A stretch of DNA of 64,000 nucleotides from positions 1,550,001 through 1,614,000 of the forward strand of contig NZ_SHKY01000001.1 in NCBI RefSeq assembly GCF_004217545.1. Reading direction: 5' to 3'. Of the stretch, positions 1 through 64,000 are shown one piece after another; the first letter of the stretch is position 1; each line of letters begins with the position of its first letter. Source of the stretch: Krasilnikovia cinnamomea. Lineage in GTDB: Bacteria; Actinomycetota; Actinomycetes; Mycobacteriales; Micromonosporaceae. The notes under the pieces are model-generated. The model was not told the DNA's origin and did no database searches. It saw only the letters and a list, made by a program, of their open reading frames with translations. The position numbers were made by a program, and so were the translations under genes.

Positions 1-1821
1 CTCCTCGGGGTAACCGATGCTGCGCAGCGCGCGCGGCACGGTCTGGTTGACGATCTGCATCGAGCCGCCGCCGACGAGCTTCTTGAACTTGACCAGGGCC
101 AGGTCGGGCTCGATGCCGGTGGTGTCGCAGTCCATCATCAGGCCGATGGTGCCGGTGGGCGCCAGCACGGACGCCTGGGCGTTGCGCCAGCCGTTCTTCT
201 CACCGATCTTGTTGCCGTTCTGCCACTGCTTGGTCGCCTCGCGGACGATGTCGGTGGCCACGGCGCCCTGCGGGCGGATGGCGTCGTTCGCGGCGGCGTG
301 CTTGCGCATGACCCGCTTGTGGGCGTCGGCGTTGCGGGCGTACCCGTCGTACGCGCCGACCACCCCGGCCAGCTCCGCCGAGCGGCGGTACGCCGTGCCC
401 GTCATCAGCGAGGTGATGGCGGCGGCCAGGCCGCGGCCCCCCTCCGAGTCGTACGGCAGGCCCGACGCCATGAGCAGCGCGCCGAGGTTCGCGTACCCGA
501 TGCCGAGCTGGCGGTACGCCCGGGTGGTCTCGCCGATCTTCACGGTCGGGAAGTCGGCGAAGCAGATGGAGATGTCCATGGCGGTGATGACGAACTCGAC
601 GCTCTGGACGAACTTCGCCACCTCGAAACCGCCCTCGGCGGTCAGGAACTTCATGAGGTTGAGCGACGCCAGGTTGCACGACGAGTCGTCCAGCGACATG
701 TACTCCGAGCACGGGTTGGACGCGGTGATCCGCCCGGTCTCCGGGTTGGTGTGCCAGTCGTTGATGGTGTCGTCGTACTGCAGGCCGGGGTCGGCGCACT
801 CCCAGGCGGCCTGGGCGATGTCACGGAACAGCTTGCGCGCGTCGATGCTCTCGATGACCTCGCCGTTGAGCCGGCCACGCAGGTCGAACGTGCCGCCTTC
901 GTCCACGGCGCGCATGAACTCGTCGCTGACGCGTACGGAGTTGTTGGCGTTCTGGTACTGGACGCTGACGATGTCCGAGCCGCCCAGGTCCATGTCGAAG
1001 CCCGCGTCGCGCAGCGCGCGGATCTTGTTCTCCTCGCGCGCCTTCGTCCACACGAACTCCTCGACGTCGGGGTGGTCGACGTCGAGGATGACCATCTTCG
1101 CGGCCCGCCGGGTCGCCCCGCCGGACTTGATCGTGCCCGCGCTGGCGTCCGCGCCGCGCATGAAGCTGACCGGGCCGCTGGCGGTGCCGCCGGAGGTCAG
1201 CAGCTCCTTGCTGGAACGGATCCGGGACAGGTTGACCCCGGAGCCGGAGCCGCCCTTGAAGATCAGTCCCTCCTCCTTGTACCAGTCCAGGATGGAGTCC
1301 ATCGAGTCGTCCACGGACAGGATGAAGCACGCGCTGACCTGCTGCGGCGAGGAGGTGCCGACGTTGAACCAGACCGGCGAGTTGAAGCTGAACACCTGGT
1401 GCAACAGCATCCAGGTCAGCTCGTGGTCGAAGATCTCGGCGTCGCCGGGGGTGGCGAAGTAGCCGTGCTCCTCGCCGGCCTTGCGGTAGGTCCGCACGAC
1501 GCGGTCGATGAGCTGCTTGAGGGACCACTCACGCTCCGGGGTGCCGACCGCGCCCCGGAAGTACTTGGTGGTGACGATGTTCGCGGCGTTGACGCTCCAG
1601 AAGTCGGGGTACTCCACCCCGCGCTGCTCGAAGTTGATCGAGCCGTCGCGCCAGTTCGTCATGACGACGTCGCGGCGCTCCCATTCGACCTCGTCGTACG
1701 GGTGGACGCCCTCGGTCGTCCACACCCGCTGGAGCCGCAACCCGCTGACCGCAGCTCCCGCAGCTCCCCCACTGCTGGCGCGCGTGCGCTGCCTTCCCGC
1801 TGCCATGCCGTCACCGGCCAT
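1..1821 (-). CDS. nrdJ: Adenosylcobalamin-dependent ribonucleotide reductase (class II), 3' end cut by window edge
   Basis: Reduces ribonucleotides to deoxyribonucleotides using coenzyme B12, in the cytoplasm. The first 607 residues are visible and the frame runs open through base 1, so the last third or so (usual family length about 950) lies outside. I place the start at ATG 1821, eight bases after a GAGGGGG ribosome site. An in-frame ATG at 1806 is the alternative. Family signs are the VWTTEGVHPYDEVEWERRD opening, the glycine-rich FKGGSGSGVNLSRIRS segment, and the catalytic NPCSEY loop with the radical-site Cys near residue 371. The gene lies 102 bp downstream of nrdR on the same strand, so the two probably form one transcript repressed by NrdR. 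No B12 riboswitch is visible in the short nrdR-nrdJ spacer. Confidence 0.97.
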   Translation of the reverse strand, partial: MAGDGMAAGRQRTRASSGGAAGAAVSGLRLQRVWTTEGVHPYDEVEWERRDVVMTNWRDGSINFEQRGVEYPDFWSVNAANIVTTKYFRGAVGTPEREWSLKQLIDRVVRTYRKAGEEHGYFATPGDAEIFDHELTWMLLHQVFSFNSPVWFNVGTSSPQQVSACFILSVDDSMDSILDWYKEEGLIFKGGSGSGVNLSRIRSSKELLTSGGTASGPVSFMRGADASAGTIKSGGATRRAAKMVILDVDHPDVEEFVWTKAREENKIRALRDAGFDMDLGGSDIVSVQYQNANNSVRVSDEFMRAVDEGGTFDLRGRLNGEVIESIDARKLFRDIAQAAWECADPGLQYDDTINDWHTNPETGRITASNPCSEYMSLDDSSCNLASLNLMKFLTAEGGFEVAKFVQSVEFVITAMDISICFADFPTVKIGETTRAYRQLGIGYANLGALLMASGLPYDSEGGRGLAAAITSLMTGTAYRRSAELAGVVGAYDGYARNADAHKRVMRKHAAANDAIRPQGAVATDIVREATKQWQNGNKIGEKNGWRNAQASVLAPTGTIGLMMDCDTTGIEPDLALVKFKKLVGGGSMQIVNQTVPRALRSIGYPEE

Positions 1822-1923
1822 GTGGTGTTCCCCCTCGTCGTGCCCCGCGACTGCCCGTCGCGACGCGCTGTGCGTTTCGTTCTTCAGGTCTTTGTGCGGC
1901 CGGGCGACGGCCGCAGCACTTCC

Positions 1924-2403
1924 TCATCGCGGCCGGGCGACGGCCGCATCGCTGCTCAGGGCGGCCTCGCGCAGGGCCACGATCTCCTTCTCGAACTCGT
2001 CGAGCGAGTCGAACGCCTTGTAGACGCTGGCGAAGCGCAGGTAGGCGACCTGGTCCAGCTCCCGCAGCGGGCCGAGGATGGCCAGGCCGACGTCGTGGCT
2101 GGGCACCTCGGCGGCGCCCTTGGCGCGGATCGTCTCCTCGACCTTCTGAGCCAGCAGGGCGATGGCGTCCTCGTCCACGGGACGACCCTGGCACGCCTTG
2201 CGCACCCCGCTCATGATTTTCGTACGGCTGAAGGGCTCCGTGACGCCGCTGCGCTTGACCACCGCCAGCACCGCCTCCTCGACCGTGGTGAACCGCTTGC
2301 CGCATTCGGGGCAGGACCGGCGCCGGCGGATCAGCTGGCCGTCCTCGGCTTCGCGCGAGTCGACCACGCGTGAGTCCGCGTGCCGGCAGTACGGGCACCG
2401 CAC
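1924..2403 (-). CDS. nrdR: Transcriptional repressor NrdR
   Basis: Zinc-ribbon plus ATP-cone repressor of ribonucleotide reductase genes; it senses dATP/ATP. The 159-aa product has two CPxC pairs (near residues 3-6 and 31-34) forming the zinc ribbon, an arginine-rich [18 protein letters not shown] segment, and the ATP-cone that follows ([14 protein letters not shown] onward). I chose GTG 2403 over the longer in-frame start at 2433, because AGGAGG sits six bases upstream and NrdR proteins characteristically begin V/M-R-C-P. It is first in a two-gene unit with nrdJ, its expected target. The paired operator-like sites just upstream suggest autoregulation. Confidence 0.95.
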
Positions 2404-2520
2404 CGAAGTCCTCCTGTCGCCGGGTATGGTCACCTGTCCCCAGGCACGCCGAACAGCAGCACGGCCAAGATCAAACTCGGCTCGCGCTGTGCCTGAGCGT
2501 GCGGAGAAGCGGGGGCCCCA

Positions 2521-2570
2521 ACCCCAACTTGTGGATGACTTACACCCTTGTAACTACTAGATGTTGGGGT
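2521..2570. promoter_or_regulatory. Candidate pair of NrdR boxes upstream of nrdR-nrdJ
   Basis: An 8-bp perfect inverted repeat (ACCCCAAC at 2521-2528, GTTGGGGT at 2563-2570) brackets two AT-richer imperfect palindromes, one centred near 2529.5 (CCAACTTGTGG) and one near 2560.5 (ACTACTAGATGTTGGG). The centres are about 31 bp apart, close to three helical turns. NrdR boxes usually occur in pairs at such integral spacing upstream of nrd genes. The right-hand site resembles the family consensus better than the left. The assignment rests on position and shape, not on a matrix score. Confidence 0.5.
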
Positions 2571-2689
2571 CGACGTTAGGCCGATGCCGAAGCCGACGCA
2601 AGTTCAACGGCGCGTCGCCGCGCCGATATTTCCGGCACCGTACGACCGGTGCGCCGTCGATTACGGGCCGCATCACCGGCGTCCCGTTT

Positions 2690-3082
2690 TCATCCCGTAC
2701 GGGGCAGTTCGCGGGCCTCACCGTGATCTACGGCATAGGCCGGGGCGGCGTGCCGGACCGGGGGCGCGGCGGCGTGCGACGCCGTGGTGAACAACACCAC
2801 GCTGGCGAGCGAGGCCAGCGCCAGGAAGAACAGGAACACGACCACCTCACCGCGGCGGGTCAGCCGCAACGGCGGCCGGTGCGGGCCGCCCGGCACCCCG
2901 CCGCCCGACACCCCGCCGCCCGACACCCCGCCGCCCGAGCGCGCACCGCCGCCGAACAGCGCACCGGTGGCCGCCACGCCGTCCGTCGCCGCGCGTCCCG
3001 ACGCCATGCCGCCGCCCGGCACGATGCCCGACACCATGCGGCCCGACACCATGCCGCCCGTCGCCACGCCGCTCGGCGCCAT
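2690..3082 (-). CDS. Small SOS-linked membrane protein divergent from lexA (DivS/Rv2719c position, no LysM)
   Basis: A 130-aa protein. A Gly/Ser/Val-rich low-complexity N-terminus (residues 1-70, with GGGVS repeats) leads to a positively charged [13 protein letters not shown] collar, one transmembrane helix (about residues 84-103) and a short tail of about 27 residues. ATG 3082 is preferred over the upstream in-frame start at 3241, because the longer form would place the SOS operators inside the gene; GAGAAGGGGG precedes ATG 3082. Genes at this position, divergent from lexA, usually encode SOS cell-division suppressors (DivS, Rv2719c/ChiZ), often as a membrane anchor plus LysM. No LysM is found here in any frame down to nrdR. 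A division-suppressor role is inferred from position and control only. Confidence 0.6.
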
Positions 3083-3097
3083 GCCCCCGCCCCCTTC

Positions 3098-3129
3098 TCG
3101 TACGGGCGTTCGATCGAACGCCCGTACGA
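3098..3129. promoter_or_regulatory. 32-bp perfect palindrome made of two opposed LexA-box-like sites
   Basis: The 32-bp segment is an exact palindrome centred on CGATCG. Each arm contains GAAC-N4-GTAC (3116-3127 reading rightward, 3100-3111 reading leftward), one base off the usual actinobacterial SOS core GAAC-N4-GTTC. It lies just upstream of the small membrane-protein gene's ribosome site and about 210 bp before the lexA start, so it suits control of the divergent pair. LexA binding is inferred. Confidence 0.6.
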
Positions 3130-3139
3130 TGGTGTACCA

Positions 3140-3151
3140 GAACAGGCGTAC
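3140..3151. promoter_or_regulatory. LexA-box-like site GAACAGGCGTAC
   Basis: A third GAAC-N4-GTAC site in the divergent lexA region. The same 12-mer, embedded in an almost identical CCAGAACAGGCGTACG-type context, recurs upstream of recA at 27723-27734. That recurrence supports a shared SOS operator variant in this organism. Confidence 0.6.
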
Positions 3152-3339
3152 GGAAGTCACGCACAGATGGGCGACACGCCGCAATCGACGTCGTACAGAT
3201 GTTTGAATATGTCCGACCGCGCCGATACGGTTCTGCGACAAGAGGGGTCAGCCGGACGAACACCCATCCCCACGGGCGTTCCCGGCTCCGCGACGCACCA
3301 CGTGCCGACAGGCACTGGCCGACAGGAGGGCGGACGGAC

Positions 3340-4131
3340 GTGTCGACCGACGACCGGACCAGCCGGCAGCATCAACCGGGCAGGAAGCCCGAGCCCACCA
3401 ACACCTCGGCGGCCATCCGCCGTCGCACGCCGAGCCGGGCCCGCGGCGGCGAGCCGCAGCTGCGCGCCGTGACGCCGGTCAGCCAGTTCCCGGAGCAGGT
3501 CACCACCGAACTGACCGCGCGCCAGCGGCGCATCCTCGAGTTCATCCGGGACTGGGTCGAGCGGCACGGCTACCCGCCGAGCGTGCGCGAGATCGGCGAG
3601 GCGGTCGGGCTGGTGTCGCCGTCCAGCGTGGCGTATCAACTGAAGGCCCTGGAGAACAAGGGGTTCCTGCGGCGCGACCCGAACCGGCCGCGCGCGGTCG
3701 ACGTCCGTACACCCAGTGAGCTGACCGACGACGAGGCCCTGCGTTCGGCCCGCCCCGCCCCGGCCTACGTGCCGCTGGTCGGGCGCATCGCCGCCGGTGG
3801 CCCGATCCTGGCCGAGCAGGCCGTCGAGGACTTCTTCCCGCTGCCGCGCGAGCTGGTCGGCGAGGGTGACGTCTTCATGCTGGAGGTCAAGGGCGACTCG
3901 ATGATCGACGCCGCGATCTGCAACGGCGACTGGGTCGTCGTGCGCCAGCAGCCGACCGCCAACGCGGGCGACATCGTGGCCGCGATGATCGACGGCGAGG
4001 CGACCGTCAAGAGCTACCGCCAGCGGGACGGGCACGTGTGGCTGATGCCGGCGAACCCGGCGTTCGATCCGATCCCGGGCGACGACGCGACCATCATGGG
4101 CCGCGTCGTCGCGGTGCTGCGCCGGGTCTGA
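3340..4131 (+). CDS. lexA: SOS repressor LexA
   Basis: Represses DNA-damage genes and self-cleaves when RecA filaments form. The 263-aa product has the winged-helix domain ([20 protein letters not shown], then [20 protein letters not shown]) and the S24 peptidase domain. The cleavage bond is A152-G153 in GRIAAGGP. The catalytic dyad is S187 (KGDSM) and K224 (ATVKSY). GTG 3340 is chosen because GGAGGG lies nine bases upstream; an in-frame start at 3199 would add 47 unconserved residues. The Arg/Pro-rich first 60 residues before the DNA-binding domain are long but ordinary for actinomycetes. It is divergent from the small membrane protein and probably autoregulated through the shared boxes. Confidence 0.97.
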
Positions 4132-4167
4132 CCGGGCGCAACTGAGCGGACGGCAGGAACTGGGCTG

Positions 4168-4192
4168 ACGGCGGGCGGGGTGCGTCCGCCGT
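4168..4192. terminator. Possible bidirectional terminator between lexA and the convergent gene
   Basis: ACGGCGG pairs with CCGCCGT across an 11-nt loop in the 61-bp convergent gap. There is no T-run, as is usual in high-GC actinomycetes. Weak evidence. Confidence 0.35.
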
Positions 4193-6001
4193 TCAGCGCC
4201 CGTATCCGGGCGGGTCGTACGGGCGGCCCGTGCCGGGCGGCCGGTCGTCGTCCGGCGGGCCGTCGTCGGAGCCGAACCAGCCGTTCGGCAGCGGGTTGTC
4301 GCCCGGGCGACTGCCCGGTGGTGGTCCCGCCGGGGGCGCTCCGTAGACACCGCCGCCGGGGCGGGCAGGCTGGCCGCCGCCGGCGCGGCCGGGCGGACCG
4401 GCACCCGGCCCGGGAGGCGGCGCGGGTCGACCGGCGGGCGACATCGGACGTCCGGACGGAGGGCCGGGCGGACCAGCGGGCGGGCGGCCGGGGTGCTGTC
4501 CGTTGGGCTGCGGTCCGCGCGGATGCTGTCCGCCGGGCTGCGCGCCGCCGGGCTGCGGTCCACCGGATTGCGGTCCGCGGGGATGGCCGCCGAGCTGCTG
4601 TCCGCGGGGGGGCTGTCCGGCGGGGTGTCCGGGACGGCCTTGGGCGGGGCCCGGGTGGCCGCCGGGCGCGGCCCCGGCCGAGGGGCCACCGGAGTAGACG
4701 CCGCCGCGCGATGGTGCCGGCGAGTGGGGTTTGGTGCCGTACACGCCGCCGCCGGGGGGTGGCCCGCCCCGGTTGGCGCCGTACACCGGTCCGACGCCGG
4801 GCGGCCGGGCGCTCAGCGGTGCCGCCGCCGGGCCGCCGACCGACAGCAGCTCCGTCTCGGCGTCGGCGGGTTTCGGAGCGGCGGCCGCGGGCGCGGGTGA
4901 GACCGGTTCGAGCGCCGGCTTCTTGCGGGAACGCATGATGCCGCTGACCCCGAGCCCCACGAGCAGGGCGCCGAGCGCTCCAACGCCGCCGACCATGTAG
5001 GTGAGGTCCTTCAGGCTGAGTTCGGAGTACCAGGCCGGGCTCGCGCTGTCCTGGGGGGTCTTCGCCTTCGCCCCCGCGCTGACGACCTGCGTGGCCGGGG
5101 TGTAGCGCAACAGGAAGTTCGCCGTGTCCGCGCTGAACTGCCCCATGTCGGACACGGTGACGTACGCCTTGCCGTCCGGGGTGTAGCTGATCGCCTCACC
5201 GAACGGCTCATTCGGCAGTGGCGTCTGACGCGGGGTGCCCTTCAGCGCGGCAACCATGTCCCCGCCCGTGACGTCCCATTCGAAGGCGTCGGCGTAGGTG
5301 CGGATGACCACCTTCGTGCCGTCGGGCGAGACCGCGGCACCGGTGGCGACCAACCGACCGACCGGTCCCAGCGGGTTGGCCGTGTCGGACGACGGGAGGG
5401 TGACCTCGCCCACCCGGCGCAGCGGCACCCCGTCGGCGCTGTCGGCCTTGAGCGCTGCGGCGGGCTTGTACAGGCCAGCCTTGCCGGCATCCTTGGTCAC
5501 CACGATCGGGATGCCGTCGCCGTCGAGGAGCAGCCCCTCGGCGTCGTGCGCGCCGTCGGGGTACTTCAGCCGGTACAGCGTGGGGCTCTTCGACCCGGTC
5601 GCGGGCATCTTCCAGAGCGCGATGGTGGCGCGCTTCTTGTCGTTGTCACCGGTGTCGCCGATCCACAGCGTCTTGCGGTCCCGGGAGAGCGCCATGTCCT
5701 CGGTGTCCAGCGGGCCCTTGCCCGAGTAGGGCACCGCATTCGTGACCTTGCACGTCTGGTCGAGGTAGAAGACCTTCTTCTGGGTCTCGCGGTCCGTACT
5801 GTCGTTGACGGTGATGAAGCCGTTCGTCGTCGCCACCAGTCCGGACAGCTCGGTGAGCCGGGTGTCCTCGACCTTGCAGAGCTTCTTGGCGGGCGCTGCC
5901 TTCACGTCCGCGGCCACGGGAGCCGGCATGGCGTGAGCGCTGGCCGCACCCACCATGACCAGGCCACCAGCCACTAGGATCGAGAACACGAGACGCCGCA
6001 T
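4193..6001 (-). CDS. Secreted propeller-like protein with one membrane helix and a long Pro/Gly-rich cytoplasmic tail
   Basis: A 602-aa product. It begins with a signal peptide (MRRLVFSILVAGGLVMVGAA, cleavage probably after AHA), followed by an extracellular domain of about 300 residues. That domain has repeated short strands such as TEDMALSRDRKTLWIGDTGDN and AHDAEGLLLDGDGIPIVVTK, the style of beta-propeller/phytase-like domains. One transmembrane helix lies near residues 337-357 (GGVGALGALLVGLG), then RSRKK, then about 240 residues of Pro/Gly/Gln low complexity. ATG 6001 starts at the signal peptide; upstream in-frame starts add residues unlike a signal. I do not recognise a named family. 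The layout suggests a surface sensor or binding protein with an intracellular scaffold tail (inference). Confidence 0.7.
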   Translation of the reverse strand: MRRLVFSILVAGGLVMVGAASAHAMPAPVAADVKAAPAKKLCKVEDTRLTELSGLVATTNGFITVNDSTDRETQKKVFYLDQTCKVTNAVPYSGKGPLDTEDMALSRDRKTLWIGDTGDNDKKRATIALWKMPATGSKSPTLYRLKYPDGAHDAEGLLLDGDGIPIVVTKDAGKAGLYKPAAALKADSADGVPLRRVGEVTLPSSDTANPLGPVGRLVATGAAVSPDGTKVVIRTYADAFEWDVTGGDMVAALKGTPRQTPLPNEPFGEAISYTPDGKAYVTVSDMGQFSADTANFLLRYTPATQVVSAGAKAKTPQDSASPAWYSELSLKDLTYMVGGVGALGALLVGLGVSGIMRSRKKPALEPVSPAPAAAAPKPADAETELLSVGGPAAAPLSARPPGVGPVYGANRGGPPPGGGVYGTKPHSPAPSRGGVYSGGPSAGAAPGGHPGPAQGRPGHPAGQPPRGQQLGGHPRGPQSGGPQPGGAQPGGQHPRGPQPNGQHPGRPPAGPPGPPSGRPMSPAGRPAPPPGPGAGPPGRAGGGQPARPGGGVYGAPPAGPPPGSRPGDNPLPNGWFGSDDGPPDDDRPPGTGRPYDPPGYGR

Positions 6002-6092
6002 CGGACCAGTGTCGCATGCGGCGCACCGTGCTGGCGTCACGCGCGGATCGGCCCAGGTGCGCACGCCTGTCGTGTCCGTTATGCCCGGATGA

Positions 6093-7493
6093 TCAGGCCC
6101 GGTAGGTCGCCAGCTCGGCCGCCAGCCGCTCGTCCACCCGCACCCGCAGCTCCGTGCCCGCCTCGGTGTGTTCGGTGCCCAGCACCTGCCCGTGGCGGTG
6201 GATCAGGGCCACCAGGTCGCCCCGGTCGTACGGCAGCACGACCCGCAGGTCCACGGCGGGCCGCGGCAACCGGTGCGCGATCGCCGCCCGCAGATCCTCG
6301 ATCCCCACCCCGGTACGCGCCGAGACGAACACCGCGTCCGGCCAGATCCGCTTCAGCCGCAGCAGCGCCTCCTCGTCCGCCGCGTCGACCTTGTTGACCA
6401 CCAGGAGCTCGGGGATCCGGTCGGCCCCCACCTCGCTGAGCACCTCACGGACCGCCACGACCTGACCCTCCGGGTCCGGATCGGCACCGTCGACGACGTG
6501 CACCACCAGGTCGGCGTACGAGACCTCCTCCAGCGTCGAGCGGAACGCCTCGACGATCTGGTGCGGCAGGTGCCGGACGAAGCCCACCGTGTCGGACAGC
6601 GTGTAGACGCGCCCGTCCTCGGCGGCCGCCCGGCGGGTGGTCGGATCCAGCGTGGCGAACAGCGCATTCTCCACCAGCACCCCGGCCTGGGTCAGCCGGT
6701 TGAGCAGGCTCGACTTGCCCGCGTTCGTGTAGCCCGCGATCGCCACGGCCGGCACCCCCGCCTGGGAGCGGCGCGAGCGCTTGGTCTGGCGTACGGTGCG
6801 CATGCTCTTGATCTCGCGCCGCAGCTTGGCGATGCGGTGGTTGATCCGGCGCCGGTCGGTCTCCAGCTTGGTCTCACCGGGACCGCGCAGGCCTACGCCA
6901 CCGCCCGCACCGCCGCCCCGGCCGGAGCCGCCGGACTGGCGGGACAGGCTCTCGCCCCAACCGCGCAGGCGCGGGAGCAGGTACTGCAGCTGGGCCAGCT
7001 CGACCTGGGCCTTGCCCTCGCGGCTCTTGGCGTGCTGGGCGAAGATGTCCAGGATCAGCGCGGTCCGGTCGACGACCTTGACCTTGGTCTGCTGCTCCAG
7101 GTTGCGCAGCTGCGACGGGGACAGCTCGCCGTCGCAGATCACGGTGTCGGCGCCGGTCGCCACGACGACGTCGCGCAACTCGTCGACCTTGCCCCGGCCG
7201 ATGAAGGTGGCCGCGTCCGGACGGCTGCGCCGCTGGATGAGGCCCTCCAGCACCTGGGAACCGGCGGTCTCGGCGAGCGCGGCCAGCTCGGTCAGCGAGT
7301 TGTCCGCGTCGGCGGCGCTGCCCTCGGTCCAGACGCCCACCAGGACGACCCGCTCCAGGCGCAGCTGCCGGTACTCGACCTCGGTGATGTCGGTGAGCTC
7401 GGTGGAAAGGCCGGCCACCCGCCGTAGCGAATGCCGTTCCTCCAGTTCCAGCTCGCCGGTGGTGACATCGGGTTCGAAAAGCTCGGTTCGCAA
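6093..7493 (-). CDS. hflX: Ribosome-associated GTPase HflX
   Basis: GTPase that splits or rescues stalled 70S ribosomes, typically under stress. It shows the HflX-specific N-terminal domain (ERVVLVGVWTEG, then LIQRRSRPDAATFIGRGK), a Gly-rich linker ([21 protein letters not shown]), and a GTPase domain with the P-loop GYTNAGKS near residue 254, DTVGF, and NKVD. I place the start at TTG 7493 because AGGAGG lies about eight bases upstream. An in-frame ATG at 7547 would add 18 residues and run into the divergent malic-enzyme leader. It is transcribed alone, facing the malic enzyme gene. Confidence 0.95.
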   Translation of the reverse strand: MRTELFEPDVTTGELELEERHSLRRVAGLSTELTDITEVEYRQLRLERVVLVGVWTEGSAADADNSLTELAALAETAGSQVLEGLIQRRSRPDAATFIGRGKVDELRDVVVATGADTVICDGELSPSQLRNLEQQTKVKVVDRTALILDIFAQHAKSREGKAQVELAQLQYLLPRLRGWGESLSRQSGGSGRGGGAGGGVGLRGPGETKLETDRRRINHRIAKLRREIKSMRTVRQTKRSRRSQAGVPAVAIAGYTNAGKSSLLNRLTQAGVLVENALFATLDPTTRRAAAEDGRVYTLSDTVGFVRHLPHQIVEAFRSTLEEVSYADLVVHVVDGADPDPEGQVVAVREVLSEVGADRIPELLVVNKVDAADEEALLRLKRIWPDAVFVSARTGVGIEDLRAAIAHRLPRPAVDLRVVLPYDRGDLVALIHRHGQVLGTEHTEAGTELRVRVDERLAAELATYRA

Positions 7494-7666
7494 AAGGGTG
7501 ACCTCCTCGGCCCGATGGTGGCATGCCGTACGTCGAGGCGCATCCACATATCGGGGCCGGGCGTTGTCGATGGGTGTATGACTCCTCGGTAACCACCGGA
7601 TTGGCTGCCGGAATTCCGCAAGCGCAAGAATGCCAGGATGTACCCGCCAACGCCGGAGGGAAAACC

Positions 7667-9127
7667 GTGTTGACCACCCGCCTGCCCAGCGCAGGATTCT
7701 CGATCACGATCCGCATCGCCGTGACCGCCGACGCCTCCTCGATCGGCCGGCTCACCACCTGCGTCGGCGAGGCCGGCGCGATCGTGACGGCGCTGGACGT
7801 GGTGGACTCCGACCCCACCCGCGTACTGGTCGACCTCACCTGTGACACCGCCGATTCCGGCCACGCCGATCAGGTGGTCAAGACGCTGGAGGACCTGGAC
7901 GGGGTCGACGTCCGCAAGGTCTCCGACCGGACGTTCCTGCTGCACCTCGGCGGCAAGATCGAGGTGTCGTCGAAGGTGGCGCTGCGCAACCGCGACGAAC
8001 TGTCGCGGGCGTACACCCCGGGCGTGGCGCGGGTGTGCATGGCCATCGCGGAGAACCCGGCCGACGCCCGGCGGCTCACCATCAAGCGCAACACGGTCGC
8101 CGTGGTCAGCGACGGTTCCGCCGTGCTGGGCCTGGGCAACATCGGCCCGGCGGCCGCGATGCCCGTGATGGAGGGCAAGGCGGCGCTGTTCAAGCGGTTC
8201 GGCGGGGTGGACGCCTGGCCGGTGGTGCTGGACACCCAGGACACCGACGAGATCGTGCAGATCGTCAAGGCGATCGCCCCCGCGTACGGGGGGATCAATC
8301 TGGAGGACATCGCGGCGCCGCGGTGCTTCGAGATCGAGATGCGGCTGCGCGAGGCGCTGGACATCCCGGTCTTCCACGACGACCAGCACGGCACCGCCAT
8401 CTGCGTGCTGGCCGCGCTGACCAACGCGCTGCGCGTCGTGGGCAAGCGGCTCGCGGACGTCAAGGTGGTCGTCTCGGGGGCCGGGGCCGCGGGTACGGCG
8501 ATCATGAAGCTGCTGCTGCGCCAGGGCGTCGGCGACATCATCGCGTACGACCGGCTGGGCGCCCTGCACAAGGGCATGCCCGACCTCACGCCGACGTGGC
8601 GGTGGCTGGCCGAGCACACCAACCGCGATGGTTACGAGGGCGATCTGCCCGGGGCGATCGTGGGCGCGGACGTGTTCATCGGGGTCAGCGCCCCGAACCT
8701 GCTCACCGGCGACGACATCGCCAAGATGGCCGACAAGTCGATCGTGTTCGCCCTGGCCAACCCCGACCCCGAGGTGGACCCACGGGCCGCCCGGCGGCAC
8801 GCGGCCGTGGTCGCGACCGGCCGCTCCGACCAGCCGAACCAGATCAACAACGTGCTGGCTTTCCCGGGCGTGTTCCGGGGCATGCTCGACGTCAGCGCGC
8901 ACGAGTTCACCGAGGAGATGGCGCTGGCCGCGGCCATGGCCATCGCGGACGTGGTGGGCGAGGACAAGCTCAACCCGACGGTGATCATTCCGAGCGTGTT
9001 CGACGCGCGGGTCACCCCGGCGGTGGCGGCCGCGATCCGGGCCACCGTCAAGGGGCACCCCGTGCCCACCGGGCCGGGCGCGGTGCCGCCCGAGGAACTC
9101 GACGAGGCACCCCCGGAGACCTTCTGA
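7667..9127 (+). CDS. NAD(P)-dependent malic enzyme with N-terminal ACT domain
   Basis: Oxidatively decarboxylates malate to pyruvate. The 486-aa product starts with an ACT regulatory domain (residues 1-85, SITIRIAVTADASSIGRL), then the malic N-domain (SRAYTPGVARVC; VVSDGSAVLGLGNIGP; FHDDQHGTAI) and the NAD-binding Rossmann domain (VVVSGAGAAGTAIMKLLL). GTG 7667 is chosen because GGAGGG sits just upstream. An ATG at 7523 would add 48 unconserved residues overlapping the hflX promoter. An adjacent TTG at 7670 cannot be excluded. ACT-linked malic enzymes are common in actinobacteria; the effector bound here is unknown. Confidence 0.95.
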   Translation: MLTTRLPSAGFSITIRIAVTADASSIGRLTTCVGEAGAIVTALDVVDSDPTRVLVDLTCDTADSGHADQVVKTLEDLDGVDVRKVSDRTFLLHLGGKIEVSSKVALRNRDELSRAYTPGVARVCMAIAENPADARRLTIKRNTVAVVSDGSAVLGLGNIGPAAAMPVMEGKAALFKRFGGVDAWPVVLDTQDTDEIVQIVKAIAPAYGGINLEDIAAPRCFEIEMRLREALDIPVFHDDQHGTAICVLAALTNALRVVGKRLADVKVVVSGAGAAGTAIMKLLLRQGVGDIIAYDRLGALHKGMPDLTPTWRWLAEHTNRDGYEGDLPGAIVGADVFIGVSAPNLLTGDDIAKMADKSIVFALANPDPEVDPRAARRHAAVVATGRSDQPNQINNVLAFPGVFRGMLDVSAHEFTEEMALAAAMAIADVVGEDKLNPTVIIPSVFDARVTPAVAAAIRATVKGHPVPTGPGAVPPEELDEAPPETF

Positions 9128-9143
9128 CCGAGCCTCGGCGGCA

Positions 9144-9187
9144 ATAGCCAAGCACCGGACGCGGTCCGCAGGCCGGGTTTCGGCTAT
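9144..9187. terminator. Structured convergent spacer, probable bidirectional terminator
   Basis: ATAGCC and GGCTAT form an outer stem around an inner CGGAC-GCG-GTCCG hairpin, between the malic enzyme gene and the convergent phosphodiesterase gene. The right arm covers the stop codon of the latter. Confidence 0.4.
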
Positions 9188-9930
9188 CCGGCGTGAGCGC
9201 ACCAGCCGGTCAGCTCGCCCACCCGGTCGGTGATCAGACCGGCGACCCCGGCCGCAACCAGGTCGGGCCAGTGGGCGAGGTCGTTGGCCGTCCACGGCAT
9301 GACCGCGACACCCACGTCCGCCAGACCGGCCACCGTGTGCGGCTCGGCGAGAACGGCCGCCACCGACGGGTTGCAGAACACCACGCCCAGTTCCTTGGCC
9401 ACTCGCACCTGGTCCGCGTCGAACGGCTCGCGCAGCAGCCCACGGCGTACGTCGGGGGTGGCCTCACCGGCGCGCCGCACGACCTCGGGATCGAAACTCT
9501 GCACGACCGTACGGGCCAGCAGGTCCCGCTCGGCGACCAGGTCGAGGATGGCGCGGATCTGCGCCAGCGAGGCGGGCGGCTTGATCTCTACCAGCAACTC
9601 CACCGGCGTGGTGAGGGCGTACGGGCGCAGCAGGTCGAGGGCCTGGGCCAGGGTCGGCACGGGGGTGCCCGCGTACGCCGGGGAGAACCACGAGCCCGCG
9701 TCCAGCGCGGTCAGCTCGGCGGCGGTCGACTCCCAGACGAAGCCGGTGCCGGTCGTGGTGCGGTCGAGGGTGCGGTCGTGGATCACCACGGGCACCCCGT
9801 CCGCGCTGGTGCGCACGTCGAATTCGATGAACGTGGCGCCCGCCAGCACCCCGGCGGCGAGCGCGGGCAGGGTGTTCTCCGGGGCGACGGCGGAATAGCC
9901 CCGGTGCGCCACCCGGTGCGGTGCCGCCAT
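9184..9930 (-). CDS. Glycerophosphodiester phosphodiesterase
   Basis: Hydrolyses glycerophosphodiesters to glycerol-3-phosphate and an alcohol. The 248-aa product carries the GDPD signature: HRGYSAVAPENT near the start, EFDVRTSADGVPVVIHD (metal-binding Glu/Asp and catalytic His) and VEIKPP further on, with a TIM-barrel length. No signal peptide, so it is probably cytoplasmic. Its ATG shares one base with the dapF stop codon (TGATG), so it is translationally coupled as the third gene of miaA-dapF-GDPD. A TIM-barrel GDPD coupled to lysine and tRNA genes is likely a housekeeping arrangement rather than a pathway link. Confidence 0.9.
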   Translation of the reverse strand: MAAPHRVAHRGYSAVAPENTLPALAAGVLAGATFIEFDVRTSADGVPVVIHDRTLDRTTTGTGFVWESTAAELTALDAGSWFSPAYAGTPVPTLAQALDLLRPYALTTPVELLVEIKPPASLAQIRAILDLVAERDLLARTVVQSFDPEVVRRAGEATPDVRRGLLREPFDADQVRVAKELGVVFCNPSVAAVLAEPHTVAGLADVGVAVMPWTANDLAHWPDLVAAGVAGLITDRVGELTGWCAHAG

Positions 9931-10856
9931 CAGTGCTGGGCCGCCGGGCCGCCCACGGCCGGGGAGACGGGCACGGCCGCCTGATCGTCCGCGCCGGGCG
10001 CGCCCAGCGCCGCGGGGTCGACCTCGCCGGAGGCGACCAGCACGGCCGGTCCGGCCAGCCACCAGCGGCCCTGCTCGTCCGCGGTGACGGTCAACCGGCC
10101 GCCGGGCAGGTCCACGGCCACCACGCCGGCGTCCCGGCCCGCGTCCCGCAACGCCATCGCGCCCACGGCCAGCGCCCCCGACCCGCAGGCCTGGGTCTCG
10201 CCGGAGCCGCGCTCGTACACCCGCATGCGCACGTGCAGGTCGGTGCCCGCCACCGGCTCGGCGGCCACGACGAACTCGACGTTGGTGCCGCCGGGGAACA
10301 CGCCCGGGTCGAAGGCGGGGGCCACGGTCAGGTCCAGGCCGTCCAGCGGCACGCCGTCGTGCAGCGCGCAGACCAGGTGCGGGTTGCCGCAGTCCACGGC
10401 CATCCCGGGCACGGTCAGCGCGCCCACGGACGCGGTGCTCGCCGCGTACACCCGGGGGGTGGTCATGTGGACGCTGATCTCGGCGGGGCCGACCAGCGCG
10501 CGCACGACGCCGGCCCGGGTGGCCACCGGCAGGCCCGCAGGGCCGGGCGTGGTGAGGCCGCTGGCGACCAGGTACCGGCTGAAGACCCGGACGCCGTTGC
10601 CGCACATCTCGGCGAACGAGCCGTCGGCGTTCCAGTAGTCCATGAACCAGTCGGCGTCGGCGGCCATCCCGGCGGCCTCGGGGTGCTTGGCGGTGCGCAC
10701 GACGCGCAGCACGCCGTCCGCGCCGATCCCGCGGTGCCGGTCGCACAGCGCGGCGACCAGCTCGGGGGTCAACTCCAGCGCCCCGTCCGGGTCGGGCAGG
10801 AGCACGAAGTCGTTGCCGGCGCCGTGGCCTTTGGTGAACAACACGCGGTCCATCAT
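9930..10856 (-). CDS. dapF: Diaminopimelate epimerase
   Basis: Interconverts LL- and meso-diaminopimelate for lysine and peptidoglycan synthesis. The 308-aa product has the paired half-domains, each with a catalytic cysteine: C85 in EMCGNGVR and C224 in ETQACGSGA. KGHGAGNDF at the N-terminus is typical. The start ATG overlaps the miaA stop (ATGA), and the stop overlaps the next gene's ATG, so all three are coupled. The last ~25 residues are an Ala/Pro-rich extension beyond the usual family end. Confidence 0.96.
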   Translation of the reverse strand: MMDRVLFTKGHGAGNDFVLLPDPDGALELTPELVAALCDRHRGIGADGVLRVVRTAKHPEAAGMAADADWFMDYWNADGSFAEMCGNGVRVFSRYLVASGLTTPGPAGLPVATRAGVVRALVGPAEISVHMTTPRVYAASTASVGALTVPGMAVDCGNPHLVCALHDGVPLDGLDLTVAPAFDPGVFPGGTNVEFVVAAEPVAGTDLHVRMRVYERGSGETQACGSGALAVGAMALRDAGRDAGVVAVDLPGGRLTVTADEQGRWWLAGPAVLVASGEVDPAALGAPGADDQAAVPVSPAVGGPAAQH

Positions 10857-11797
10857 CGCGCAACCGTGGCGAGCGCGGCCATGGCGGCCTCGCCGAGGGT
10901 GTCCGAGGCCGCGTCGAGCCAGTGCACGCGCGGGTCACGGCGGAACCAGGACCGCTGGCGGCGGACGAAGCGCCGCGTCGCCTGGACGGTCTCCTGCCGC
11001 GCCTGCTCCTCGGTGAGCGCCCCGTCGAGCTGGGCCAGCGCCTGCTGGTAGCCGAGCGCCCGGCTGGCCGTACGGCCCTCGCGCAGGCCCCGGCGGGCCA
11101 GGTCGCGGACCTCGTCGAGCAGGCCCGACGCCCACATCAGGCCGACCCGCTCGGCGATGCGGGCGTCCAGTTCGGCCGTGTCGCGGTCGACGCCGAGCTG
11201 GACGCAGTCGTAGTAGGGCACTGGGTCGGGCAGCGCCGCGGTGAACGGCGCCCCGGTCAGCTCGATCACCTCCAGCGCGCGGACGATGCGCCGCCCGTTG
11301 CTGGGCAGGATGCGCTCGGCGGCCACCGCGTCGAGCGCGGCCAGCCGCCGGTGCAGCTCGCCCGGGCCGGAGTCGGCGAGTTCGGCCTCCAGGCGGGCCC
11401 GGATCACCGGGTCGGTGCCGGGAAAGCTGAATTCCTCGAGTACGGCGCGGACGTACAGGCCGGAGCCGCCGACCAGCAGCGGGACCCGGCCACGGGCGAG
11501 GATGCCATCGACCGCCGCGCGGGCCAGCCGCTGGTACTCGGCGACGCTGGCGGGCTCGGTGACGTCCCAGATGTCCAGCAGGTGGTGCGGCACGCCGGCG
11601 CGTTCGGCGGGAGTCAGTTTGGCCGTACCGATGTCCATGCCGCGGTAGAGCTGCATGGAGTCGGCGTTGACCACCTCGCCGCCCAGCTCACGGGCCAGGG
11701 CGAGGCTCAGCGCCGATTTGCCGGCGGCGGTGGGTCCAACGACGGCGACGACCCGCGGAATGGGAAACAACGGCACGCCGCCACCGTAGGACACCAT
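10853..11797 (-). CDS. miaA: tRNA dimethylallyltransferase
   Basis: Transfers the dimethylallyl group to A37 of tRNAs that read UNN codons; MiaB, also in this window, later methylthiolates the same base. The product has the P-loop VVGPTAAGKSALS, the DSMQLYRGMDIGTAK motif, and the C-terminal RRQRSWFRRD region. About 314 aa from ATG 11797. A GTG at 11776 also fits the family start, and a longer in-frame start at 11890 would overlap the divergent DUF349 gene. First gene of the miaA-dapF-GDPD operon. Confidence 0.95.
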   Translation of the reverse strand: MVSYGGGVPLFPIPRVVAVVGPTAAGKSALSLALARELGGEVVNADSMQLYRGMDIGTAKLTPAERAGVPHHLLDIWDVTEPASVAEYQRLARAAVDGILARGRVPLLVGGSGLYVRAVLEEFSFPGTDPVIRARLEAELADSGPGELHRRLAALDAVAAERILPSNGRRIVRALEVIELTGAPFTAALPDPVPYYDCVQLGVDRDTAELDARIAERVGLMWASGLLDEVRDLARRGLREGRTASRALGYQQALAQLDGALTEEQARQETVQATRRFVRRQRSWFRRDPRVHWLDAASDTLGEAAMAALATVAR

Positions 11798-11955
11798 ATG
11801 GTCACGGTCATCCGAGGGCGCTTCCCCGGAACCGGGTTGGACCTGTGACAATGCGCGAGAAAGAATGCCGATGGAAGGTTTGGCGTTCAACTGCGCTATG
11901 GCGGCGGTTGTCCGGCATGCGGGCCGGGCGGTGCCGGGAGAATGAGGTTGAGCTC

Positions 11956-13164
11956 ATGAACGACTGGACGGCCTTCGGGCGCGTGGATGCCGACGGCACC
12001 GTGTACGTGAAGACCGCCGAGGGTGACCGAGTGGTCGGCTCCTGGCAGGCGGGCACCCCCGAGGAGGGGTTGGCCCACTTCGCCCGGCGCTTCGCCGACC
12101 TGGTCACCGAGGTCGACCTCATCGAGGCCCGGCTCAATTCCGGCGCGGCCGACGCGGCCCACTCGCTGAGCAGCGTCAAGCGCCTGCGCGCCACCCTGGA
12201 CGAGGCCCACGTGGTGGGTGACGTCGACGGGCTCGCCGCCCGGCTGGACCGGCTCGCCGCCCTCGCCGAGGAGAAGGCCGGCGAGGCCCGCGCGGCCCGG
12301 GAGGTCGCCCGTACCGAGGCGCTGGCCCGCAAGACCGCCCTGGTCGAGGAGGCGGAGACGATCGCGGCCGAGTCGACCGGCTGGAAGTCCGCCGGTGACC
12401 GGCTCAAGGAGATCCTCGACGAGTGGAAGACCATCCGCGGGGTCGACAAGAAGACCGACGGCGAGCTGTGGAAGCGCTTCGCGGCGGCCCGCGACGGCTT
12501 CACCCGCCGCCGGGGCGCCCACTTCGCGACCCTGGACGGGCAGCGCAAGCAGGCGCAGGGCGCCAAGGAGGAGCTGGTCAAGGAGGCGGAGAGCCTCGCC
12601 GACTCCTCCGACTGGGGGCCCACCGCCGGCCGGCTCAAGGAGCTGATGGCCGAGTGGAAGGCCGCCCCGCGCGCCGCGAAGGAGGCGGAGCAGCGCCTGT
12701 GGGAACGGTTCCGCGCCGCCCAGGACGCGTTCTTCACCCGCCGCAGTGAGGTCTTCTCCGCCCGCGACGCGGAGTACAAGGGCAACCTGGAGAAGAAGCA
12801 GGCGATCCTCGCCGAGCTGGAAGCGGTCGACGTGGACGCCGACCCGCGGGCCGCGCAGAACAAGTTGCGCGACGCCCAGGCCGCGTGGCACGACGCGGGC
12901 CGGGTGCCCCGGGAGTCGTCGGCGGGCCTGGACCGCCGGTGGCGGGCCGCCGAGGAGCGGATCCGGGTCGCCATGGACTCGGCGTGGCGCAAGACGTCGC
13001 CCCAGGACAACCCGCTGCTGCAGCAGATGCGCGAGCAGGTCGCGGAGGCGGAGCAGCGGCTGGCCCGGGCCCAGGCTGCGGGCGACAACCGGCGCATCAA
13101 GGAGGCCGAGCAGGCCCTCGCGTCGAAGCGGCAGTTCCTGGCACTGGCCGAGCAGGCCAGCTAG
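11956..13164 (+). CDS. DUF349 coiled-coil protein
   Basis: A 402-aa acidic, Ala/Glu/Arg-rich helical protein. Its DUF349 repeats are recognisable from the recurring pattern W-K-x-x-x-x-R-LKEI/LM-x-EWK and LW-x-RF-x-AAR/Q-D-x-F near residues 165-205 and 250-290, with a third weaker copy later. No membrane segment. ATG 11956 begins at MNDWTAFGRVDADGTVYV, where the family-like sequence begins. An ATG at 11845 would extend into the miaA promoter. The molecular role of the actinobacterial family is not known to me. It is divergent from miaA and convergent with the GGDEF gene. Confidence 0.85.
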   Translation: MNDWTAFGRVDADGTVYVKTAEGDRVVGSWQAGTPEEGLAHFARRFADLVTEVDLIEARLNSGAADAAHSLSSVKRLRATLDEAHVVGDVDGLAARLDRLAALAEEKAGEARAAREVARTEALARKTALVEEAETIAAESTGWKSAGDRLKEILDEWKTIRGVDKKTDGELWKRFAAARDGFTRRRGAHFATLDGQRKQAQGAKEELVKEAESLADSSDWGPTAGRLKELMAEWKAAPRAAKEAEQRLWERFRAAQDAFFTRRSEVFSARDAEYKGNLEKKQAILAELEAVDVDADPRAAQNKLRDAQAAWHDAGRVPRESSAGLDRRWRAAEERIRVAMDSAWRKTSPQDNPLLQQMREQVAEAEQRLARAQAAGDNRRIKEAEQALASKRQFLALAEQAS

Positions 13165-13174
13165 GGCTTGCGGG

Positions 13175-14623
13175 CTACGCGGCGGCGAGGCTGAGGTTGC
13201 CGAGCGACTTCGACTTCTTGGCCTCGTACATCGCCAGGTCGGCGCGCCCGATCAGGCCGTCGGTGGTGCTGCCCGGTTCGGCGAACGCGACGCCGACGCT
13301 GATGCCGATCTGTACGGTCTGCCCTTCGATGGTGATCGGCTGGCGCACCATCGTGCGGATCCGTTCGCACACGGCGTTGACGGCGGCCCGCGAGTCGGTG
13401 GCCTGACACACGATCACGAACTCGTCGCCGCCGAACCGGCTGACCAGGTCGGTGTCGCGGACGCAGCCGCGCAGCCGCTGGGCGACCGCCGTGAGCAGCT
13501 GGTCGCCGGCGGCGTGGCCGAGCCGATCGTTGACCGGCTTGAAGCCGTCGAGATCGCAGAACAGCACCGCCAGCCACGGGGTGTCGTCCGGGCCGTCGGA
13601 CTGTGGCGCGGTCAGCGCCGTGGTGATCCGTTCCAGGCACGCGGCGCGGTTCGGCAGCCCGGTCAGGCTGTCGTGCGCGGCCATCCGGCGCAGCGCCTGC
13701 TCCGCCAGGCGGCGCTCGGCCGACAGCGCGGCGATGCGCACCATGACGAGCGGGACGACCAGCACTGAGCCGATCGCGAGCAGCACCCCGTCGGTCGGCA
13801 GGCCGAACAGCGCCCGGCCGCCGCCGACCAGCGGGATCAGGGCCATCATCGCCCCGAGGAACGTGAGCCGCCCCACCGTCAGGTCGTCCTTCGGCGCGGG
13901 GGTGAGCCGGGTGGCCAGCGCCGCCGAGGGGTGCATGGCGGCCGTGCCGAGCGCCGCGTACGCGACGAGGAACGGCACGTTGGTCCAGTCCGGCCGGACC
14001 CCGCCCGCGTCCGAGGCCAGGGCACCGGCCACGTTCGCGATCAGCGTGGCGACCGAGGCGACCGAGAACAGCTGGATGGTGGCGAGACGCTCCGGCGCGG
14101 CCTTGGCAACGCGCAGCAACGCACCGAACGTGCCCAGGGTGATGAAGATGTTCACGAACAACGCCATCTGGCGCGGCTGGGACATGCCCTCGGCGCTCAG
14201 GTGGGGCAGCAGCACCACGTCCCACAGCAGACCACCGACGGCCAGCGAGGTGAGCGCGGCGTCCGCCATGCCGCCGACGTCGCGCCTGCCCCGGCGCACG
14301 ATGATGGTCATGGCGGCGGTGAACACGAGCACGTTGGCCACGCTGAACAGCAGGTCCGCGAGCGTGCCGTCAGCCGTCGGGCGGTGCTGGCCGTACACGT
14401 ACCAGACGGACAGGACGTTGCCGACGTTGTAGACCACAAGCGCCACGAGCAGCACAAACCACGGGATCCGGCCACTGCCCGTGCTGCGCCGGGTCCCGAC
14501 CAGCGCGGCCGGGATCGCCGCCAACGTGATCAACAGGAACGGGATCCACCGCAGCCCCGGCGGCACCGCGAGGTACGCCGCGGAGAGGCCGAAAGCGGCC
14601 AGGGCATACCACCGGTAAAACAT
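13175..14623 (-). CDS. Membrane GGDEF protein, likely diguanylate cyclase
   Basis: Predicted to make cyclic di-GMP. The N-terminal ~300 residues contain about nine or ten hydrophobic helices, a multi-pass sensor region with no named domain that I recognise. The GGDEF domain follows, with HDSLTGLPNRAAC, FCDLDGFKPVNDRLGH and an intact GGDEF at about residues 398-402. RDTD lies five residues before GGDEF, matching an RxxD product-inhibition site. There is no EAL domain. All catalytic features look intact, so activity is likely. It ends 10 bp from the convergent DUF349 gene. Confidence 0.9.
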   Translation of the reverse strand: MFYRWYALAAFGLSAAYLAVPPGLRWIPFLLITLAAIPAALVGTRRSTGSGRIPWFVLLVALVVYNVGNVLSVWYVYGQHRPTADGTLADLLFSVANVLVFTAAMTIIVRRGRRDVGGMADAALTSLAVGGLLWDVVLLPHLSAEGMSQPRQMALFVNIFITLGTFGALLRVAKAAPERLATIQLFSVASVATLIANVAGALASDAGGVRPDWTNVPFLVAYAALGTAAMHPSAALATRLTPAPKDDLTVGRLTFLGAMMALIPLVGGGRALFGLPTDGVLLAIGSVLVVPLVMVRIAALSAERRLAEQALRRMAAHDSLTGLPNRAACLERITTALTAPQSDGPDDTPWLAVLFCDLDGFKPVNDRLGHAAGDQLLTAVAQRLRGCVRDTDLVSRFGGDEFVIVCQATDSRAAVNAVCERIRTMVRQPITIEGQTVQIGISVGVAFAEPGSTTDGLIGRADLAMYEAKKSKSLGNLSLAAA

Positions 14624-14673
14624 GCCTCACCGATCGCCCGCACGGACCGTGAGCTGAGAACTCCTAAGAGTGA

Positions 14674-16167
14674 TCAGCGTCCACAGGCGGCGTCGCCGGA
14701 CGGCAGCGGCGCGGGCACGCCGACGGTCGGCAGGCCGAGAACCACCCCGGGCGTACGCGGGGTCCGCCCCGTCTCGAACGCGTCGCCGGCCCGGGTGCGG
14801 CGGTGCGCCACCGGGGCGCCGTCCGCGTTGAGGTGGTGCGGCGCCGCGTACGTGATCTCGGTGTGCACGACGTCACCCGGCCGGATGCCGGTCAGCCCGC
14901 CCGTGGCGAAGTGCACCAGCCGCCCGTCGCGGGCCCGGCCGGACAGCCGGCCCGTACGCTCGTCCTTGCGCCCCTCACCGACCGCGACCAGTACCTCGAC
15001 CGTGCGCCCGACCTGCCGCTTGTTCTCCGCCCAGGTGATGTCCTCCAGGGTGGCGATGAGCCGCTCGTAGCGCTCCTGCACCACCTGCTTGGGCAGCTGC
15101 TCATCCATGATCGCGGCGGGGGTGCCGGGCCGCTTGCTGTACTGGAACGTGAACGCGCTGGCGAAGCGGGCCGCGCGGACCACCTCCAGGGTTTGCGCGA
15201 AGTCCGCCTCGGTCTCGCCGGGGAAGCCGACGATGATGTCCGTGGTGATCGCGGCGTCCGGCATCGCGGCGCGCACCTTCTCGATGATCCCCAGGTACTT
15301 CTCGGCGCGGTAGCTGCGGCGCATCGCCTTGAGCACCTGGTCGGAGCCGGACTGCAGCGGCATGTGCAGCGAGTGGCAGACGTTCGGGGTCTCGGCCATC
15401 GCGGCGATCACGTCGTCGGTGAAGTCCTTCGGGTGCGGGCTGGTGAACCGGACCCGCTCCAGGCCCTCGACCTCGCCGCAGGCGCGCAGCAGCTTGCCGA
15501 ACGCCAGCCGGTCGCCGAACTCCACGCCGTACGAGTTGACGTTCTGGCCGAGCAGGGTGACTTCGAGCACCCCCTCGGCGACCAGGGCCCGCACCTCGGC
15601 GAGCACGTCGCCGGGGCGGCGGTCCTTCTCCTTGCCGCGCAGCGCCGGGACGATGCAGAAGGTGCAGGTGTTGTTGCAGCCCACGGAGATGGAGACCCAG
15701 CCGGCGTAGCTGGACTCGCGCCGGGTGGGCAGCGTGGAGGGGAACACCTCCAGCGATTCCAGGATCTCCACCTCGGCGGCGGCGTTGTGCCGGGCGCGTT
15801 CCAGCAGGGCGGGCAGCGACCCGATGTTGTGCGTGCCGAACACCACGTCGACCCAGGGGGCGCGCTTGACGATGTCGCCGCGGTCCTTCTGGGCGAGGCA
15901 GCCGCCGACCGCGATCTGCATGTCCGGTTTGGCGAGCTTGCTGGGGCGCAGGTGACCCAGGTTGCCGTACAGGCGGTTGTCCGCGTTCTCGCGGACCGCG
16001 CAGGTGTTGAAGACCACCACGTCGGCGGCGTCGGAGTCGGCGGCGCGCACGTAGCCCGCGTCCTCCAGCAGGCCGGCGATCCGCTCGGAGTCGTGCACGT
16101 TCATCTGGCAGCCGTACGTGCGGACGTCGTACGTGCGGGCCTGCGGGGTCTGGGGTGCGATAGTCAT
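14674..16167 (-). CDS. miaB: tRNA-2-methylthio-N6-dimethylallyladenosine synthase
   Basis: Radical-SAM methylthiotransferase that acts on i6A37 of tRNA, downstream of MiaA. The 497-aa product has the MTTase N-domain cysteines ([23 protein letters not shown]) and the radical-SAM cluster C164-xxx-C168-xx-C171 (CNNTCTFC). A TRAM domain comes near the end ([10 protein letters not shown] onward), followed by an Ala/Pro-rich tail of about 50 residues. ATG 16167 starts at [20 protein letters not shown]. The frame is open further upstream but with no family similarity. Confidence 0.96.
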
Positions 16168-16232
16168 GGCAGTCAACCAGGGTAGTCCCTGCCGCGCGGT
16201 CCCGGCCGGGGGCGGGCGGCCGGGGGCGACGG

Positions 16233-16721
16233 CTACGCCGCGGCGGGGTGCCCGGGGGTGGGGCGCGGGGCGAAGTGGGAGGTGTCGCAGCCCGGGGCGG
16301 TGACGCAGGCCGGGTCCGTGCCGGTGCAGAGGCGGGCGTGGCGGCGCTCCGTGCCGTCGTCCGTCTCCACCTCGTCCAGGTGCACCGGGGTCAGCGAGCC
16401 GTTCGGTTCGGCGCGGACGTACCGGGTGGGGTTGAGGGTGTCGTCGGGCAGCAGGATGTCGGCGCCGAGCCGGACCGCGACCGCGCTGGCCGCCGTGGCC
16501 TCCTCGACGTCGCCCGGGGCGCAGAAGCAGTCGATCAAGGTCGGGAAGTCGCCGCCGACGTACCAGACGTCGCAGAGCACCGCCCCGTCCGCGGGCGCCT
16601 CGAGCGTCGTGACCGGCCGCCGCAACACGCCGGTGAGCGCCGCGCGGACCGAGGCGGCCGCGACACGCCCGGACGCGCACCAGCTCCACAGCCCGTCCGC
16701 CGGCTCGGCCATACCACTCAT
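16233..16721 (-). CDS. Conserved-looking hypothetical protein, cysteine-containing
   Basis: A 162-aa soluble protein that I do not recognise. ATG 16721 begins [14 protein letters not shown]. It has eight cysteines, including pairs in IDCFCAPGD and near the C-terminus ([16 protein letters not shown]), so metal binding is possible but unproven. Regular strand/helix alternation and strong third-position GC support it as coding. It lies 65 bp upstream of miaB on the same strand and may be co-transcribed with it. Confidence 0.65.
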
Positions 16722-16890
16722 CCTGCGCCTGCTTCCCGCAAACGGCCCTCGGTCATGTGCCGGGCCCCCCTTTCCGGTGTACGACGACGCTGGAGTTACC
16801 GCTCCGTGACTATTCTCGGCCGGATCCGAGATCGCTGCGCCCATACAGTGGACCTGTTGACAGAACCAACGACGGGATGGTGGTCCGAGC

Positions 16891-17634
16891 GTGACTGACG
16901 AGCCGCTCATCGTGCTCGAGAAGGTCAACAAGTGGTTCGGCCCGTTGCACGTGCTGCAGGATGTGGATCTTTCTGTGCACCGCGGCGAGGTCGTGGTCGT
17001 GATCGGACCGTCCGGTTCGGGCAAGTCCACGCTGTGCCGTGCGATCAACCGCTTGGAGCCGATCAACTCGGGGACGATCACCTTCGACGGCCGCCCACTG
17101 CCCGCGGAGGGCCGCGCCCTCGCGCGGCTGCGCAGCGAGGTCGGCATGGTGTTCCAGTCGTTCAACCTCTTCGCCCACAAGACCATCCTGCAGAACGTGA
17201 TGCTCGGACCGGTCAAGGTCCGCAAAGAAAACTCCGCAGCGGTACGCGACCGCGCGCTCGCCCTGCTCGAACGGGTGGGCATCGCCAGTCAGGCCGAGAA
17301 GTACCCCGCCCAGCTGTCCGGCGGCCAGCAGCAGCGGGTGGCGATCGCCCGGGCGCTGGCCATGCAGCCCAAGGCCCTGCTCTTCGACGAGCCCACCAGC
17401 GCGCTGGACCCGGAGATGGTCGGTGAGGTGCTCGAGGTCATGACCTCGCTGGCCCGCGAGGGCATGACCATGGTGGTGGTCACCCACGAGATGGGCTTCG
17501 CCCGGCACGCGGCCAACCGGGTCGTCTTCATGGCCGACGGCCAGATCGTCGAGGAGGCCGAGCCCGCCGAGTTCTTCGCCCACCCGCGCAGCGACCGGGC
17601 GAAGGACTTCCTGTCCAAGATCCTGACGCATTGA
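16891..17634 (+). CDS. gluA: Polar amino-acid (glutamate-type) ABC importer, ATPase subunit
   Basis: Energises amino-acid uptake. The 247-aa ATPase has Walker [10 protein letters not shown], the Q-loop ([11 protein letters not shown]), signature LSGGQQQR, Walker [12 protein letters not shown], and the switch His in VVVTHEMGF. It starts at GTG 16891. It is the first gene of four in the order ATPase, binding protein, permease, permease, the same order as gluABCD of Corynebacterium. Glutamate as the substrate is inferred from that synteny and family wording. Confidence 0.92.
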
Positions 17635-17697
17635 GCGTCTACTCAGGAGTCGCTCCGCGGCTCTGTTGGTGCACCACCTGATTCGAGGAGCGTAACG

Positions 17698-18564
17698 ATG
17701 CGCATCACCCGATTGGCAGCGGCGGCGGGGGCCGTCGCGATGGCGTTGGCGATGGCGGCGTGCGGCGGCGGCGACGGCGACGGCGACGGCACCGGTTCCA
17801 GCTCGTCCAGCGGCGTCGTGGACAAGGCGTCCAAGGACAAGAAGCTGGTCATCGGCGTCAAGGCCGACCAGCCCGGCCTGGGCCTGCAGTCCGGCACCAC
17901 GTACACCGGGTTCGACATCGAGATCGCCAAGATCCTGGCGAAGGGTCTCGGCGTGCCGGAGTCCGGCATCGAGTGGAAGACCACGGTGTCGAGCAACCGC
18001 GAGCCGTTCATCCAGCAGGGCCAGGTGGACCTGGTGGTGGCGACGTACACGATCAACGACGAGCGCAAGAAGGTCGTCAACTTCGGTGGCCCGTACTACG
18101 TCGCGGGCCAGGACCTGCTGGTGGCGGCCGACTCGACCATCACCGGCCCGGAGTCGCTGGACGGCAAGAAGGTCTGCTCGGTGACCGGCTCCACCCCGGC
18201 CAAGCGCATGCAGACGGACTACCCGAAGGCGCAGCTGCAGCTGCTCGACTCGTACTCCAAGTGCGTGAACCTGCTGGCCTCGAAGTCGGTCGACGCGGTG
18301 ACCACCGACGACATCATCCTCGCCGGGTACGCCGCCCAGGAGCAGTACGCGGGCAAGTTCAAGGTCGTCGGCAAGCCGTTCAGCACCGAGCCCTACGGCA
18401 TCGGGCTGAAGAAGACCGACACCGCGGGCTGCAACAAGATCAATGAGATTCTCAAGGCGTCGGCGACCGACGGGTCGTACAAGGCGGCCTGGGATTCGAC
18501 GCTCGGCAAGAGCGGCAAGGCCGCGCCCGAGCTGGACGTCACGAAGCTGACCAACTGCAGCTGA
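17698..18564 (+). CDS. gluB: ABC importer solute-binding lipoprotein (glutamate type)
   Basis: Captures the amino acid outside the membrane. The 288-aa product has a lipoprotein signal peptide ending in the lipobox AMAAC (Cys near residue 21), followed by an Asp/Gly/Ser-rich linker. It is an SBP_bac_3-type periplasmic-binding fold, with TYTGFDIEIAKILAKGLG and VVATYTINDERKKVVNF. The ATG follows GAGGAGCGTAACG. It lies 63 bp after gluA and 70 bp before gluC; the latter gap holds a strong hairpin. Confidence 0.92.
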   Translation: MRITRLAAAAGAVAMALAMAACGGGDGDGDGTGSSSSSGVVDKASKDKKLVIGVKADQPGLGLQSGTTYTGFDIEIAKILAKGLGVPESGIEWKTTVSSNREPFIQQGQVDLVVATYTINDERKKVVNFGGPYYVAGQDLLVAADSTITGPESLDGKKVCSVTGSTPAKRMQTDYPKAQLQLLDSYSKCVNLLASKSVDAVTTDDIILAGYAAQEQYAGKFKVVGKPFSTEPYGIGLKKTDTAGCNKINEILKASATDGSYKAAWDSTLGKSGKAAPELDVTKLTNCS

Positions 18565-18574
18565 ACCGCCTGAT

Positions 18575-18608
18575 CGCGGGCGGGACCGGCATGCCGGTCC
18601 CGCCCGCG
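18575..18608. terminator. 34-nt perfect palindromic hairpin between gluB and gluC
   Basis: CGCGGGCGGGACCGGC is followed by its exact reverse complement, giving a 34-nt perfect palindrome followed by GCGTTTTCG. It lies 10 bp past the gluB stop and 26 bp before the gluC start. In an operon this position suggests partial termination or a 3' stabiliser that raises binding-protein expression over the permeases. That effect is an inference. Confidence 0.65.
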
Positions 18609-18634
18609 ACCGCGTTTTCGAGGAAGCGAGGACG

Positions 18635-19309
18635 ATGAACGTCTTCTCCGATCCCGCCAATTTCGACGTGTACGTGACCGGGTTCCTCTGGATCCTGAAA
18701 CTCACGATCGGGGGCACCGTCGGCGCGCTCGTCCTGGGAGTGCTGCTGGCCGCGATGCGGGTCTCCCCCGTGCCGGTGCTGCGCGGCTTCGGCGCGGCGT
18801 GGGTGAACACCTTCCGCAACACGCCGCTGACGTTGATCATCTTCTTCTGCTACTTCGGCCTGTACGCCACGCTCGGCCTCACGATCTCCGACAACCTCGA
18901 GCGCAACAACTACTGGCTCGGCGTGATCGGTCTGGCGGTCTACACCGCCGCGTTCGTCTGCGAGGCCATCCGCTCCGGCATCAACACCGTGCCGGCGGGA
19001 CAGGCCGAGGCCGCCCGGGCGATCGGGATGTCCTTCCGGCAGACCCTGACGATGATCGTCCTGCCGCAGGCCGGGCGCACCGTGGTCGCGCCGCTGGGCA
19101 GCATCTTCATCGCGCTCGCCAAGAACTCCACCATCGTCGGGACCATCGGGCTCGCCGAGTCGTCCAACGCGATGAAGGAGCTCATCAACGCCAACGGCGA
19201 CGTGGTCATCCCGATCTTCCTGGTCTTCGCGGGCACCTTCGCGGCGGTCCTCATTCCCTCCGGCTACGCCTTCGGCTGGCTGGCGAACCGGCTGGCGGTG
19301 AAGCGGTGA
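18635..19309 (+). CDS. gluC: Amino-acid ABC importer permease (glutamate type)
   Basis: A 224-aa inner-membrane permease with about five hydrophobic segments and the coupling-loop pattern EAARAIGMSFRQTLTMIVLPQA, which contacts the ATPase. NTFRNTPLTLIIFF and KNSTIVGTIGLAE are typical of the HisMQ family. The ATG follows AGGAAGCGAGGACG. Its stop overlaps the gluD GTG start (GTGA), so gluC and gluD are coupled. Confidence 0.92.
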   Translation: MNVFSDPANFDVYVTGFLWILKLTIGGTVGALVLGVLLAAMRVSPVPVLRGFGAAWVNTFRNTPLTLIIFFCYFGLYATLGLTISDNLERNNYWLGVIGLAVYTAAFVCEAIRSGINTVPAGQAEAARAIGMSFRQTLTMIVLPQAGRTVVAPLGSIFIALAKNSTIVGTIGLAESSNAMKELINANGDVVIPIFLVFAGTFAAVLIPSGYAFGWLANRLAVKR

Positions 19310-20199
19310 GCACGAACACCGACACTGTTCTCTACGACCACCCCGGCCCCCGGGCCCGGGCCCGCAACCGGATCCTCACGGTCGTCTTCGGGGTGGCGCT
19401 GCTGGCGCTGCTGTACTGGGTCTACGCGCGCTTCGACGCCAAGGGCCAGTGGGCGGCCCCACTGTGGAAGCCGTTCACGTACGCCAGCACGTGGACCGAC
19501 TACATCATCCCGGGGCTGGAAGGCACCCTGAAGGCCGCCGCGGTCGCCATGGTGCTCTCGCTCGTGTTCGGGCTCGTCTTCTCGATCGGCCGGCTCTCCG
19601 ACCACCGCTGGGTCAGCATCCCCGCCGGTGCGGTCGTCGAGTTCTTCCGCGCCGTACCGTTGCTGCTGTTGATGTTCTTCATCTTCTACGGCGTGCCGTT
19701 CCTGACGCAGACGCCGATGCCGGTCTTCTGGGCGGTGGTCGCGGGCCTCACCCTCTACAACGGCTCCGTGCTGGCGGAGGCGTTCCGGGCCGGGATCCGG
19801 GCGGTGCCGCTGGGGCAGAGCGAGGCCGGCTACGCGATCGGCCTGCGCAAGAGCCACGTCATGCAGGCGATCCTGCTGCCCCAGGCGGCGCGCGCGATGC
19901 TCCCGGTGATCGTCAGCCAGCTCGTCGTGCTGGTGAAGGACACCGCGCTGGGCTACATCATCGCGTACCCGGAGCTGTTGCAGCTGGGCGTCAACAACCT
20001 GTCCGCCAACTACGGCAACGTGGTGCAGGCCGCCATCGTCGTCGCGATCATCTTCATCCTGGTGAACACGGTCCTGACCTGGTTGGCGGGCTGGCTCGAG
20101 CGGCGCACCCGCCGGGCGGGCCGCACGCCGCGGGTCATCGGTGAAGCGGTGGCCGCCAGCGGAAGGGCCGCCAGCGGGGTCGGCGAAGCGCAGGGCTGA
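19306..20199 (+). CDS. gluD: Amino-acid ABC importer permease (glutamate type), second subunit
   Basis: A 297-aa permease partner of gluC. It has an extended cytoplasmic N-terminus, the FFRAVPLLLLMFFIF helix and the coupling loop EAGYAIGLRKSHVMQAILLPQA. The C-terminal ~35 residues after the last helix are Arg/Ala-rich. It starts at GTG 19306, overlapping the gluC stop. It ends three bases from the convergent rny stop, so little room remains for a terminator. Confidence 0.92.
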   Translation: MSTNTDTVLYDHPGPRARARNRILTVVFGVALLALLYWVYARFDAKGQWAAPLWKPFTYASTWTDYIIPGLEGTLKAAAVAMVLSLVFGLVFSIGRLSDHRWVSIPAGAVVEFFRAVPLLLLMFFIFYGVPFLTQTPMPVFWAVVAGLTLYNGSVLAEAFRAGIRAVPLGQSEAGYAIGLRKSHVMQAILLPQAARAMLPVIVSQLVVLVKDTALGYIIAYPELLQLGVNNLSANYGNVVQAAIVVAIIFILVNTVLTWLAGWLERRTRRAGRTPRVIGEAVAASGRAASGVGEAQG

Positions 20200-20202
20200 A
20201 AC

Positions 20203-21963
20203 CTACCGGGCCAGCTCCGTGACGCGGGACTCGCGGACGACCGTGACGCGGATCTGGCCCGGGTAGGTCAGCTCCTCCTCGATCTGCTTGGCCACGTCGC
20301 GGGCCAGCACTGCCGCGCCGATGTCGTCGATCTCCTCCGGGCGCACCATCACCCGGATCTCCCGGCCGGCCTGCATCGCGAAGACCTTGTCCACCCCGAG
20401 CTTGCCCGCGGCGATCTCCTCGATCCGCTCCAGCCGCTTCACGTACGCCTCGAGGCTCTCCCGCCGGGCGCCCGGCCGGCCGCCGGAGCACGCGTCGGAC
20501 GCCTGGGTGAGCACGGCCTCCATGGTCTGCGGGGCAACCTCGTTGTGGTGCGCCTCGATGGCGTGCACCACGTCCTCGCTCTCGCCGTACTTGCGGGCCA
20601 GGTCCGCGCCGATCAGCGCGTGGCTGCCCTCCACCTCGTGGGTGAGCGCCTTGCCGATGTCGTGCAGGAACGCGCACCGCTTGATCGTCGGCACGTCCAG
20701 GCGCAGCTCGGCGGCCATGATGCCGGCGATGTGCGCGGTCTCGACCAGGTGCTTGAGGACGTTCTGGCCGTAGCTGGTGCGGTAGCGCAGCCGGCCCAGC
20801 AGCGTCGCCAGCTCGGGGTGGATGTCCGTGATGCCGACGTCGACCAGAGCCTCCTCGGCGGCCCGGTCGCAGAGGCGCTCCACCTCGCTCTTGGCCGACT
20901 CGAAGACCTCCTCGATGCGGTGCGGGTGGATGCGCCCGTCCAGCACCAGCTTCTCCAGGGTCAGGCGGCCGACCTCCCGGCGTACCGGGTCGAAGCAGGA
21001 CAGCAGCACCGCCTCGGGGGTGTCGTCGATGATCAGGTTGACCCCGGTGGTCGACTCGAAGGCCCGGATGTTGCGGCCCTCGCGGCCGATGATCCGGCCC
21101 TTCATCTCGTCGCTGGGCAGGTGCAGGACGCTGACCACGCTCTCCGCGGTCTGCTCGCTGGCGACCCGCTGGATGGCGTCCACGACGATGTGCCGGGCCC
21201 GCGTCTCGGCGGTACTGCGGGCGTCGTTCTCGATGTCGCGGATCAGGAGCGCGGCCTCCCGCTTCGCCTGACCCTCGATGCTGTCGACCAGCTCGGCGCG
21301 GGCGGCCTCGGCGGTCAGCCCGGCGATCCGCTCCAGTTCGCGGCGGTGCTCCTCCTCGGCCGTGGCCAGCGCGGCCTCACGGCGCGTCAGGGCCGCCTCC
21401 CGGCCGGTCAGGTCGGTGTCCATCGCCGCGAGGCGGCGCTCACGTTCGGTGAGCCGCTCCACCTCGTCGGCGTGCAGCCGCTCCCGCTCGTCGATCCGGG
21501 CCGCGCGACGCTCCACCTCGGCGGCCTGTTCCTTGGCCGTGGCGTTGAGCAGCGCCACCTCACGCTCGCCGCTGCGGCGGGCCGCCACCCGGACCTGCTC
21601 GGCGTCGGACTCGGCCTGCCGGTGGGCGTGATCGAGGATGGTGTCGGCTTCCGCGTGCGCGGCCTCCAGCACGCGGCGTGCCTCGGCGCGGGCCGCGTTG
21701 GCCTCCGCCTTCGCGGCGGCCGCCTCGGCGCGCACCGACGCGGCCTTGGCCTTGGCGTCGTCGACCGCGGTGGAGGCCTCGTCGGCGGCGGTGCGCAGCG
21801 CGGCGAGGGATTGCTCGTGCTGGTCCTTGGCTTCCAGGAACTGCTCGTCGACCCGGCCGTGCTGCAACTGGCGCACCACCCGGGCGCCGATCACGAGACC
21901 GAAGACCACCAGTGCGGCGAGGACCGCGATCGCCATCACGAGCACCCAGTACGGGGCGGTCAT
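20203..21963 (-). CDS. rny: Ribonuclease Y
   Basis: Endoribonuclease that starts mRNA decay, tethered to the membrane. The 586-aa product has an N-terminal transmembrane helix (about residues 5-25), a long Ala/Glu/Arg coiled coil to about residue 250, and a KH domain with GRIIGREGRNIRAFE. The HD domain follows, with the metal-binding HD in CAFLHDIGKALTHEVEGSH and later AIEAHHNE. ATG 21963 precedes the membrane helix, with GAAGGGAGC upstream. Its 5' leader or upstream region is unusually long (563 bp to the next gene). Confidence 0.95.
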   Translation of the reverse strand: MTAPYWVLVMAIAVLAALVVFGLVIGARVVRQLQHGRVDEQFLEAKDQHEQSLAALRTAADEASTAVDDAKAKAASVRAEAAAAKAEANAARAEARRVLEAAHAEADTILDHAHRQAESDAEQVRVAARRSGEREVALLNATAKEQAAEVERRAARIDERERLHADEVERLTERERRLAAMDTDLTGREAALTRREAALATAEEEHRRELERIAGLTAEAARAELVDSIEGQAKREAALLIRDIENDARSTAETRARHIVVDAIQRVASEQTAESVVSVLHLPSDEMKGRIIGREGRNIRAFESTTGVNLIIDDTPEAVLLSCFDPVRREVGRLTLEKLVLDGRIHPHRIEEVFESAKSEVERLCDRAAEEALVDVGITDIHPELATLLGRLRYRTSYGQNVLKHLVETAHIAGIMAAELRLDVPTIKRCAFLHDIGKALTHEVEGSHALIGADLARKYGESEDVVHAIEAHHNEVAPQTMEAVLTQASDACSGGRPGARRESLEAYVKRLERIEEIAAGKLGVDKVFAMQAGREIRVMVRPEEIDDIGAAVLARDVAKQIEEELTYPGQIRVTVVRESRVTELAR

Positions 21964-22526
21964 CTCGCCGCTGCTCCCTTCGCCTCGCACGTCCGCTCCC
22001 GCCACCCTGTCACGGCGGGTCCGGCACCCGCCGCGGCGGGGTCCGGGCCGCGGCACCGGCCGCGGGACTCGGAATGCTCGACCACGGCGCGGATCGGCCG
22101 CAGACGGCAACGGCCGACCGGCGGGGCGGGTTCAGGTACGCCGGGACGCACCGGGCTCGCCGCCCGTGCCGCTGTGCCAACCCCGTGCCGCCCCATGTCG
22201 CCTGTGCCCCCGGGTCCGTGTCGCCCTTGTCCACGAACCCCTCGGACCTGGCCGCCGTGCACGCCGCGTCGCGTCCACTTGCGGCCGGGTGGCGCCGCCC
22301 GCCCGATGCGCGGGCGGATCCGGTAACCGGCGCCACAGAGCACCGAAGTGATGCCGTACTGTAATGCGATCTATGTTGTGCGCTTAGCTTGCGATGGTCG
22401 AGCAAACCTTGTGTAACGCGAGGCTAGGTCGCGAGAGCCGCTTCGGTCAAGGACTCATGATTCGGCAGCGGACGGGACGTATGGCGCAGACATGCGCATG
22501 CCCTGCTCAACCGGCCAGGGGTCAAT
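21964..22526. other. 563-bp intergenic region upstream of rny, no gene found
   Basis: Bases 22000-22340 are extremely GC-rich with no convincing reading frame on either strand. Bases 22350-22460 are clearly AT-richer and most likely hold the rny promoter, including a small CGCGA-N7-TCGCG inverted repeat near 22418-22434. I could not fix -35/-10 boxes. If transcription starts in the AT-rich patch, rny would have a leader of about 380 nt. Confidence 0.5.
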
Positions 22527-24206
22527 TCAGGCGTAGCGGGACCAGAGATCGCGCATCGGCTCCCACTTCTCGCCGACGCCTTCTTTCCAGTACGCCAGCA
22601 GATACGCGGCCACCGGCGCCTGTGCGTCGTCCCACCAGATGCCACTGACGACCCGCTCGCCACCACCCTCAGTCACCTTGTACGCGTACTCCACGTAATT
22701 GCCGTTGAGGCGGCCGGACGGGGTGGGGCGTTTCGTCGCGTCGGCGACGCCCGGGGCGAGCTGACGCGCGTCGACGTTCTGCCCGAGCGCGCGGACCTGG
22801 CCCTTGTCCCGGTCGGCCGCCGAGTCGAACTCCACGAACACGATCGTCATGGCGTCCAGTTCACAGCGCACCCGGGCCTTCTCGCCGCGGGTCAGGTTCG
22901 GGCCGTTGCGTTCACCGCTGCGCGAGCAGCCCGACAGGTGCGGCAGCCAGGCCTGCGCCACCGGGGCGAGGGCACCGGTCAACTTCGGCTGATTGATCGC
23001 GATCTGGCTCTGCTCGTACGCCCCCAGCGTCGGCTCCGCGGACGGGGAGGCACTGGGCGCCGGGGAGGGAGCCGCCGCGGGGGCGGTCGCCCGGCCCGCG
23101 AACCAGCCGCCCGTGCCGAACAGCAGCAGGCCCACGACCAGGCCGACGACCAGGCCCAGCACCACGCGGCGGCGGTCCGGCGGCGGGGACGGTTCGATCC
23201 GTGGGCCGCGCGAGACCGAGGTGTCGAAGCCGAAGCGGTCGTCGTCCCAACTGGACGGTCCGGCGTCGGACGTCGGCGTCCAGGCGGCGTACGGGGTTGC
23301 CGGGTCCTCCGGGGACGTGGCCGCCGGGTGGGCTGGCGCGGACGCGTGGTCCGGCGTTGCGCCCTGGCCCTGGAAGGTGGGCGGGTGGCTCGGCGCGTCC
23401 GGCGCCGAATGGAACGGGCCGTAGGACGGGTATGGCGAGGCCTGTTCGCTGGGGGGTGGAGTCTGGGCTGGCGGGCTGGGCGGCGGGCCCTGGAACTGCG
23501 GGGCGGGAGTGTCAGCCGGGCCCGGCGTCGGGTGGTGATAGGTGGCCGCTGGGTACGTCGGTGAGCCGACGGGAGGAGCGGCCGCGCCCGAGGGCGGTGC
23601 GCCGGTCGGGGGCTGCCCGGCCACCGGAGGTTGCCCTGCCGCTGAGAGCTGGACGGGCGCTGAGGACTGGACGGGCGCTGCAGGCTGGACCGGCGTTGCG
23701 GGCTGGGCAACCAGTGGCGGCTGGACCGGCGTTGCCGGCTGGGCAACCACAGGCGGCTGGACCGGCGCTGCGGGCTGGGCAACCACAGGCGGCTGGACCG
23801 GCGTTGCCGGCTGGGCAACCACAGGCGGCTGGACCGGCGTTGCCGGCTGGGCAACCACAGGCGGCTGGACCGGCGTTGCCGGCTGGGCAACCAGTGGCGG
23901 CTGGACCGGCGTTGCCTGCTGCACGGGCGCTGCAGGCTGGACGGTTGGCGCGGTCCGGACGGCCTCCGGGCTCGGTTCGGGTGTTGCCGACGGCCCGGGG
24001 GAAGCGTCCGGAGAGGCTGTGGGGTGAGGTGCCGAGGCCGCACCGCTCTCGGGCGACGGCGGTTGGGGCATCGGATCGGCAGCGGACTCCGCGACAGACG
24101 CCGAGCCACTCGGAGACTCGCGCACGGCGGCGAAGTGCACGGTGGGTTCGGCGCCCTCCGGGAGGGGACCGGACCCGCCCTGAGCACCGTGGGAGTCGTC
24201 TGTCAC
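22527..24206 (-). CDS. Membrane protein with Pro/Gln repeat domain, one helix and a C-terminal extracellular domain
   Basis: A 559-aa product starting at GTG 24206. Residues 1-340 are Pro/Ala/Gln/Thr-rich, with seven copies of a 12-residue repeat of the type PVQPPVVAQPAT. A transmembrane helix (residues 347-370, VVLGLVVGLVVGLLLFGTGGW) is followed by a Ser/Pro linker and about 150 residues with strand/helix pattern and two cysteines. The ending is compact (EKWEPMRDLWSRYA). With no signal peptide, the repeat part should be cytoplasmic and the C-terminal domain outside. This resembles actinobacterial membrane proteins flanked by disordered tails. No function assigned. Confidence 0.7.
   Translation of the reverse strand: MTDDSHGAQGGSGPLPEGAEPTVHFAAVRESPSGSASVAESAADPMPQPPSPESGAASAPHPTASPDASPGPSATPEPSPEAVRTAPTVQPAAPVQQATPVQPPLVAQPATPVQPPVVAQPATPVQPPVVAQPATPVQPPVVAQPAAPVQPPVVAQPATPVQPPLVAQPATPVQPAAPVQSSAPVQLSAAGQPPVAGQPPTGAPPSGAAAPPVGSPTYPAATYHHPTPGPADTPAPQFQGPPPSPPAQTPPPSEQASPYPSYGPFHSAPDAPSHPPTFQGQGATPDHASAPAHPAATSPEDPATPYAAWTPTSDAGPSSWDDDRFGFDTSVSRGPRIEPSPPPDRRRVVLGLVVGLVVGLLLFGTGGWFAGRATAPAAAPSPAPSASPSAEPTLGAYEQSQIAINQPKLTGALAPVAQAWLPHLSGCSRSGERNGPNLTRGEKARVRCELDAMTIVFVEFDSAADRDKGQVRALGQNVDARQLAPGVADATKRPTPSGRLNGNYVEYAYKVTEGGGERVVSGIWWDDAQAPVAAYLLAYWKEGVGEKWEPMRDLWSRYA
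23683..23919. repeat. 36-bp tandem repeat, seven copies, inside the Pro/Gln-rich gene
   Basis: GGCTGGACCGGCGTTGC recurs exactly every 36 bp at 23683, 23719, 23755 (variant), 23791, 23827, 23863 and 23899. The period is a multiple of three and encodes the 12-residue PVQPP repeat, so copy-number change would keep the frame. Confidence 0.9.
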
Positions 24207-24679
24207 GGCGGAGCAGATTACCAGTCAGCCACGATCAGCGACGCCCCGCGAAGATCCACTTTGGCCCCTTGGGCCGATGGCATCGCAGCCGCTGTGGCCC
24301 CGGCGCCGATTCCCCGCGCCAGCCTGAGATTTCCGGCGGAGCATCGGTATATCCCGGGCGTTGGCGGCCGATTTGCCCGCTTGCCACCGACCGAGCGTGC
24401 CGGTCCTGCGTCATACCGTGTCGGCATTCCACCCGGTGCTCGCTGCCCGTAAGGCGAGGGAGTTGCCCCGATCACCGGCTTCGGTCCGCCGCGCGGCGTC
24501 CCGCGCGGTGAGGTAGCTCATGCGCCGCTGCCGCTCATGCTGTGAGGCAAGTCATGCCCTTTCGCCGAGCACTGCGGGCGGGAAAAGCGAGACTCCCGCC
24601 TGGGCGCGCCGACGCACGCCCGGGCGGGAGTCTCCTGGTGGCGCAGGGATCACCTGGCGCTAGGCCGCAGCGTGCGTCC
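24207..24679. other. 473-bp intergenic region, no gene found apart from a terminator
   Basis: An open frame on the minus strand at 24218-24475 has no ribosome site and unremarkable composition, so I do not call it. The region should contain the promoter of the Pro/Gln-repeat gene and, at its left side as seen from the next gene, that gene's terminator. Confidence 0.5.
24591..24632 (-). terminator. Strong hairpin terminator downstream of the LPVTG protein gene
   Basis: GACTCCCGCCTGGGCG pairs with CGCCCGGGCGGGAGTC (one mismatch in 16) across a 10-nt loop, about 50 bp after the stop of the minus-strand gene. Confidence 0.75.
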
Positions 24680-25465
24680 TCACGCCTCCGCCGACTCGCG
24701 GCGGCGACGGCTCACCAGCACCAGGCCGACACCGCCTGCCGCGATCGCGGCTCCCACACCGGCGATGCTGACGACGTTGACGCCGGTAACCGGCAATCCA
24801 CCACTCGCAGACGCCGAACCACCGCCGCCGCCGGTGCCGCCGCCGGTACCGACGCCGTTACCGCCGCCCCCGTTGTTGCCGCCCCCGTTGTTGCCACGGG
24901 CGTTGCCACCGCGGCCGTTCCCGCCGCCGGCCTTCGTGCCGCCGCCGTTGGTCACGCCGCCGCTGCCCGCGCCGCCGCCCGTACCGGCGCCGGAACTGGG
25001 CGGCGCGTCACCCGGGTTGGTGTTGCCACCGCCGGGAACCTCACCAGCACCGCCGGCGTCGCCGGGGTTGTCCCCTCCGCCCGCGTTTCCGCCACCGGGG
25101 TTGTCGCCACCGCCGGCGCTTCCCCCACCGCCGGTGCTTCCCCCGCCGCCGGGGTTGTCACCGCCGCCGGGGTTGTCGCCGCCGGTGCTTCCGCCGCCGG
25201 GGTTGCCGCCGGTGCCCGGGTCGGTGCTACCACCGGTGTCGCCGGGGTTGGTGTCGCCCGCGGGGGGATCGTTGGCCTTGTCGGTCGCCGTGGTCTCCGC
25301 GGTATCCGGCTCGGCCAACGCGATTGCGGTTCGCCCGAGCGGCGTCGTCGACGCGTTCGCGGTCGCGGCGCCCGTCAGAGCGGCCATGCAGACCGCGCCG
25401 GCGATCACGCCGAGCCGGGCCGTCACACGCACGCCGCGATGGCGTGCGAGCTGATTGATTCGCAT
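24680..25465 (-). CDS. Gly-rich cell-wall protein with LPVTG sorting signal
   Basis: A 261-aa exported protein. It has a signal peptide (ARLGVIAGAVCMAALTGAAT, cleavage after ANA), a middle of about 170 residues made of Gly/Asn/Pro/Asp/Ser low complexity, and a canonical sortase tail: LPVTG at residues 224-228, hydrophobic IAGVGAAIAAGGVGLVLV, then RRRRE. GGGAGG precedes ATG 25465. It should be anchored to the cell wall by a sortase, but no sortase gene is in this window. A flexible spacer or matrix role is inferred from composition only. Confidence 0.85.
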   Translation of the reverse strand: MRINQLARHRGVRVTARLGVIAGAVCMAALTGAATANASTTPLGRTAIALAEPDTAETTATDKANDPPAGDTNPGDTGGSTDPGTGGNPGGGSTGGDNPGGGDNPGGGGSTGGGGSAGGGDNPGGGNAGGGDNPGDAGGAGEVPGGGNTNPGDAPPSSGAGTGGGAGSGGVTNGGGTKAGGGNGRGGNARGNNGGGNNGGGGNGVGTGGGTGGGGGSASASGGLPVTGVNVVSIAGVGAAIAAGGVGLVLVSRRRRESAEA

Positions 25466-25731
25466 GTTCCTCCCACCGTCGCTGCGCGCGTGAACTCCCC
25501 GTAGAGACACCCTCCCCATCCGGGGGACGGTGATCCGCGCAGTCAGTGGTGGAACTTACCCGCTGTCAGTGATTGCCGCCATCCACCGTAGACAATGCGG
25601 ACATTTACGGACGTAAATCATCGCCATGGTTACTGTCAGTCTTCGGACGGGCCTTGCCACGCCACCACGCCACCGACCTTGTCGTGCCGCCGAGGTCGTC
25701 CGGCCGCCGGGAAAGCCCGGTGGGTTCGGGT

Positions 25732-26400
25732 CTAAGCGAGGTCGACCGAACCGTCGGCATCGGTGTATGCGTCGGTGTCGACCCCGGATACGAATTGCGC
25801 CGCTTCGGTGTCGCGTTCCGCCATGGCGTCCTTGACGACACGAATTGCCAGCCCTGCGGGATACCCCTTGCGTGCGAGCATTCCGGCGAGTCGGCGGAAC
25901 AGCGCTTCCGGATTGCCCGTCGCGGTGCGCAGCTTGCGGTCGACCAGCGCACGGGCGGTGGCCGCCTCGGATTCGTCGTCGAGGGACTCCAGCGCCTCGC
26001 TGGCCACCTCGGCGTCGACGCCACGCCGACGCAACTCGCCCGCCAGGGCACGCCGCGCCAGCCCGCGTCCGTGATGCCTGCTGGACACCCACGCACGGGC
26101 GAACGCCGCGTCGTCGATGATGCCGACCTCGTCGTACCGGTCGAGCACCTCGGCGATCACCTCGGCCGGGATCTGTCGGCGGGTCAGCGCCTGCGCCAGC
26201 TCCGCCCGCGTGCGGGGACGGACGGCCAACTGCCTGAGGCAGATTTCGCGGGCCACTTCGGACTCGTCGCGCGGCGGCCCGGCCGGAGGGACCGCCCGGG
26301 CGGGGGACCTCGGCTCGGGGGGAGCGAGTGGCTGGCGGTCGGGCCGTGGTGGGATGGCGTCCCATCCTCGGCCCGACCGCGCACCGCGTCGTGCGGTCAT
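25732..26400 (-). CDS. recX: Regulatory protein RecX
   Basis: Binds RecA and limits its filament and coprotease activity. The 222-aa product has an Arg/Pro-rich N-terminal extension of about 45 residues before the RecX fold (CLRQLAVRPRTRAELAQALTRR; VGIIDDAAFARAWVSSR; RRALAGELRRRGVD). It lies 99 bp downstream of recA on the same strand, the standard arrangement, and probably shares its SOS-controlled transcript. Shorter in-frame starts near residue 45 are possible because no strong ribosome site precedes ATG 26400. Confidence 0.93.
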   Translation of the reverse strand: MTARRGARSGRGWDAIPPRPDRQPLAPPEPRSPARAVPPAGPPRDESEVAREICLRQLAVRPRTRAELAQALTRRQIPAEVIAEVLDRYDEVGIIDDAAFARAWVSSRHHGRGLARRALAGELRRRGVDAEVASEALESLDDESEAATARALVDRKLRTATGNPEALFRRLAGMLARKGYPAGLAIRVVKDAMAERDTEAAQFVSGVDTDAYTDADGSVDLA

Positions 26401-26499
26401 CGGGTATCAACGCCCCGCCGGAGCAGGCCCCGCGCACCCCCGTCAGCCCGGTCGCCCCGGTCAGCCCGGTGGCCGGACGACTTCGAGGAACGTCGCACG

Positions 26500-27546
26500 T
26501 CAGAAGTCGACCGGGGGCAGCTCGGGACCGCCGGCGGCGTCGCTGCCCGCCTGGCCCACACCGAGCTTCTCCAGGATCTTCTTCTCGATCTCGGCCGCCA
26601 CGTCGGGATTCTCCCGGAGAAACTCCCGGGCCTTCTCCTTGCCCTGGCCCAGTTGGTCACCCTCGTACGTGTACCAGGCGCCGGACTTGCGGATGATGCT
26701 CTGCTCGACGCCGACGTCGATGAGCGACCCCTCACGGGAGATGCCCTTGCCGTACATGATGTCGAACTCGGCCTGCTTGAACGGCGCGGCGACCTTGTTC
26801 TTGACGACCTTGACGCGGGTCCGGTTACCGACGACGTCCGTGCCGTCCTTGAGGCTTTCGATGCGGCGCACGTCGAGGCGCACCGAGGCGTAGAACTTCA
26901 GGGCCCGGCCACCGGTCGTCGTCTCGGGGGAGCCGAACATGACGCCGATCTTCTCGCGGAGCTGGTTGATGAAGATGGCGGTGGTGCCGGAGTTGTTGAG
27001 CACGCCGGTGATCTTCCGCAGCGCCTGGCTCATCAGGCGGGCTTGGAGGCCGACGTGGCTGTCGCCCATCTCGCCCTCGATCTCGGCGCGCGGCACGAGG
27101 GCGGCCACCGAGTCGATGACGATGATGTCGAGGGCACCGGAGCGGATCAGCATGTCGGCGATCTCCAGCGCCTGCTCACCGGTGTCCGGCTGGGACACCA
27201 GGAGGGCGTCGGTGTCGACGCCGAGGGCCCGCGCGTACTCCGGGTCGAGGGCGTGCTCGGCGTCGATGAACGCCGCGATGCCACCGGCTCGCTGGGCACT
27301 GGCGACCGCGTGCAGGGCCACCGTCGTCTTACCGCTGGACTCCGGGCCGTAGATCTCGATGACGCGGCCGCGCGGCAGCCCGCCGACGCCGAGCGCCACG
27401 TCCAACGCGATGGAGCCGGTCGGGATGATGGCCGTCTGCACGACCGGCCGCTCCCCCAGCCGCATCACGGAACCCTTGCCGAACTGCTTGTCGATCTGCG
27501 CCAGCGCCAGATCGAGAGCCTTCTCCCGGTCGGGTCCTGCCACCAT
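26500..27546 (-). CDS. recA: Recombinase RecA
   Basis: Forms filaments on single-stranded DNA for recombination and triggers LexA self-cleavage. The 348-aa product has the N-terminal helix, Walker [21 protein letters not shown], the L2 loop region [22 protein letters not shown] and [16 protein letters not shown] 27546 gives the usual family start ([20 protein letters not shown]). Longer in-frame starts reach 27843 but cross the SOS boxes. No intein is present. Two GAAC-N4-GTAC sites lie 145-190 bp upstream. Confidence 0.98.
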
Positions 27547-27690
27547 GTCCGCCACCCCTGTAGTCGACTTCCCAGCCTTCGCCGATGAGCTTCTATTCAC
27601 CACGCGCGTCACGGTAGGCGGTGGGTCTGACAGAAACACAGCCGGTCGGCCGTGACCTGTGGATGACCGCGCCGCCTGTGGACAATAGCC

Positions 27691-27702
27691 GAACACGTGT
27701 AC
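27691..27702. promoter_or_regulatory. LexA-box-like site upstream of recA (GAACACGTGTAC)
   Basis: GAAC-N4-GTAC with a C before and CGA after, 145 bp upstream of the recA start. It has the same core variant as the lexA-region sites. Confidence 0.65.
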
Positions 27703-27722
27703 GACGATCGAGCGACACGCCA

Positions 27723-27734
27723 GAACAGGCGTAC
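27723..27734. promoter_or_regulatory. Second LexA-box-like site upstream of recA (GAACAGGCGTAC)
   Basis: A 12-mer identical to the site at 3140-3151 near lexA, 32 bp from the first recA site (about three helical turns). Confidence 0.65.
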
Positions 27735-27812
27735 GAAATCTGCCGAGTGGGTGTCGAGCGTCCTCGTCGCCGCGCGACGCGCCCAGGCCAGCCCACCCGC
27801 CGGCAGACACCA

Positions 27813-27841
27813 GGGAACCCCGGCGCACCGCCGGGGTTCCC
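27813..27841. terminator. 12-bp perfect stem hairpin between recA promoter and the small gene upstream
   Basis: GGGAACCCCGGC and GCCGGGGTTCCC pair perfectly around a 5-nt loop. It lies 31 bp past the stop of the minus-strand small gene and insulates recA from the hsp20 unit. Confidence 0.75.
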
Positions 27842-27872
27842 ACTGCTCATGGTCGCCTTCGTACGCGTGCGG

Positions 27873-28208
27873 TCACCTCCCTTCCCGCGAGTCGTGCGTG
27901 CCGCATGCGGCAGTGTCGGCCGGTAGCCCCGGCGGGGCGCGTTCCCGCGGCCACCGCCGGGCCCGCGGTGCGCGATGCTGACCCGGTCGGCCGCTACCCG
28001 TGCTGGGCAAAGGCCGGGGATTCCGGCCCGGTGGGGGCCGGGCCGGCGGTGCTGGCGGCGGAGGCTCCGGCGGGGTGTGCCAGGACGCGGCGACCAGCGC
28101 GTCGAACTCGGCGCTGACCCACTCATCGTCCTGAGAGACCAGGTCGATGAACGCGTCCCGGACGTCCGCGCCGGACCGCGCCTGAGCGGTGTCGACGGTG
28201 CGGTTCAC
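27873..28208 (-). CDS. Small protein, acidic N-terminus with Pro/Arg-rich tail
   Basis: A 111-aa product from GTG 28208, with GGGGGAG upstream. Residues 1-50 look folded and protein-like (DVRDAFIDLVSQDDEWVSAE), then the remainder is Pro/Arg low complexity. The N-terminal pattern recalls short actinobacterial hypothetical proteins; I know no function. It lies 75 bp downstream of hsp20 on the same strand, so it may be the second gene of a heat-stress unit. The true end could be earlier if the low-complexity tail reflects a frameshift. Confidence 0.5.
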   Translation of the reverse strand: MNRTVDTAQARSGADVRDAFIDLVSQDDEWVSAEFDALVAASWHTPPEPPPPAPPARPPPGRNPRPLPSTGSGRPGQHRAPRARRWPRERAPPGLPADTAACGTHDSREGR

Positions 28209-28229
28209 GGCAGGCTCCCCCGTGGTCCA

Positions 28230-28249
28230 CTGCCCCGCAACCGGGGCAG
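28230..28249. terminator. Short GC hairpin between hsp20 and the small gene
   Basis: CTGCCCC and GGGGCAG pair over a 6-nt loop, 34 bp after the hsp20 stop. It may attenuate transcription into the downstream small gene. Confidence 0.4.
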
Positions 28250-28283
28250 GCGGAAATCTTCCGGGGCCGACGGCAACGCCCGG

Positions 28284-28727
28284 TCAGGCGTTGATCGCGG
28301 TCGGCTCGCTGTTGTTGACCGCGACGTTGACCTTGCGGGGCTTCGCCTTCTCCAGCACCGGGATACGCAGCACCAGTACACCGTTGTCGTAGCCGGCCTG
28401 GATGCGCTCGCTGTCGAGCACGTCGGACAGGATCAGCTGGCGGGAGAACACGCCCAGCGGCCGTTCCGAGGCCTGTAGTTGCGCGTCGTCGCCCAGATCC
28501 AGCGGCCGCCGCTCGGCCTTGACCGTCAGCACGTTGCGCTCGATGTCGATATCGATGCTGTCCGGTGTCACGCCGGGCAGGTCGAACGCCACGATGAACT
28601 CGTCGCCGGTGCGGTACGCGTCCAGCGGCATCGCGACCGGCCGCGACCAGGTGCCGGGCTGGGAGTCACCGAGCATCTGCCGGGTCCACCGGTCGAGTTC
28701 CCGGAACGGGTCAGTGCGCACCAACAT
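28284..28727 (-). CDS. hsp20: Hsp20/alpha-crystallin small heat-shock protein
   Basis: ATP-independent holdase chaperone in the cytoplasm. The 147-aa product has the alpha-crystallin domain ([32 protein letters not shown]) and the beta-9/10 region ending in [18 protein letters not shown], with an I/V-x-I/V-type motif. ATG 28727 is chosen because GGAGGTGG lies just upstream; a start at 28844 would run through the promoter. It is divergent from the HSP18-type regulator gene, with 149 bp between the starts. That gap contains several TGTC/GACA half-sites that could be operators. Confidence 0.93.
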
Positions 28728-28876
28728 CGGTTCCACCTCCGAAATCTGCTCTGCTTTGGGGTGCCAATGCGCTCTGACACCGTTGTACCATGTCATCTGA
28801 ACGACGACAAGTGGATTGTCACCCAAGGTGGCGACAGCGATCATGTCAACAATTAGACGACTGGGACGGGCGGCTG

Positions 28877-29560
28877 ATGGGAATCCTCGACGACCACGAC
28901 GCGCGGGCCGCGTTCGCGCAGGTCCTGGCCGCCACGGGCGACACGCCGGCCGCGGCGGCGCCGGTCAGCGGACCCGGCCCGGCTGCCGGCGAGGCAGCGT
29001 TGACCGCGCTGACCGCGCTGCGCCGCCTCCGTGAACACCTGGACGCCTGCGAACCGCGGCTCATCGCCGCCGCCCGCGCCGCCGGGACCAGCTGGGCTGT
29101 CCTGGCTCCCGCCATGGGGGTCGCCAGCCGCCAGGCCGCCGAACGCCGCTACCTGCGCATCCGCCGAAGCGATCTCGACGATGTCACCGCCACCGGCGAC
29201 GAGCGCGTGACCGCCGAACGCGATCGCCGCGCCGGGACCCGCGCGGTCACCGGCTGGGCCCGCGACAACGGCGCCGACCTGCGGCAACTCGCCGGCCAGA
29301 TCACCGCTCTCACCGACCTCGGCCCCGACGCCCAGGCCAGCCTGGACCGGCTGCACCACGCCCTCGGCGGCAGCGACCCGGCGGCCCTGCTGCCGCTGCT
29401 CGCCGACACCCGCACGTACCTGCGGCCCGAGCATGCCGTGCTGGCCGACCGGATCACCACGGTCACCGAAGACACCGACCAGGTCCGCCACCGCACCCAG
29501 CGCCGCCGCGAACGGCAGCGCCGATCGCCGCACCGCGACCCGGCAGACCCCGAACGCTGA
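28877..29560 (+). CDS. HSP18-type transcriptional regulator
   Basis: A 227-aa Ala/Arg-rich soluble protein, of the kind annotated as HSP18 transcriptional regulator and found beside small heat-shock genes in actinomycetes. It shows [20 protein letters not shown], then a helix-turn-helix-like stretch ([20 protein letters not shown]) ending in RRYLRIRR, and the [11 protein letters not shown]-type helical region. ATG 28877 matches the start of family-like sequence. Divergent orientation next to hsp20 supports control of that gene, but direct binding is unproven. Confidence 0.75.
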
Positions 29561-29809
29561 CCCGGCGAACGGTCAGCGCCCCGGATCCTGATCAATCGCT
29601 CGCCCGGAAGAACGCACCCGGCCCGCCGCCTGGTGCTGGACATGGGCGGCGTGACCTTCCTGGACGCCGCCGGGGTCCGGGCGCCGCTCCGCTGCCACCA
29701 CGCCGCCGAACAACTCGGCACGTGCCTCGAGATCCGCCCGGCCGGCGACATGGTCCGCCGGGCCCTCACCATCTGCCGGGTCGCGGACCTGTTCCACCTC
29801 ACGGCGTAA
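29561..29809 (+). pseudogene. STAS-domain (anti-sigma-factor antagonist-like) remnant lacking its N-terminus
   Basis: Read in the same frame directly after the regulator's stop codon, the sequence encodes LVLDMGGVTFLDAAGVRAPL, then AAEQLGTCLEIRPAGDMVRR and TICRVADLFHL before TAA at 29807. This is the C-terminal two thirds of a STAS domain, including the D-x-x-x-x-x-FLDAAGV phosphorylation-site loop. In that loop the usual DSSG/CDAAG serine position reads Ala. The N-terminal strand and any good start are missing; only internal GTG/ATG codons exist at 29633 and 29642. A truncated remnant is the simplest reading. A recoded or read-through fusion to the upstream gene is less likely. Confidence 0.6.
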
Positions 29810-29888
29810 CCGTCCTGATCCAGCCGGAACGGTCCACATCTCAAGACCCGAGGCGACGGCCACCCGATGTCCCCCGTGGACACCACCG

Positions 29889-30128
29889 CTACCCTTCCTG
29901 GCGTCGGCGGGCCTGTTCGCAGCGTTCACGGGCGGCGAACTCCTCGGCCTCGACCGCGGCCGCGAGATGCGCTTCGGCACGTTCCGGGTGATCGGCAGCC
30001 ATCTGCCGCCGGACCGCCGCGACCTGTTCCTCGGTTTCGGCAAGGTCACCGGCGAGTCTGGCCACCGCGTCACGTAGCCCCGCCGCCCGACCGATCTGGT
30101 CCGCCGCGCGGGAATCGTCTTCCGCCAT
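29889..30128 (-). CDS. Small acidic coiled-coil protein
   Basis: A 79-aa Ala/Glu/Arg-rich, probably all-helical protein (LRDAVARLAGDLAETEEQVA and AEAHLAAAVEAEEFAARERC). GGAAGG lies about nine bases before ATG 30128. No family recognised. It faces the STAS remnant convergently and sits 82 bp downstream of the DUF3046 gene on the same strand. Confidence 0.6.
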   Translation of the reverse strand: MAEDDSRAADQIGRAAGLRDAVARLAGDLAETEEQVAAVRRQMAADHPERAEAHLAAAVEAEEFAARERCEQARRRQEG

Positions 30129-30210
30129 ACCTCCAGACCTTCCCCCGCAAGCCGATCCGAACCATGGCCTGCCGATCCGAGTGCCACCGACCGGGCGACC
30201 CGGCCCGTAC

Positions 30211-30411
30211 TCAGTGCAGGCGTACCGGAACGCGATCGGGGTACGCGGCCACCACCGCGCGCCACACCGTGGCCGTGTCCACCCCTTGCGCGATGGCCTG
30301 GTCGATGGTCCGGCCGCCGAGATCGGCGAAGGCGTGATCGGCCGCCAGGCTCCTGGCGTAGCTCACGCCGAATGTCTGCTCGAGCCGCGCCCAGAAGTCC
30401 GTCAACCGCAC
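30211..30411 (-). CDS. DUF3046 protein
   Basis: A 66-aa product from GTG 30411 with the complete family pattern: MRLTDFWARLEQTFGVSYAR, then the core ADLGGRTIDQAIAQG, then TVWRAVVAAYPDRVP. DUF3046 genes usually lie near recA/recX in actinomycetes, as here. Function unknown to me. Confidence 0.85.
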   Translation of the reverse strand: MRLTDFWARLEQTFGVSYARSLAADHAFADLGGRTIDQAIAQGVDTATVWRAVVAAYPDRVPVRLH

Positions 30412-30509
30412 CCGACCAGCCTAGCGTCGGGCTCCGCGCCCGCAACGCGGCCGCGTCGGCGACAAACGTCCACCGCCCGCGACGGATCCACCGGCCGCGT
30501 TCCCGCCGG

Positions 30510-31190
30510 TCAGCGGCGGGTGGGCCGGGAGCCGACCGCCCCCGCCGCAACCCGGAGATCATCCACCAGGCCGCGGTACGCGGTGTCGCGATCGTCGGCG
30601 CGGAGCACGGCCGAGGGGTGAATCGTGGCGAGTGCCTGGGTCTGCGCCACCGGGAAGTCCTCCGGGTGGCGGGCCGAGGCCGGCCACGGCATGAGCTGGC
30701 CACGGGAGCGGGTGACCCGGAAGTCCGGTCCGAGCAGGGCCTTGGCCGCCGTGGCCCCGAGGATGACCACGATCTCGGGCTTGAGCAGGGCGAACTCGGA
30801 AACCAGCCAGGGCCGGCAGGCGGTGATGTGCGCGGGGCCGGGATTCTGGTGGATGCGCCGCTTGCCGCGTAGCTCGAACCGGAAGTGCTTGACCGCGTTG
30901 GTGATGTAGACGTCGGCCGGATCGATGCCCGCGTCGTCCACCGCTTCGCGCAGCAGGCGACCCGCCGGGCCGACGAACGGCAGACCCTGCTGATCCTCGA
31001 CGTCGCCCGGCTGCTCGCCGACGAAGACGACCCCGGCGTGCGCGGCACCACGGCCGAAGACCGTCTGGGTGGCGTGCTGATACAGCTCACAGCCGCGGCA
31101 GCCGGCAGCGGCGGCCTTGAGTTCGTCGAGCGTCCGTGCTCCCGGCGGGATGAACTCCTGGGCGCCGACCGGCGGCTCGCTCCTCACCAT
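30510..31190 (-). CDS. udgX: UdgX-family uracil-DNA glycosylase (covalent uracil-DNA binder)
   Basis: Removes or traps uracil in DNA. The 226-aa product has motif A GEQPGDVEDQQGLPFVGPAG, the four cluster-type cysteines of family-4-like UDGs (CRGCELY near residues 30-36, plus later Cys), and the UdgX-specific insertion KRRIHQ with H114. In UdgX this motif carries the His that forms a covalent bond to the abasic sugar. HPSAVLR is the C-terminal motif. The KRRIH insert separates it from ordinary family-4 UdgA. It lies 98 bp upstream of the DUF3046 gene on the same strand. No SOS box is visible at its start. Confidence 0.9.
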   Translation of the reverse strand: MVRSEPPVGAQEFIPPGARTLDELKAAAAGCRGCELYQHATQTVFGRGAAHAGVVFVGEQPGDVEDQQGLPFVGPAGRLLREAVDDAGIDPADVYITNAVKHFRFELRGKRRIHQNPGPAHITACRPWLVSEFALLKPEIVVILGATAAKALLGPDFRVTRSRGQLMPWPASARHPEDFPVAQTQALATIHPSAVLRADDRDTAYRGLVDDLRVAAGAVGSRPTRR

Positions 31191-31232
31191 TCCATCGTTC
31201 TACCGGTCCCGGGCGCCCGGCGCGACTCGGCG

Positions 31233-32588
31233 TCACCGGGACGGGGGTCCGGCGCCCACGGGGTGAGCCGCCGCGGCCACCGCCTCGGCGAGCCGGTCCA
31301 GCTCGTGCATGTCCAGCGGGCTCACGGTCAGGCGGATGCCGGGCGGGGTGCTCAGACGGAACAGTGATCCCGGCGCGGCGGCGTACCCGGCGTCGCGTAA
31401 CGCCCCGACGGTGCGGGTCTCGTCGGGCACCCGTACCCAGAGGTTGAGGCCCGTGGTGCCGTGGACCGGCAGGCCCCGCGCGGACAGGGCGTGGCGCAGG
31501 CCGAGGCGGCGGCGGTCGTAGCTGTCGGCCGCGGCGGCGACGGCCGCGGTCACGGCGGCGTCGCGCCACAGCAGCAGGAGCAGGCGTTGCAGCAGGGTGG
31601 AGACCCAGCCGGTGCCGATGCGCATGCGCCCGGCGACCCGGGCGATCGTGGCCTCGTCACCGGCGAGAACCGCGATGCGCAGATCCGGACCGTAGGGCTT
31701 GGAGGCCGAGCGGGTGAACGCCCAGGCCGCGGTGGCGCCGCTGAGGCTGTGCAGGGGCACACCGGCCAGCTCGGCGGCGTGATCGTCCTCGATGAGCAGC
31801 ACCTCGGGGTGGCCCGCGAGGATCGGTTTCAGCTCGGCGGCCCGGGCGGCGGTTACCGAGGCGCCGGTCGGATTCTGCGCCCGGGCCGTGACGACGACCG
31901 CGCGGGCGCCCGCGGCCAGTGCGGCCGCCAGCGCGGTGGGCTGCGGGCCCTCGTCGTCGACGGCCACGGGTATCGCGGTGAGGCCGAGCGCGGCGACGAG
32001 GTCGAGCAGGTTGGCCCAGCCCGGGTCCTCGACGGCTACGGGGTCGCCGGGGCGCAGATGGGTGGTGAGCAGCCGCTCGATCGCGTCGAGCGTCCCCGAG
32101 GTGACCGTGATCGCGGCGTCGGCGGCGGGCAGGCCGTCCGCGGCCAGCCGCGCCCGGGCCTCCTCGACCAGCTCGGGCACCGCGCCGGCGGCGGCGTAGC
32201 CGAGCGGCTCGCCGGTGTCTCGCGCCACCTCGTGCAGCGGCGGGCCCAACCGTGGCAGCAGGCGCAGGTCGGGCTCACCGGCCGAGAGATCGAGCATCCC
32301 TTCGGGGACGGGCAGGCGCAGCGCCGAGCGCGGGGTGGCCACGGCGGGCCGGGCCCGTACGCGGGTGCCGCGCCGGCCGGCGGTCTCGACGACGCCACGC
32401 TGGCGCAGGTCCTGGTACGCCTTCGCGACGGTGCCGGGACTGACATGCAGTGCGTCGGCGAGCAGCCGGACCGCGGGCAGCGCCTGACCCCAGACCAGAT
32501 CCCCCGTGCGCACCCCCGCCTCGATGCTGGCGGAAATCGAGGCAGCGTTGGAACCCGTGACCTGATACTGTTCTGACACAGAAGACAT
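31233..32588 (-). CDS. MocR-type regulator (GntR HTH fused to PLP aminotransferase-like domain)
   Basis: Transcription factor that uses an aminotransferase fold with PLP to sense a ligand. The ~451-aa product begins with a GntR winged helix (SISASIEAGVRTGDLVWGQA; LADALHVSPGTVAKAYQDLR), followed by a fold-type I aminotransferase domain. In that domain ARAQNPTGASV and FTRSASKPYGPDLRIAVLAG contain the PLP-lysine position. ATG 32588 is preferred over 32630, as it leaves the 43-bp divergent spacer as promoter. No ribosome site precedes it, so a leaderless message is possible. It is divergent from the PNPOx-GNAT gene, the likely target. Confidence 0.88.
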   Translation of the reverse strand: MSSVSEQYQVTGSNAASISASIEAGVRTGDLVWGQALPAVRLLADALHVSPGTVAKAYQDLRQRGVVETAGRRGTRVRARPAVATPRSALRLPVPEGMLDLSAGEPDLRLLPRLGPPLHEVARDTGEPLGYAAAGAVPELVEEARARLAADGLPAADAAITVTSGTLDAIERLLTTHLRPGDPVAVEDPGWANLLDLVAALGLTAIPVAVDDEGPQPTALAAALAAGARAVVVTARAQNPTGASVTAARAAELKPILAGHPEVLLIEDDHAAELAGVPLHSLSGATAAWAFTRSASKPYGPDLRIAVLAGDEATIARVAGRMRIGTGWVSTLLQRLLLLLWRDAAVTAAVAAAADSYDRRRLGLRHALSARGLPVHGTTGLNLWVRVPDETRTVGALRDAGYAAAPGSLFRLSTPPGIRLTVSPLDMHELDRLAEAVAAAAHPVGAGPPSR

Positions 32589-32631
32589 TATGTAATAGTA
32601 CAAACGGTCTGGCAAGCCTGAGGGAGGCACG
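32586..32631. promoter_or_regulatory. Compact AT-rich divergent promoter between MocR regulator and PNPOx-GNAT gene
   Basis: The two starts are only 43 bp apart. The spacer, including the regulator's own start, holds the near-palindrome ATTA-TG-TAAT (32587-32596) followed by AGTACAAAC, conspicuous in this GC-rich DNA. The promoters must overlap, so one bound regulator could control both genes. GGGAGG precedes ATG 32632. Confidence 0.55.
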
Positions 32632-33870
32632 ATGACCGGCGTCTACGCGCCCACCCCCCGCACCACCCCGACCCGCTACCGCGACCGCATGCGCTACGAG
32701 CGCTCCGCCGCGCACGCCATCCTGGACGAGGCGTACGACTGTGCGGTCGCGTTCGTCGTCGACGGCGAGCCCCGCGTGCTGCCCACCCTGCACGTCCGCG
32801 TGGGTGACACCGTCTACCTGCACGGCTCCACCGGCGGCCGGCTGGGGCTGGCGGCCCGCGACGGCGGGGTGCCGGTGTGCCTGTCCGCGACCCTGCTGGA
32901 CGGCCTGGTCCTCGCCCGCTCGCAGTTCCACCACAGCGCGAACTACCGCTCGGTCGTGGTGATCGGTACGGCCCGGCTGGTCGACGATCCGGCGGAAGGG
33001 GCGGCGGCGATGGCCGCGCTGGTCGACAAGATCCGGCCCGGCCGCGCGGCGGACAGCCGTCCGGCGAGCCGGCGCGAGCTGGCGCAGACGGCCGTCATGG
33101 CCCTGCCCCTGGAGGAGGTCTCGGTCCGGGTCCGCGCCGGCGGGGTGATGGACGATCCGGCGGATCTGGATCTGCCGCACTGGGCCGGGGTCCTGCCGCT
33201 GCGCCGGGTCACCGACGCGCCGCAGCCGGACGCCGGGGTGGGCGCGGCGCCGCCGGACTACCTCACCGCCGACCGTTCACCCTGGCACACCGCGGCGCCC
33301 CTGCGCGGCACCCACGTGGTCCTGGAGCCGCTGCGCCCGGCGCATGTGGACGGTCTGCTGGCGGCCCTGGGCGACGACGAGGTGTGGCAGTTCCTGCCGA
33401 GCGTGCGACCGCGTGGCCACGCGGAAATGGCCTCGCACGTGGCGGCCGCCGCCCAGCAGCAGTGGCTGGGCGAGCGGGTGACCTGGGCCCAGATCCACCC
33501 CGAGACCGGGGAGGTGATGGGCATGACCAGCTACCACGACATCGACCCCGAGCGGGGCGCCGTGGGCATCGGCCACACCATCCTCGGCAAGCGGTGGTGG
33601 CGCACGGGGGTGAACACCGAGGCGAAGCTGCTGCTGCTGGAGCGCGCGTTCGACGTGCTCGGCGCGGAGCGGGTGTTCTGGTACACCGACGTGCGCAACG
33701 AGCGCTCGCAGCGGGCGATCGCCCGGCTCGGCGCCAGCCGGGACGGGGTGGTGCGCCGGCACCGGCTACGCCCGGACGGCACGTGGCGCGACTCGGTGCT
33801 GTTCGCGATGACCGCCGACGAGTGGCCGGCGGCGGCGACGCGGCTGCGCGCGAAGCTGGCGGAACACTGA
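32632..33870 (+). CDS. Fusion of a PNPOx-like flavin split-barrel domain and a GNAT acetyltransferase domain
   Basis: A 412-aa, apparently intact single frame. Residues 1-160 match the Pyridox_ox_2/PNPOx-like split barrel (DEAYDCAVAFVVDGEPRVLP; GDTVYLHGSTGGRLG; HSANYRSVVVIGTARLVDD). Residues 220-400 are a GNAT domain of the RimJ-like type (GTHVVLEPLRPAHVDGLL; GAVGIGHTILGKRWWRTGVN; NERSQRAIARLGASRDGVVR). The linker is Pro/Ala/Gly. Divergence from a PLP-binding MocR regulator suggests a link to B6 vitamers or to an amine substrate acted on by both domains, but the reaction is unknown. Confidence 0.85.
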   Translation: MTGVYAPTPRTTPTRYRDRMRYERSAAHAILDEAYDCAVAFVVDGEPRVLPTLHVRVGDTVYLHGSTGGRLGLAARDGGVPVCLSATLLDGLVLARSQFHHSANYRSVVVIGTARLVDDPAEGAAAMAALVDKIRPGRAADSRPASRRELAQTAVMALPLEEVSVRVRAGGVMDDPADLDLPHWAGVLPLRRVTDAPQPDAGVGAAPPDYLTADRSPWHTAAPLRGTHVVLEPLRPAHVDGLLAALGDDEVWQFLPSVRPRGHAEMASHVAAAAQQQWLGERVTWAQIHPETGEVMGMTSYHDIDPERGAVGIGHTILGKRWWRTGVNTEAKLLLLERAFDVLGAERVFWYTDVRNERSQRAIARLGASRDGVVRRHRLRPDGTWRDSVLFAMTADEWPAAATRLRAKLAEH

Positions 33871-33885
33871 TCCGTCCCCGAACGA

Positions 33886-33921
33886 CCGGTGGGGGTGCGG
33901 CCGCGGCCACACCCCCACCGG
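33886..33921. terminator. Strong bidirectional terminator
   Basis: CCGGTGGGGGTG and CACCCCCACCGG form a 12-bp perfect stem extended by CGGCCGCGGCC pairing. It is centred in the 59-bp gap between two convergent stop codons. Confidence 0.85.
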
Positions 33922-33929
33922 AAGGATGC

Positions 33930-35525
<1,596 letters not shown>

Positions 35526-35560
35526 TCATACCGGTTGATACATAGCGCCGCCGTCCGGTC

Positions 35561-37945
35561 TCAGCGGCCGGCCGGGCCGCCCGGCGGTTCGTGGAGGGAG
35601 AAGGTGCCGCGGATCGTCGCGTACGTGTCCCAGCCGTCCACCCAGCCCGGCTCCGGGCTGGCCCAGCTCAGCGTGTACGCCCGGCCACCCAGGTCCAGCC
35701 ACCGGGCCATCAGGTGCACCGGTGCGCCGGGCGGGCCGTCGTACCGGAACTCCCAGTCGGCCGCGCGCGTCAGCAACGGCACCGGCTCGATGCCGAGCTG
35801 CTCGTAGCCGGGCAGCCGGCCGGTGCCCCTCAGCCGGTCGGCCTCGGTGCGGAGAGCCTGCACCGGGTCGGCTGCCGGATCACGGTCCGGGTCGACGCCC
35901 AGGTATCGGTCGCTTTCGGGGTCGCGGAAGCAGACCGTGGATCCGATCCGCTCGTACGTCCAGCCGTCCGGGACCGCGAGGCGGAATCCCGGGGCGTCGG
36001 TGAAGTAGGACCAGCCGGGGATCAGCGTCCAGCCGTCCGCCCCGCGACCGGCGCCCCGCTGCGGGGTGCGCGGCAGGTCGGTGCTGGGCGGGTTACCGCA
36101 GATCGTCGGGCTGAACCCGTCGGCGCCGCCCTGCCCAGCCGAGGGCCCGGACTGCTGGTCCTGCCCTGGTAGCCGGAGGGAACCAGGCATCCGTTCGGCG
36201 CTCACCACCGGCAGCACCTCGGGGACGTGGTCGCCGCGCTGGGCGGGCCGGGCGGGGTCGCTGGCGGCGCCCAGCACGGCGAGCGCCACCATTCCGGCGG
36301 CGACGAGCCGGGATCGCACCGATCGCCGGGCTTGGCCACCGCTGTGCGGGGGCCTTCGCGGTGGTCGCCGCCGTGCTGGGGCGGGCAGGGATCCCGGGCT
36401 CGCGGGCAATGACCCTGAACCCGGCATGGACGACGGACCCGGCGAACCTGATTGGCCCGACAGAGACGAGGGAACCGTGCGAGACGGCGAACCCGGCAGG
36501 GTCGATCGGGTCTGTGGGTGGTCTGGTCGCCGACGCGGCCGCTTCCCTTCCCGCTCGATGCGCATGGTGGCCGAGGCCGCCGGCGACGCGGTTCGGTGCG
36601 ACGGGGCGGACGGATCCGCGTCCGGGTGAACCCGCAGGCGCGCGTCGGCCGCGCCGGTCGCCGGTGGCGGCCGCTCCCATGCCGCCGGCCCGGTGGTCGC
36701 CGGTGGCACCGCCGACCGCAGACGTCCGGCCGCCCGGGGCGGGTGATTGCCCGGTCGCTGCCGCGGCGGCACGGCCGAGGCGGGCGAGGCATTGCGCTCC
36801 GCCGGATCCGTCAGCCGCACGGCCTGTCCCCGCTCGGCACCGGCGGAGTTGGCGCCGGCGGGGGACGCCGCGTGGGTCCCCGGCGCCGCGCCGGGAGAGG
36901 TACCCGCGCCCGGAGTGGCCACCGCCTTCGTACCCGGCGCCGCGTTGGGAGGCGACCCCGCGCTGGCCGGGAACACCGTGGCGGTCCGGCCCCGGCCCGC
37001 GATCCAGCGCCGGACGGCTCCGTCGTCGGCCGTTGCCGGATCGGCGACCCGGCCGGGACGGCGCGGCGCGGGCACCGTCAGGCCCAGCATGGCGCGCCGC
37101 CGCGCCGGGGCCGGCCCTCGTCCCTCCGCCACGGCGACGATCTCGGCCAACCGCTCGGCCACCTCGGCCGCGGTGAGCCGGTCGGCCGGTTCCCGGCGCA
37201 GCAGCCCGAGCAGCACCGGGGCCAGCGGACCGGCCAGCACCGGCGGGTCCGGTTCCGCCGAGGCCAGGGCCAGCAGGGTCGCCATCACGCTCTCCCGCGC
37301 GTACGGCGAGCGGGCCTCGACGGCCGCGTACAGCGTGGCGCCCAGCGACCACAGGTCGGACTCCACGGTGGACGCGCCGTCGCGGGCCCGTTCCGGCGAG
37401 ACGTAGTGCGGGGAGCCGACGATCATGCCCGGGCCGGTCACCGAACCCTCGTCGACGAACGTGGCCAAGCCGAAGTCCGTCAGCACCACGCGCCCGTCGT
37501 GGCCGATCAGCACGTTGTGCGGCTTGACGTCGCGGTGCAGCACCCCGGCGCGGTGCGCCGCGGTGAGCGCGTCCAGCACGGCCAGCCCGATGCGGGCGGC
37601 GGCCCCCGGGGAGAACGGGCCGTCCTCGCGAACCACCTGGAACAGGGACCGCGACTCGATGTACTCCATGACGATCCACGGCAGACCGTCGGCGTGCACC
37701 ACGTCGTAGATCCGGACCACGTGCGGATGGTTGAGGCGGGCGGCGCTGCGGGCCTCACGCAACGTACGGGTGCGCAGGCGGCCCTTCTCCTCGTCGCTCA
37801 TCCAGGCCGGGGGAACGAACTCCTTGACTGCCACGTCGCGGTCGAGCATCTCGTCGCGGGCCAACCACACGCGCCCCATACCACCGGATCCGACCGGATC
37901 GAGAAGACGATACCGACCGGCCACGAGCGTACGCCTGACCGCCAT
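35561..37945 (-). CDS. Membrane Ser/Thr protein kinase (PknB type) with extracellular C-terminal domain
   Basis: A 794-aa eukaryotic-type kinase. The kinase domain (residues 10-270) has the glycine loop GSGGMGRVWLA, VAVKEF, the catalytic HRDVKPHN (D139) and DFGLATF. A very long Pro/Ala/Ser/Arg linker (about residues 290-540) precedes a membrane helix near residue 550 (VAAGMVALAVLGAA). A C-terminal domain of about 170 residues follows, with two cysteines (TICGNPP, STVCFRDP) and a compact mixed fold (WSYFTDAPGFRLAVPDGWTY). There are no PASTA repeats. The C-terminal part probably senses an extracellular signal. It is divergent from lhr. Confidence 0.9.
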   Translation of the reverse strand: MAVRRTLVAGRYRLLDPVGSGGMGRVWLARDEMLDRDVAVKEFVPPAWMSDEEKGRLRTRTLREARSAARLNHPHVVRIYDVVHADGLPWIVMEYIESRSLFQVVREDGPFSPGAAARIGLAVLDALTAAHRAGVLHRDVKPHNVLIGHDGRVVLTDFGLATFVDEGSVTGPGMIVGSPHYVSPERARDGASTVESDLWSLGATLYAAVEARSPYARESVMATLLALASAEPDPPVLAGPLAPVLLGLLRREPADRLTAAEVAERLAEIVAVAEGRGPAPARRRAMLGLTVPAPRRPGRVADPATADDGAVRRWIAGRGRTATVFPASAGSPPNAAPGTKAVATPGAGTSPGAAPGTHAASPAGANSAGAERGQAVRLTDPAERNASPASAVPPRQRPGNHPPRAAGRLRSAVPPATTGPAAWERPPPATGAADARLRVHPDADPSAPSHRTASPAASATMRIEREGKRPRRRPDHPQTRSTLPGSPSRTVPSSLSGQSGSPGPSSMPGSGSLPASPGSLPAPARRRPPRRPPHSGGQARRSVRSRLVAAGMVALAVLGAASDPARPAQRGDHVPEVLPVVSAERMPGSLRLPGQDQQSGPSAGQGGADGFSPTICGNPPSTDLPRTPQRGAGRGADGWTLIPGWSYFTDAPGFRLAVPDGWTYERIGSTVCFRDPESDRYLGVDPDRDPAADPVQALRTEADRLRGTGRLPGYEQLGIEPVPLLTRAADWEFRYDGPPGAPVHLMARWLDLGGRAYTLSWASPEPGWVDGWDTYATIRGTFSLHEPPGGPAGR

Positions 37946-38089
37946 GAGCCCCCACCGTCCCGTCGACCTCAGGATAGGTGTGGGTAACTCCGCGCGGAAC
38001 GTCGATCACCCGGCCGCCGCACGGAGCACGGGCGGAGACATTCGCCCTGCCCCCGGATTCCTGTCGTACCTCCGGGGCAGGATGAAGGC

Positions 38090-41000
38090 GTGCGGGACGA
38101 GTTGGAGGTGTTCGGGCCGGCCACACGCGAGTGGTTCCGGGCCGCCTTCGCCGCGCCCACGGCCGCCCAGGTGGGCGCGTGGCGGGCGATCGGCGCGGGG
38201 CACAATGCGCTGGTCGTGGCCCCGACCGGCTCCGGCAAGACGCTGGCCGCGTTCCTCTGGTCGCTCGACCAGCTGGCCCGCGAGCCGGTGCCCGCCGATC
38301 CCCGGCACCGCTGCCGGGTGCTCTACGTCAGCCCCCTCAAGGCCCTCGCCGTGGACGTGGAGCGCAATCTGCGGGCCCCCCTGACGGGTATCCGACAGGC
38401 CGCGGGGCGCCTCGGCCTGCCACCCCCGGAGATCACGGTCGGGATGCGTACGGGCGACACTCCCGCCGACGAGCGGCGGCTGTTCGCGCGTACCCCGCCG
38501 GACATCCTGATCACCACTCCGGAGTCGCTGTTCCTCCTGCTCACCTCGGCCGCCCGCGACTCGCTGCGCGGGGTGGAAACGGTGATCATCGACGAGGTGC
38601 ACGCGGTCGCGGCCACCAAGCGCGGCGCCCACCTGGCGCTGTCCCTGGAGCGGCTCGACGCGCTGCTGCCCCGGCCCGCACAGCGGGTCGGCCTGTCCGC
38701 CACGGTCCGGCCGATCGAGGAGACGGCCCGGTTCCTCGGCGGGGCGCGCGAGGTGCAGATCGTCCAGCCGCGCAGCACCAAGACGATCGAGGTCGGGGTC
38801 GAGGTGCCGGTGGAGGACATGACCCGGCTCGACGAGCTGCCCGAGCAGGACGCGGATCTGCCCGGCGGACATCGGCACACCCCGTCCATCTGGCCCGCGG
38901 TGGAGGAACGCGTCCTCGACCTCATCGAGGCGCACCGGTCGACGATCGTGTTCACCAACTCGCGCCGGGGCGCCGAGCGGCTGTGCGCGCGGATCAACGA
39001 GCTGGCGTACGAGCGGGCCGACCCGGCGGCCGCCGCCGCCGCGGCGAGCCTGCCCGCGCCCCCGGGCGCCCCGCCACCGCGCATGCCCGCGCAGGTCATG
39101 GCGCAGGCCGGGGAGGCCGGAGGCGCACCGCCCGTAGTGGCCCGCGCTCACCACGGCAGCGTCTCCCGCGAGGAGCGTAAGCAGATCGAGGAGGCCCTCA
39201 AGTCCGGCCGGCTGCCCGCCGTCGTGGCCACCTCCAGCCTGGAGCTGGGCATCGACATGGGCGCGGTCGACCTGGTCGTGCAGATCGAGGCGCCGCCGTC
39301 GGTCTCGGCCGGGCTCCAGCGCATCGGCCGGGCGGGCCACCAGGTCGGCGCGGTGTCGCGCGGGGTGGTGTTCCCGAAGCATCGCGGGGACCTGCTGTCC
39401 TGCGCCGTGGTGGCGGAGCGGATGGGCGCTGGCGCGATCGAGGAGCTGCGCTACCCGCGTAACCCGCTGGACGTGCTGGCGCAGCAGATCGTCGCGATGG
39501 TCGCCCTCGACACCTGGGCCGTGGGCGAGCTGGCCGCGCTGGTGCGCCGGGCCGCGCCGTTCGCGGAGCTGCCCGACTCGGCCCTGCACGCGGTCCTCGA
39601 CATGCTGTCGGGGCGGTATCCGTCGACGGCCTTCGCGGAGCTGCGCCCCCGGCTGGTCTGGGATCGCGGCACGGACCAGCTGACCGGCCGTCCCGGCGCC
39701 CAGCGTCTGGCGGTGACCAGCGGCGGCACCATCCCCGACCGGGGCATGTTCGGCGTGTTCCTGGCCGGCGCCGAGCGTGCCTCCCGCGTGGGCGAACTCG
39801 ACGAGGAGATGGTCTACGAGTCGCGCGTGGGCGACGTCTTCCTGCTCGGCTCGACGTCGTGGCGCATCGAGGACATCACCCCGGACCGGGTGCTGGTCTC
39901 CCCCGCCCCCGGCGCGCCGGCCCGGATGCCGTTCTGGAAGGGCGACACGCTCGGGCGCCCGGTCGAGCTGGGCCGGGCGATCGGCGCCCGGCTGCGGGCA
40001 CTGGCCCGGGGCGGCGACGAGGCGGCCACCGGCTCGCTGCGCGCCGCCGGGCTGGACGAGTGGGCGGCCGGCAACCTGCTGGCGTACGTGCGGGAGCAAC
40101 GCGAGGCCACCCGGCACCTGCCGGACGACCGCACGGTCGTGGTGGAGCGGTTCCGCGACGAGCTGGGCGACTGGCGGATGACCGTGCACTGCGTGCTCGG
40201 CGCCCGCGTCAACGCCCCCTGGGCGCTGGCCATCGCCCACCGCCTCAGCGAACGGTACGGCGTGGACGGTCAGGTCATGCCGTCCGACGACGGGATCGTC
40301 GTGCGCCTGCCCGACACCGCCGACCAGCCGCCCGGCGCCGAGCTGGTGGCCTTCGACCCGGAGGAGATCGCCCAGCTCGTCGAGGAGTCGGTGGGCAGCT
40401 CGGCGCTGTTCGCGTCCCGGTTCCGCGAGTGCGCCGCCCGGTCCCTGCTGCTGCCGCGCCGCGACCCGCGCCGCCGCCAACCGCTGTGGCAGCAGCGGCA
40501 GCGTTCCGCGCAGCTGCTCGACGTGGCCCGCGAGTTCGCGGACTTCCCGGTGACGCTGGAGGCCGCCCGCGAATGCCTCCAGGACGTCTTCGACGTACCC
40601 GGCCTGGTCGCCCTGATGCGGGAGGTCGCGGGCCGTAAGGTCCGCCTCGTCGAGGTGGAGACACCCCGGCCGTCCCCGTTCGCCCGCTCGCTGCTGTTCG
40701 GCTACGTGGGTGCCTTCCTGTACGAGGGCGACGCCCCGCTGGCCGAGCGCCGCGCCGCCGCCCTGGCGCTCGACTCCACGCTGCTCGGCGAACTACTGGG
40801 CCGCGTCGACCTGCGCGAACTGCTCGACCCGGCCGTGGTGGCCGAGAGCGAGGCGCAGTTGCAGTGGCTGACCGACCGGCGCCGCGCCCGCGACGCCGAG
40901 GACACCGCGGAACTGCTCCGCCTGCTCGGCGACCTGTCCGAGGCGGAGCTGGCCGCCCGCGGAGTGGACCCGCGGTGGCTGTCCACCCTGGAGGGTGCCC

Positions 41001-42667
41001 GCCGCGCCATCCGGATCCGGGTCGCGGGCGAGGACCGCTGGATCGGCGTCGACGACGCGGGCCGCTACCGCGACGCGTTGGGCACGGCCCTGCCCGTGGG
41101 TATCGCCGAGGCGTACCTGGAACCGGTCGCCGACCCGCTGGGCGATCTCGTCGCCCGCTTCGCCCGCACCCACGGCCCGTTCGCGGCCGCCACCTGCGCC
41201 GCCCGCTTCGGCCTCGGGACCTTCGTCGTGGAGCAGGCGCTCAAGCGGCTCAGCGCCACCGGCCGGGTGGTGTCGGGCGAATTCTCCCCCGGCGGGGCGG
41301 GCACCGAGTGGTGCGACGCCGAGGTGCTGCGCCTGCTGCGGCGGCGTTCGCTGGCCGCCCTGCGACGCGAGATCGAGCCGGTGCCACCGCAGGTCCTGGC
41401 GGGGTTTCTGCCCCGCTGGCACCAGATCGGCGGCAACGCCCGGGGGGTCGACGGGGTCGCCGCCGCGGTGGAGCAACTGCAGGGCGTCGCCGTGCCGGCC
41501 TCGGCGTGGGAGCGGCTGGTGCTGCCCGCCCGGGTGGCGGACTACTCACCGGCGTTCCTGGACGAACTGTCCGGCGGCGGCGAGGTGCTGTGGGCCGGCA
41601 ACGGGTCGATCCCCGGCGGGGACGGCTGGGTCACCCTCGCCTACGCGGACTCCGCCCCGCTGCTGCTGCCGCCCCCGGATGACGAGCTGGCCCTGTCCCC
41701 ACCGCACCGGGCGATCCTGGACGCCCTGGAGGGTGGTCAGGCGCTGTTCTTCGGCGCGCTCAGCGACCGGGTCGGCGCCGACGACGACCAGCAACTCGCG
41801 GCGCTCGTGTGGGATCTCGTCTGGGCCGGGCACCTGACCAACGACACGTTCGCACCGCTGCGTGCGCTGCTCGGCGGCAGCGGCGCCCACCGGGCCCGCG
41901 CGGCGCCCGCCCGGGGCCGGTACCGCCGCCCGGGGCGGCCACACCTGCCCAGCCGCGGTGGCCCGCCCGCCATGGCCGGCCGCTGGTCGCGCCTGCCGGA
42001 GCGCGACCTCGACCCGACCCGGCGCGCCACGGCCGTCGCGGATCTGCTGCTGGAGCGGCACGGCGTGGTGACGCGCGGCGCGGCCGCCGCCGAAGGGGTC
42101 ACGGGCGGGTTCGCCGCCGTGTACCCGGTGCTGAGCGCCCTGGAGGAGCGCGGCGCGGCCCGCCGTGGCTACTTCGTCGAAGGGCTGGGCGCGGCGCAGT
42201 TCGCGGTGCCCGGGGCGGTGGATCGGCTGCGCGCCCTCGCCGAGCCCGCCGAGCCGGCGCGACGCACCGGGGCCGCCGCGGTGGTGCTTGCCGCGACCGA
42301 CCCCGCCAACCCGTACGGTGCCGCGCTGCCGTGGCCCGGCCGGGTGGTCGACAGCGGGGACGGCACACCGGCGGCCGCCACCGGCCACCGCGCGGGCCGC
42401 AAGGCGGGTGCCCTGGTCGTCCTCGTCGGCGGCGAGCTGGTGCTGTACGTCGAGCGGGGCGGCCGTACCCTGCTGTCCTTCGCCGACGACCCGGAGGCGC
42501 TGCTGGCGGCCGGTCAGGGGCTGGGGGCGGCCGTGCGCTCCGGGGCGCTCGGAGTGCTCAGCGTCGAGCGCGCCGACGGAGAATCCGTGCACGCGTCACC
42601 GCTGCGCGACGCCCTCACCGCGGCGGGTTTCCGGCCGACCCCACGAGGGCTGCGCCTGCGCGCCTGA
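38090..42667 (+). CDS. lhr: Lhr-type superfamily 2 ATP-dependent helicase
   Basis: Large DNA repair helicase, 3'-to-5' on single-stranded DNA. The 1525-aa product is full length for Lhr (about 1,500). Motif I APTGSGKTLAA lies near residue 46 and DEVH (motif II) near residue 168, followed by motif III LSATVRP, QRIGRAGHQ (motif VI), the winged-helix and beta-barrel Lhr core, and the long Lhr-CTD (HTH_42/YcaQ-like modules) after residue 860. The start is GTG 38090 after GGCAGGATGAAGGC. Lhr and Nei2 genes are adjacent in many actinobacteria; here nei2 follows within 1.5 kb on the same strand. Confidence 0.96.
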   Translation: MRDELEVFGPATREWFRAAFAAPTAAQVGAWRAIGAGHNALVVAPTGSGKTLAAFLWSLDQLAREPVPADPRHRCRVLYVSPLKALAVDVERNLRAPLTGIRQAAGRLGLPPPEITVGMRTGDTPADERRLFARTPPDILITTPESLFLLLTSAARDSLRGVETVIIDEVHAVAATKRGAHLALSLERLDALLPRPAQRVGLSATVRPIEETARFLGGAREVQIVQPRSTKTIEVGVEVPVEDMTRLDELPEQDADLPGGHRHTPSIWPAVEERVLDLIEAHRSTIVFTNSRRGAERLCARINELAYERADPAAAAAAASLPAPPGAPPPRMPAQVMAQAGEAGGAPPVVARAHHGSVSREERKQIEEALKSGRLPAVVATSSLELGIDMGAVDLVVQIEAPPSVSAGLQRIGRAGHQVGAVSRGVVFPKHRGDLLSCAVVAERMGAGAIEELRYPRNPLDVLAQQIVAMVALDTWAVGELAALVRRAAPFAELPDSALHAVLDMLSGRYPSTAFAELRPRLVWDRGTDQLTGRPGAQRLAVTSGGTIPDRGMFGVFLAGAERASRVGELDEEMVYESRVGDVFLLGSTSWRIEDITPDRVLVSPAPGAPARMPFWKGDTLGRPVELGRAIGARLRALARGGDEAATGSLRAAGLDEWAAGNLLAYVREQREATRHLPDDRTVVVERFRDELGDWRMTVHCVLGARVNAPWALAIAHRLSERYGVDGQVMPSDDGIVVRLPDTADQPPGAELVAFDPEEIAQLVEESVGSSALFASRFRECAARSLLLPRRDPRRRQPLWQQRQRSAQLLDVAREFADFPVTLEAARECLQDVFDVPGLVALMREVAGRKVRLVEVETPRPSPFARSLLFGYVGAFLYEGDAPLAERRAAALALDSTLLGELLGRVDLRELLDPAVVAESEAQLQWLTDRRRARDAEDTAELLRLLGDLSEAELAARGVDPRWLSTLEGARRAIRIRVAGEDRWIGVDDAGRYRDALGTALPVGIAEAYLEPVADPLGDLVARFARTHGPFAAATCAARFGLGTFVVEQALKRLSATGRVVSGEFSPGGAGTEWCDAEVLRLLRRRSLAALRREIEPVPPQVLAGFLPRWHQIGGNARGVDGVAAAVEQLQGVAVPASAWERLVLPARVADYSPAFLDELSGGGEVLWAGNGSIPGGDGWVTLAYADSAPLLLPPPDDELALSPPHRAILDALEGGQALFFGALSDRVGADDDQQLAALVWDLVWAGHLTNDTFAPLRALLGGSGAHRARAAPARGRYRRPGRPHLPSRGGPPAMAGRWSRLPERDLDPTRRATAVADLLLERHGVVTRGAAAAEGVTGGFAAVYPVLSALEERGAARRGYFVEGLGAAQFAVPGAVDRLRALAEPAEPARRTGAAAVVLAATDPANPYGAALPWPGRVVDSGDGTPAAATGHRAGRKAGALVVLVGGELVLYVERGGRTLLSFADDPEALLAAGQGLGAAVRSGALGVLSVERADGESVHASPLRDALTAAGFRPTPRGLRLRA

Positions 42668-42697
42668 GCACGAACCGCGAGGGCCATCAACCGTGGG

Positions 42698-42910
42698 TCA
42701 CACCCCGTGCGCTGCGCGCTTGCGCTCCCGCTGTTCGCGGCTCCACTTCTTGCGCGCTTCGAGATCCCGGTGCCACGCGTCGCGCGCTTCCTGGGTGTCG
42801 CCCTCGATCGCGTTGTCGACGGTCGCCGGGCCGGCCATGAACTTGTAGAAGGCGTTCCAGATCGGGCCGCCCTCGCTCGGGTCACGCGGGTCTTTCCGGT
42901 GCCATGACAT
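42698..42910 (-). CDS. Small basic protein, function unknown
   Basis: A 70-aa product from ATG 42910, with GGAGG ten bases upstream; the ATG at 42964 is rejected. It begins MSWHRKDPRDPSEGGPIWNA and continues AFYKFMAGPATVDNAIEG, with a very basic Arg/Lys helical end. Conserved-looking, with no family name recalled. It faces lhr convergently, 30 bp from its stop. Confidence 0.65.
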   Translation of the reverse strand: MSWHRKDPRDPSEGGPIWNAFYKFMAGPATVDNAIEGDTQEARDAWHRDLEARKKWSREQRERKRAAHGV

Positions 42911-43254
42911 GACGAACCTCCACCGCCCGCGGCGGGCTCGCGCAGCTCGCCGAGGCATCCGCATTCCTGGCTGCCTACGCGATCAGGTGATCACGGGTCG
43001 CCGGTGTCGCCGGGAACAGTGGGCCGCGCGATCCCGGGCGGCGCGCGATCAGGAGACCGCTGGAGTGCGGGACCGACTCGGACCGGGTCGCTCGAACGCG
43101 CCAAGGACTGGTGTCCCGCTGAGGAGCAGCCTACCAAGGTGGCCGGACACCAGACGCGGATCGCCCAATGCCGAACCGGGTCTCGCCGAACGCGGGCGAC
43201 GCGCCCGGGCGGCCCTGCTCCGCACGCACCGTGTCCCCCGACTAACGTTGGGCC
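42911..43254. other. 344-bp intergenic region with a 9-bp perfect inverted repeat
   Basis: No gene found. CTGGTGTCC (43108-43116) and GGACACCAG (43145-43153) are perfect inverted copies separated by 28 nt, about 100 bp before the next gene's ATG. They could be a widely spaced operator or an RNA stem in the leader. Confidence 0.45.
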
Positions 43255-44040
43255 ATGGGCGGCTATGGATGGATCAGTCTCACGACGGACTACGGGACGT
43301 TCGACGGCTTCGTGGCCGCGTGCCACGGCTCGATCGCGCGGATCGCCCCGGAGGTCCGCGTCATCGACGTGACCCACCACGTGCCCCCCGCCGACGTGGC
43401 GCGCGGCGCCGCCGTCCTGGCCCAGACCGCGCCGTACCTGCCCGCGTCGGTGCACGTGGCCGTGGTCGATCCGGGCGTGGGGACCGCTCGGCGCGGCATC
43501 GCGATCGGCACGGCGAACGGCGTACTCGTGGGCCCGGACAACGGCCTGCTGGTGGCGGCGGCGGAGGCGCTCGGCGGCATCGGCGAGGTGGCGGCACTCG
43601 CGAACGAGGACTGGTTCCTCGGCGACATCTCCCGCACCTTCCACGGCCGGGACATCTTCGCCCCGGCCGCGGCGCGGATCGCGCTCGGGGCGATGCTGGC
43701 CGACGCGGGCCCCGCCGTCGACCCGGGCTCGCTCGTGCGGCTGCCGGATCCCGTGGTCGCGATCGGCGACGGCTGGCTGGAGGCGGAGGTCGTCACGGTC
43801 GACCGGTTCGGCAACGTGCAACTCGCGGCCGGCGGCGCGATGCTGGCCGGTCTGCCCCCGAACCTGACCGTCTGCGGCGTACGCGCCCGGTTGGGTGCCA
43901 CGTTCGCCGATGTGCAGCCCGGCGACCTGGTCGTCTTCGAGGACTCCGCGGGCCAGGTGGCGATCGCGGTCAACGGCGGCCGGGCCGTGGTCGTGTTGTC
44001 CGTGCGTCCCGGAGACGTGGTACGCATCGCGGAACGCTGA
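43255..44040 (+). CDS. S-adenosyl-L-methionine hydrolase (adenosine-forming), DUF62 family
   Basis: Member of the fluorinase/chlorinase superfamily that hydrolyses S-adenosylmethionine to adenosine and methionine. The 261-aa product has the family N-terminus WISLTTDYGTFDGFVA (conserved Asp), VDPGVGTARRGIAI, NGLLVAAAEALGG, SRTFHGRDIFAPAAARIA with the conserved Arg-Asp and His, and FGNVQLAAG in the C-terminal barrel. The activating Asp-Arg-His triad of the hydroxide-type enzymes appears present. It lies 37 bp upstream of nei2 and is probably co-transcribed with it; the two activities are not known to be linked. Confidence 0.9.
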   Translation: MGGYGWISLTTDYGTFDGFVAACHGSIARIAPEVRVIDVTHHVPPADVARGAAVLAQTAPYLPASVHVAVVDPGVGTARRGIAIGTANGVLVGPDNGLLVAAAEALGGIGEVAALANEDWFLGDISRTFHGRDIFAPAAARIALGAMLADAGPAVDPGSLVRLPDPVVAIGDGWLEAEVVTVDRFGNVQLAAGGAMLAGLPPNLTVCGVRARLGATFADVQPGDLVVFEDSAGQVAIAVNGGRAVVVLSVRPGDVVRIAER

Positions 44041-44077
44041 CCCGCCGACACGCGACAAGTCCGGGCAGGATGGGGTG

Positions 44078-44869
44078 ATGCCCGAGGGCGACACCGTCTG
44101 GAACACGGCCCGCGTACTGGAACGCGGGCTGGCCGGCGACGTGCTCACCGGCTCGGAGCTGCGGGTGCCACAACTGGCGGCCACCGACCTGACCGGCTGG
44201 CGCGTCGCCGCGTCCGCCAGCCGGGGCAAGCACCTGCTGCTGCGGCTGGAACGCGACGGCGAGCACCGGACGCTGCACTCGCACCTGCGCATGGACGGCT
44301 CCTGGCGGGTGTTCCCGCCAGGCGGGCGCTGGAGTGGCCCCCCGGCGCACCAGATCCGGGTGGTGCTGCGCACCGGGCGGTCCGTGGCGGTCGGTTACCA
44401 CCTGCACGAGGTCGCACTGTTTCCGACCGCGGACGAGGCGCGCCGGCTCGCGCACCTCGGCCCGGATCTGCTGGGCGACGACTGGGACGCGGACGAGGCG
44501 GTGCGCCGGATCGCGGCCGCCCCGGAGACCACGATCGCGGAGGCGCTGCTGGACCAGCGCAACCTCGCGGGCGTGGGCAACCTCTACAAGTCGGAGACGC
44601 TGTTCCTGCGCGGCCTGTGGCCGTGGACGCCGGTGTCCGCCGTGCCCGACCTGATCGGCACGGTACGGCTGGCGCAGCGCCTGCTGGCCGCGAACCGCGG
44701 ACGTTGGACCCAGACGACCACCGGCTCACTGCGCAGAGGCGAGACCACCCACGTGTACGGCCGGCGCGCCCACCCCTGCCGACGGTGCGGCGCCGCGATC
44801 CAGAAGGCGGAGCAGGCCGAGCGGGTCACCTACTGGTGCCCGCGCTGCCAGCCCGCTCCCCCGTCCTAG
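44078..44869 (+). CDS. nei2: Endonuclease VIII-type DNA glycosylase (Nei2)
   Basis: Bifunctional base-excision glycosylase for oxidised pyrimidines. The 263-aa product begins MPEGDTVWNTA, with the catalytic Pro2 and Glu3 of the Fpg/Nei family. SRGKHLLLRL and HSHLRMDGSWRVF follow. The H2TH segment is EALLDQRNLAGVGNLYKSE, and a zinc finger closes the protein (CRRCGAAI and CPRCQ). It matches the Mycobacterium Nei2 (Rv3297) pattern. Its TAG and the convergent pspM TAG share the palindrome CTAG, so the two genes overlap by four bases. Confidence 0.93.
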   Translation: MPEGDTVWNTARVLERGLAGDVLTGSELRVPQLAATDLTGWRVAASASRGKHLLLRLERDGEHRTLHSHLRMDGSWRVFPPGGRWSGPPAHQIRVVLRTGRSVAVGYHLHEVALFPTADEARRLAHLGPDLLGDDWDADEAVRRIAAAPETTIAEALLDQRNLAGVGNLYKSETLFLRGLWPWTPVSAVPDLIGTVRLAQRLLAANRGRWTQTTTGSLRRGETTHVYGRRAHPCRRCGAAIQKAEQAERVTYWCPRCQPAPPS

Positions 44870-45627
44870 ACGGCGGGGTGGCGGCGCAACTCGGACAGCC
44901 CTTCGGCGATGCCGCGCATGCGGTCGGTCGCCTCGATCAGCCTGGTCAGGGTCGGGTGCCGCTCGTCCACGACCGGCTGGCCGTCCTCGGCCACGTACCC
45001 GGCGGCGGCGGCGACCAGCCGCTCATAGGCGGTGACCCCCTCGGTGAACTGCCCGGCCAGGCTGTCGTGCGAGCTGGCCAGCACCGGCCGCTGGTCCACG
45101 GGGCTCAGCGGGATGGCGCGCTCCACGCTGGCGACGCGCTGCCCGAGGTCGCGCAGCCAGCGTTCGGCCACCGCCGCCTCCAGGACGGCCGCCTCGCCGG
45201 GGCCGGTGAGCCGGCCCGCGAGGGCGGAGAGGGTGCCGGCCGCCCGGTCGAGGCGGTCCCACGCCTGGGCGACCGCGGAGCCGCGCAACGCGTACCGGGT
45301 GCGCTGGCGGCGCAGCTCGTGCACGACCGTGCGGCCCGCGGGGAAGCGTTCGACGGCGGCCACCAGCCGCTGCCCGGCGAGCGCGGGGTCGGGCGGGGGC
45401 GGGGCGGGCAGGGCGGCGAGGGCCTTGTGGTCGCGCCAGCGCCAGCCGGCCAACGCGACCGAGGCGCCCGCGGCGGCCGCCCAGGCCGCGTCCGCCAGGC
45501 CGATCCCGGCGTACGGAGTGAGCACCGCCGCGGCGGCCGCGAGCCCGCCGCCCATCACGCTCCACCGTCGCGCCGAGTTGCGCAGCCGCCGCAACCGACG
45601 GAAGTACCGGGTCCGCTCGTCCACCAT
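44866..45627 (-). CDS. pspM: Phage-shock envelope-stress protein PspM
   Basis: Actinobacterial partner of PspA (Rv2743c type). The 253-aa product has a basic N-terminus (RTRYFRRLRRLRNSARRW), two hydrophobic helices (about residues 23-42 and 47-62), and a helical cytoplasmic part with PERWLRDLGQRVA-like segments. It follows pspA by 43 bp on the same strand, as in the Mycobacterium clgR-pspA-pspM operon. It probably anchors PspA to the membrane under stress. Confidence 0.85.
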   Translation of the reverse strand: MVDERTRYFRRLRRLRNSARRWSVMGGGLAAAAAVLTPYAGIGLADAAWAAAAGASVALAGWRWRDHKALAALPAPPPPDPALAGQRLVAAVERFPAGRTVVHELRRQRTRYALRGSAVAQAWDRLDRAAGTLSALAGRLTGPGEAAVLEAAVAERWLRDLGQRVASVERAIPLSPVDQRPVLASSHDSLAGQFTEGVTAYERLVAAAAGYVAEDGQPVVDERHPTLTRLIEATDRMRGIAEGLSELRRHPAV

Positions 45628-45670
45628 CGTCCCCTCACCCGATCCGAGATGTTCCGGGTCCGCTCGGCAC

Positions 45671-46543
45671 TCAGCCGGCGGCGCTGGTGTCCCCCCGCTT
45701 CGCGTTCATGCTGGCCCGGATCTCGTCGAGCCGGGCGACGCTGGCCGGGTCGGCGGCCTGGGTGGCGGCCGGTGCGGCGGCCTGCTCGACGGCGGGCTGA
45801 GCCGGGGCCGCGCCCAGCTTGTCGCCGGCCATGCTGGCGCGGATCTGGTCCAGCCGGGACTGGCCGGCGAGGTCGAGGCTGGACTTCTGCACCTCGAGCA
45901 TCCGGCCCTCGACGGAGTTCGCGGCCAGTTCGGCGCGGCCCATCGCGTTGGCGTACCGCTGCTCGATCTTGTCGCGCACCTCGTCGAGCGAGGGGGTGTT
46001 GCCGGGGGCGGCCAGCGAGGACATCGACTCCAGCGACCGGGCGACGGTCTCCTGCATCTTGGCCTGTTCGAGCTGGCTGAGCAGGCGGGAGCGCTCGGCG
46101 ATGCGCTGCTGCAGCACCATCGCGTTGTTCTCCACCGCCTTGCGGGCCTGCCCGGCGGCCGACAGCGCCTGGTCGTGCAGGGTCTTCAGGTCCTCCATGG
46201 CCTGCTCGCCGGAGACGAGCTGGGTCGCCAGAGTCTGCGCGGTGGCCTCGTACTTCTGCGCCTCCGCCTCGTCGCCGCCGGCCCGTGCCCGGTCGGCCAG
46301 CACGAGCGCCTGGCGGGCCATGCCCTGCAGCTTCTCGACCTCGCTCATCTGCCGGGACAGCTTCATCTCCAGCTGCCGCTGGTTACCGATGACCGCGGCG
46401 GCCTGCTGCACCAGTGCCTGGTGTTGCCGTTGGGCGTCCTCGATCGCCTGCTGGATCTGAACCTTGGGGTCGGCGTACTCGTCGATCTTGGCGCCGAAGA
46501 GCGCCATGATGTAACGCCAGCCCTTGACGAACGGGTTCGCCAT
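45671..46543 (-). CDS. pspA: Phage-shock protein A (PspA/IM30)
   Basis: Peripheral membrane protein that stabilises damaged membranes. The 290-aa product is almost entirely coiled coil after an N-terminal amphipathic segment ([19 protein letters not shown]). It ends with two short direct repeats of [10 protein letters not shown] / [11 protein letters not shown] type, joined by an Ala/Pro/Gln linker. ATG 46543 follows GAGGGG and matches the family start; 46579 would add 12 residues. It sits between clgR (312 bp upstream) and pspM. Confidence 0.93.
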
Positions 46544-46855
46544 CTCGCGGTATCCCCTCAATGTCACCTGGTCGGACACGCCATCGACGCCGGTCTGATC
46601 GGCTGCGGGGCGCGAGCTCCATGGTGTCAGCTCGACGCCACCGGCGTCACGTGACCTACGGGGGATCTCAGGGCTATCCCTTAGCGCCCGGGGTCCCCGC
46701 TACGAGGCTACGCGCCGTGGACCCCGGAACGAAGGCCCAGGCGGCGGCAAGGACCGCCCAGGGCGCCGGAGGGCGCGACGGCACCACGACCCATCGTGGC
46801 GGCGGGCCCGCGACGTCGGTGACCTCGGACGGCGAAGGCGGCTCTCAGGCGGCTC
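46544..46855. other. 312-bp spacer between clgR and pspA
   Basis: No gene found. It probably holds a pspA promoter. Near the clgR end, AGGCGGCTCTC is tandemly duplicated (about 46838-46860). I could not find a convincing ClgR operator. Confidence 0.4.
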
Positions 46856-47314
46856 TCAGGCGGCGTAGATGACGCCGCGTTCGCGTTTGCGGGTGGCGCG
46901 CAGCGTGGCCTTGAGCGGGGTCTCCTGGTGCACGGAAACGGACACCGTGCCGTCGGTCGCCACCTGGCGCACTGCGGCGTCGGCGGGCGCGGCCTGAGCC
47001 GGGGCCACCGCCGCGGGCTGGACCGGCGCGACCGAGGTGGCCTCGCCGCCCTCGACCGGCACGAGCACACCCTGCATGCCCTCGGCGAGCTCCAGCGTGC
47101 TGCTCACCTCGCGCAGCAGCTCGGACAGGCGGGCGCCCAGGGCGTCACAGATCGCGGCCAGCAGTTCACTGGACGCTTCCTTCTGACCGCGCTCGATCTC
47201 CGACAGATAGCCCAGGCTGACGTTGGCGGCGGTCGACACCTCACGCAGCGTGCGGTGCTGCCCCTGCCGGCGCGCCCGAAGTGCGTCACCGATCACCCGG
47301 CGTAGCAGGACCAT
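46856..47314 (-). CDS. clgR: ClgR-type transcriptional regulator
   Basis: Activator of clp protease and envelope-stress genes, including pspA. The 152-aa product has a Cro/XRE-type helix-turn-helix ([20 protein letters not shown], then [20 protein letters not shown]), an Ala/Pro-rich middle and a C-terminal domain ending RGVIYAA. The AA end resembles the ClpP degradation tag reported for ClgR proteins. ATG 47314 is chosen because GGAGGAGG lies just upstream; a start at 47386 adds Gly/Pro-rich residues outside the family. Upstream of pspA-pspM, as in mycobacteria. Confidence 0.88.
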
Positions 47315-47471
47315 GACACCTCCTCCTGCGGCGGGGCCGCCGGCACACGCCGGAGGCTTCCCGCAACCGTACCCGCTGCCGGCCACGCCGACATCCCGCC
47401 CCGCCGAAAACCGGGGTACCCCCTACCACGCGGTCCGTGCCACGTTTCCGGCCGGGTCGACATTGCGCAGC

Positions 47472-47969
47472 TCAGGCCGGTGTTGCGTCGGAAACCGCGC
47501 GCAACGAATCGACGAGCAGGTTCAGCGCTGCGGTCACGCTTTCGGTCCGGACCCGCTCCCGCGGCCCGGAAAGGCGCAGTTCCCGTACGGTCGCCCCCGG
47601 CGGACCGGCGACCGCGACATAGACCAGGCCGACCGGCTTGCCGCCCTGCGGCTCGGGGCCCGCCACCCCGGTCGTGGCCAGGCCCCAGTCGGCGCCGCAC
47701 CGCCGCCGGGCGCCCTCCGCGAGGGCGCGGGCGACGTCCGGATCGACCGGTCCGCGCGCGGCCAGCAGTTCCTCCGGTACGCCCGCGAGGCTGTGCTTGA
47801 GATCCGTGGCGTACACCACGAGGCCGCCGCGGAACACCGCGCTGACCCCCGGGATCTCCACCACGGTCGCCGCCACGAGGCCGCCGGTCAGCGATTCGGC
47901 CGAGGCCAGCGTCTGCCCCCGCTCCACCAGCGTGTGTACGGCCGCGGCCGCGGCCACCCGGAGATCCAC
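47472..47969 (-). CDS. pncC: Nicotinamide-nucleotide amidohydrolase (CinA C-terminal domain type)
   Basis: Deamidates nicotinamide mononucleotide to recycle NAD breakdown products. The 165-aa product is the stand-alone CinA C-terminal domain: LASAESLTGGLVAATVVEIPG, FRGGLVVYATDLKHSLAGV, GATTGVAGPEP-type segment (LATTGVAGPEPQGGKPVGLV). The N-terminal molybdopterin-binding half of full CinA is absent, which is normal in actinomycetes. It starts 10 bp after the pgsA stop, so probably in one operon rimO-pgsA-pncC. Confidence 0.92.
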   Translation of the reverse strand: MDLRVAAAAAVHTLVERGQTLASAESLTGGLVAATVVEIPGVSAVFRGGLVVYATDLKHSLAGVPEELLAARGPVDPDVARALAEGARRRCGADWGLATTGVAGPEPQGGKPVGLVYVAVAGPPGATVRELRLSGPRERVRTESVTAALNLLVDSLRAVSDATPA

Positions 47970-47979
47970 GGCACCGAGT

Positions 47980-48594
47980 CTATTCGCCGCCGGTGACCGC
48001 GCCGGCGCCCGCCCCGCGGCGCAGGCGCACCGCCTGCACGATGTAGTCGACGCCGGTCAGGATCGTGACCGCGACAGCCGCGCCCATCAGCCACGGGCCG
48101 ACGGCCACCAGCGACGCCGGCATGGGCCACAGGTACCAGGCGATCGCGGCGATCTGCAGCGCCGTCTTGACCTTGCCGCCCCGGCTGGCGGGGATCACGC
48201 CGTATTGGATGACCCACAGGCGCATGGCCGTGATGCCCCACTCGCGCAGCAGGATCAGCGCGGTCACCCACCAGCTCAGCTGGTCGTACGCGGACAGCAG
48301 CACCAGCGCGGTGCCGGTCAGCGCCTTGTCCGCGATCGGGTCGGCCACCTTGCCGAACGAGGTCACCAGGTGGAACCGGCGGGCGATCCACCCGTCCACG
48401 AAGTCGGTCGCGGAGGCGAGGCAGAACACCAGGCAGGCCGCCATCCGCCAGCCGGGCTCGGTCATCTCGGACGCGACGACCAGCACCAGGAAGACCGGCA
48501 CGAGCACCAGCCGGATCGCGGTGAGCAGGTTCGCCGCGTTGTACAGCGAGACCCGCCGCGGCACGGCGGCGACCGGCACCGGCTCGTTGGTCAC
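47980..48594 (-). CDS. pgsA: CDP-alcohol phosphatidyltransferase (phosphatidylglycerophosphate synthase type)
   Basis: Makes phosphatidylglycerophosphate from CDP-diacylglycerol in the membrane. The 204-aa product has five or six hydrophobic helices and the complete CDP-alcohol transferase motif: D-G-x2-A-R-x8-G-x3-D-x3-D within [19 protein letters not shown] and VADPIADK. It starts at GTG 48594, overlapping the rimO TGA (GTGA). The substrate assignment rests on family wording and the usual rimO-pgsA-cinA order. Confidence 0.92.
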
Positions 48595-50057
48595 CGGGCG
48601 GCCGTCGAGACCGTCGGGGCTGCGGAGACCATCTCGACCGGTACGGCCACCAGGTCGACGCCCTCGGTGCCGGTGACCCGGGCCCGGACGAGGTCGCCGG
48701 GGCGCAGCGCGGCCAGGTCCACGCCCGCGTCGCCGGCCACCAGGGTGGTCGAGCCGTCCACCTCGGGGGCCTGGTGTTCGGCGCGGCCCTCGACCTCGCC
48801 GTCGTCGATCGTGTCGACCAGCACCTCGACCAGCGAGCCCAGCCGCTCCTCGGCCCGCTGCGCGCACAGCTCGTCGGCGAGCGCGCTGATCCGGTCGTAC
48901 CGTCGCTTGACCGTGTCGGCGCGGACCTTGCCGGGCAGCCCGGCGGCCTCCGTGCCGTCCTCGTCGCTGTAGTCGAAGACGCCGATGGCGTCGAGCCGGG
49001 CGGCGCTCAGGAAGCGGACCAGCTCCGCGACGTCGCCGCGGGTCTCGCCGGGGAAGCCGACGATGAAGTTGCTGCGGGCGCCCGCCTCGGGGGCCAGCGC
49101 CCGGGCGGTGTCGAGCAGCTCCAGGAACCGCTGCGTCGAGCCGAAGCGGCGCATGCGGCGCAGCACCGGCTCGCTGGAGTGCTGGAAGGACAGGTCGAAG
49201 TACGCCGCGACCCCGGCAGTGGTGGCGATGGCCTCGACCAGGCCGGGGCGGGTCTCGGCGGGCTGCAGGTAGCTGGCCCGGACCCGGACGATGCCGTCGA
49301 TCGCGGCGAGCTGCGGCAGCAGCTTCTCCAGCAGCCGCGGGTCGCCCAGATCCTTGCCGTACGAGGTGCTGTTCTCGCTGACCAGCACCAGTTCGCGGAC
49401 GCCGGTCTTGGCCAGCCACTCGGCCTCGGCCAGCAGCTCCTGCGGGTCGCGGGAGACGAACGCGCCCCGGAACGCCGGGATGGCGCAGAACGCGCACCGC
49501 CGGTCGCACCCGCTGGCCAGCTTCAGGCTGGCGACCGGCCCGGAGTCGAGGCGGCGGCGCAGCACCTGGCGCAGGTGGGCGGGGGTGTGCTCGTCCACGG
49601 TCGCGTGCCCGGGCACGACCACGGCGGCGGCCTGCCGGTGGACCGGGGTGAGCGGCAGCAGCTCGCGGCGGTCCCGGGGGGTGTGCGCGTCGAACCGCTC
49701 CCCCGCCAGCACCCCGTCGAGGCGGGCCGCGATGTCCGGGTAGTCGTCGAAGCCGAGCACCGCCTGCGCCTCGGGCAGGGTGTCGGCGAGCTCCCGGCCG
49801 TACCGTTCCGCCATGCAGCCGGCCGCGACCACCTTGGCCCCGGTGTCGGCGGCCGCCAGCAGGGTCTCGATCGAGTCCTGCTTCGCCTTCTCCACGAAGC
49901 CGCACGTGTTGACGAGCACCACGTCGGCACCGTCGGCGTCGGTGCTGACCTGCCAGCCTCCCGCGTCGAGGCGGGCGGCGAGTTCCTCGGAGTCGACCTC
50001 GTTGCGGGCACAGCCCAGGGTCAGCAGGGCTACGCGGCGGGCGGGAGTGGCGGACAC
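48591..50057 (-). CDS. rimO: Ribosomal protein S12 methylthiotransferase
   Basis: Radical-SAM enzyme that methylthiolates Asp of ribosomal protein S12. The 488-aa product shows [31 protein letters not shown] (the RimO-specific Cys context) and [11 protein letters not shown]. The radical-SAM cluster is [11 protein letters not shown], and a TRAM domain lies near the C-terminus. GTG 50057 gives the family-like start [16 protein letters not shown]; the start at 50102 is unsupported. First of the rimO-pgsA-pncC unit and divergent from the glycosyltransferase gene. Confidence 0.95.
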
Positions 50058-50223
50058 CCCGCCAAGGTTACCGGTCGGTGGTGGCCAGCCGGTTCGCCGC
50101 ACGGCCGGTGTGACCGCACTGCGCCGGGTGCCGGGCCGACATCGTCCGGTAACGCCCGCGACGACCGGTGTTCAGCGGGGCCCGTTACCGTCGCCGACCG
50201 GCACGGGGCGACGAGGGAGATCG

Positions 50224-51435
50224 ATGCTGCGGGAACGGGTACGGCGGCTGCGGGCGGTGCCGCCGGCGGAGTTGCTGCTGATCGTGGTCCTGGTGGGGCT
50301 GGCGTTGGCGGTGCGCCTGGTGGGGCGGCACGAATTCACGGCGGACATGCGGATCTTCGCGGTCTGGTACGGCAAGCTCGAGGCCGCCGGGGGTCTGCGC
50401 GGTCTCGGTGAGCCGATCGGCAACTACAACGCGCCGTTCCTCTACCTGCTGGCGCTGCTGACGTACGTGCCCGGCCCGCTGGTCGTCAAGGCCAAGGCGT
50501 TGTGGCTGGTGTTCGACGCGCTGCTGGTGTTCTTCACGTACCGGATCGTGGCGCTGCGCCACCGGAGCTGGCGGGTGCCGCTGCTGGCGGCGTTCGTGAT
50601 GGCGTTCCTGCCCACCGTCGTGATCAACAGCTCGTTCTACGGGCAGTGCGACGCGATCTGGGGCGCGTTCGGACTTGGCGGGGTGTACTACCTGCTGCGC
50701 GGGCGGCCGTGGTGGGGAGTGTCACTGTGCGCGGTGGCGCTGGCCTTCAAGCCGCAGGCGATCTTCCTGTTTCCGCTGCTCGGGCTGCTGGCCCTGGCGG
50801 GACGGCTGCCGTGGCGGACCCTGCTGGCCGTGCCCGCCGTGCTGGTGGTCCTCGACCTGCCCGCGCTGCTGCTGGGGCGCGACCCCATCGACCTGCTGAC
50901 CCTGTACAGCCCGGCGCGGCAGGCGTCGTGGGTGTCCGCGCTGACCTCCAGCGCCGCCTCCGTGTACGCGTTCCTGCCGGTCACCACCCGGCTCGACGCG
51001 GTCCGGGCGCTCGGCGACGTGTTCGCGGTCGCCGTGGTCACCGGCGTCTGCTGGATCCTGGTGGCCACCCGGGCCCGGCTGGACGCGGCCCGGATCGTCA
51101 CGGCGGCGGCGTTCTTCGCGATGGTGGTGCCGTGGCTGCTGCCCGGCATGCACGAGCGCTACTTCTACCTGGCGGACGTGCTGACCGTGGTGCTGGCGTT
51201 CTACCGGCCACGGCTGTGGTTCGTTCCGCTGCTGGTGCAGGTGGCGTCGCTGCTGTCGTACCTGCCGTTCCTGTTCTGGAACACCCGGCACGGCCCGTTC
51301 GTGGATCTCAAGGTTCTCGCCGCGCTGCTGTTCGCGGCGCTGCTGACCACCGGATACGCGCTGCTGGCAGACGTGCGGGCGGCCCCGCGCATTCCGGCGC
51401 CCCGGCGCAGCGCCGAAGTGCTAGTCGACGCGTAG
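50224..51435 (+). CDS. Polytopic GT-C family glycosyltransferase (mannosyltransferase-like)
   Basis: A 403-aa integral membrane protein with about ten hydrophobic helices, likely transferring a sugar from a polyprenyl-phosphate donor on the outer face. Family-like features are an acidic first loop (RHEFTADMRIFAVWYGKL), IGNYNAPFLYLLALLTYVPG, INSSFYGQCDAIWGAFG and PWLLPGMHERYFYLADVLT. The donor and acceptor are not determinable here. ATG 50224 follows GAGGGAG. Its last five codons overlap the end of the convergent ftsK gene by 15 bp. Confidence 0.85.
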   Translation: MLRERVRRLRAVPPAELLLIVVLVGLALAVRLVGRHEFTADMRIFAVWYGKLEAAGGLRGLGEPIGNYNAPFLYLLALLTYVPGPLVVKAKALWLVFDALLVFFTYRIVALRHRSWRVPLLAAFVMAFLPTVVINSSFYGQCDAIWGAFGLGGVYYLLRGRPWWGVSLCAVALAFKPQAIFLFPLLGLLALAGRLPWRTLLAVPAVLVVLDLPALLLGRDPIDLLTLYSPARQASWVSALTSSAASVYAFLPVTTRLDAVRALGDVFAVAVVTGVCWILVATRARLDAARIVTAAAFFAMVVPWLLPGMHERYFYLADVLTVVLAFYRPRLWFVPLLVQVASLLSYLPFLFWNTRHGPFVDLKVLAALLFAALLTTGYALLADVRAAPRIPAPRRSAEVLVDA

Positions 51436-53985
51436 CGCGGCGAGCGTCTCCTCCAGTTCGTCCGGCTTGACCAGCACGTCGCGGGCCTTCGAACCCTCGG
51501 AGGGCCCGACGATCCCCCGCGTCTCCATGAGGTCCATGAGCCGGCCCGCCTTCGCGAAGCCGACCCGCAGCTTGCGCTGCAGCATCGAGGTCGAACCGAA
51601 CTGCGACGTGACGACCAGCTCGATCGCCTGGATCAGCACCTCCAGGTCGTCGCCGATCTCCTCGTCGATCTCCTTCTTCTTGTCCTGCGGCGGCGCGGTG
51701 ACGTCCGGGCGGAACTCCGGCTCCCGCTGGTCCTTGCAGAACTTGACGACGGAGGCGATCTCCTTCTCGTCCACCCAGGCGCCCTGGATGCGGATCGGCT
51801 TGGAGGCGCCCATCGGCAGGAACAGGCCGTCGCCCCGGCCGAGCAGCTTCTCCGCGCCCGGCTGGTCCAGGATGACCCGCGAGTCCGCCAGGGAGCTGGT
51901 GGCGAACGCCAGCCGGGACGGCACGTTCGCCTTGATCAGGCCGGTCACCACGTCCACCGAGGGCCGCTGGGTGGCCAGCACCAGGTGGATGCCCGCCGCG
52001 CGGGCGAGCTGCGTGATCCGGACGACGGAGTCCTCGACGTCGCGCGGGGCGACCATCATGAGGTCGGCCAGCTCATCGACGATCACCAGCAGATACGGGT
52101 ACGGCTTGATGACCCGCTCGCTGCCCGGCGGGGCGGTGATCTCCCCCGCGCGTACCTTGCGGTTGTAGTCGTCGATGTGCCGGACCCCGTTGGCGGCGAG
52201 GTCGTCGTAGCGCATGTCCATCTCGCGCACGACCCAGTCCAGGGCGTCCGCCGCCTTCTTCGGGTTGGTCACGATCGGGGTGACCAGGTGCGGGATGCCC
52301 TCGTACGCGGTCATCTCGACCCGCTTCGGGTCGACCAGCAGCAGCCGCACCTCGTCCGGGGTGGCCCGCGTCAGCAGCGACACCAGCAGCGAGTTCAGGC
52401 AGGACGACTTACCCGCGCCGGTGGCACCCGCGATGAGGATGTGCGGCATCTTCGCCAGGTTGGCGACGACGAACCCGCCCTCGATGTCCTTGCCGAGCGC
52501 CACCAGCATCGGGTGGTGATCCGCGGTGGCGGCGCGCGAACGCAGCACGTCGCCGAGGGCCACGTTCTCCGGGTCGGTGTTGGGGATCTCCACGCCGACC
52601 GCGCTCTTGCCCGGGATCGGGCTGAGGATCCGCACATCCGGCGACTTCACCGCGTACGCGATGTTGCGCGACAGCTGGGTGATCCGCTCGACCTTGACGC
52701 CCGGCCCGACCTCGACCTCGTAGCGGGTGACCGTCGGACCCCGGGTGAACCCGGTGACCGCCGCGTCGATGTTGAACTGGTCGAACACCCCGGTCAACGC
52801 CGCCATGATCTCGTCGTTGGCGCGGCTGCGCGTCTTCGGCGCGGCGCCCGTGCCGAGCAGCTTCGGCGGGGGCAGCCGGTAGTCGCCCTCCACCGCGGAG
52901 ATGTCGAGCTGCTCGGCCCGCGTCGGGGGCAGCGGCGAGTGCTCCGGCGGCTCCGGGGCCTTGCGGCTGGCGGGCAGCTTCCCACCGCGCGGCAACGCGA
53001 CCGTGTCGTGCACGATCGGATCCTCGTCGCCGTCCGGCTCGTCCGGACCCAGACCCAGATCCGCCAGCGAGCCCTGGCGGCGCCGCGCCGGGCGCCTCGT
53101 CTTGACCGGCCCGCCATCGTCCTCGTCGGACTCCAGGCCGGGCTCGGCGTCGTCCAGCCGCGGCTCCGGGGCCGCGGAACGGCCCAGGATCATGTCGGCC
53201 AGCAGCATCAGGCGTTCGGGAATGCGGCTGATCGGCGTCGCGGTGATCACCAGCAACCCGAACAGGAAGAGCAAAATCAGCAACGGTACGGCCACCCACG
53301 CGGTCACCGCGCGTTCCAGCAGGGCACCGACGCCGTACCCGAGCAGGCCGCCCGCCTTGGTGATGGCGACGTCGTCGGCCGGTTCCCGGGCGATGTGCAG
53401 CAGGCTCGCGGTCGCCATGACCAGCGCGCCCCAGCCCACCAGGGACCGGCCACGGTGTTCGGGGTCGGCGGGGCGGCGCATCAGCCGGACCGCCCCGTAC
53501 AGCAGCAGCAGGGGCAGCAGGACGGCGAGGCCGCCGAAGAACAGGCGTACGGCGTCGGCGAGGCGGGCGCCGACCGGGCCGGCGCTGTCCGCCCACACCG
53601 CGACGCCGACGAGGATGGCGAGGCCCAGCAGCAGCAGGCCAGCGCCGTCGCGGCGGTGCTCCGGGTCGATGTCGCGCGCGGTGGCGGCCTGGCGGCCGAC
53701 GCCCCGGGCCGCCCAGCCGACCCCGTGCGCCACCCCCATCCACACAGCGGCGAGGCCCCGGCCGACCCCGGTGGCCACCGCCGACCCCACGCTGGGGCGG
53801 CGGGCGCGCGACACGGTACGGCCCCTACGGGCGGAGGTGGTCTTGCGGGCGGCGGTCTTGCGAGCGGCGGAGGTCTTGCCGGCGGCGGGAGTCTTGCGGG
53901 TGGGCTGGGGAGTGCGCGCGGCACCGGCGCCGCGTGAGGTGGACGCGGCGCGGCCCCGGCTCGCCGGAGGAGTACGGCCCGCCAT
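51421..53985 (-). CDS. ftsK: DNA translocase FtsK/SpoIIIE
   Basis: Pumps chromosomal DNA through the division septum. The 854-aa product has an Arg/Ala/Thr-rich basic N-terminus, four hydrophobic helices (about residues 110-270), an acidic/Pro linker, and the motor: Walker A GATGAGKSS (K526), Walker B LLVIVDELADLMM, QRPSVDVVTGLIKAN. The C-terminal gamma winged helix is SMLQRKLRVGFAKAGRLMDL. ATG 53985 begins MAGRTPPASRG; an in-frame start nine bases upstream is possible. The DUF2784 gene lies 42 bp upstream. Confidence 0.96.
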   Translation of the reverse strand: MAGRTPPASRGRAASTSRGAGAARTPQPTRKTPAAGKTSAARKTAARKTTSARRGRTVSRARRPSVGSAVATGVGRGLAAVWMGVAHGVGWAARGVGRQAATARDIDPEHRRDGAGLLLLGLAILVGVAVWADSAGPVGARLADAVRLFFGGLAVLLPLLLLYGAVRLMRRPADPEHRGRSLVGWGALVMATASLLHIAREPADDVAITKAGGLLGYGVGALLERAVTAWVAVPLLILLFLFGLLVITATPISRIPERLMLLADMILGRSAAPEPRLDDAEPGLESDEDDGGPVKTRRPARRRQGSLADLGLGPDEPDGDEDPIVHDTVALPRGGKLPASRKAPEPPEHSPLPPTRAEQLDISAVEGDYRLPPPKLLGTGAAPKTRSRANDEIMAALTGVFDQFNIDAAVTGFTRGPTVTRYEVEVGPGVKVERITQLSRNIAYAVKSPDVRILSPIPGKSAVGVEIPNTDPENVALGDVLRSRAATADHHPMLVALGKDIEGGFVVANLAKMPHILIAGATGAGKSSCLNSLLVSLLTRATPDEVRLLLVDPKRVEMTAYEGIPHLVTPIVTNPKKAADALDWVVREMDMRYDDLAANGVRHIDDYNRKVRAGEITAPPGSERVIKPYPYLLVIVDELADLMMVAPRDVEDSVVRITQLARAAGIHLVLATQRPSVDVVTGLIKANVPSRLAFATSSLADSRVILDQPGAEKLLGRGDGLFLPMGASKPIRIQGAWVDEKEIASVVKFCKDQREPEFRPDVTAPPQDKKKEIDEEIGDDLEVLIQAIELVVTSQFGSTSMLQRKLRVGFAKAGRLMDLMETRGIVGPSEGSKARDVLVKPDELEETLAALRVD

Positions 53986-54027
53986 GTGAAACACCGTAAC
54001 GGGGCCGTGCAGGTGTGCCCAGCAGGC

Positions 54028-54444
54028 TCACCGTGACCGGCATTCACTTTCGTCACGCCCGGCCGGGACATCGACGGTGGGTAGCGCGGTTCGGCGGCGG
54101 GCCAGCCGGACACCGAGGCCGACCCAGGAGGTGAGCACGATCAGCGCCACGACCAGCCGGGCCGCGACCTCGTGACCGTGCGGGTAGAAGACGCCGGCGA
54201 TGTGGTTGTCGAGGAAGCCGCCCACCCGGGGTGGCTCGCCCAGGGCCTCCCGGCCGCGATCCTCCAGCCAGGTCAGCGGGCACAGGCCGTCGAACACGAC
54301 GATGGTCAGCAGCCACAGCGCACAGGCGGCGTGCAGCCAGATGGTGCGGGGCCAGCGCCAGGCGAGGAAGCCGCCGAACACCCCGTACGCGAGGAAGGCG
54401 AAGTGCACGCCCACCGCGGCGGCGACGAGAATCCGGTAGCCCAC
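54028..54444 (-). CDS. DUF2784 membrane protein
   Basis: A 138-aa four-helix membrane protein with the DUF2784 pattern: VHFAFLAYGVFGGFLAWRWP, then FDGLCPLTWLEDRGRE, and FYPHGHEVAARLV. The Cys-Pro-Leu-Thr and the second-loop His are typical. Function unknown. It ends 42 bp before ftsK on the same strand. The repeat array begins about 70 bp upstream of its start. Confidence 0.85.
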   Translation of the reverse strand: MGYRILVAAAVGVHFAFLAYGVFGGFLAWRWPRTIWLHAACALWLLTIVVFDGLCPLTWLEDRGREALGEPPRVGGFLDNHIAGVFYPHGHEVAARLVVALIVLTSWVGLGVRLARRRTALPTVDVPAGRDESECRSR

Positions 54445-54512
54445 GAACCAACGGTAGCCGCACCGTCACCCCAGCCCCCGGCCCGCACCGGCGACCCTTG
54501 TCCCCGCCCAGG

Positions 54513-54872
54513 ATCTTGAAGACCTCAGGTCAGCTCCTCACCCAAACTCCACACAAACCCGGCCCGCCCCTATGCCCGACGGCGTCCGCGCCAGCAGCCA
54601 GACTCGCCACCCGAGATCTTGAAGACCTCAGGTCAGCTCCTCACCCAAACTCCACACACACCCCGAGCCCACCCCGCGACCCACCGGCGCCCACTCCAGC
54701 AGCCAGACTCGCCACCCGAGATCTTGAAGAGTTCAGGTCAACTCCTCACCCAAACTCCACACAAACCCGGCCCGCCCCTATGCCCGACGGCGTCCGCGCC
54801 AGCAGCTAGGTTCGCCGCCCAGATGTTGAAGAGCTCAGGTCATGTCCAGACCCGAACTCCGCACACAGCCAA
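54513..54872. repeat. Four-copy degenerate tandem repeat, period about 103 bp
   Basis: A core beginning ATCTTGAAGACCTCAGGTCA and continuing GCTCCTCACCCAAACTCCACACA recurs at 54513, 54616, 54721 and 54823 (periods 103, 105, 102). The ~55-bp spacers after copies 1 and 3 are nearly identical, while that after copy 2 is different. So a two-copy unit of 208 bp seems to have duplicated. Copies 1 and 2 contain the palindrome GACCTCAGGTC. Copy 3 has GAGTT/AACTC flanking CAGGTC, and copy 4 GAGCTC. No convincing gene covers the array. Confidence 0.85.
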
Positions 54873-54928
54873 GCCCACCGCCTGATACGACGTCCATCCG
54901 GGGCGGGTGGGTCTGGGGGCGGACATGG

Positions 54929-54969
54929 AGCTGCCCGCGTCGGACGGAGGAAGACCGACGCGGGCAGCT
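54929..54969 (-). terminator. 15-bp perfect stem terminator after the S1E protease gene
   Basis: AGCTGCCCGCGTCGG and CCGACGCGGGCAGCT pair perfectly over an 11-nt loop, 19 bp past the stop codon of the minus-strand protease gene. Confidence 0.85.
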
Positions 54970-54987
54970 GGCCCTGAAGGCAGCGTC

Positions 54988-56442
54988 TCAGCGGTGGTGG
55001 CGGCGCTGCCCGCCGTTGCCGTTGCCCTGCTGCTGGCCGTCGCCGGCCTGCTGCCCACCGGCCTGCTGACCGTCACCAGCCTGCTGGTCACCATCCTGCT
55101 GGCCGCCCGCGTCGGCGCCCTGCTGGGCACCGCCCTCGTCGTCACCCTGCTGGGCACCGCCCTCGTCGTCACCCTGCTGGGCACCGCCCTGGTCGTTGCC
55201 CTGCTGGGCGCCGCCGTTGGCCGGCGGGTTGTCGGAGCCCTGGGCGGGCGGGGCCGCCCCACCCCCGGCGCCGCCCGTCGTCACCAGCGTGACGCCGGTG
55301 CGCTGCAGAATCTCGTTCACGGGCTGGAAGAAGGTCTCGCCGCCGACCCTGCAGTCGCCGGAGCCGCCGGAGGTGACGCCCTGCGCCTGGTCGCCGGTGA
55401 GCCACGGGCCGCCCGAGTCGCCGCCCTCCGCGCAGGCGTCCGTACGGGTCAGGCCGGTGACCGCGCCCTCCGGGTAGTTGACCGTCTGGTTCTTGGCCAG
55501 GATCGTGCCGCAGCGCAGGCCGGTCGTGGAGCCCGAACGGCAGACCGCGGCACCCACGGGCGCCTCGGCACTGCCCGCCACGGGCAGCGCGTTGCCGTTG
55601 AAGTCGTCGACGAACGGCTGGAAGGTGTCGGCGTTGTCGACCCGCACCACGCCCAGGTCCGCGTTGCCCGGGAAGACGGAGGCGACGGTCTCGCCGGCCG
55701 GCTGCTGGTTCAGGTCGGCGGTGTCGTCGCCGCGCTTGCCGCAGTGCCCGGCGGTGAGGAAGCCGCCCTCGACCGCGAAGCCGATCGAGCACCGGCCGGT
55801 GCCCCCGGCGACGCTGATGAAGTACGGCTGGCCGCCGATGACGTCGGCCAGCGGCTTCGGCCGGGCCTTGGCCTCCACGACCTTCACCGCGTCGGCGGGC
55901 AGACCGGCGTCCTCGGCGAGGTCGCGCGCCTGGTCAGCCTCACCCGGCAGCGCCTGCACGGCGATCTTGTTCGAGGCCACGTCCACGTACCAGCCGGGCA
56001 GGGCCCGATCGGCGCGGGTGGCGGCGGCGTCCAGCGCCTTCTTCGCGGTGTCGAGCTGGGCCGCGCTGCGGTCGACGACCTTCGCGGTGGCGCCCGCGGC
56101 GCGCGCCCGGGCCGCCATCGCCGGGTCGGTCACGGCGACGTTGAGGGTCATGCCGCCGTCGGTGAGCCACGAGCCCGCCCACGTCGAGCCGGCCTCCGTA
56201 CGCAGCTGGGCGGTCACCCCGCTGGCCCACTTCGCCCGCTGGACCATCGCGGTGGCCTGGCCGGCGTCGACGCCCAGGTCCCGCTTCATCGCGGCCAGCA
56301 GCTGCGGGGCCACGCGGCTCGTCGTGCGCGGCGCGGCACCGGGCGACGTGTTCGTGCCCGCCATCGACGGCAGCGTGAACGCCACCGCCGCTCCCGCTGC
56401 CGTCACCGTCGCCGCGATCGCGACGACCGTTCTCCGCTGCAT
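54988..56442 (-). CDS. Secreted S1E-family (alpha-lytic/streptogrisin type) serine protease with Gln/Gly repeat tail
   Basis: A 484-aa prepro-enzyme. It has a signal peptide (residues 1-28), a pro-domain of about 170 residues that assists folding (QLLAAMKRDLGVDAGQATAM onward), and the mature chymotrypsin fold with triad H233 (TAGHC), D262 (ADLGVV) and S343 (GGDSGGP) and paired cysteines. Then a ~90-residue C-terminal tail of GGAQQGDDE-type repeats and QQAGDGQ runs ending RRHHR. Streptogrisins usually lack such a tail or have a carbohydrate-binding domain instead. A strong hairpin follows the stop. Probably secreted or loosely wall-associated. Confidence 0.92.
   Translation of the reverse strand: MQRRTVVAIAATVTAAGAAVAFTLPSMAGTNTSPGAAPRTTSRVAPQLLAAMKRDLGVDAGQATAMVQRAKWASGVTAQLRTEAGSTWAGSWLTDGGMTLNVAVTDPAMAARARAAGATAKVVDRSAAQLDTAKKALDAAATRADRALPGWYVDVASNKIAVQALPGEADQARDLAEDAGLPADAVKVVEAKARPKPLADVIGGQPYFISVAGGTGRCSIGFAVEGGFLTAGHCGKRGDDTADLNQQPAGETVASVFPGNADLGVVRVDNADTFQPFVDDFNGNALPVAGSAEAPVGAAVCRSGSTTGLRCGTILAKNQTVNYPEGAVTGLTRTDACAEGGDSGGPWLTGDQAQGVTSGGSGDCRVGGETFFQPVNEILQRTGVTLVTTGGAGGGAAPPAQGSDNPPANGGAQQGNDQGGAQQGDDEGGAQQGDDEGGAQQGADAGGQQDGDQQAGDGQQAGGQQAGDGQQQGNGNGGQRRHHR
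55118..55225. repeat. 27-bp in-frame tandem repeat in the protease tail
   Basis: CCCTGCTGGGC recurs at 55118, 55145, 55172 and 55199, exactly 27 bp apart. It encodes the nine-residue GGAQQGDDE repeat, the last copy diverged. Confidence 0.9.
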
Positions 56443-56555
56443 CCGTAACTCCCCTCGCCTCGCGCGCCGTTGGAACGACGCCGTGACCCGAGATACGGAA
56501 GGGAGCTGGAAACGGTTGAAGAAATCAGATATTCACCGGAAACAATGCCGCTGCG

Positions 56556-58244
56556 TCACACCTCGACCACGGTGGGCACAATCATGGGGCGGCGGCGGTA
56601 CGCGTCGTTCACCCAGCGACCCACCGTGCGGCGAACCACCTGTTGCAGCTGGTGGGTGTCCGTGATGCCGTCCTCGGCGGCCCGGTCCAGGGCGGCGGTG
56701 AGCAGCGGGAGCACCGCGTTGAACGCCTGCGGGTCCTCGGAGAAGCCCTTGGCCGCCACCGTCGGCTCCCCCACCACCTTGCCGGTAACCGAGTCGATCA
56801 CCACGGTGGCCGAGATGAAACCGCCGTCGCCGAGGATCCGGCGTTCGGTGAGCAGGGACTCGCTGACGTCGCCGACGGCCAGGCCGTCCACGTACACGTA
56901 GCGGTTCTTGAGGCGGCCGACATGGCGGGCGTGGCCCTCCACGAGGTCGACGACGTCGCCGTCCTCGCACAGCACCACCCGGTCGGGCGAGACCCCGGAC
57001 TCGATGCCGAGCTGGGCGTGGGCGCGCAGGTGCCGCCACTCGCCGTGCACCGGCATGAGGTTGCTCGGGCGGACGACGTTGAGCAGGTACATCAGCTCAC
57101 CGGCGGGGGCGTGACCGGAGACGTGCACCTTGGCGGTGTCCTTGTGCACGACGGTGGCGCCCGCGCGGGCCAGCTGGTTGATCACCCGGTAGACCGAGGT
57201 CTCGTTGCCGGGCACCAGCGAGCTGGCCAGCACGACCGTGTCGCCGGGTTCGATGGTGATGTGCCGGTGATCGCCGGTGGACATGCGGCCCAGCGCGCTC
57301 ATCGGCTCGCCCTGCGACCCGGTCGACATGAACACGATCTCGTCGGGCGGCAGCGTGGTGGCCTCGTCCAGGCTCACCATCAGGCCGTCGGGGATGTGCA
57401 GCAGGCCCAGTTCGCGGGCGATGCCCATGTTGCGCACCATGGAGCGGCCGATCAGCGCGACCTTGCGGTCATATTCGTACGCGGCGTCCAGCACCTGCTG
57501 CACCCGGTGCACGTGCGAGGCGAAGCTGGCCACGATGATGCGGCCCCGCGCCTTTCCGAAGATCGCGCCGATCACCGGGCCGATGTCGCGTTCCGGGGTG
57601 ACGAAGCCGGGGATCTCCGCGTTGGTGGAGTCGGAGAGCAGCAGGTCGACGCCCTCGGCGCCGAGCCGGGCGAACCCGGCCAGGTCGGTGATCCGCCCGT
57701 CCAGCGGCACCTGGTCCATCTTGAAGTCGCCGGTGTGCAGGATCAGGCCCGCCGGGGTGCGCACCGCCACCGCGAGCGCGTCCGGGATGGAGTGGTTGAC
57801 CGCGAAGAACTCGCACTCGAACGGCCCCAGACGTTCGCGCCGTCCCTCCTTGACCGTCAAGGTGTACGGGTCCAGCCGCCGCTCGGCCAGCTTCGCCTCG
57901 ACCAGAGCCAGCGTGAACTCCGAGCCGACCAGCGGAATGTCCGGCTTATGGGCCAGCAGGTACGGCACCGCCCCGATGTGATCCTCGTGACCGTGCGTAA
58001 GCACGATCGCCTGGACGTCCTCGAGCCGGTCCAGGATCGGGGTGAAGTCCGGCAGGATCAGGTCGACGCCGGGCTGCTCCACGTCGGGAAAGAGCACCCC
58101 GCAGTCGATGACCAGCAGCTTGCCGCTGTACTCGAAGACCGTCATGTTGCGGCCGATCGCGCCGAGGCCGCCCAGCGGTATCACCCGCAGTGCGCCCTCG
58201 GGCAGCGGCGGGGGTGATTCGAGTTCCTGATGCGCGTGGCTCAC
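56556..58244 (-). CDS. rnj: Ribonuclease J
   Basis: Metallo-beta-lactamase/beta-CASP ribonuclease with 5' exo- and endonuclease activity. The 562-aa product has PLGGLGAIGRNMTVFEY, the zinc motif H84-G-H86-E-D88-H89, TGDFKMD, SDSTNAEIPG, beta-CASP segments (VASFASHVHRVQQVLD, STGSQGEPMSALGRM) and VHVSGHAPAGEL. The C-terminal RNase J domain ends VPTVVEV. It starts at GTG 58244, overlapping the dapA TGA (GTGA). The dapA-rnj order is standard in actinobacteria. Confidence 0.96.
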   Translation of the reverse strand: MSHAHQELESPPPLPEGALRVIPLGGLGAIGRNMTVFEYSGKLLVIDCGVLFPDVEQPGVDLILPDFTPILDRLEDVQAIVLTHGHEDHIGAVPYLLAHKPDIPLVGSEFTLALVEAKLAERRLDPYTLTVKEGRRERLGPFECEFFAVNHSIPDALAVAVRTPAGLILHTGDFKMDQVPLDGRITDLAGFARLGAEGVDLLLSDSTNAEIPGFVTPERDIGPVIGAIFGKARGRIIVASFASHVHRVQQVLDAAYEYDRKVALIGRSMVRNMGIARELGLLHIPDGLMVSLDEATTLPPDEIVFMSTGSQGEPMSALGRMSTGDHRHITIEPGDTVVLASSLVPGNETSVYRVINQLARAGATVVHKDTAKVHVSGHAPAGELMYLLNVVRPSNLMPVHGEWRHLRAHAQLGIESGVSPDRVVLCEDGDVVDLVEGHARHVGRLKNRYVYVDGLAVGDVSESLLTERRILGDGGFISATVVIDSVTGKVVGEPTVAAKGFSEDPQAFNAVLPLLTAALDRAAEDGITDTHQLQQVVRRTVGRWVNDAYRRRPMIVPTVVEV

Positions 58245-59164
58245 GCAGTTTCCTCAATGGTGTCGGGGGCGAGGGGAAGTCCGGCCGCCGCGGCGTCGGA
58301 GATCAGCTGGTCGATCTCGGCCCGGCTGGCGTCGACCAGCGGCGAACGGACCGGTCCGGCGGGCAGCCCGCGCACCGTCAGCCCGGCCTTGACCAGGATC
58401 GTGCCCGGGGCCCGGAAGATCCCGGTGAACAGCGGCAGCAGCCGCTGGTGCGCGGTCAGCGCGGTCGCGACGTCACCACGCTCGTACGCCTGGATCATGT
58501 CCTGGGTCTGCGCGCCGGTGAAATGCGTCGACGTGCCGACCACCCCGACCCCGCCGACCGCCAGCAGCGGCAGGGTGGTGGCGTCGTCGCCGGAGTAGTA
58601 GGCCAGGTCCGTGCGGGCAAGCACCCAGGAGCTGGCGGTGAGGTCGCCCTTGGCGTCCTTGACCGCGACGATGCGCTCGTGCTCCGCGACGCGGCACATC
58701 GTCTCGGTGGCGATGGCGATGCCCGCGCGGTGCGGGATGTCGTAGACCATCACGGGCAGACCGGCCGCGTCGGCCACCGCCAGCAGATGCCGCGCGACGC
58801 CCGCCTGGGGCGGCTTGTTGTAGTACGGCGCCACGACGAGCAGTCCGTGCGCCCCGGCCTTCTCGGCGGCGCGGGCCAGCTCGATCGTGTGCGCGGTGTT
58901 GTTCGTGCCCACGCCCGCGACCACCTGGGCCCGGTCGCCGACCGCCTCCAGGACCGCACGCAGCAGGGTGTCCTTCTCGGCGTCGGTGGTGGTCGGCGAC
59001 TCGCCCGTCGTGCCGCTGATCACTAGGGCGTCGTTGCGCTGCTCATCCACCAGGTGCGTCGCCAGCTTCGCCGCGCCGTCCACGTCGAGGGAGCCGTCCG
59101 CGGCGAACGGGGTGACCATGGCCGTCAACAGCCGCCCGAAGGGGCGCGCGGGGTCGTGCGTCAT
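58241..59164 (-). CDS. dapA: 4-hydroxy-tetrahydrodipicolinate synthase
   Basis: First committed step of diaminopimelate/lysine synthesis, condensing pyruvate with aspartate semialdehyde. The 307-aa TIM barrel has TAMVTPF, SGTTGESPTT, VAPYYNKPPQAG, the catalytic Tyr in VYDIPHRAGI and the Schiff-base lysine K169 in VAVKDAKGD. It is coupled to rnj by a four-base overlap. DapF, later in the pathway, is 48 kb away in this window. Confidence 0.96.
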   Translation of the reverse strand: MTHDPARPFGRLLTAMVTPFAADGSLDVDGAAKLATHLVDEQRNDALVISGTTGESPTTTDAEKDTLLRAVLEAVGDRAQVVAGVGTNNTAHTIELARAAEKAGAHGLLVVAPYYNKPPQAGVARHLLAVADAAGLPVMVYDIPHRAGIAIATETMCRVAEHERIVAVKDAKGDLTASSWVLARTDLAYYSGDDATTLPLLAVGGVGVVGTSTHFTGAQTQDMIQAYERGDVATALTAHQRLLPLFTGIFRAPGTILVKAGLTVRGLPAGPVRSPLVDASRAEIDQLISDAAAAGLPLAPDTIEETA

Positions 59165-59230
59165 ACCCCCAACCTATCGGACGGCGTGGCCGACGTGCCG
59201 GGACCTCGTCGCTGCACAGGCCCGCCGCGC

Positions 59231-60232
59231 TCAGCGGACCGGGAACGGCACACCGGCGAGCGTGAACTCGTTGCGACCGTCGATGAGGTGTGCCGGACAT
59301 TCTCCGGTGGCGGCGCAGTACGGCGAAAATGTTCGCACCGACACGGTACCGGCCCGGGTGTCGAAGGCCATCGTCCGCAGGTAACTGTTCTCGTTGACCC
59401 GCGGCAGGCTGTACGTCTGGTAGTCGGCCTGGATCTGGTAGACCGGGTTCCCCGCGTCGCCCGCGTCCACCCGGCGCCCCACCCGGGTGTAATGGCCGGA
59501 CAGGATGAACTGGACGTTGGCGTGCCGCCGCCCCAGCGCCTGCCAGATCCGTTCGCCGGTCGCCGTGCGGGCGTCGCCCTGCTGGTACTCGTGCGTGTTG
59601 ATGATCACCTGGCGATCCGGGTGCCGCGCGATGACCCGGTTCGCCCAGGCCAGCTCGTCGTCGGTCGGCCGGAACTTGAGGTTCAGCACCAGCCACCGCA
59701 CACCGCCCGCCCGGAACGCGAACCAACTGTTGTCCATCGTCCGGGCCGGATGGCTGGCCCGGTAGGTCGGCGTCCGGCGGAACGCCGACCACGGAAAGTA
59801 GGTGTTGAACATGACCGTGCTGCGGTCGTGTTCGATTCCGGGCCACGGATCGCAGGTCGCCTCCGGGGTGCAGGCCCAGGCGTCCAGATCGTGGTTGCCG
59901 ACCGTGACCGCGTACGGCACGACGCCGTCGAGCCGGTGCATCGCGGCCGCGGCCCGCTCCCAGTCCGAGATCCGCGCCGGCCACTCCACGAGGTCGCCGA
60001 GGTGGATGACGAACGGGATGCCCAGGGCGTCCCGCTGCTGCGCGATCCACTCAGTCTGGGCGTTGAACAGCTCCGGCTTGTTCTGCACGGCCAGCTGGGT
60101 GTCCGGGATGACGACGAGGGTGAAGGTGGGGTCGACGTACCCGCCCGCCGCCGCCGAGGTGGCCGGGACGAGGGGGGCCATCAGGACGACGACGATCAGC
60201 AGGGCGCGCCGCCACCGGGGAACGCGGGTCAC
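59231..60232 (-). CDS. Secreted calcineurin-type metallophosphoesterase
   Basis: A 333-aa exported phosphoesterase. The signal peptide spans residues 1-28 (RALLIVVVLMAPLVPATSAA). The metallophosphoesterase motifs are all present: VVIPDTQ near residue 42 (D-x-Q in place of D-x-H), HLGDLVEW (G-D), VGNHDLD (GNHD), and INTHEYQ plus SGHYTRV. Two Cys pairs suggest disulfides, fitting export. The substrate is unknown. It lies between dapA and thyX on the same strand. Confidence 0.85.
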   Translation of the reverse strand: MTRVPRWRRALLIVVVLMAPLVPATSAAAGGYVDPTFTLVVIPDTQLAVQNKPELFNAQTEWIAQQRDALGIPFVIHLGDLVEWPARISDWERAAAAMHRLDGVVPYAVTVGNHDLDAWACTPEATCDPWPGIEHDRSTVMFNTYFPWSAFRRTPTYRASHPARTMDNSWFAFRAGGVRWLVLNLKFRPTDDELAWANRVIARHPDRQVIINTHEYQQGDARTATGERIWQALGRRHANVQFILSGHYTRVGRRVDAGDAGNPVYQIQADYQTYSLPRVNENSYLRTMAFDTRAGTVSVRTFSPYCAATGECPAHLIDGRNEFTLAGVPFPVR

Positions 60233-60283
60233 TCCACGGTGATATCAGGCCCGCGGCACCGACTCGAGCGTGAAATGCCGGAT

Positions 60284-61036
60284 TCAGCCCTGCGCGGCGT
60301 ACGGGCTCGCGGCGACCTCGGAGCCGTCGGGCAGGGTGGAGATCACGAAGTCGGCGAAGACGTTCGGCGCGACCCGCTGGAGCTGCCGCAGGCACTCGAT
60401 CGCCAGCTCACGGATCTCCACGTCGGCGTGCTCGGTGGCCCGCATCGCGACGAAGTGCCGCCAGGCCCGGTAGTTTCCGGTGACCACGATGCGCGTTTCG
60501 GTCGCGTTGGGCAGGATCGCCCGGGCCGCCTGGCGGGCCTGCTTGCGCCGCAGGGTCGGGTTGGGCTCGTCGGCGAACCGCTGCTCCAGCCCCTCCAGCA
60601 GCTCGTTGTACGCCTGCAGGCTGGCGTCGGCGGCGGCCACGAACTTCTTGTGCAGCTCCGGGTCGTCCGCGATCACGGCGGGCTCGACCATGGCGGCCTC
60701 CCGCTCGGGCACGTACCGCTGGGACAGCTGCGAGTACGAGAAGTGCCGGTGGCGGATCAGCTCGTGGGTGAAGGAGCGCGACACCCCGGAGAAGTAGAAC
60801 GACACCGTGCCGTGCTCGAGCACCGACAGGTGCCCGACCTCGAGGATGTGCGCCAGGTAGCCCGCGTTGGTGGCGGTGGCCGGGTTCGGCTTGCGCCAGG
60901 ACTGGTAACAGGCCCGGCCGGCGAACTCGGCGAGCGCCTGCCCGCCGTCGGCGTCCGTGCTCCAGGCGACGTCGTCCGGGGCCTCGAACTGGGTCCAGGC
61001 GATGAGCTTGACCTGCGGCGAGACGATTTCCGGCAC
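60284..61036 (-). CDS. thyX: Flavin-dependent thymidylate synthase
   Basis: Makes dTMP from dUMP using methylenetetrahydrofolate and FAD. The 250-aa product has the ThyX signature [14 protein letters not shown] (R-H-R-x7-S), [20 protein letters not shown] before it and the C-terminal [18 protein letters not shown] block. The ATG at 61036 begins [16 protein letters not shown]. ThyX downstream or upstream of dapA-rnj is common in actinomycetes. It links with nrdJ as a second DNA-precursor enzyme in the window. Confidence 0.96.
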
Positions 61037-61127
61037 GGGGGGCGCTCCAATCAGCGGAAGGTTCCGTCAGACTCTAAACGGCGGCGTTCCAAGATCCGAC
61101 TCGGGTCAACCCCCGGCGAGACGCGCC

Positions 61128-61658
61128 TCAGACGTACAGCGCGGTGAAGGGTGCCCACGGGAGGTTGCGCAGCACCGTGAAGACCCCCCAGATCCCGATG
61201 AAGACGCCGAGCGTCGTGGGGCTGAGCCGCAGCTGGGGCAGGCGCCAGCCGAACAGTCGCCGACCGGCCCACGCCACATACATGTACAGCAGGAACGGCA
61301 CCACGAAGACGAACAGCGCGTGGTGGCGAGTCGCCGCGGGCAGGTCGCCGTGCAGCAGATACCAGGCGGCGCGGGTGCCGCCGCAGCCCGGGCAGAGGAA
61401 GCCGGTGGTGTACTTCAGCAGGCAGGTGGGCACCGCACCGGCGGCGACGTCGGTGGGGTGGACCGCCAGCGTGTAGCCGACCGCGCCACCCATGCAGGCC
61501 AGCATCGCGACCGGCGCGGCCCAGACCGGTGACTCGCGCCACCGGCGCTGCAGGAACCGGGTGAACCTGTCCTGCTGCGGCGCGGGGGGTCCGGCGGGCG
61601 CCGTGGCCCAGGCGGGGGGTTCGCCCGTGGCGACCCCGGGCTCGGTCACGCTGCTCAT
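61128..61658 (-). CDS. DUF2752 membrane protein
   Basis: A 176-aa product with a Pro/Ala-rich cytoplasmic N-terminus of about 45 residues and three or four membrane helices. The DUF2752 hallmark TTGFLCPGCGGTRAAWYLLHGD contains the CPGCGGTR motif. Function unknown. ATG 61658 begins MSSVTEPGVATGE. It lies five bases from the next gene's stop, so it may be co-transcribed with the YcaQ-like gene. Confidence 0.88.
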   Translation of the reverse strand: MSSVTEPGVATGEPPAWATAPAGPPAPQQDRFTRFLQRRWRESPVWAAPVAMLACMGGAVGYTLAVHPTDVAAGAVPTCLLKYTTGFLCPGCGGTRAAWYLLHGDLPAATRHHALFVFVVPFLLYMYVAWAGRRLFGWRLPQLRLSPTTLGVFIGIWGVFTVLRNLPWAPFTALYV

Positions 61659-61663
61659 GGCCG

Positions 61664-62887
61664 TCACGGTACACCCGGGGCACCGCCCAGCAGCACGGCC
61701 GAAAGGGAGCCTGCGAGGTCGCCGCGCTCGGGCTTGGCGATGGACTCCAGTCCCAGCCAGACCGCGAGGCGGCGCAGCTCCACGGCCAGCGCGGCGGCCG
61801 TCTCGTCGGGGTCGGCACCCGGCTCCAGCCACGCGGCCGGGATCTGCAGCACCCCCGCCTTGCGGTCCGCCTTCAGGTCGACCCGGGCGGCGAACCGGTC
61901 CCCCAGCAGGAACGGCAGCACGTAATACCCGTACTGCCGCTGGGCGGCCGGGACGTAGATCTCGATCCGGTAGTTCAGGTCGAACAGCCGCTGGGTGCGC
62001 CCGCGCTCCCAGATCAGCGGGTCGAACGGGCTGACCAGGGTGGCGGCCCCCACCCGCCGGGGCAGCCGGGCCTCGCGGTGCAGGTAGGCCACCGGCTTCC
62101 AGCCCCGCACCGTGACCGGCTGCAGCACCTCCGCCTCGACCAGCTCGGCCAGCGCCGGCTTGAACCCCGCCACCGGCAGCCGGAAGTAGTCGCGCAGCTC
62201 CGTCTCGGCGGCCACGCCGAGGGCCTGCGCGGACAGCTCCACCAGCGCCCGGAACGCCTCGGCCGGGGTGGGGGTGGGAGCGTCCAGCACGGCTCGGGGC
62301 AGCACCCGCTCGGGCAGGTCGTAGCGGCGGGCGAAGGAACTCGTCCGGTCGGCGGCGGTGACCGCTCCGGTGTAGAACAGCCACTCCAGCGCCTGCTTGA
62401 CCACGGACCAGTTCCAACCCCAGTGGCTCTTGTCACGCGGGGCGTCGTGCTCGATCTGGGCGGCGGTGAGCGGGCCACGGTCACGCACCTCGTCGAGCAC
62501 CCACGCCACGAGGTCGGGCTGCTCGCGCACCACGCGGGTCATGCTGCCCCACGCGTACGCCTGGGCGTCGGCCATCCGCCACCGGAACAGCGGCTGCAGG
62601 TCGACCGTGATCAACGACGCCTCGTGGCCCCAGAACTCGAACAGCTCCCGGGGACGCCGATACGCCGCCCGCTCCAGCAGCGTCGTCGGGTAGGGCCCCA
62701 GCCGGCTGTAGAGGGGCAGGTAGTGCGCGCGCTGCAGGACGTTGACCGAGTCCATCTGCAGCAGGTGCAGGCGGCCCAGCACCCGGCGCAGGTGTCGCAT
62801 GTCCGGCACCCCGCCCGGGGCGCGGTCGACGAAGCCCTGCGCCGCCAGCGCGATCCGGCGGGCCTCGGCGGCGGTGATCGTGTCCAT
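61664..62887 (-). CDS. YcaQ/AlkX-family (HTH_42) DNA glycosylase
   Basis: Winged-helix glycosylase family acting on bulky or crosslinked DNA bases. The 407-aa product has the family core LGRLHLLQMDSVNVLQRAHY with the Q-x-D catalytic motif, then LYSRLGPYP, FEFWGHEASLITVDLQPLFR, ALEWLFYTGAVTAADR and TLVSPFDPLIWERGRTQRLF. ATG 62887 begins MDTITAAEARRIALAAQGF; longer frames extend into the GNAT promoter. The related module also appears in the lhr C-terminal domain. Activity on a particular lesion is inferred from the family only. Confidence 0.88.
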   Translation of the reverse strand: MDTITAAEARRIALAAQGFVDRAPGGVPDMRHLRRVLGRLHLLQMDSVNVLQRAHYLPLYSRLGPYPTTLLERAAYRRPRELFEFWGHEASLITVDLQPLFRWRMADAQAYAWGSMTRVVREQPDLVAWVLDEVRDRGPLTAAQIEHDAPRDKSHWGWNWSVVKQALEWLFYTGAVTAADRTSSFARRYDLPERVLPRAVLDAPTPTPAEAFRALVELSAQALGVAAETELRDYFRLPVAGFKPALAELVEAEVLQPVTVRGWKPVAYLHREARLPRRVGAATLVSPFDPLIWERGRTQRLFDLNYRIEIYVPAAQRQYGYYVLPFLLGDRFAARVDLKADRKAGVLQIPAAWLEPGADPDETAAALAVELRRLAVWLGLESIAKPERGDLAGSLSAVLLGGAPGVP

Positions 62888-62960
62888 CGACGGGCACGTT
62901 AGCCGCCACCTCCGACAATTTCGGTCGCCCGGCCGCCCCGGACGGGCTACAAACGGGGAC

Positions 62961-63488
62961 ATGCTGGTCCTACGGGAGCTCACCGACGCCGACGTCGATC
63001 CGGTCGCCGCGCTGCACGTACGCGCCTGGCAGGCCGGATACGCCGGAATCGTGCCCGCCGACGTGCTGGACGCGCTCGACCCGGCCGACTTCGCCCAGCG
63101 GCGGCGGGCCCTGCCGGCACCGCCCGGCGCCCGGACCCTGGTCGCCGAGGACGACGGGGTGATCGTGGGTTTCGTGTCGTTCGGCCCGTACCTGGTGAAC
63201 GACACACCCGAGTTCGACGCCGCGATCGGCCAGGTCTACGCGATCTACGTGGAGCCCGGCCGGTGGCGCGGGGGTGCCGGCCGGGAGTTGATCACGGCGG
63301 CCCGGGCCGGGCTGACCGCGGCGGGTGCCCGGGAACTGCGCCTCTGGGTGCTGGCGGACAACCAGCGCGCCCGCCGCTTCTACGAGCACGCCGGCCTGAG
63401 CTACGACGGCACCGACGACTTCTTCACCCCCCAGGGGAGCACCACCCCGCTGGCCGAGGTCCGGTACGCGGCCCCGCTCGCCGGATAA
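62961..63488 (+). CDS. GNAT-family N-acetyltransferase
   Basis: A 175-aa acetyltransferase. The N-terminal strand (LVLRELTDADVDPVAALHVR) is followed by WQAGYAGIVPADVLDALDP, the acetyl-CoA loop in YVEPGRWRGGAGRELI (R/Q-x-x-G-x-G/A), and WVLADNQRARRFYEHAGL. Substrate unknown. It is 14 bp upstream of a second, similar GNAT gene, and the two share the N-terminal WxxxYxGxVPxxVL pattern. They are probably an operon and paralogues. Confidence 0.88.
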   Translation: MLVLRELTDADVDPVAALHVRAWQAGYAGIVPADVLDALDPADFAQRRRALPAPPGARTLVAEDDGVIVGFVSFGPYLVNDTPEFDAAIGQVYAIYVEPGRWRGGAGRELITAARAGLTAAGARELRLWVLADNQRARRFYEHAGLSYDGTDDFFTPQGSTTPLAEVRYAAPLAG

Positions 63489-63502
63489 CTAGGCTGCCCC
63501 GC

Positions 63503-64000
63503 ATGGCACTCGGCTTCGTCCGTCCCGCGCGTCCCGAGGACGCCGAAGAGATCGCCCGGCTCCAGCTCGCCACGTGGCGCACGGCGTACCGGGGGATGGT
63601 GCCCGCGCACGTGCTGGCCGAGCTGACCGAGGCGGATCTCGCGGCGGGATGGCGGGAGGCGATCACCGCGGCACCGTCACCGCGGCACCGGGTGCTCGTG
63701 GCGATGGAACAGAACGAGTCCGCCTCCTGGCTGGTCGGGTTCACCGCGTCCGGTCCCGCCGACGAGCAGGCGCTCGCGCCGGAGGAACCCCCGCTGGCCG
63801 AGAGCGTCGCGGCGATCACCGAACTGCTCGTGGAGCCGAGGTGGGGGCGGCGCGGGCACGGCAGCCGGCTGCTGGCGGCCAGCGTCGACACCTGGCGTAC
63901 GGATGGCTTCACCGCCGCAGTGGCCTGGGCCTACGACGGCGACCAGGCCACCCGCAAGTTCCTCGGCGGGGCGGGCTGGGAGCCGGACGGCGCCGCCCGC
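63503..64000 (+). CDS. GNAT-family N-acetyltransferase, 3' end cut by window edge
   Basis: From ATG 63503 the frame stays open through the last base (166 codons visible). It shows LGFVRPARPEDAEEIARLQL, TWRTAYRGMVPAHVLAELTE, the acetyl-CoA loop VEPRWGRRGHGSRLLAAS, and AYDGDQATRKFLGGAGWEPD near the usual C-terminus. It therefore lacks only a short end. Tandem with the preceding GNAT gene. Confidence 0.85.
   Translation, partial: MALGFVRPARPEDAEEIARLQLATWRTAYRGMVPAHVLAELTEADLAAGWREAITAAPSPRHRVLVAMEQNESASWLVGFTASGPADEQALAPEEPPLAESVAAITELLVEPRWGRRGHGSRLLAASVDTWRTDGFTAAVAWAYDGDQATRKFLGGAGWEPDGAAR

Follow-up and report, generated by a model that had tools for sequence, protein, structure and literature searches.

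A LysM-less gene, probably of the ChiZ/YneA type, beside lexA in Krasilnikovia cinnamomea and repeated loss of LysM in its family

The gene facing lexA in a 64,000-nucleotide stretch of the Krasilnikovia cinnamomea genome (here called the window) is probably the lexA-linked SOS division inhibitor of its lineage, of the ChiZ/YneA type, from which an in-frame internal deletion has removed the LysM domain. The initial annotation had assigned this gene, which lies under LexA boxes, to the DivS/ChiZ/YneA kind, and the LexA pair, orthology, and gene order all agree with that assignment; such a gene could work, if it does so at all, solely via its head and membrane segment. In the window, the order is nrdR, the 130-amino-acid (aa) gene, and lexA, with the 130-aa gene divergent from lexA (Table 1). 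Its open reading frame (ORF) has an ATG at 3082 and a stop codon at 2690-2692, and the frame is open further upstream. The start was chosen on the basis of operator spacing and a purine-rich stretch; in-frame GTG codons occur further down the head. We infer division inhibition by this gene from homology, its operator, and the literature. Nearby, an adjoining minus-strand ORF of 623 aa (window 4193-6064) carries a long Gly/Pro/Gln-rich low-complexity tail at its end.

Table 1. Features of the lexA locus in the window
Feature	Position	Strand	Remark
nrdR	1924..2433	minus	
LysM-less ChiZ/YneA-type orthologue (putative), 130 aa, single-helix membrane protein behind LexA operator	2690..3082 (incl. 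stop codon)	minus	
Apparent worn remnant of LysM C terminus, residues 115-130	2693..2740	minus	Profile score
Conserved core (residues 71-102), made up of juxtamembrane PLRLTRRG and the membrane helix as far as TAS	2777..2872	minus	
Gly-rich repetitive head, residues 1-70	2873..3082	minus	Probably cytoplasmic, by the positive-inside rule
Purine-rich stretch between operator and ATG, likely ribosome-binding	3083..3097	minus	Sequence
Predicted double LexA operator: two directly adjoining 16-bp boxes that form a perfect 32-bp palindrome	3098..3129		
lexA-side LexA box, 61 bp from double operator	3191..3206		
lexA, GTG start read from sequence	3340..4131	plus	

Each half of the double LexA box is one mismatch away from the consensus, and 15 bp separate the site from the ATG. 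A search of the 7.6-Mb genome allowing up to 3 mismatches gave this double site and no other; single boxes with 0 or 1 mismatch number 60, versus 14 for the reversed pattern. The abutting pair is kept in 57 of 66 loci of the genus at ≤3 mismatches in total and in 64 of 66 at ≤4, and 14 double operators among these 66 loci are perfect palindromes. The lexA-side box is identical, and 60 to 61 bp from the pair, in every one of the 66. We predict from these sites a LexA operator at the promoter of the window gene.

The encoded protein consists of a 70-residue Gly-rich head, a 32-residue core, and a 28-residue tail. The head contains repeats with periods of 12, 15, 30, and 45 and a single weak row of period 7; its GC fraction at third codon positions is 0.957, versus 0.867 for the core plus tail. 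An AlphaFold2 model built with 26 orthologues showed one confident helix, at residues 76-104, and no other helix or strand (mean pLDDT of 95 over residues 81-100, overall mean of 64.4). Long heads are found in four loci of the genus (L011, L017, L030, and the window, with 41, 57, 71, and 71 residues before LRLTRRG), in LysM and LysM-less forms alike; the head measures 10 to 22 residues in the other 62.

The initial annotation had described a 130-aa product with a repetitive head, one helix, a short tail, and no LysM. The ORF, the Pfam and NCBIfam results, a six-frame search, and the model bear this out, except that the last 16 residues resemble a worn LysM C terminus. Pfam returned no match to the protein at E values up to 1, and no NCBIfam model matched it. 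When a LysM-bearing orthologue was compared with the window locus in six frames, it matched only over its residues 16-65 of 114, before the DTLW motif. A LysM search of the whole genome found 5 places, none of them at the lexA locus. A frameshifted LysM in the window is ruled out, since neither the genome LysM, the six-frame, nor the Pfam search found a LysM at the locus. We also ruled out that a LysM partner had moved elsewhere, as no second copy of the LysM orthologue was detected in six LysM-less genomes (G000 and five of the helix-only form) at an E value of 0.001.

Scored against a profile of 38 LysM C termini, the last 16 residues of the window protein ranked above each of 533 tails from other ORFs (shuffle fraction, 0.0007), with 7.1 bits, far lower than the at least 25.8 bits of true LysM tails. 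The score fits an internal in-frame deletion, which appears to have removed most of the domain and left a weak C-terminal remnant; the ends of the deletion are uncertain, as two alignments place part of the tail on the LysM start instead.

To evaluate how the gene varies among relatives, we fetched 30 loci by similarity, one being the window's own, and found lexA and nrdR on either side in all 30. In order to avoid choice by gene similarity, we also used lexA as a sampling bait in 67 genomes of the genus and 140 of the family, 138 of the latter giving a match. This added 36 genus and 60 family loci, for a total of 126. In one genus genome (G033), no primary lexA match passed the threshold and just a second LexA-like one turned up, so that 66 of the 67 were counted. 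The forms were first sorted by motif, with three loci (L063, L091, and L092) labeled by hand, and Pfam then agreed for the genus loci. Helix plus LysM, in proteins of 105 to 166 aa, is the form at 38 of the 66 genus loci, and a head-plus-helix-only form, ending two residues past the core, occupies 27 (45 aa in 17 and 46 aa in 10). The remaining locus is the window, with 130 aa and no LysM. The alignment of orthologues proposed in the initial annotation thus revealed an even shorter, helix-only form kept in a separate clade, and the window version stands alone in the genus. That annotation had also held that full LysM relatives combined with a frameshifted window copy would speak against function; LysM relatives do exist, at the 38 loci, but the window copy is in frame.

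Sequence comparison establishes common descent of the window gene with helix-plus-LysM members within the genus. Two LysM-bearing orthologues match the NCBIfam model "cell division suppressor protein YneA" with E values of 1e-10 and 2.3e-11, at 41.4 and 43.5 bits versus a cutoff of 60 bits, and it is this match below the cutoff that hints at kinship of the family with YneA itself.

We then considered 80 named family loci, of which one was skipped and 79 were scored by motif alone; they overlap with the sampled genomes and are not independent. The LysM form was seen in 28 and the short form in 11, while the gene was not found in 40, indicating that it is dispensable over long times. The 11 short loci all come from named species of Actinoplanes. 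The LysM form occurs in records labeled Paractinoplanes, Amorphoplanes, Winogradskya, Couchioplanes, and Jidongwangia and in three labeled "Actinoplanes sp." (M2I2, RD1, and KI2). Judging from its named members, we infer that the 27-locus clade corresponds to Actinoplanes in the strict sense. Two family loci (L069 and L117) have the core and a tail without a Pfam LysM. At a further locus, L075 (G120), helix and LysM are spread over three frames, either as a pseudogene or through an assembly error. In Micromonospora, Verrucosispora, and Salinispora (L161-L206), the division-inhibitor gene was not found between lexA and nrdR. Of 40 gene-less Micromonospora-type loci, 38 retain a second LexA box, which in 34 lies 68 to 70 bp from that of lexA. 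Apart from one weak candidate in L174, no membrane ORF follows this box, whose role may be to control lexA itself or an RNA.

Whether LysM was lost once or several times was assessed with a lexA plus nrdR tree of 107 loci, 19 of the 126 being left out. It contained 30 short forms, namely, the 27-locus clade, the window, L069, and L117, with L075 treated as a frameshift-broken LysM form. The 27 short loci made up one clade (100/100) and the window fell outside it, in an unresolved fork; a single loss shared by the window and this clade was compatible with these two genes alone (AU test, P = 0.278). A nine-gene DNA data set (9273 columns, 21 taxa) included five of the 27 short loci. In the resulting tree, these five taxa grouped with six LysM taxa to the exclusion of the window (100/100), and forcing the window together with them cost 123 log units. 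One shared LysM loss is rejected by the nine-gene DNA data (AU test, P = 3.4e-5), which implies at least two separate losses of LysM in the genus.

Selection on the 32-codon core was evaluated with our own GY94-type fit, in which the lexA/nrdR tree was kept fixed and a single scale factor applied, using 37 of the 38 LysM forms (L063, with the motif LTQRG, was omitted). The core dN/dS was 0.126 in the short clade, with neutrality rejected (2ΔlnL of 257 against 1), and 0.075 in the LysM forms; values for the membrane part alone were 0.120 and 0.108, respectively. For lexA plus nrdR in the short clade, dN/dS was 0.030. A joint fit gave 0.147 for the short clade including its stem versus 0.071 (2ΔlnL of 26), a significant but mild relaxation. 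Since hydrophobicity alone also restrains helix codons, a low core dN/dS points to a maintained membrane protein and not to its target. Together with the retained operator, it indicates that the helix-only form is maintained in the 27-locus clade. The window branch, at 0.117, resembles the background (2ΔlnL of 0.16) and is far from 1 (2ΔlnL of 44); this branch spans time before the LysM deletion, so the selection evidence for the window copy partly predates that event.

The window core aligns over all 32 codons with no gap, and the juxtamembrane RLTxRG is invariant. The E that follows LTRRG in the window is unique among 65 loci, the position being R in 26 of 27 short and in 37 of 37 LysM forms and K in one short form. 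At core position 25 of 32 (window residue 95), the window and 26 of the 27 short forms have V or I, and 35 of 37 LysM forms have A; the V or I is possibly tied to LysM loss.

We favor a helix-based, LysM-independent delay of septation as the mode of action, because the natural LysM-less forms side with the result reported for ChiZ. LexA would occupy both boxes of the abutting pair, over the promoter, and DNA damage would remove it from there. The protein would then insert N-in/C-out, and its helix would bind the septal wall-synthesis complex, through FtsW TM7 as for YneA or through FtsI/FtsQ as for ChiZ. Such binding would delay septation, any contribution of LysM being dispensable in the LysM-less lineages. 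Against LysM-independent action, the YneA helix alone is described as not blocking division in Bacillus subtilis (PMC13396833). More tentatively, we propose that a two-part, wall-binding SOS inhibitor may have turned purely intramembrane on separate occasions, into a 45- to 46-aa peptide in Actinoplanes and into a helix with a long disordered head in the window lineage. Septal wall synthesis would then be blocked by helix contacts alone, and LysM would be a dispensable module rather than the warhead.

The main rival is decay of the window copy, broken by the LysM deletion, with operator and frame persisting because little time has passed. The copy represents a single lineage with an R-to-E change at an otherwise R/K position, an expanded repetitive head, and a worn LysM remnant, and elsewhere in the family, the gene was not found at the 40 named loci and is frameshifted at one locus (L075). 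Yet the deletion and most of the head repeats kept the frame, the core is ungapped, the branch dN/dS is low, the operator is a perfect palindrome, and helix-only relatives are under selection, so that we regard decay as unlikely though worth serious consideration. The window copy is likely functional. Between the minimal inhibitor and the decayed gene that the initial annotation offered as alternatives, the purifying selection in the 27-locus clade favors a functional minimal form as a class.

TisB is a membrane-acting SOS peptide, and DinQ, an SOS single-helix peptide (PMC3567139), provides a further precedent for a product that disturbs the membrane rather than binding the divisome. The LexA boxes, the one hydrophobic helix, and the length of 45 to 46 aa in the helix-only clade would suit such a peptide, but descent from a YneA-like protein of helix plus LysM and the invariant RLTxRG make it improbable. 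Least credible of all is an untranslated ORF whose operator alone counts, serving lexA as a LexA site. The second box without a clear membrane ORF in the 38 gene-less Micromonospora-type loci speaks for this reading; codon-level selection on the core and a length constant at 45 to 46 aa in 27 of 27 loci speak against it.

ChiZ (Rv2719c) of Mycobacterium, whose gene presumably adjoins lexA and nrdR, resembles the window protein in this placement, in its disordered head, and in its one helix. It differs by a 53-residue LysM (PMC7355643), which is lost in the window protein. According to PMC7355643, citing other work, the N-terminal region plus helix of ChiZ suffices for filamentation; ChiZ is described as contacting FtsI and FtsQ, with a dispensable LysM (PMC7355643, PMC3989709). 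YneA of B. subtilis is, like the window gene judged by its predicted operator, an SOS-induced single-helix protein, but its LysM is described as required and as doing the blocking, with the helix localizing via FtsW TM7 (PMC13396833). By description only, three LysM-less or small inhibitors can be likened to the window protein. DivS of Corynebacterium glutamicum is reported as an actinobacterial SOS division suppressor near lexA (PMC3989709) without LysM (PMC6851548), and SosA of Staphylococcus as a LysM-less single-helix SOS inhibitor of 77 aa beside lexA (PMC6851548). The extracellular part of SosA is said to matter for toxicity (PMC13396833), whereas the 45- to 46-aa form has just two residues after the core. 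Streptomyces is said in PMC9380542 to be without clear homologues.

We know of no LysM ancestry for the third, SidA of Caulobacter. SidA is described as a small inhibitor that resides in the membrane and acts on the complex at the septum (PMC13396833).

LysM-less SOS inhibitors were already known from DivS and SosA; what is new is repeated loss within one family. In the literature searched, which left most subscription papers outside its scope, we found no earlier report of one family in which helix-plus-LysM proteins had repeatedly become helix-only, with a 45- to 46-aa form kept across a clade, and titles on Actinoplanes yielded nothing on the gene. Since the bare membrane segment is still under selection after a separate loss, LysM seems dispensable in the helix-only clade. 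The need for LysM differs between the two studied members, being described as required for YneA (PMC13396833) and reported as dispensable for ChiZ (PMC7355643, PMC3989709). Natural repeated loss with a selected helix allows this need to be tested by exchanging LysM-bearing and LysM-less versions from close relatives, and the 45- to 46-aa form may represent the minimal functional core of this class of inhibitors.
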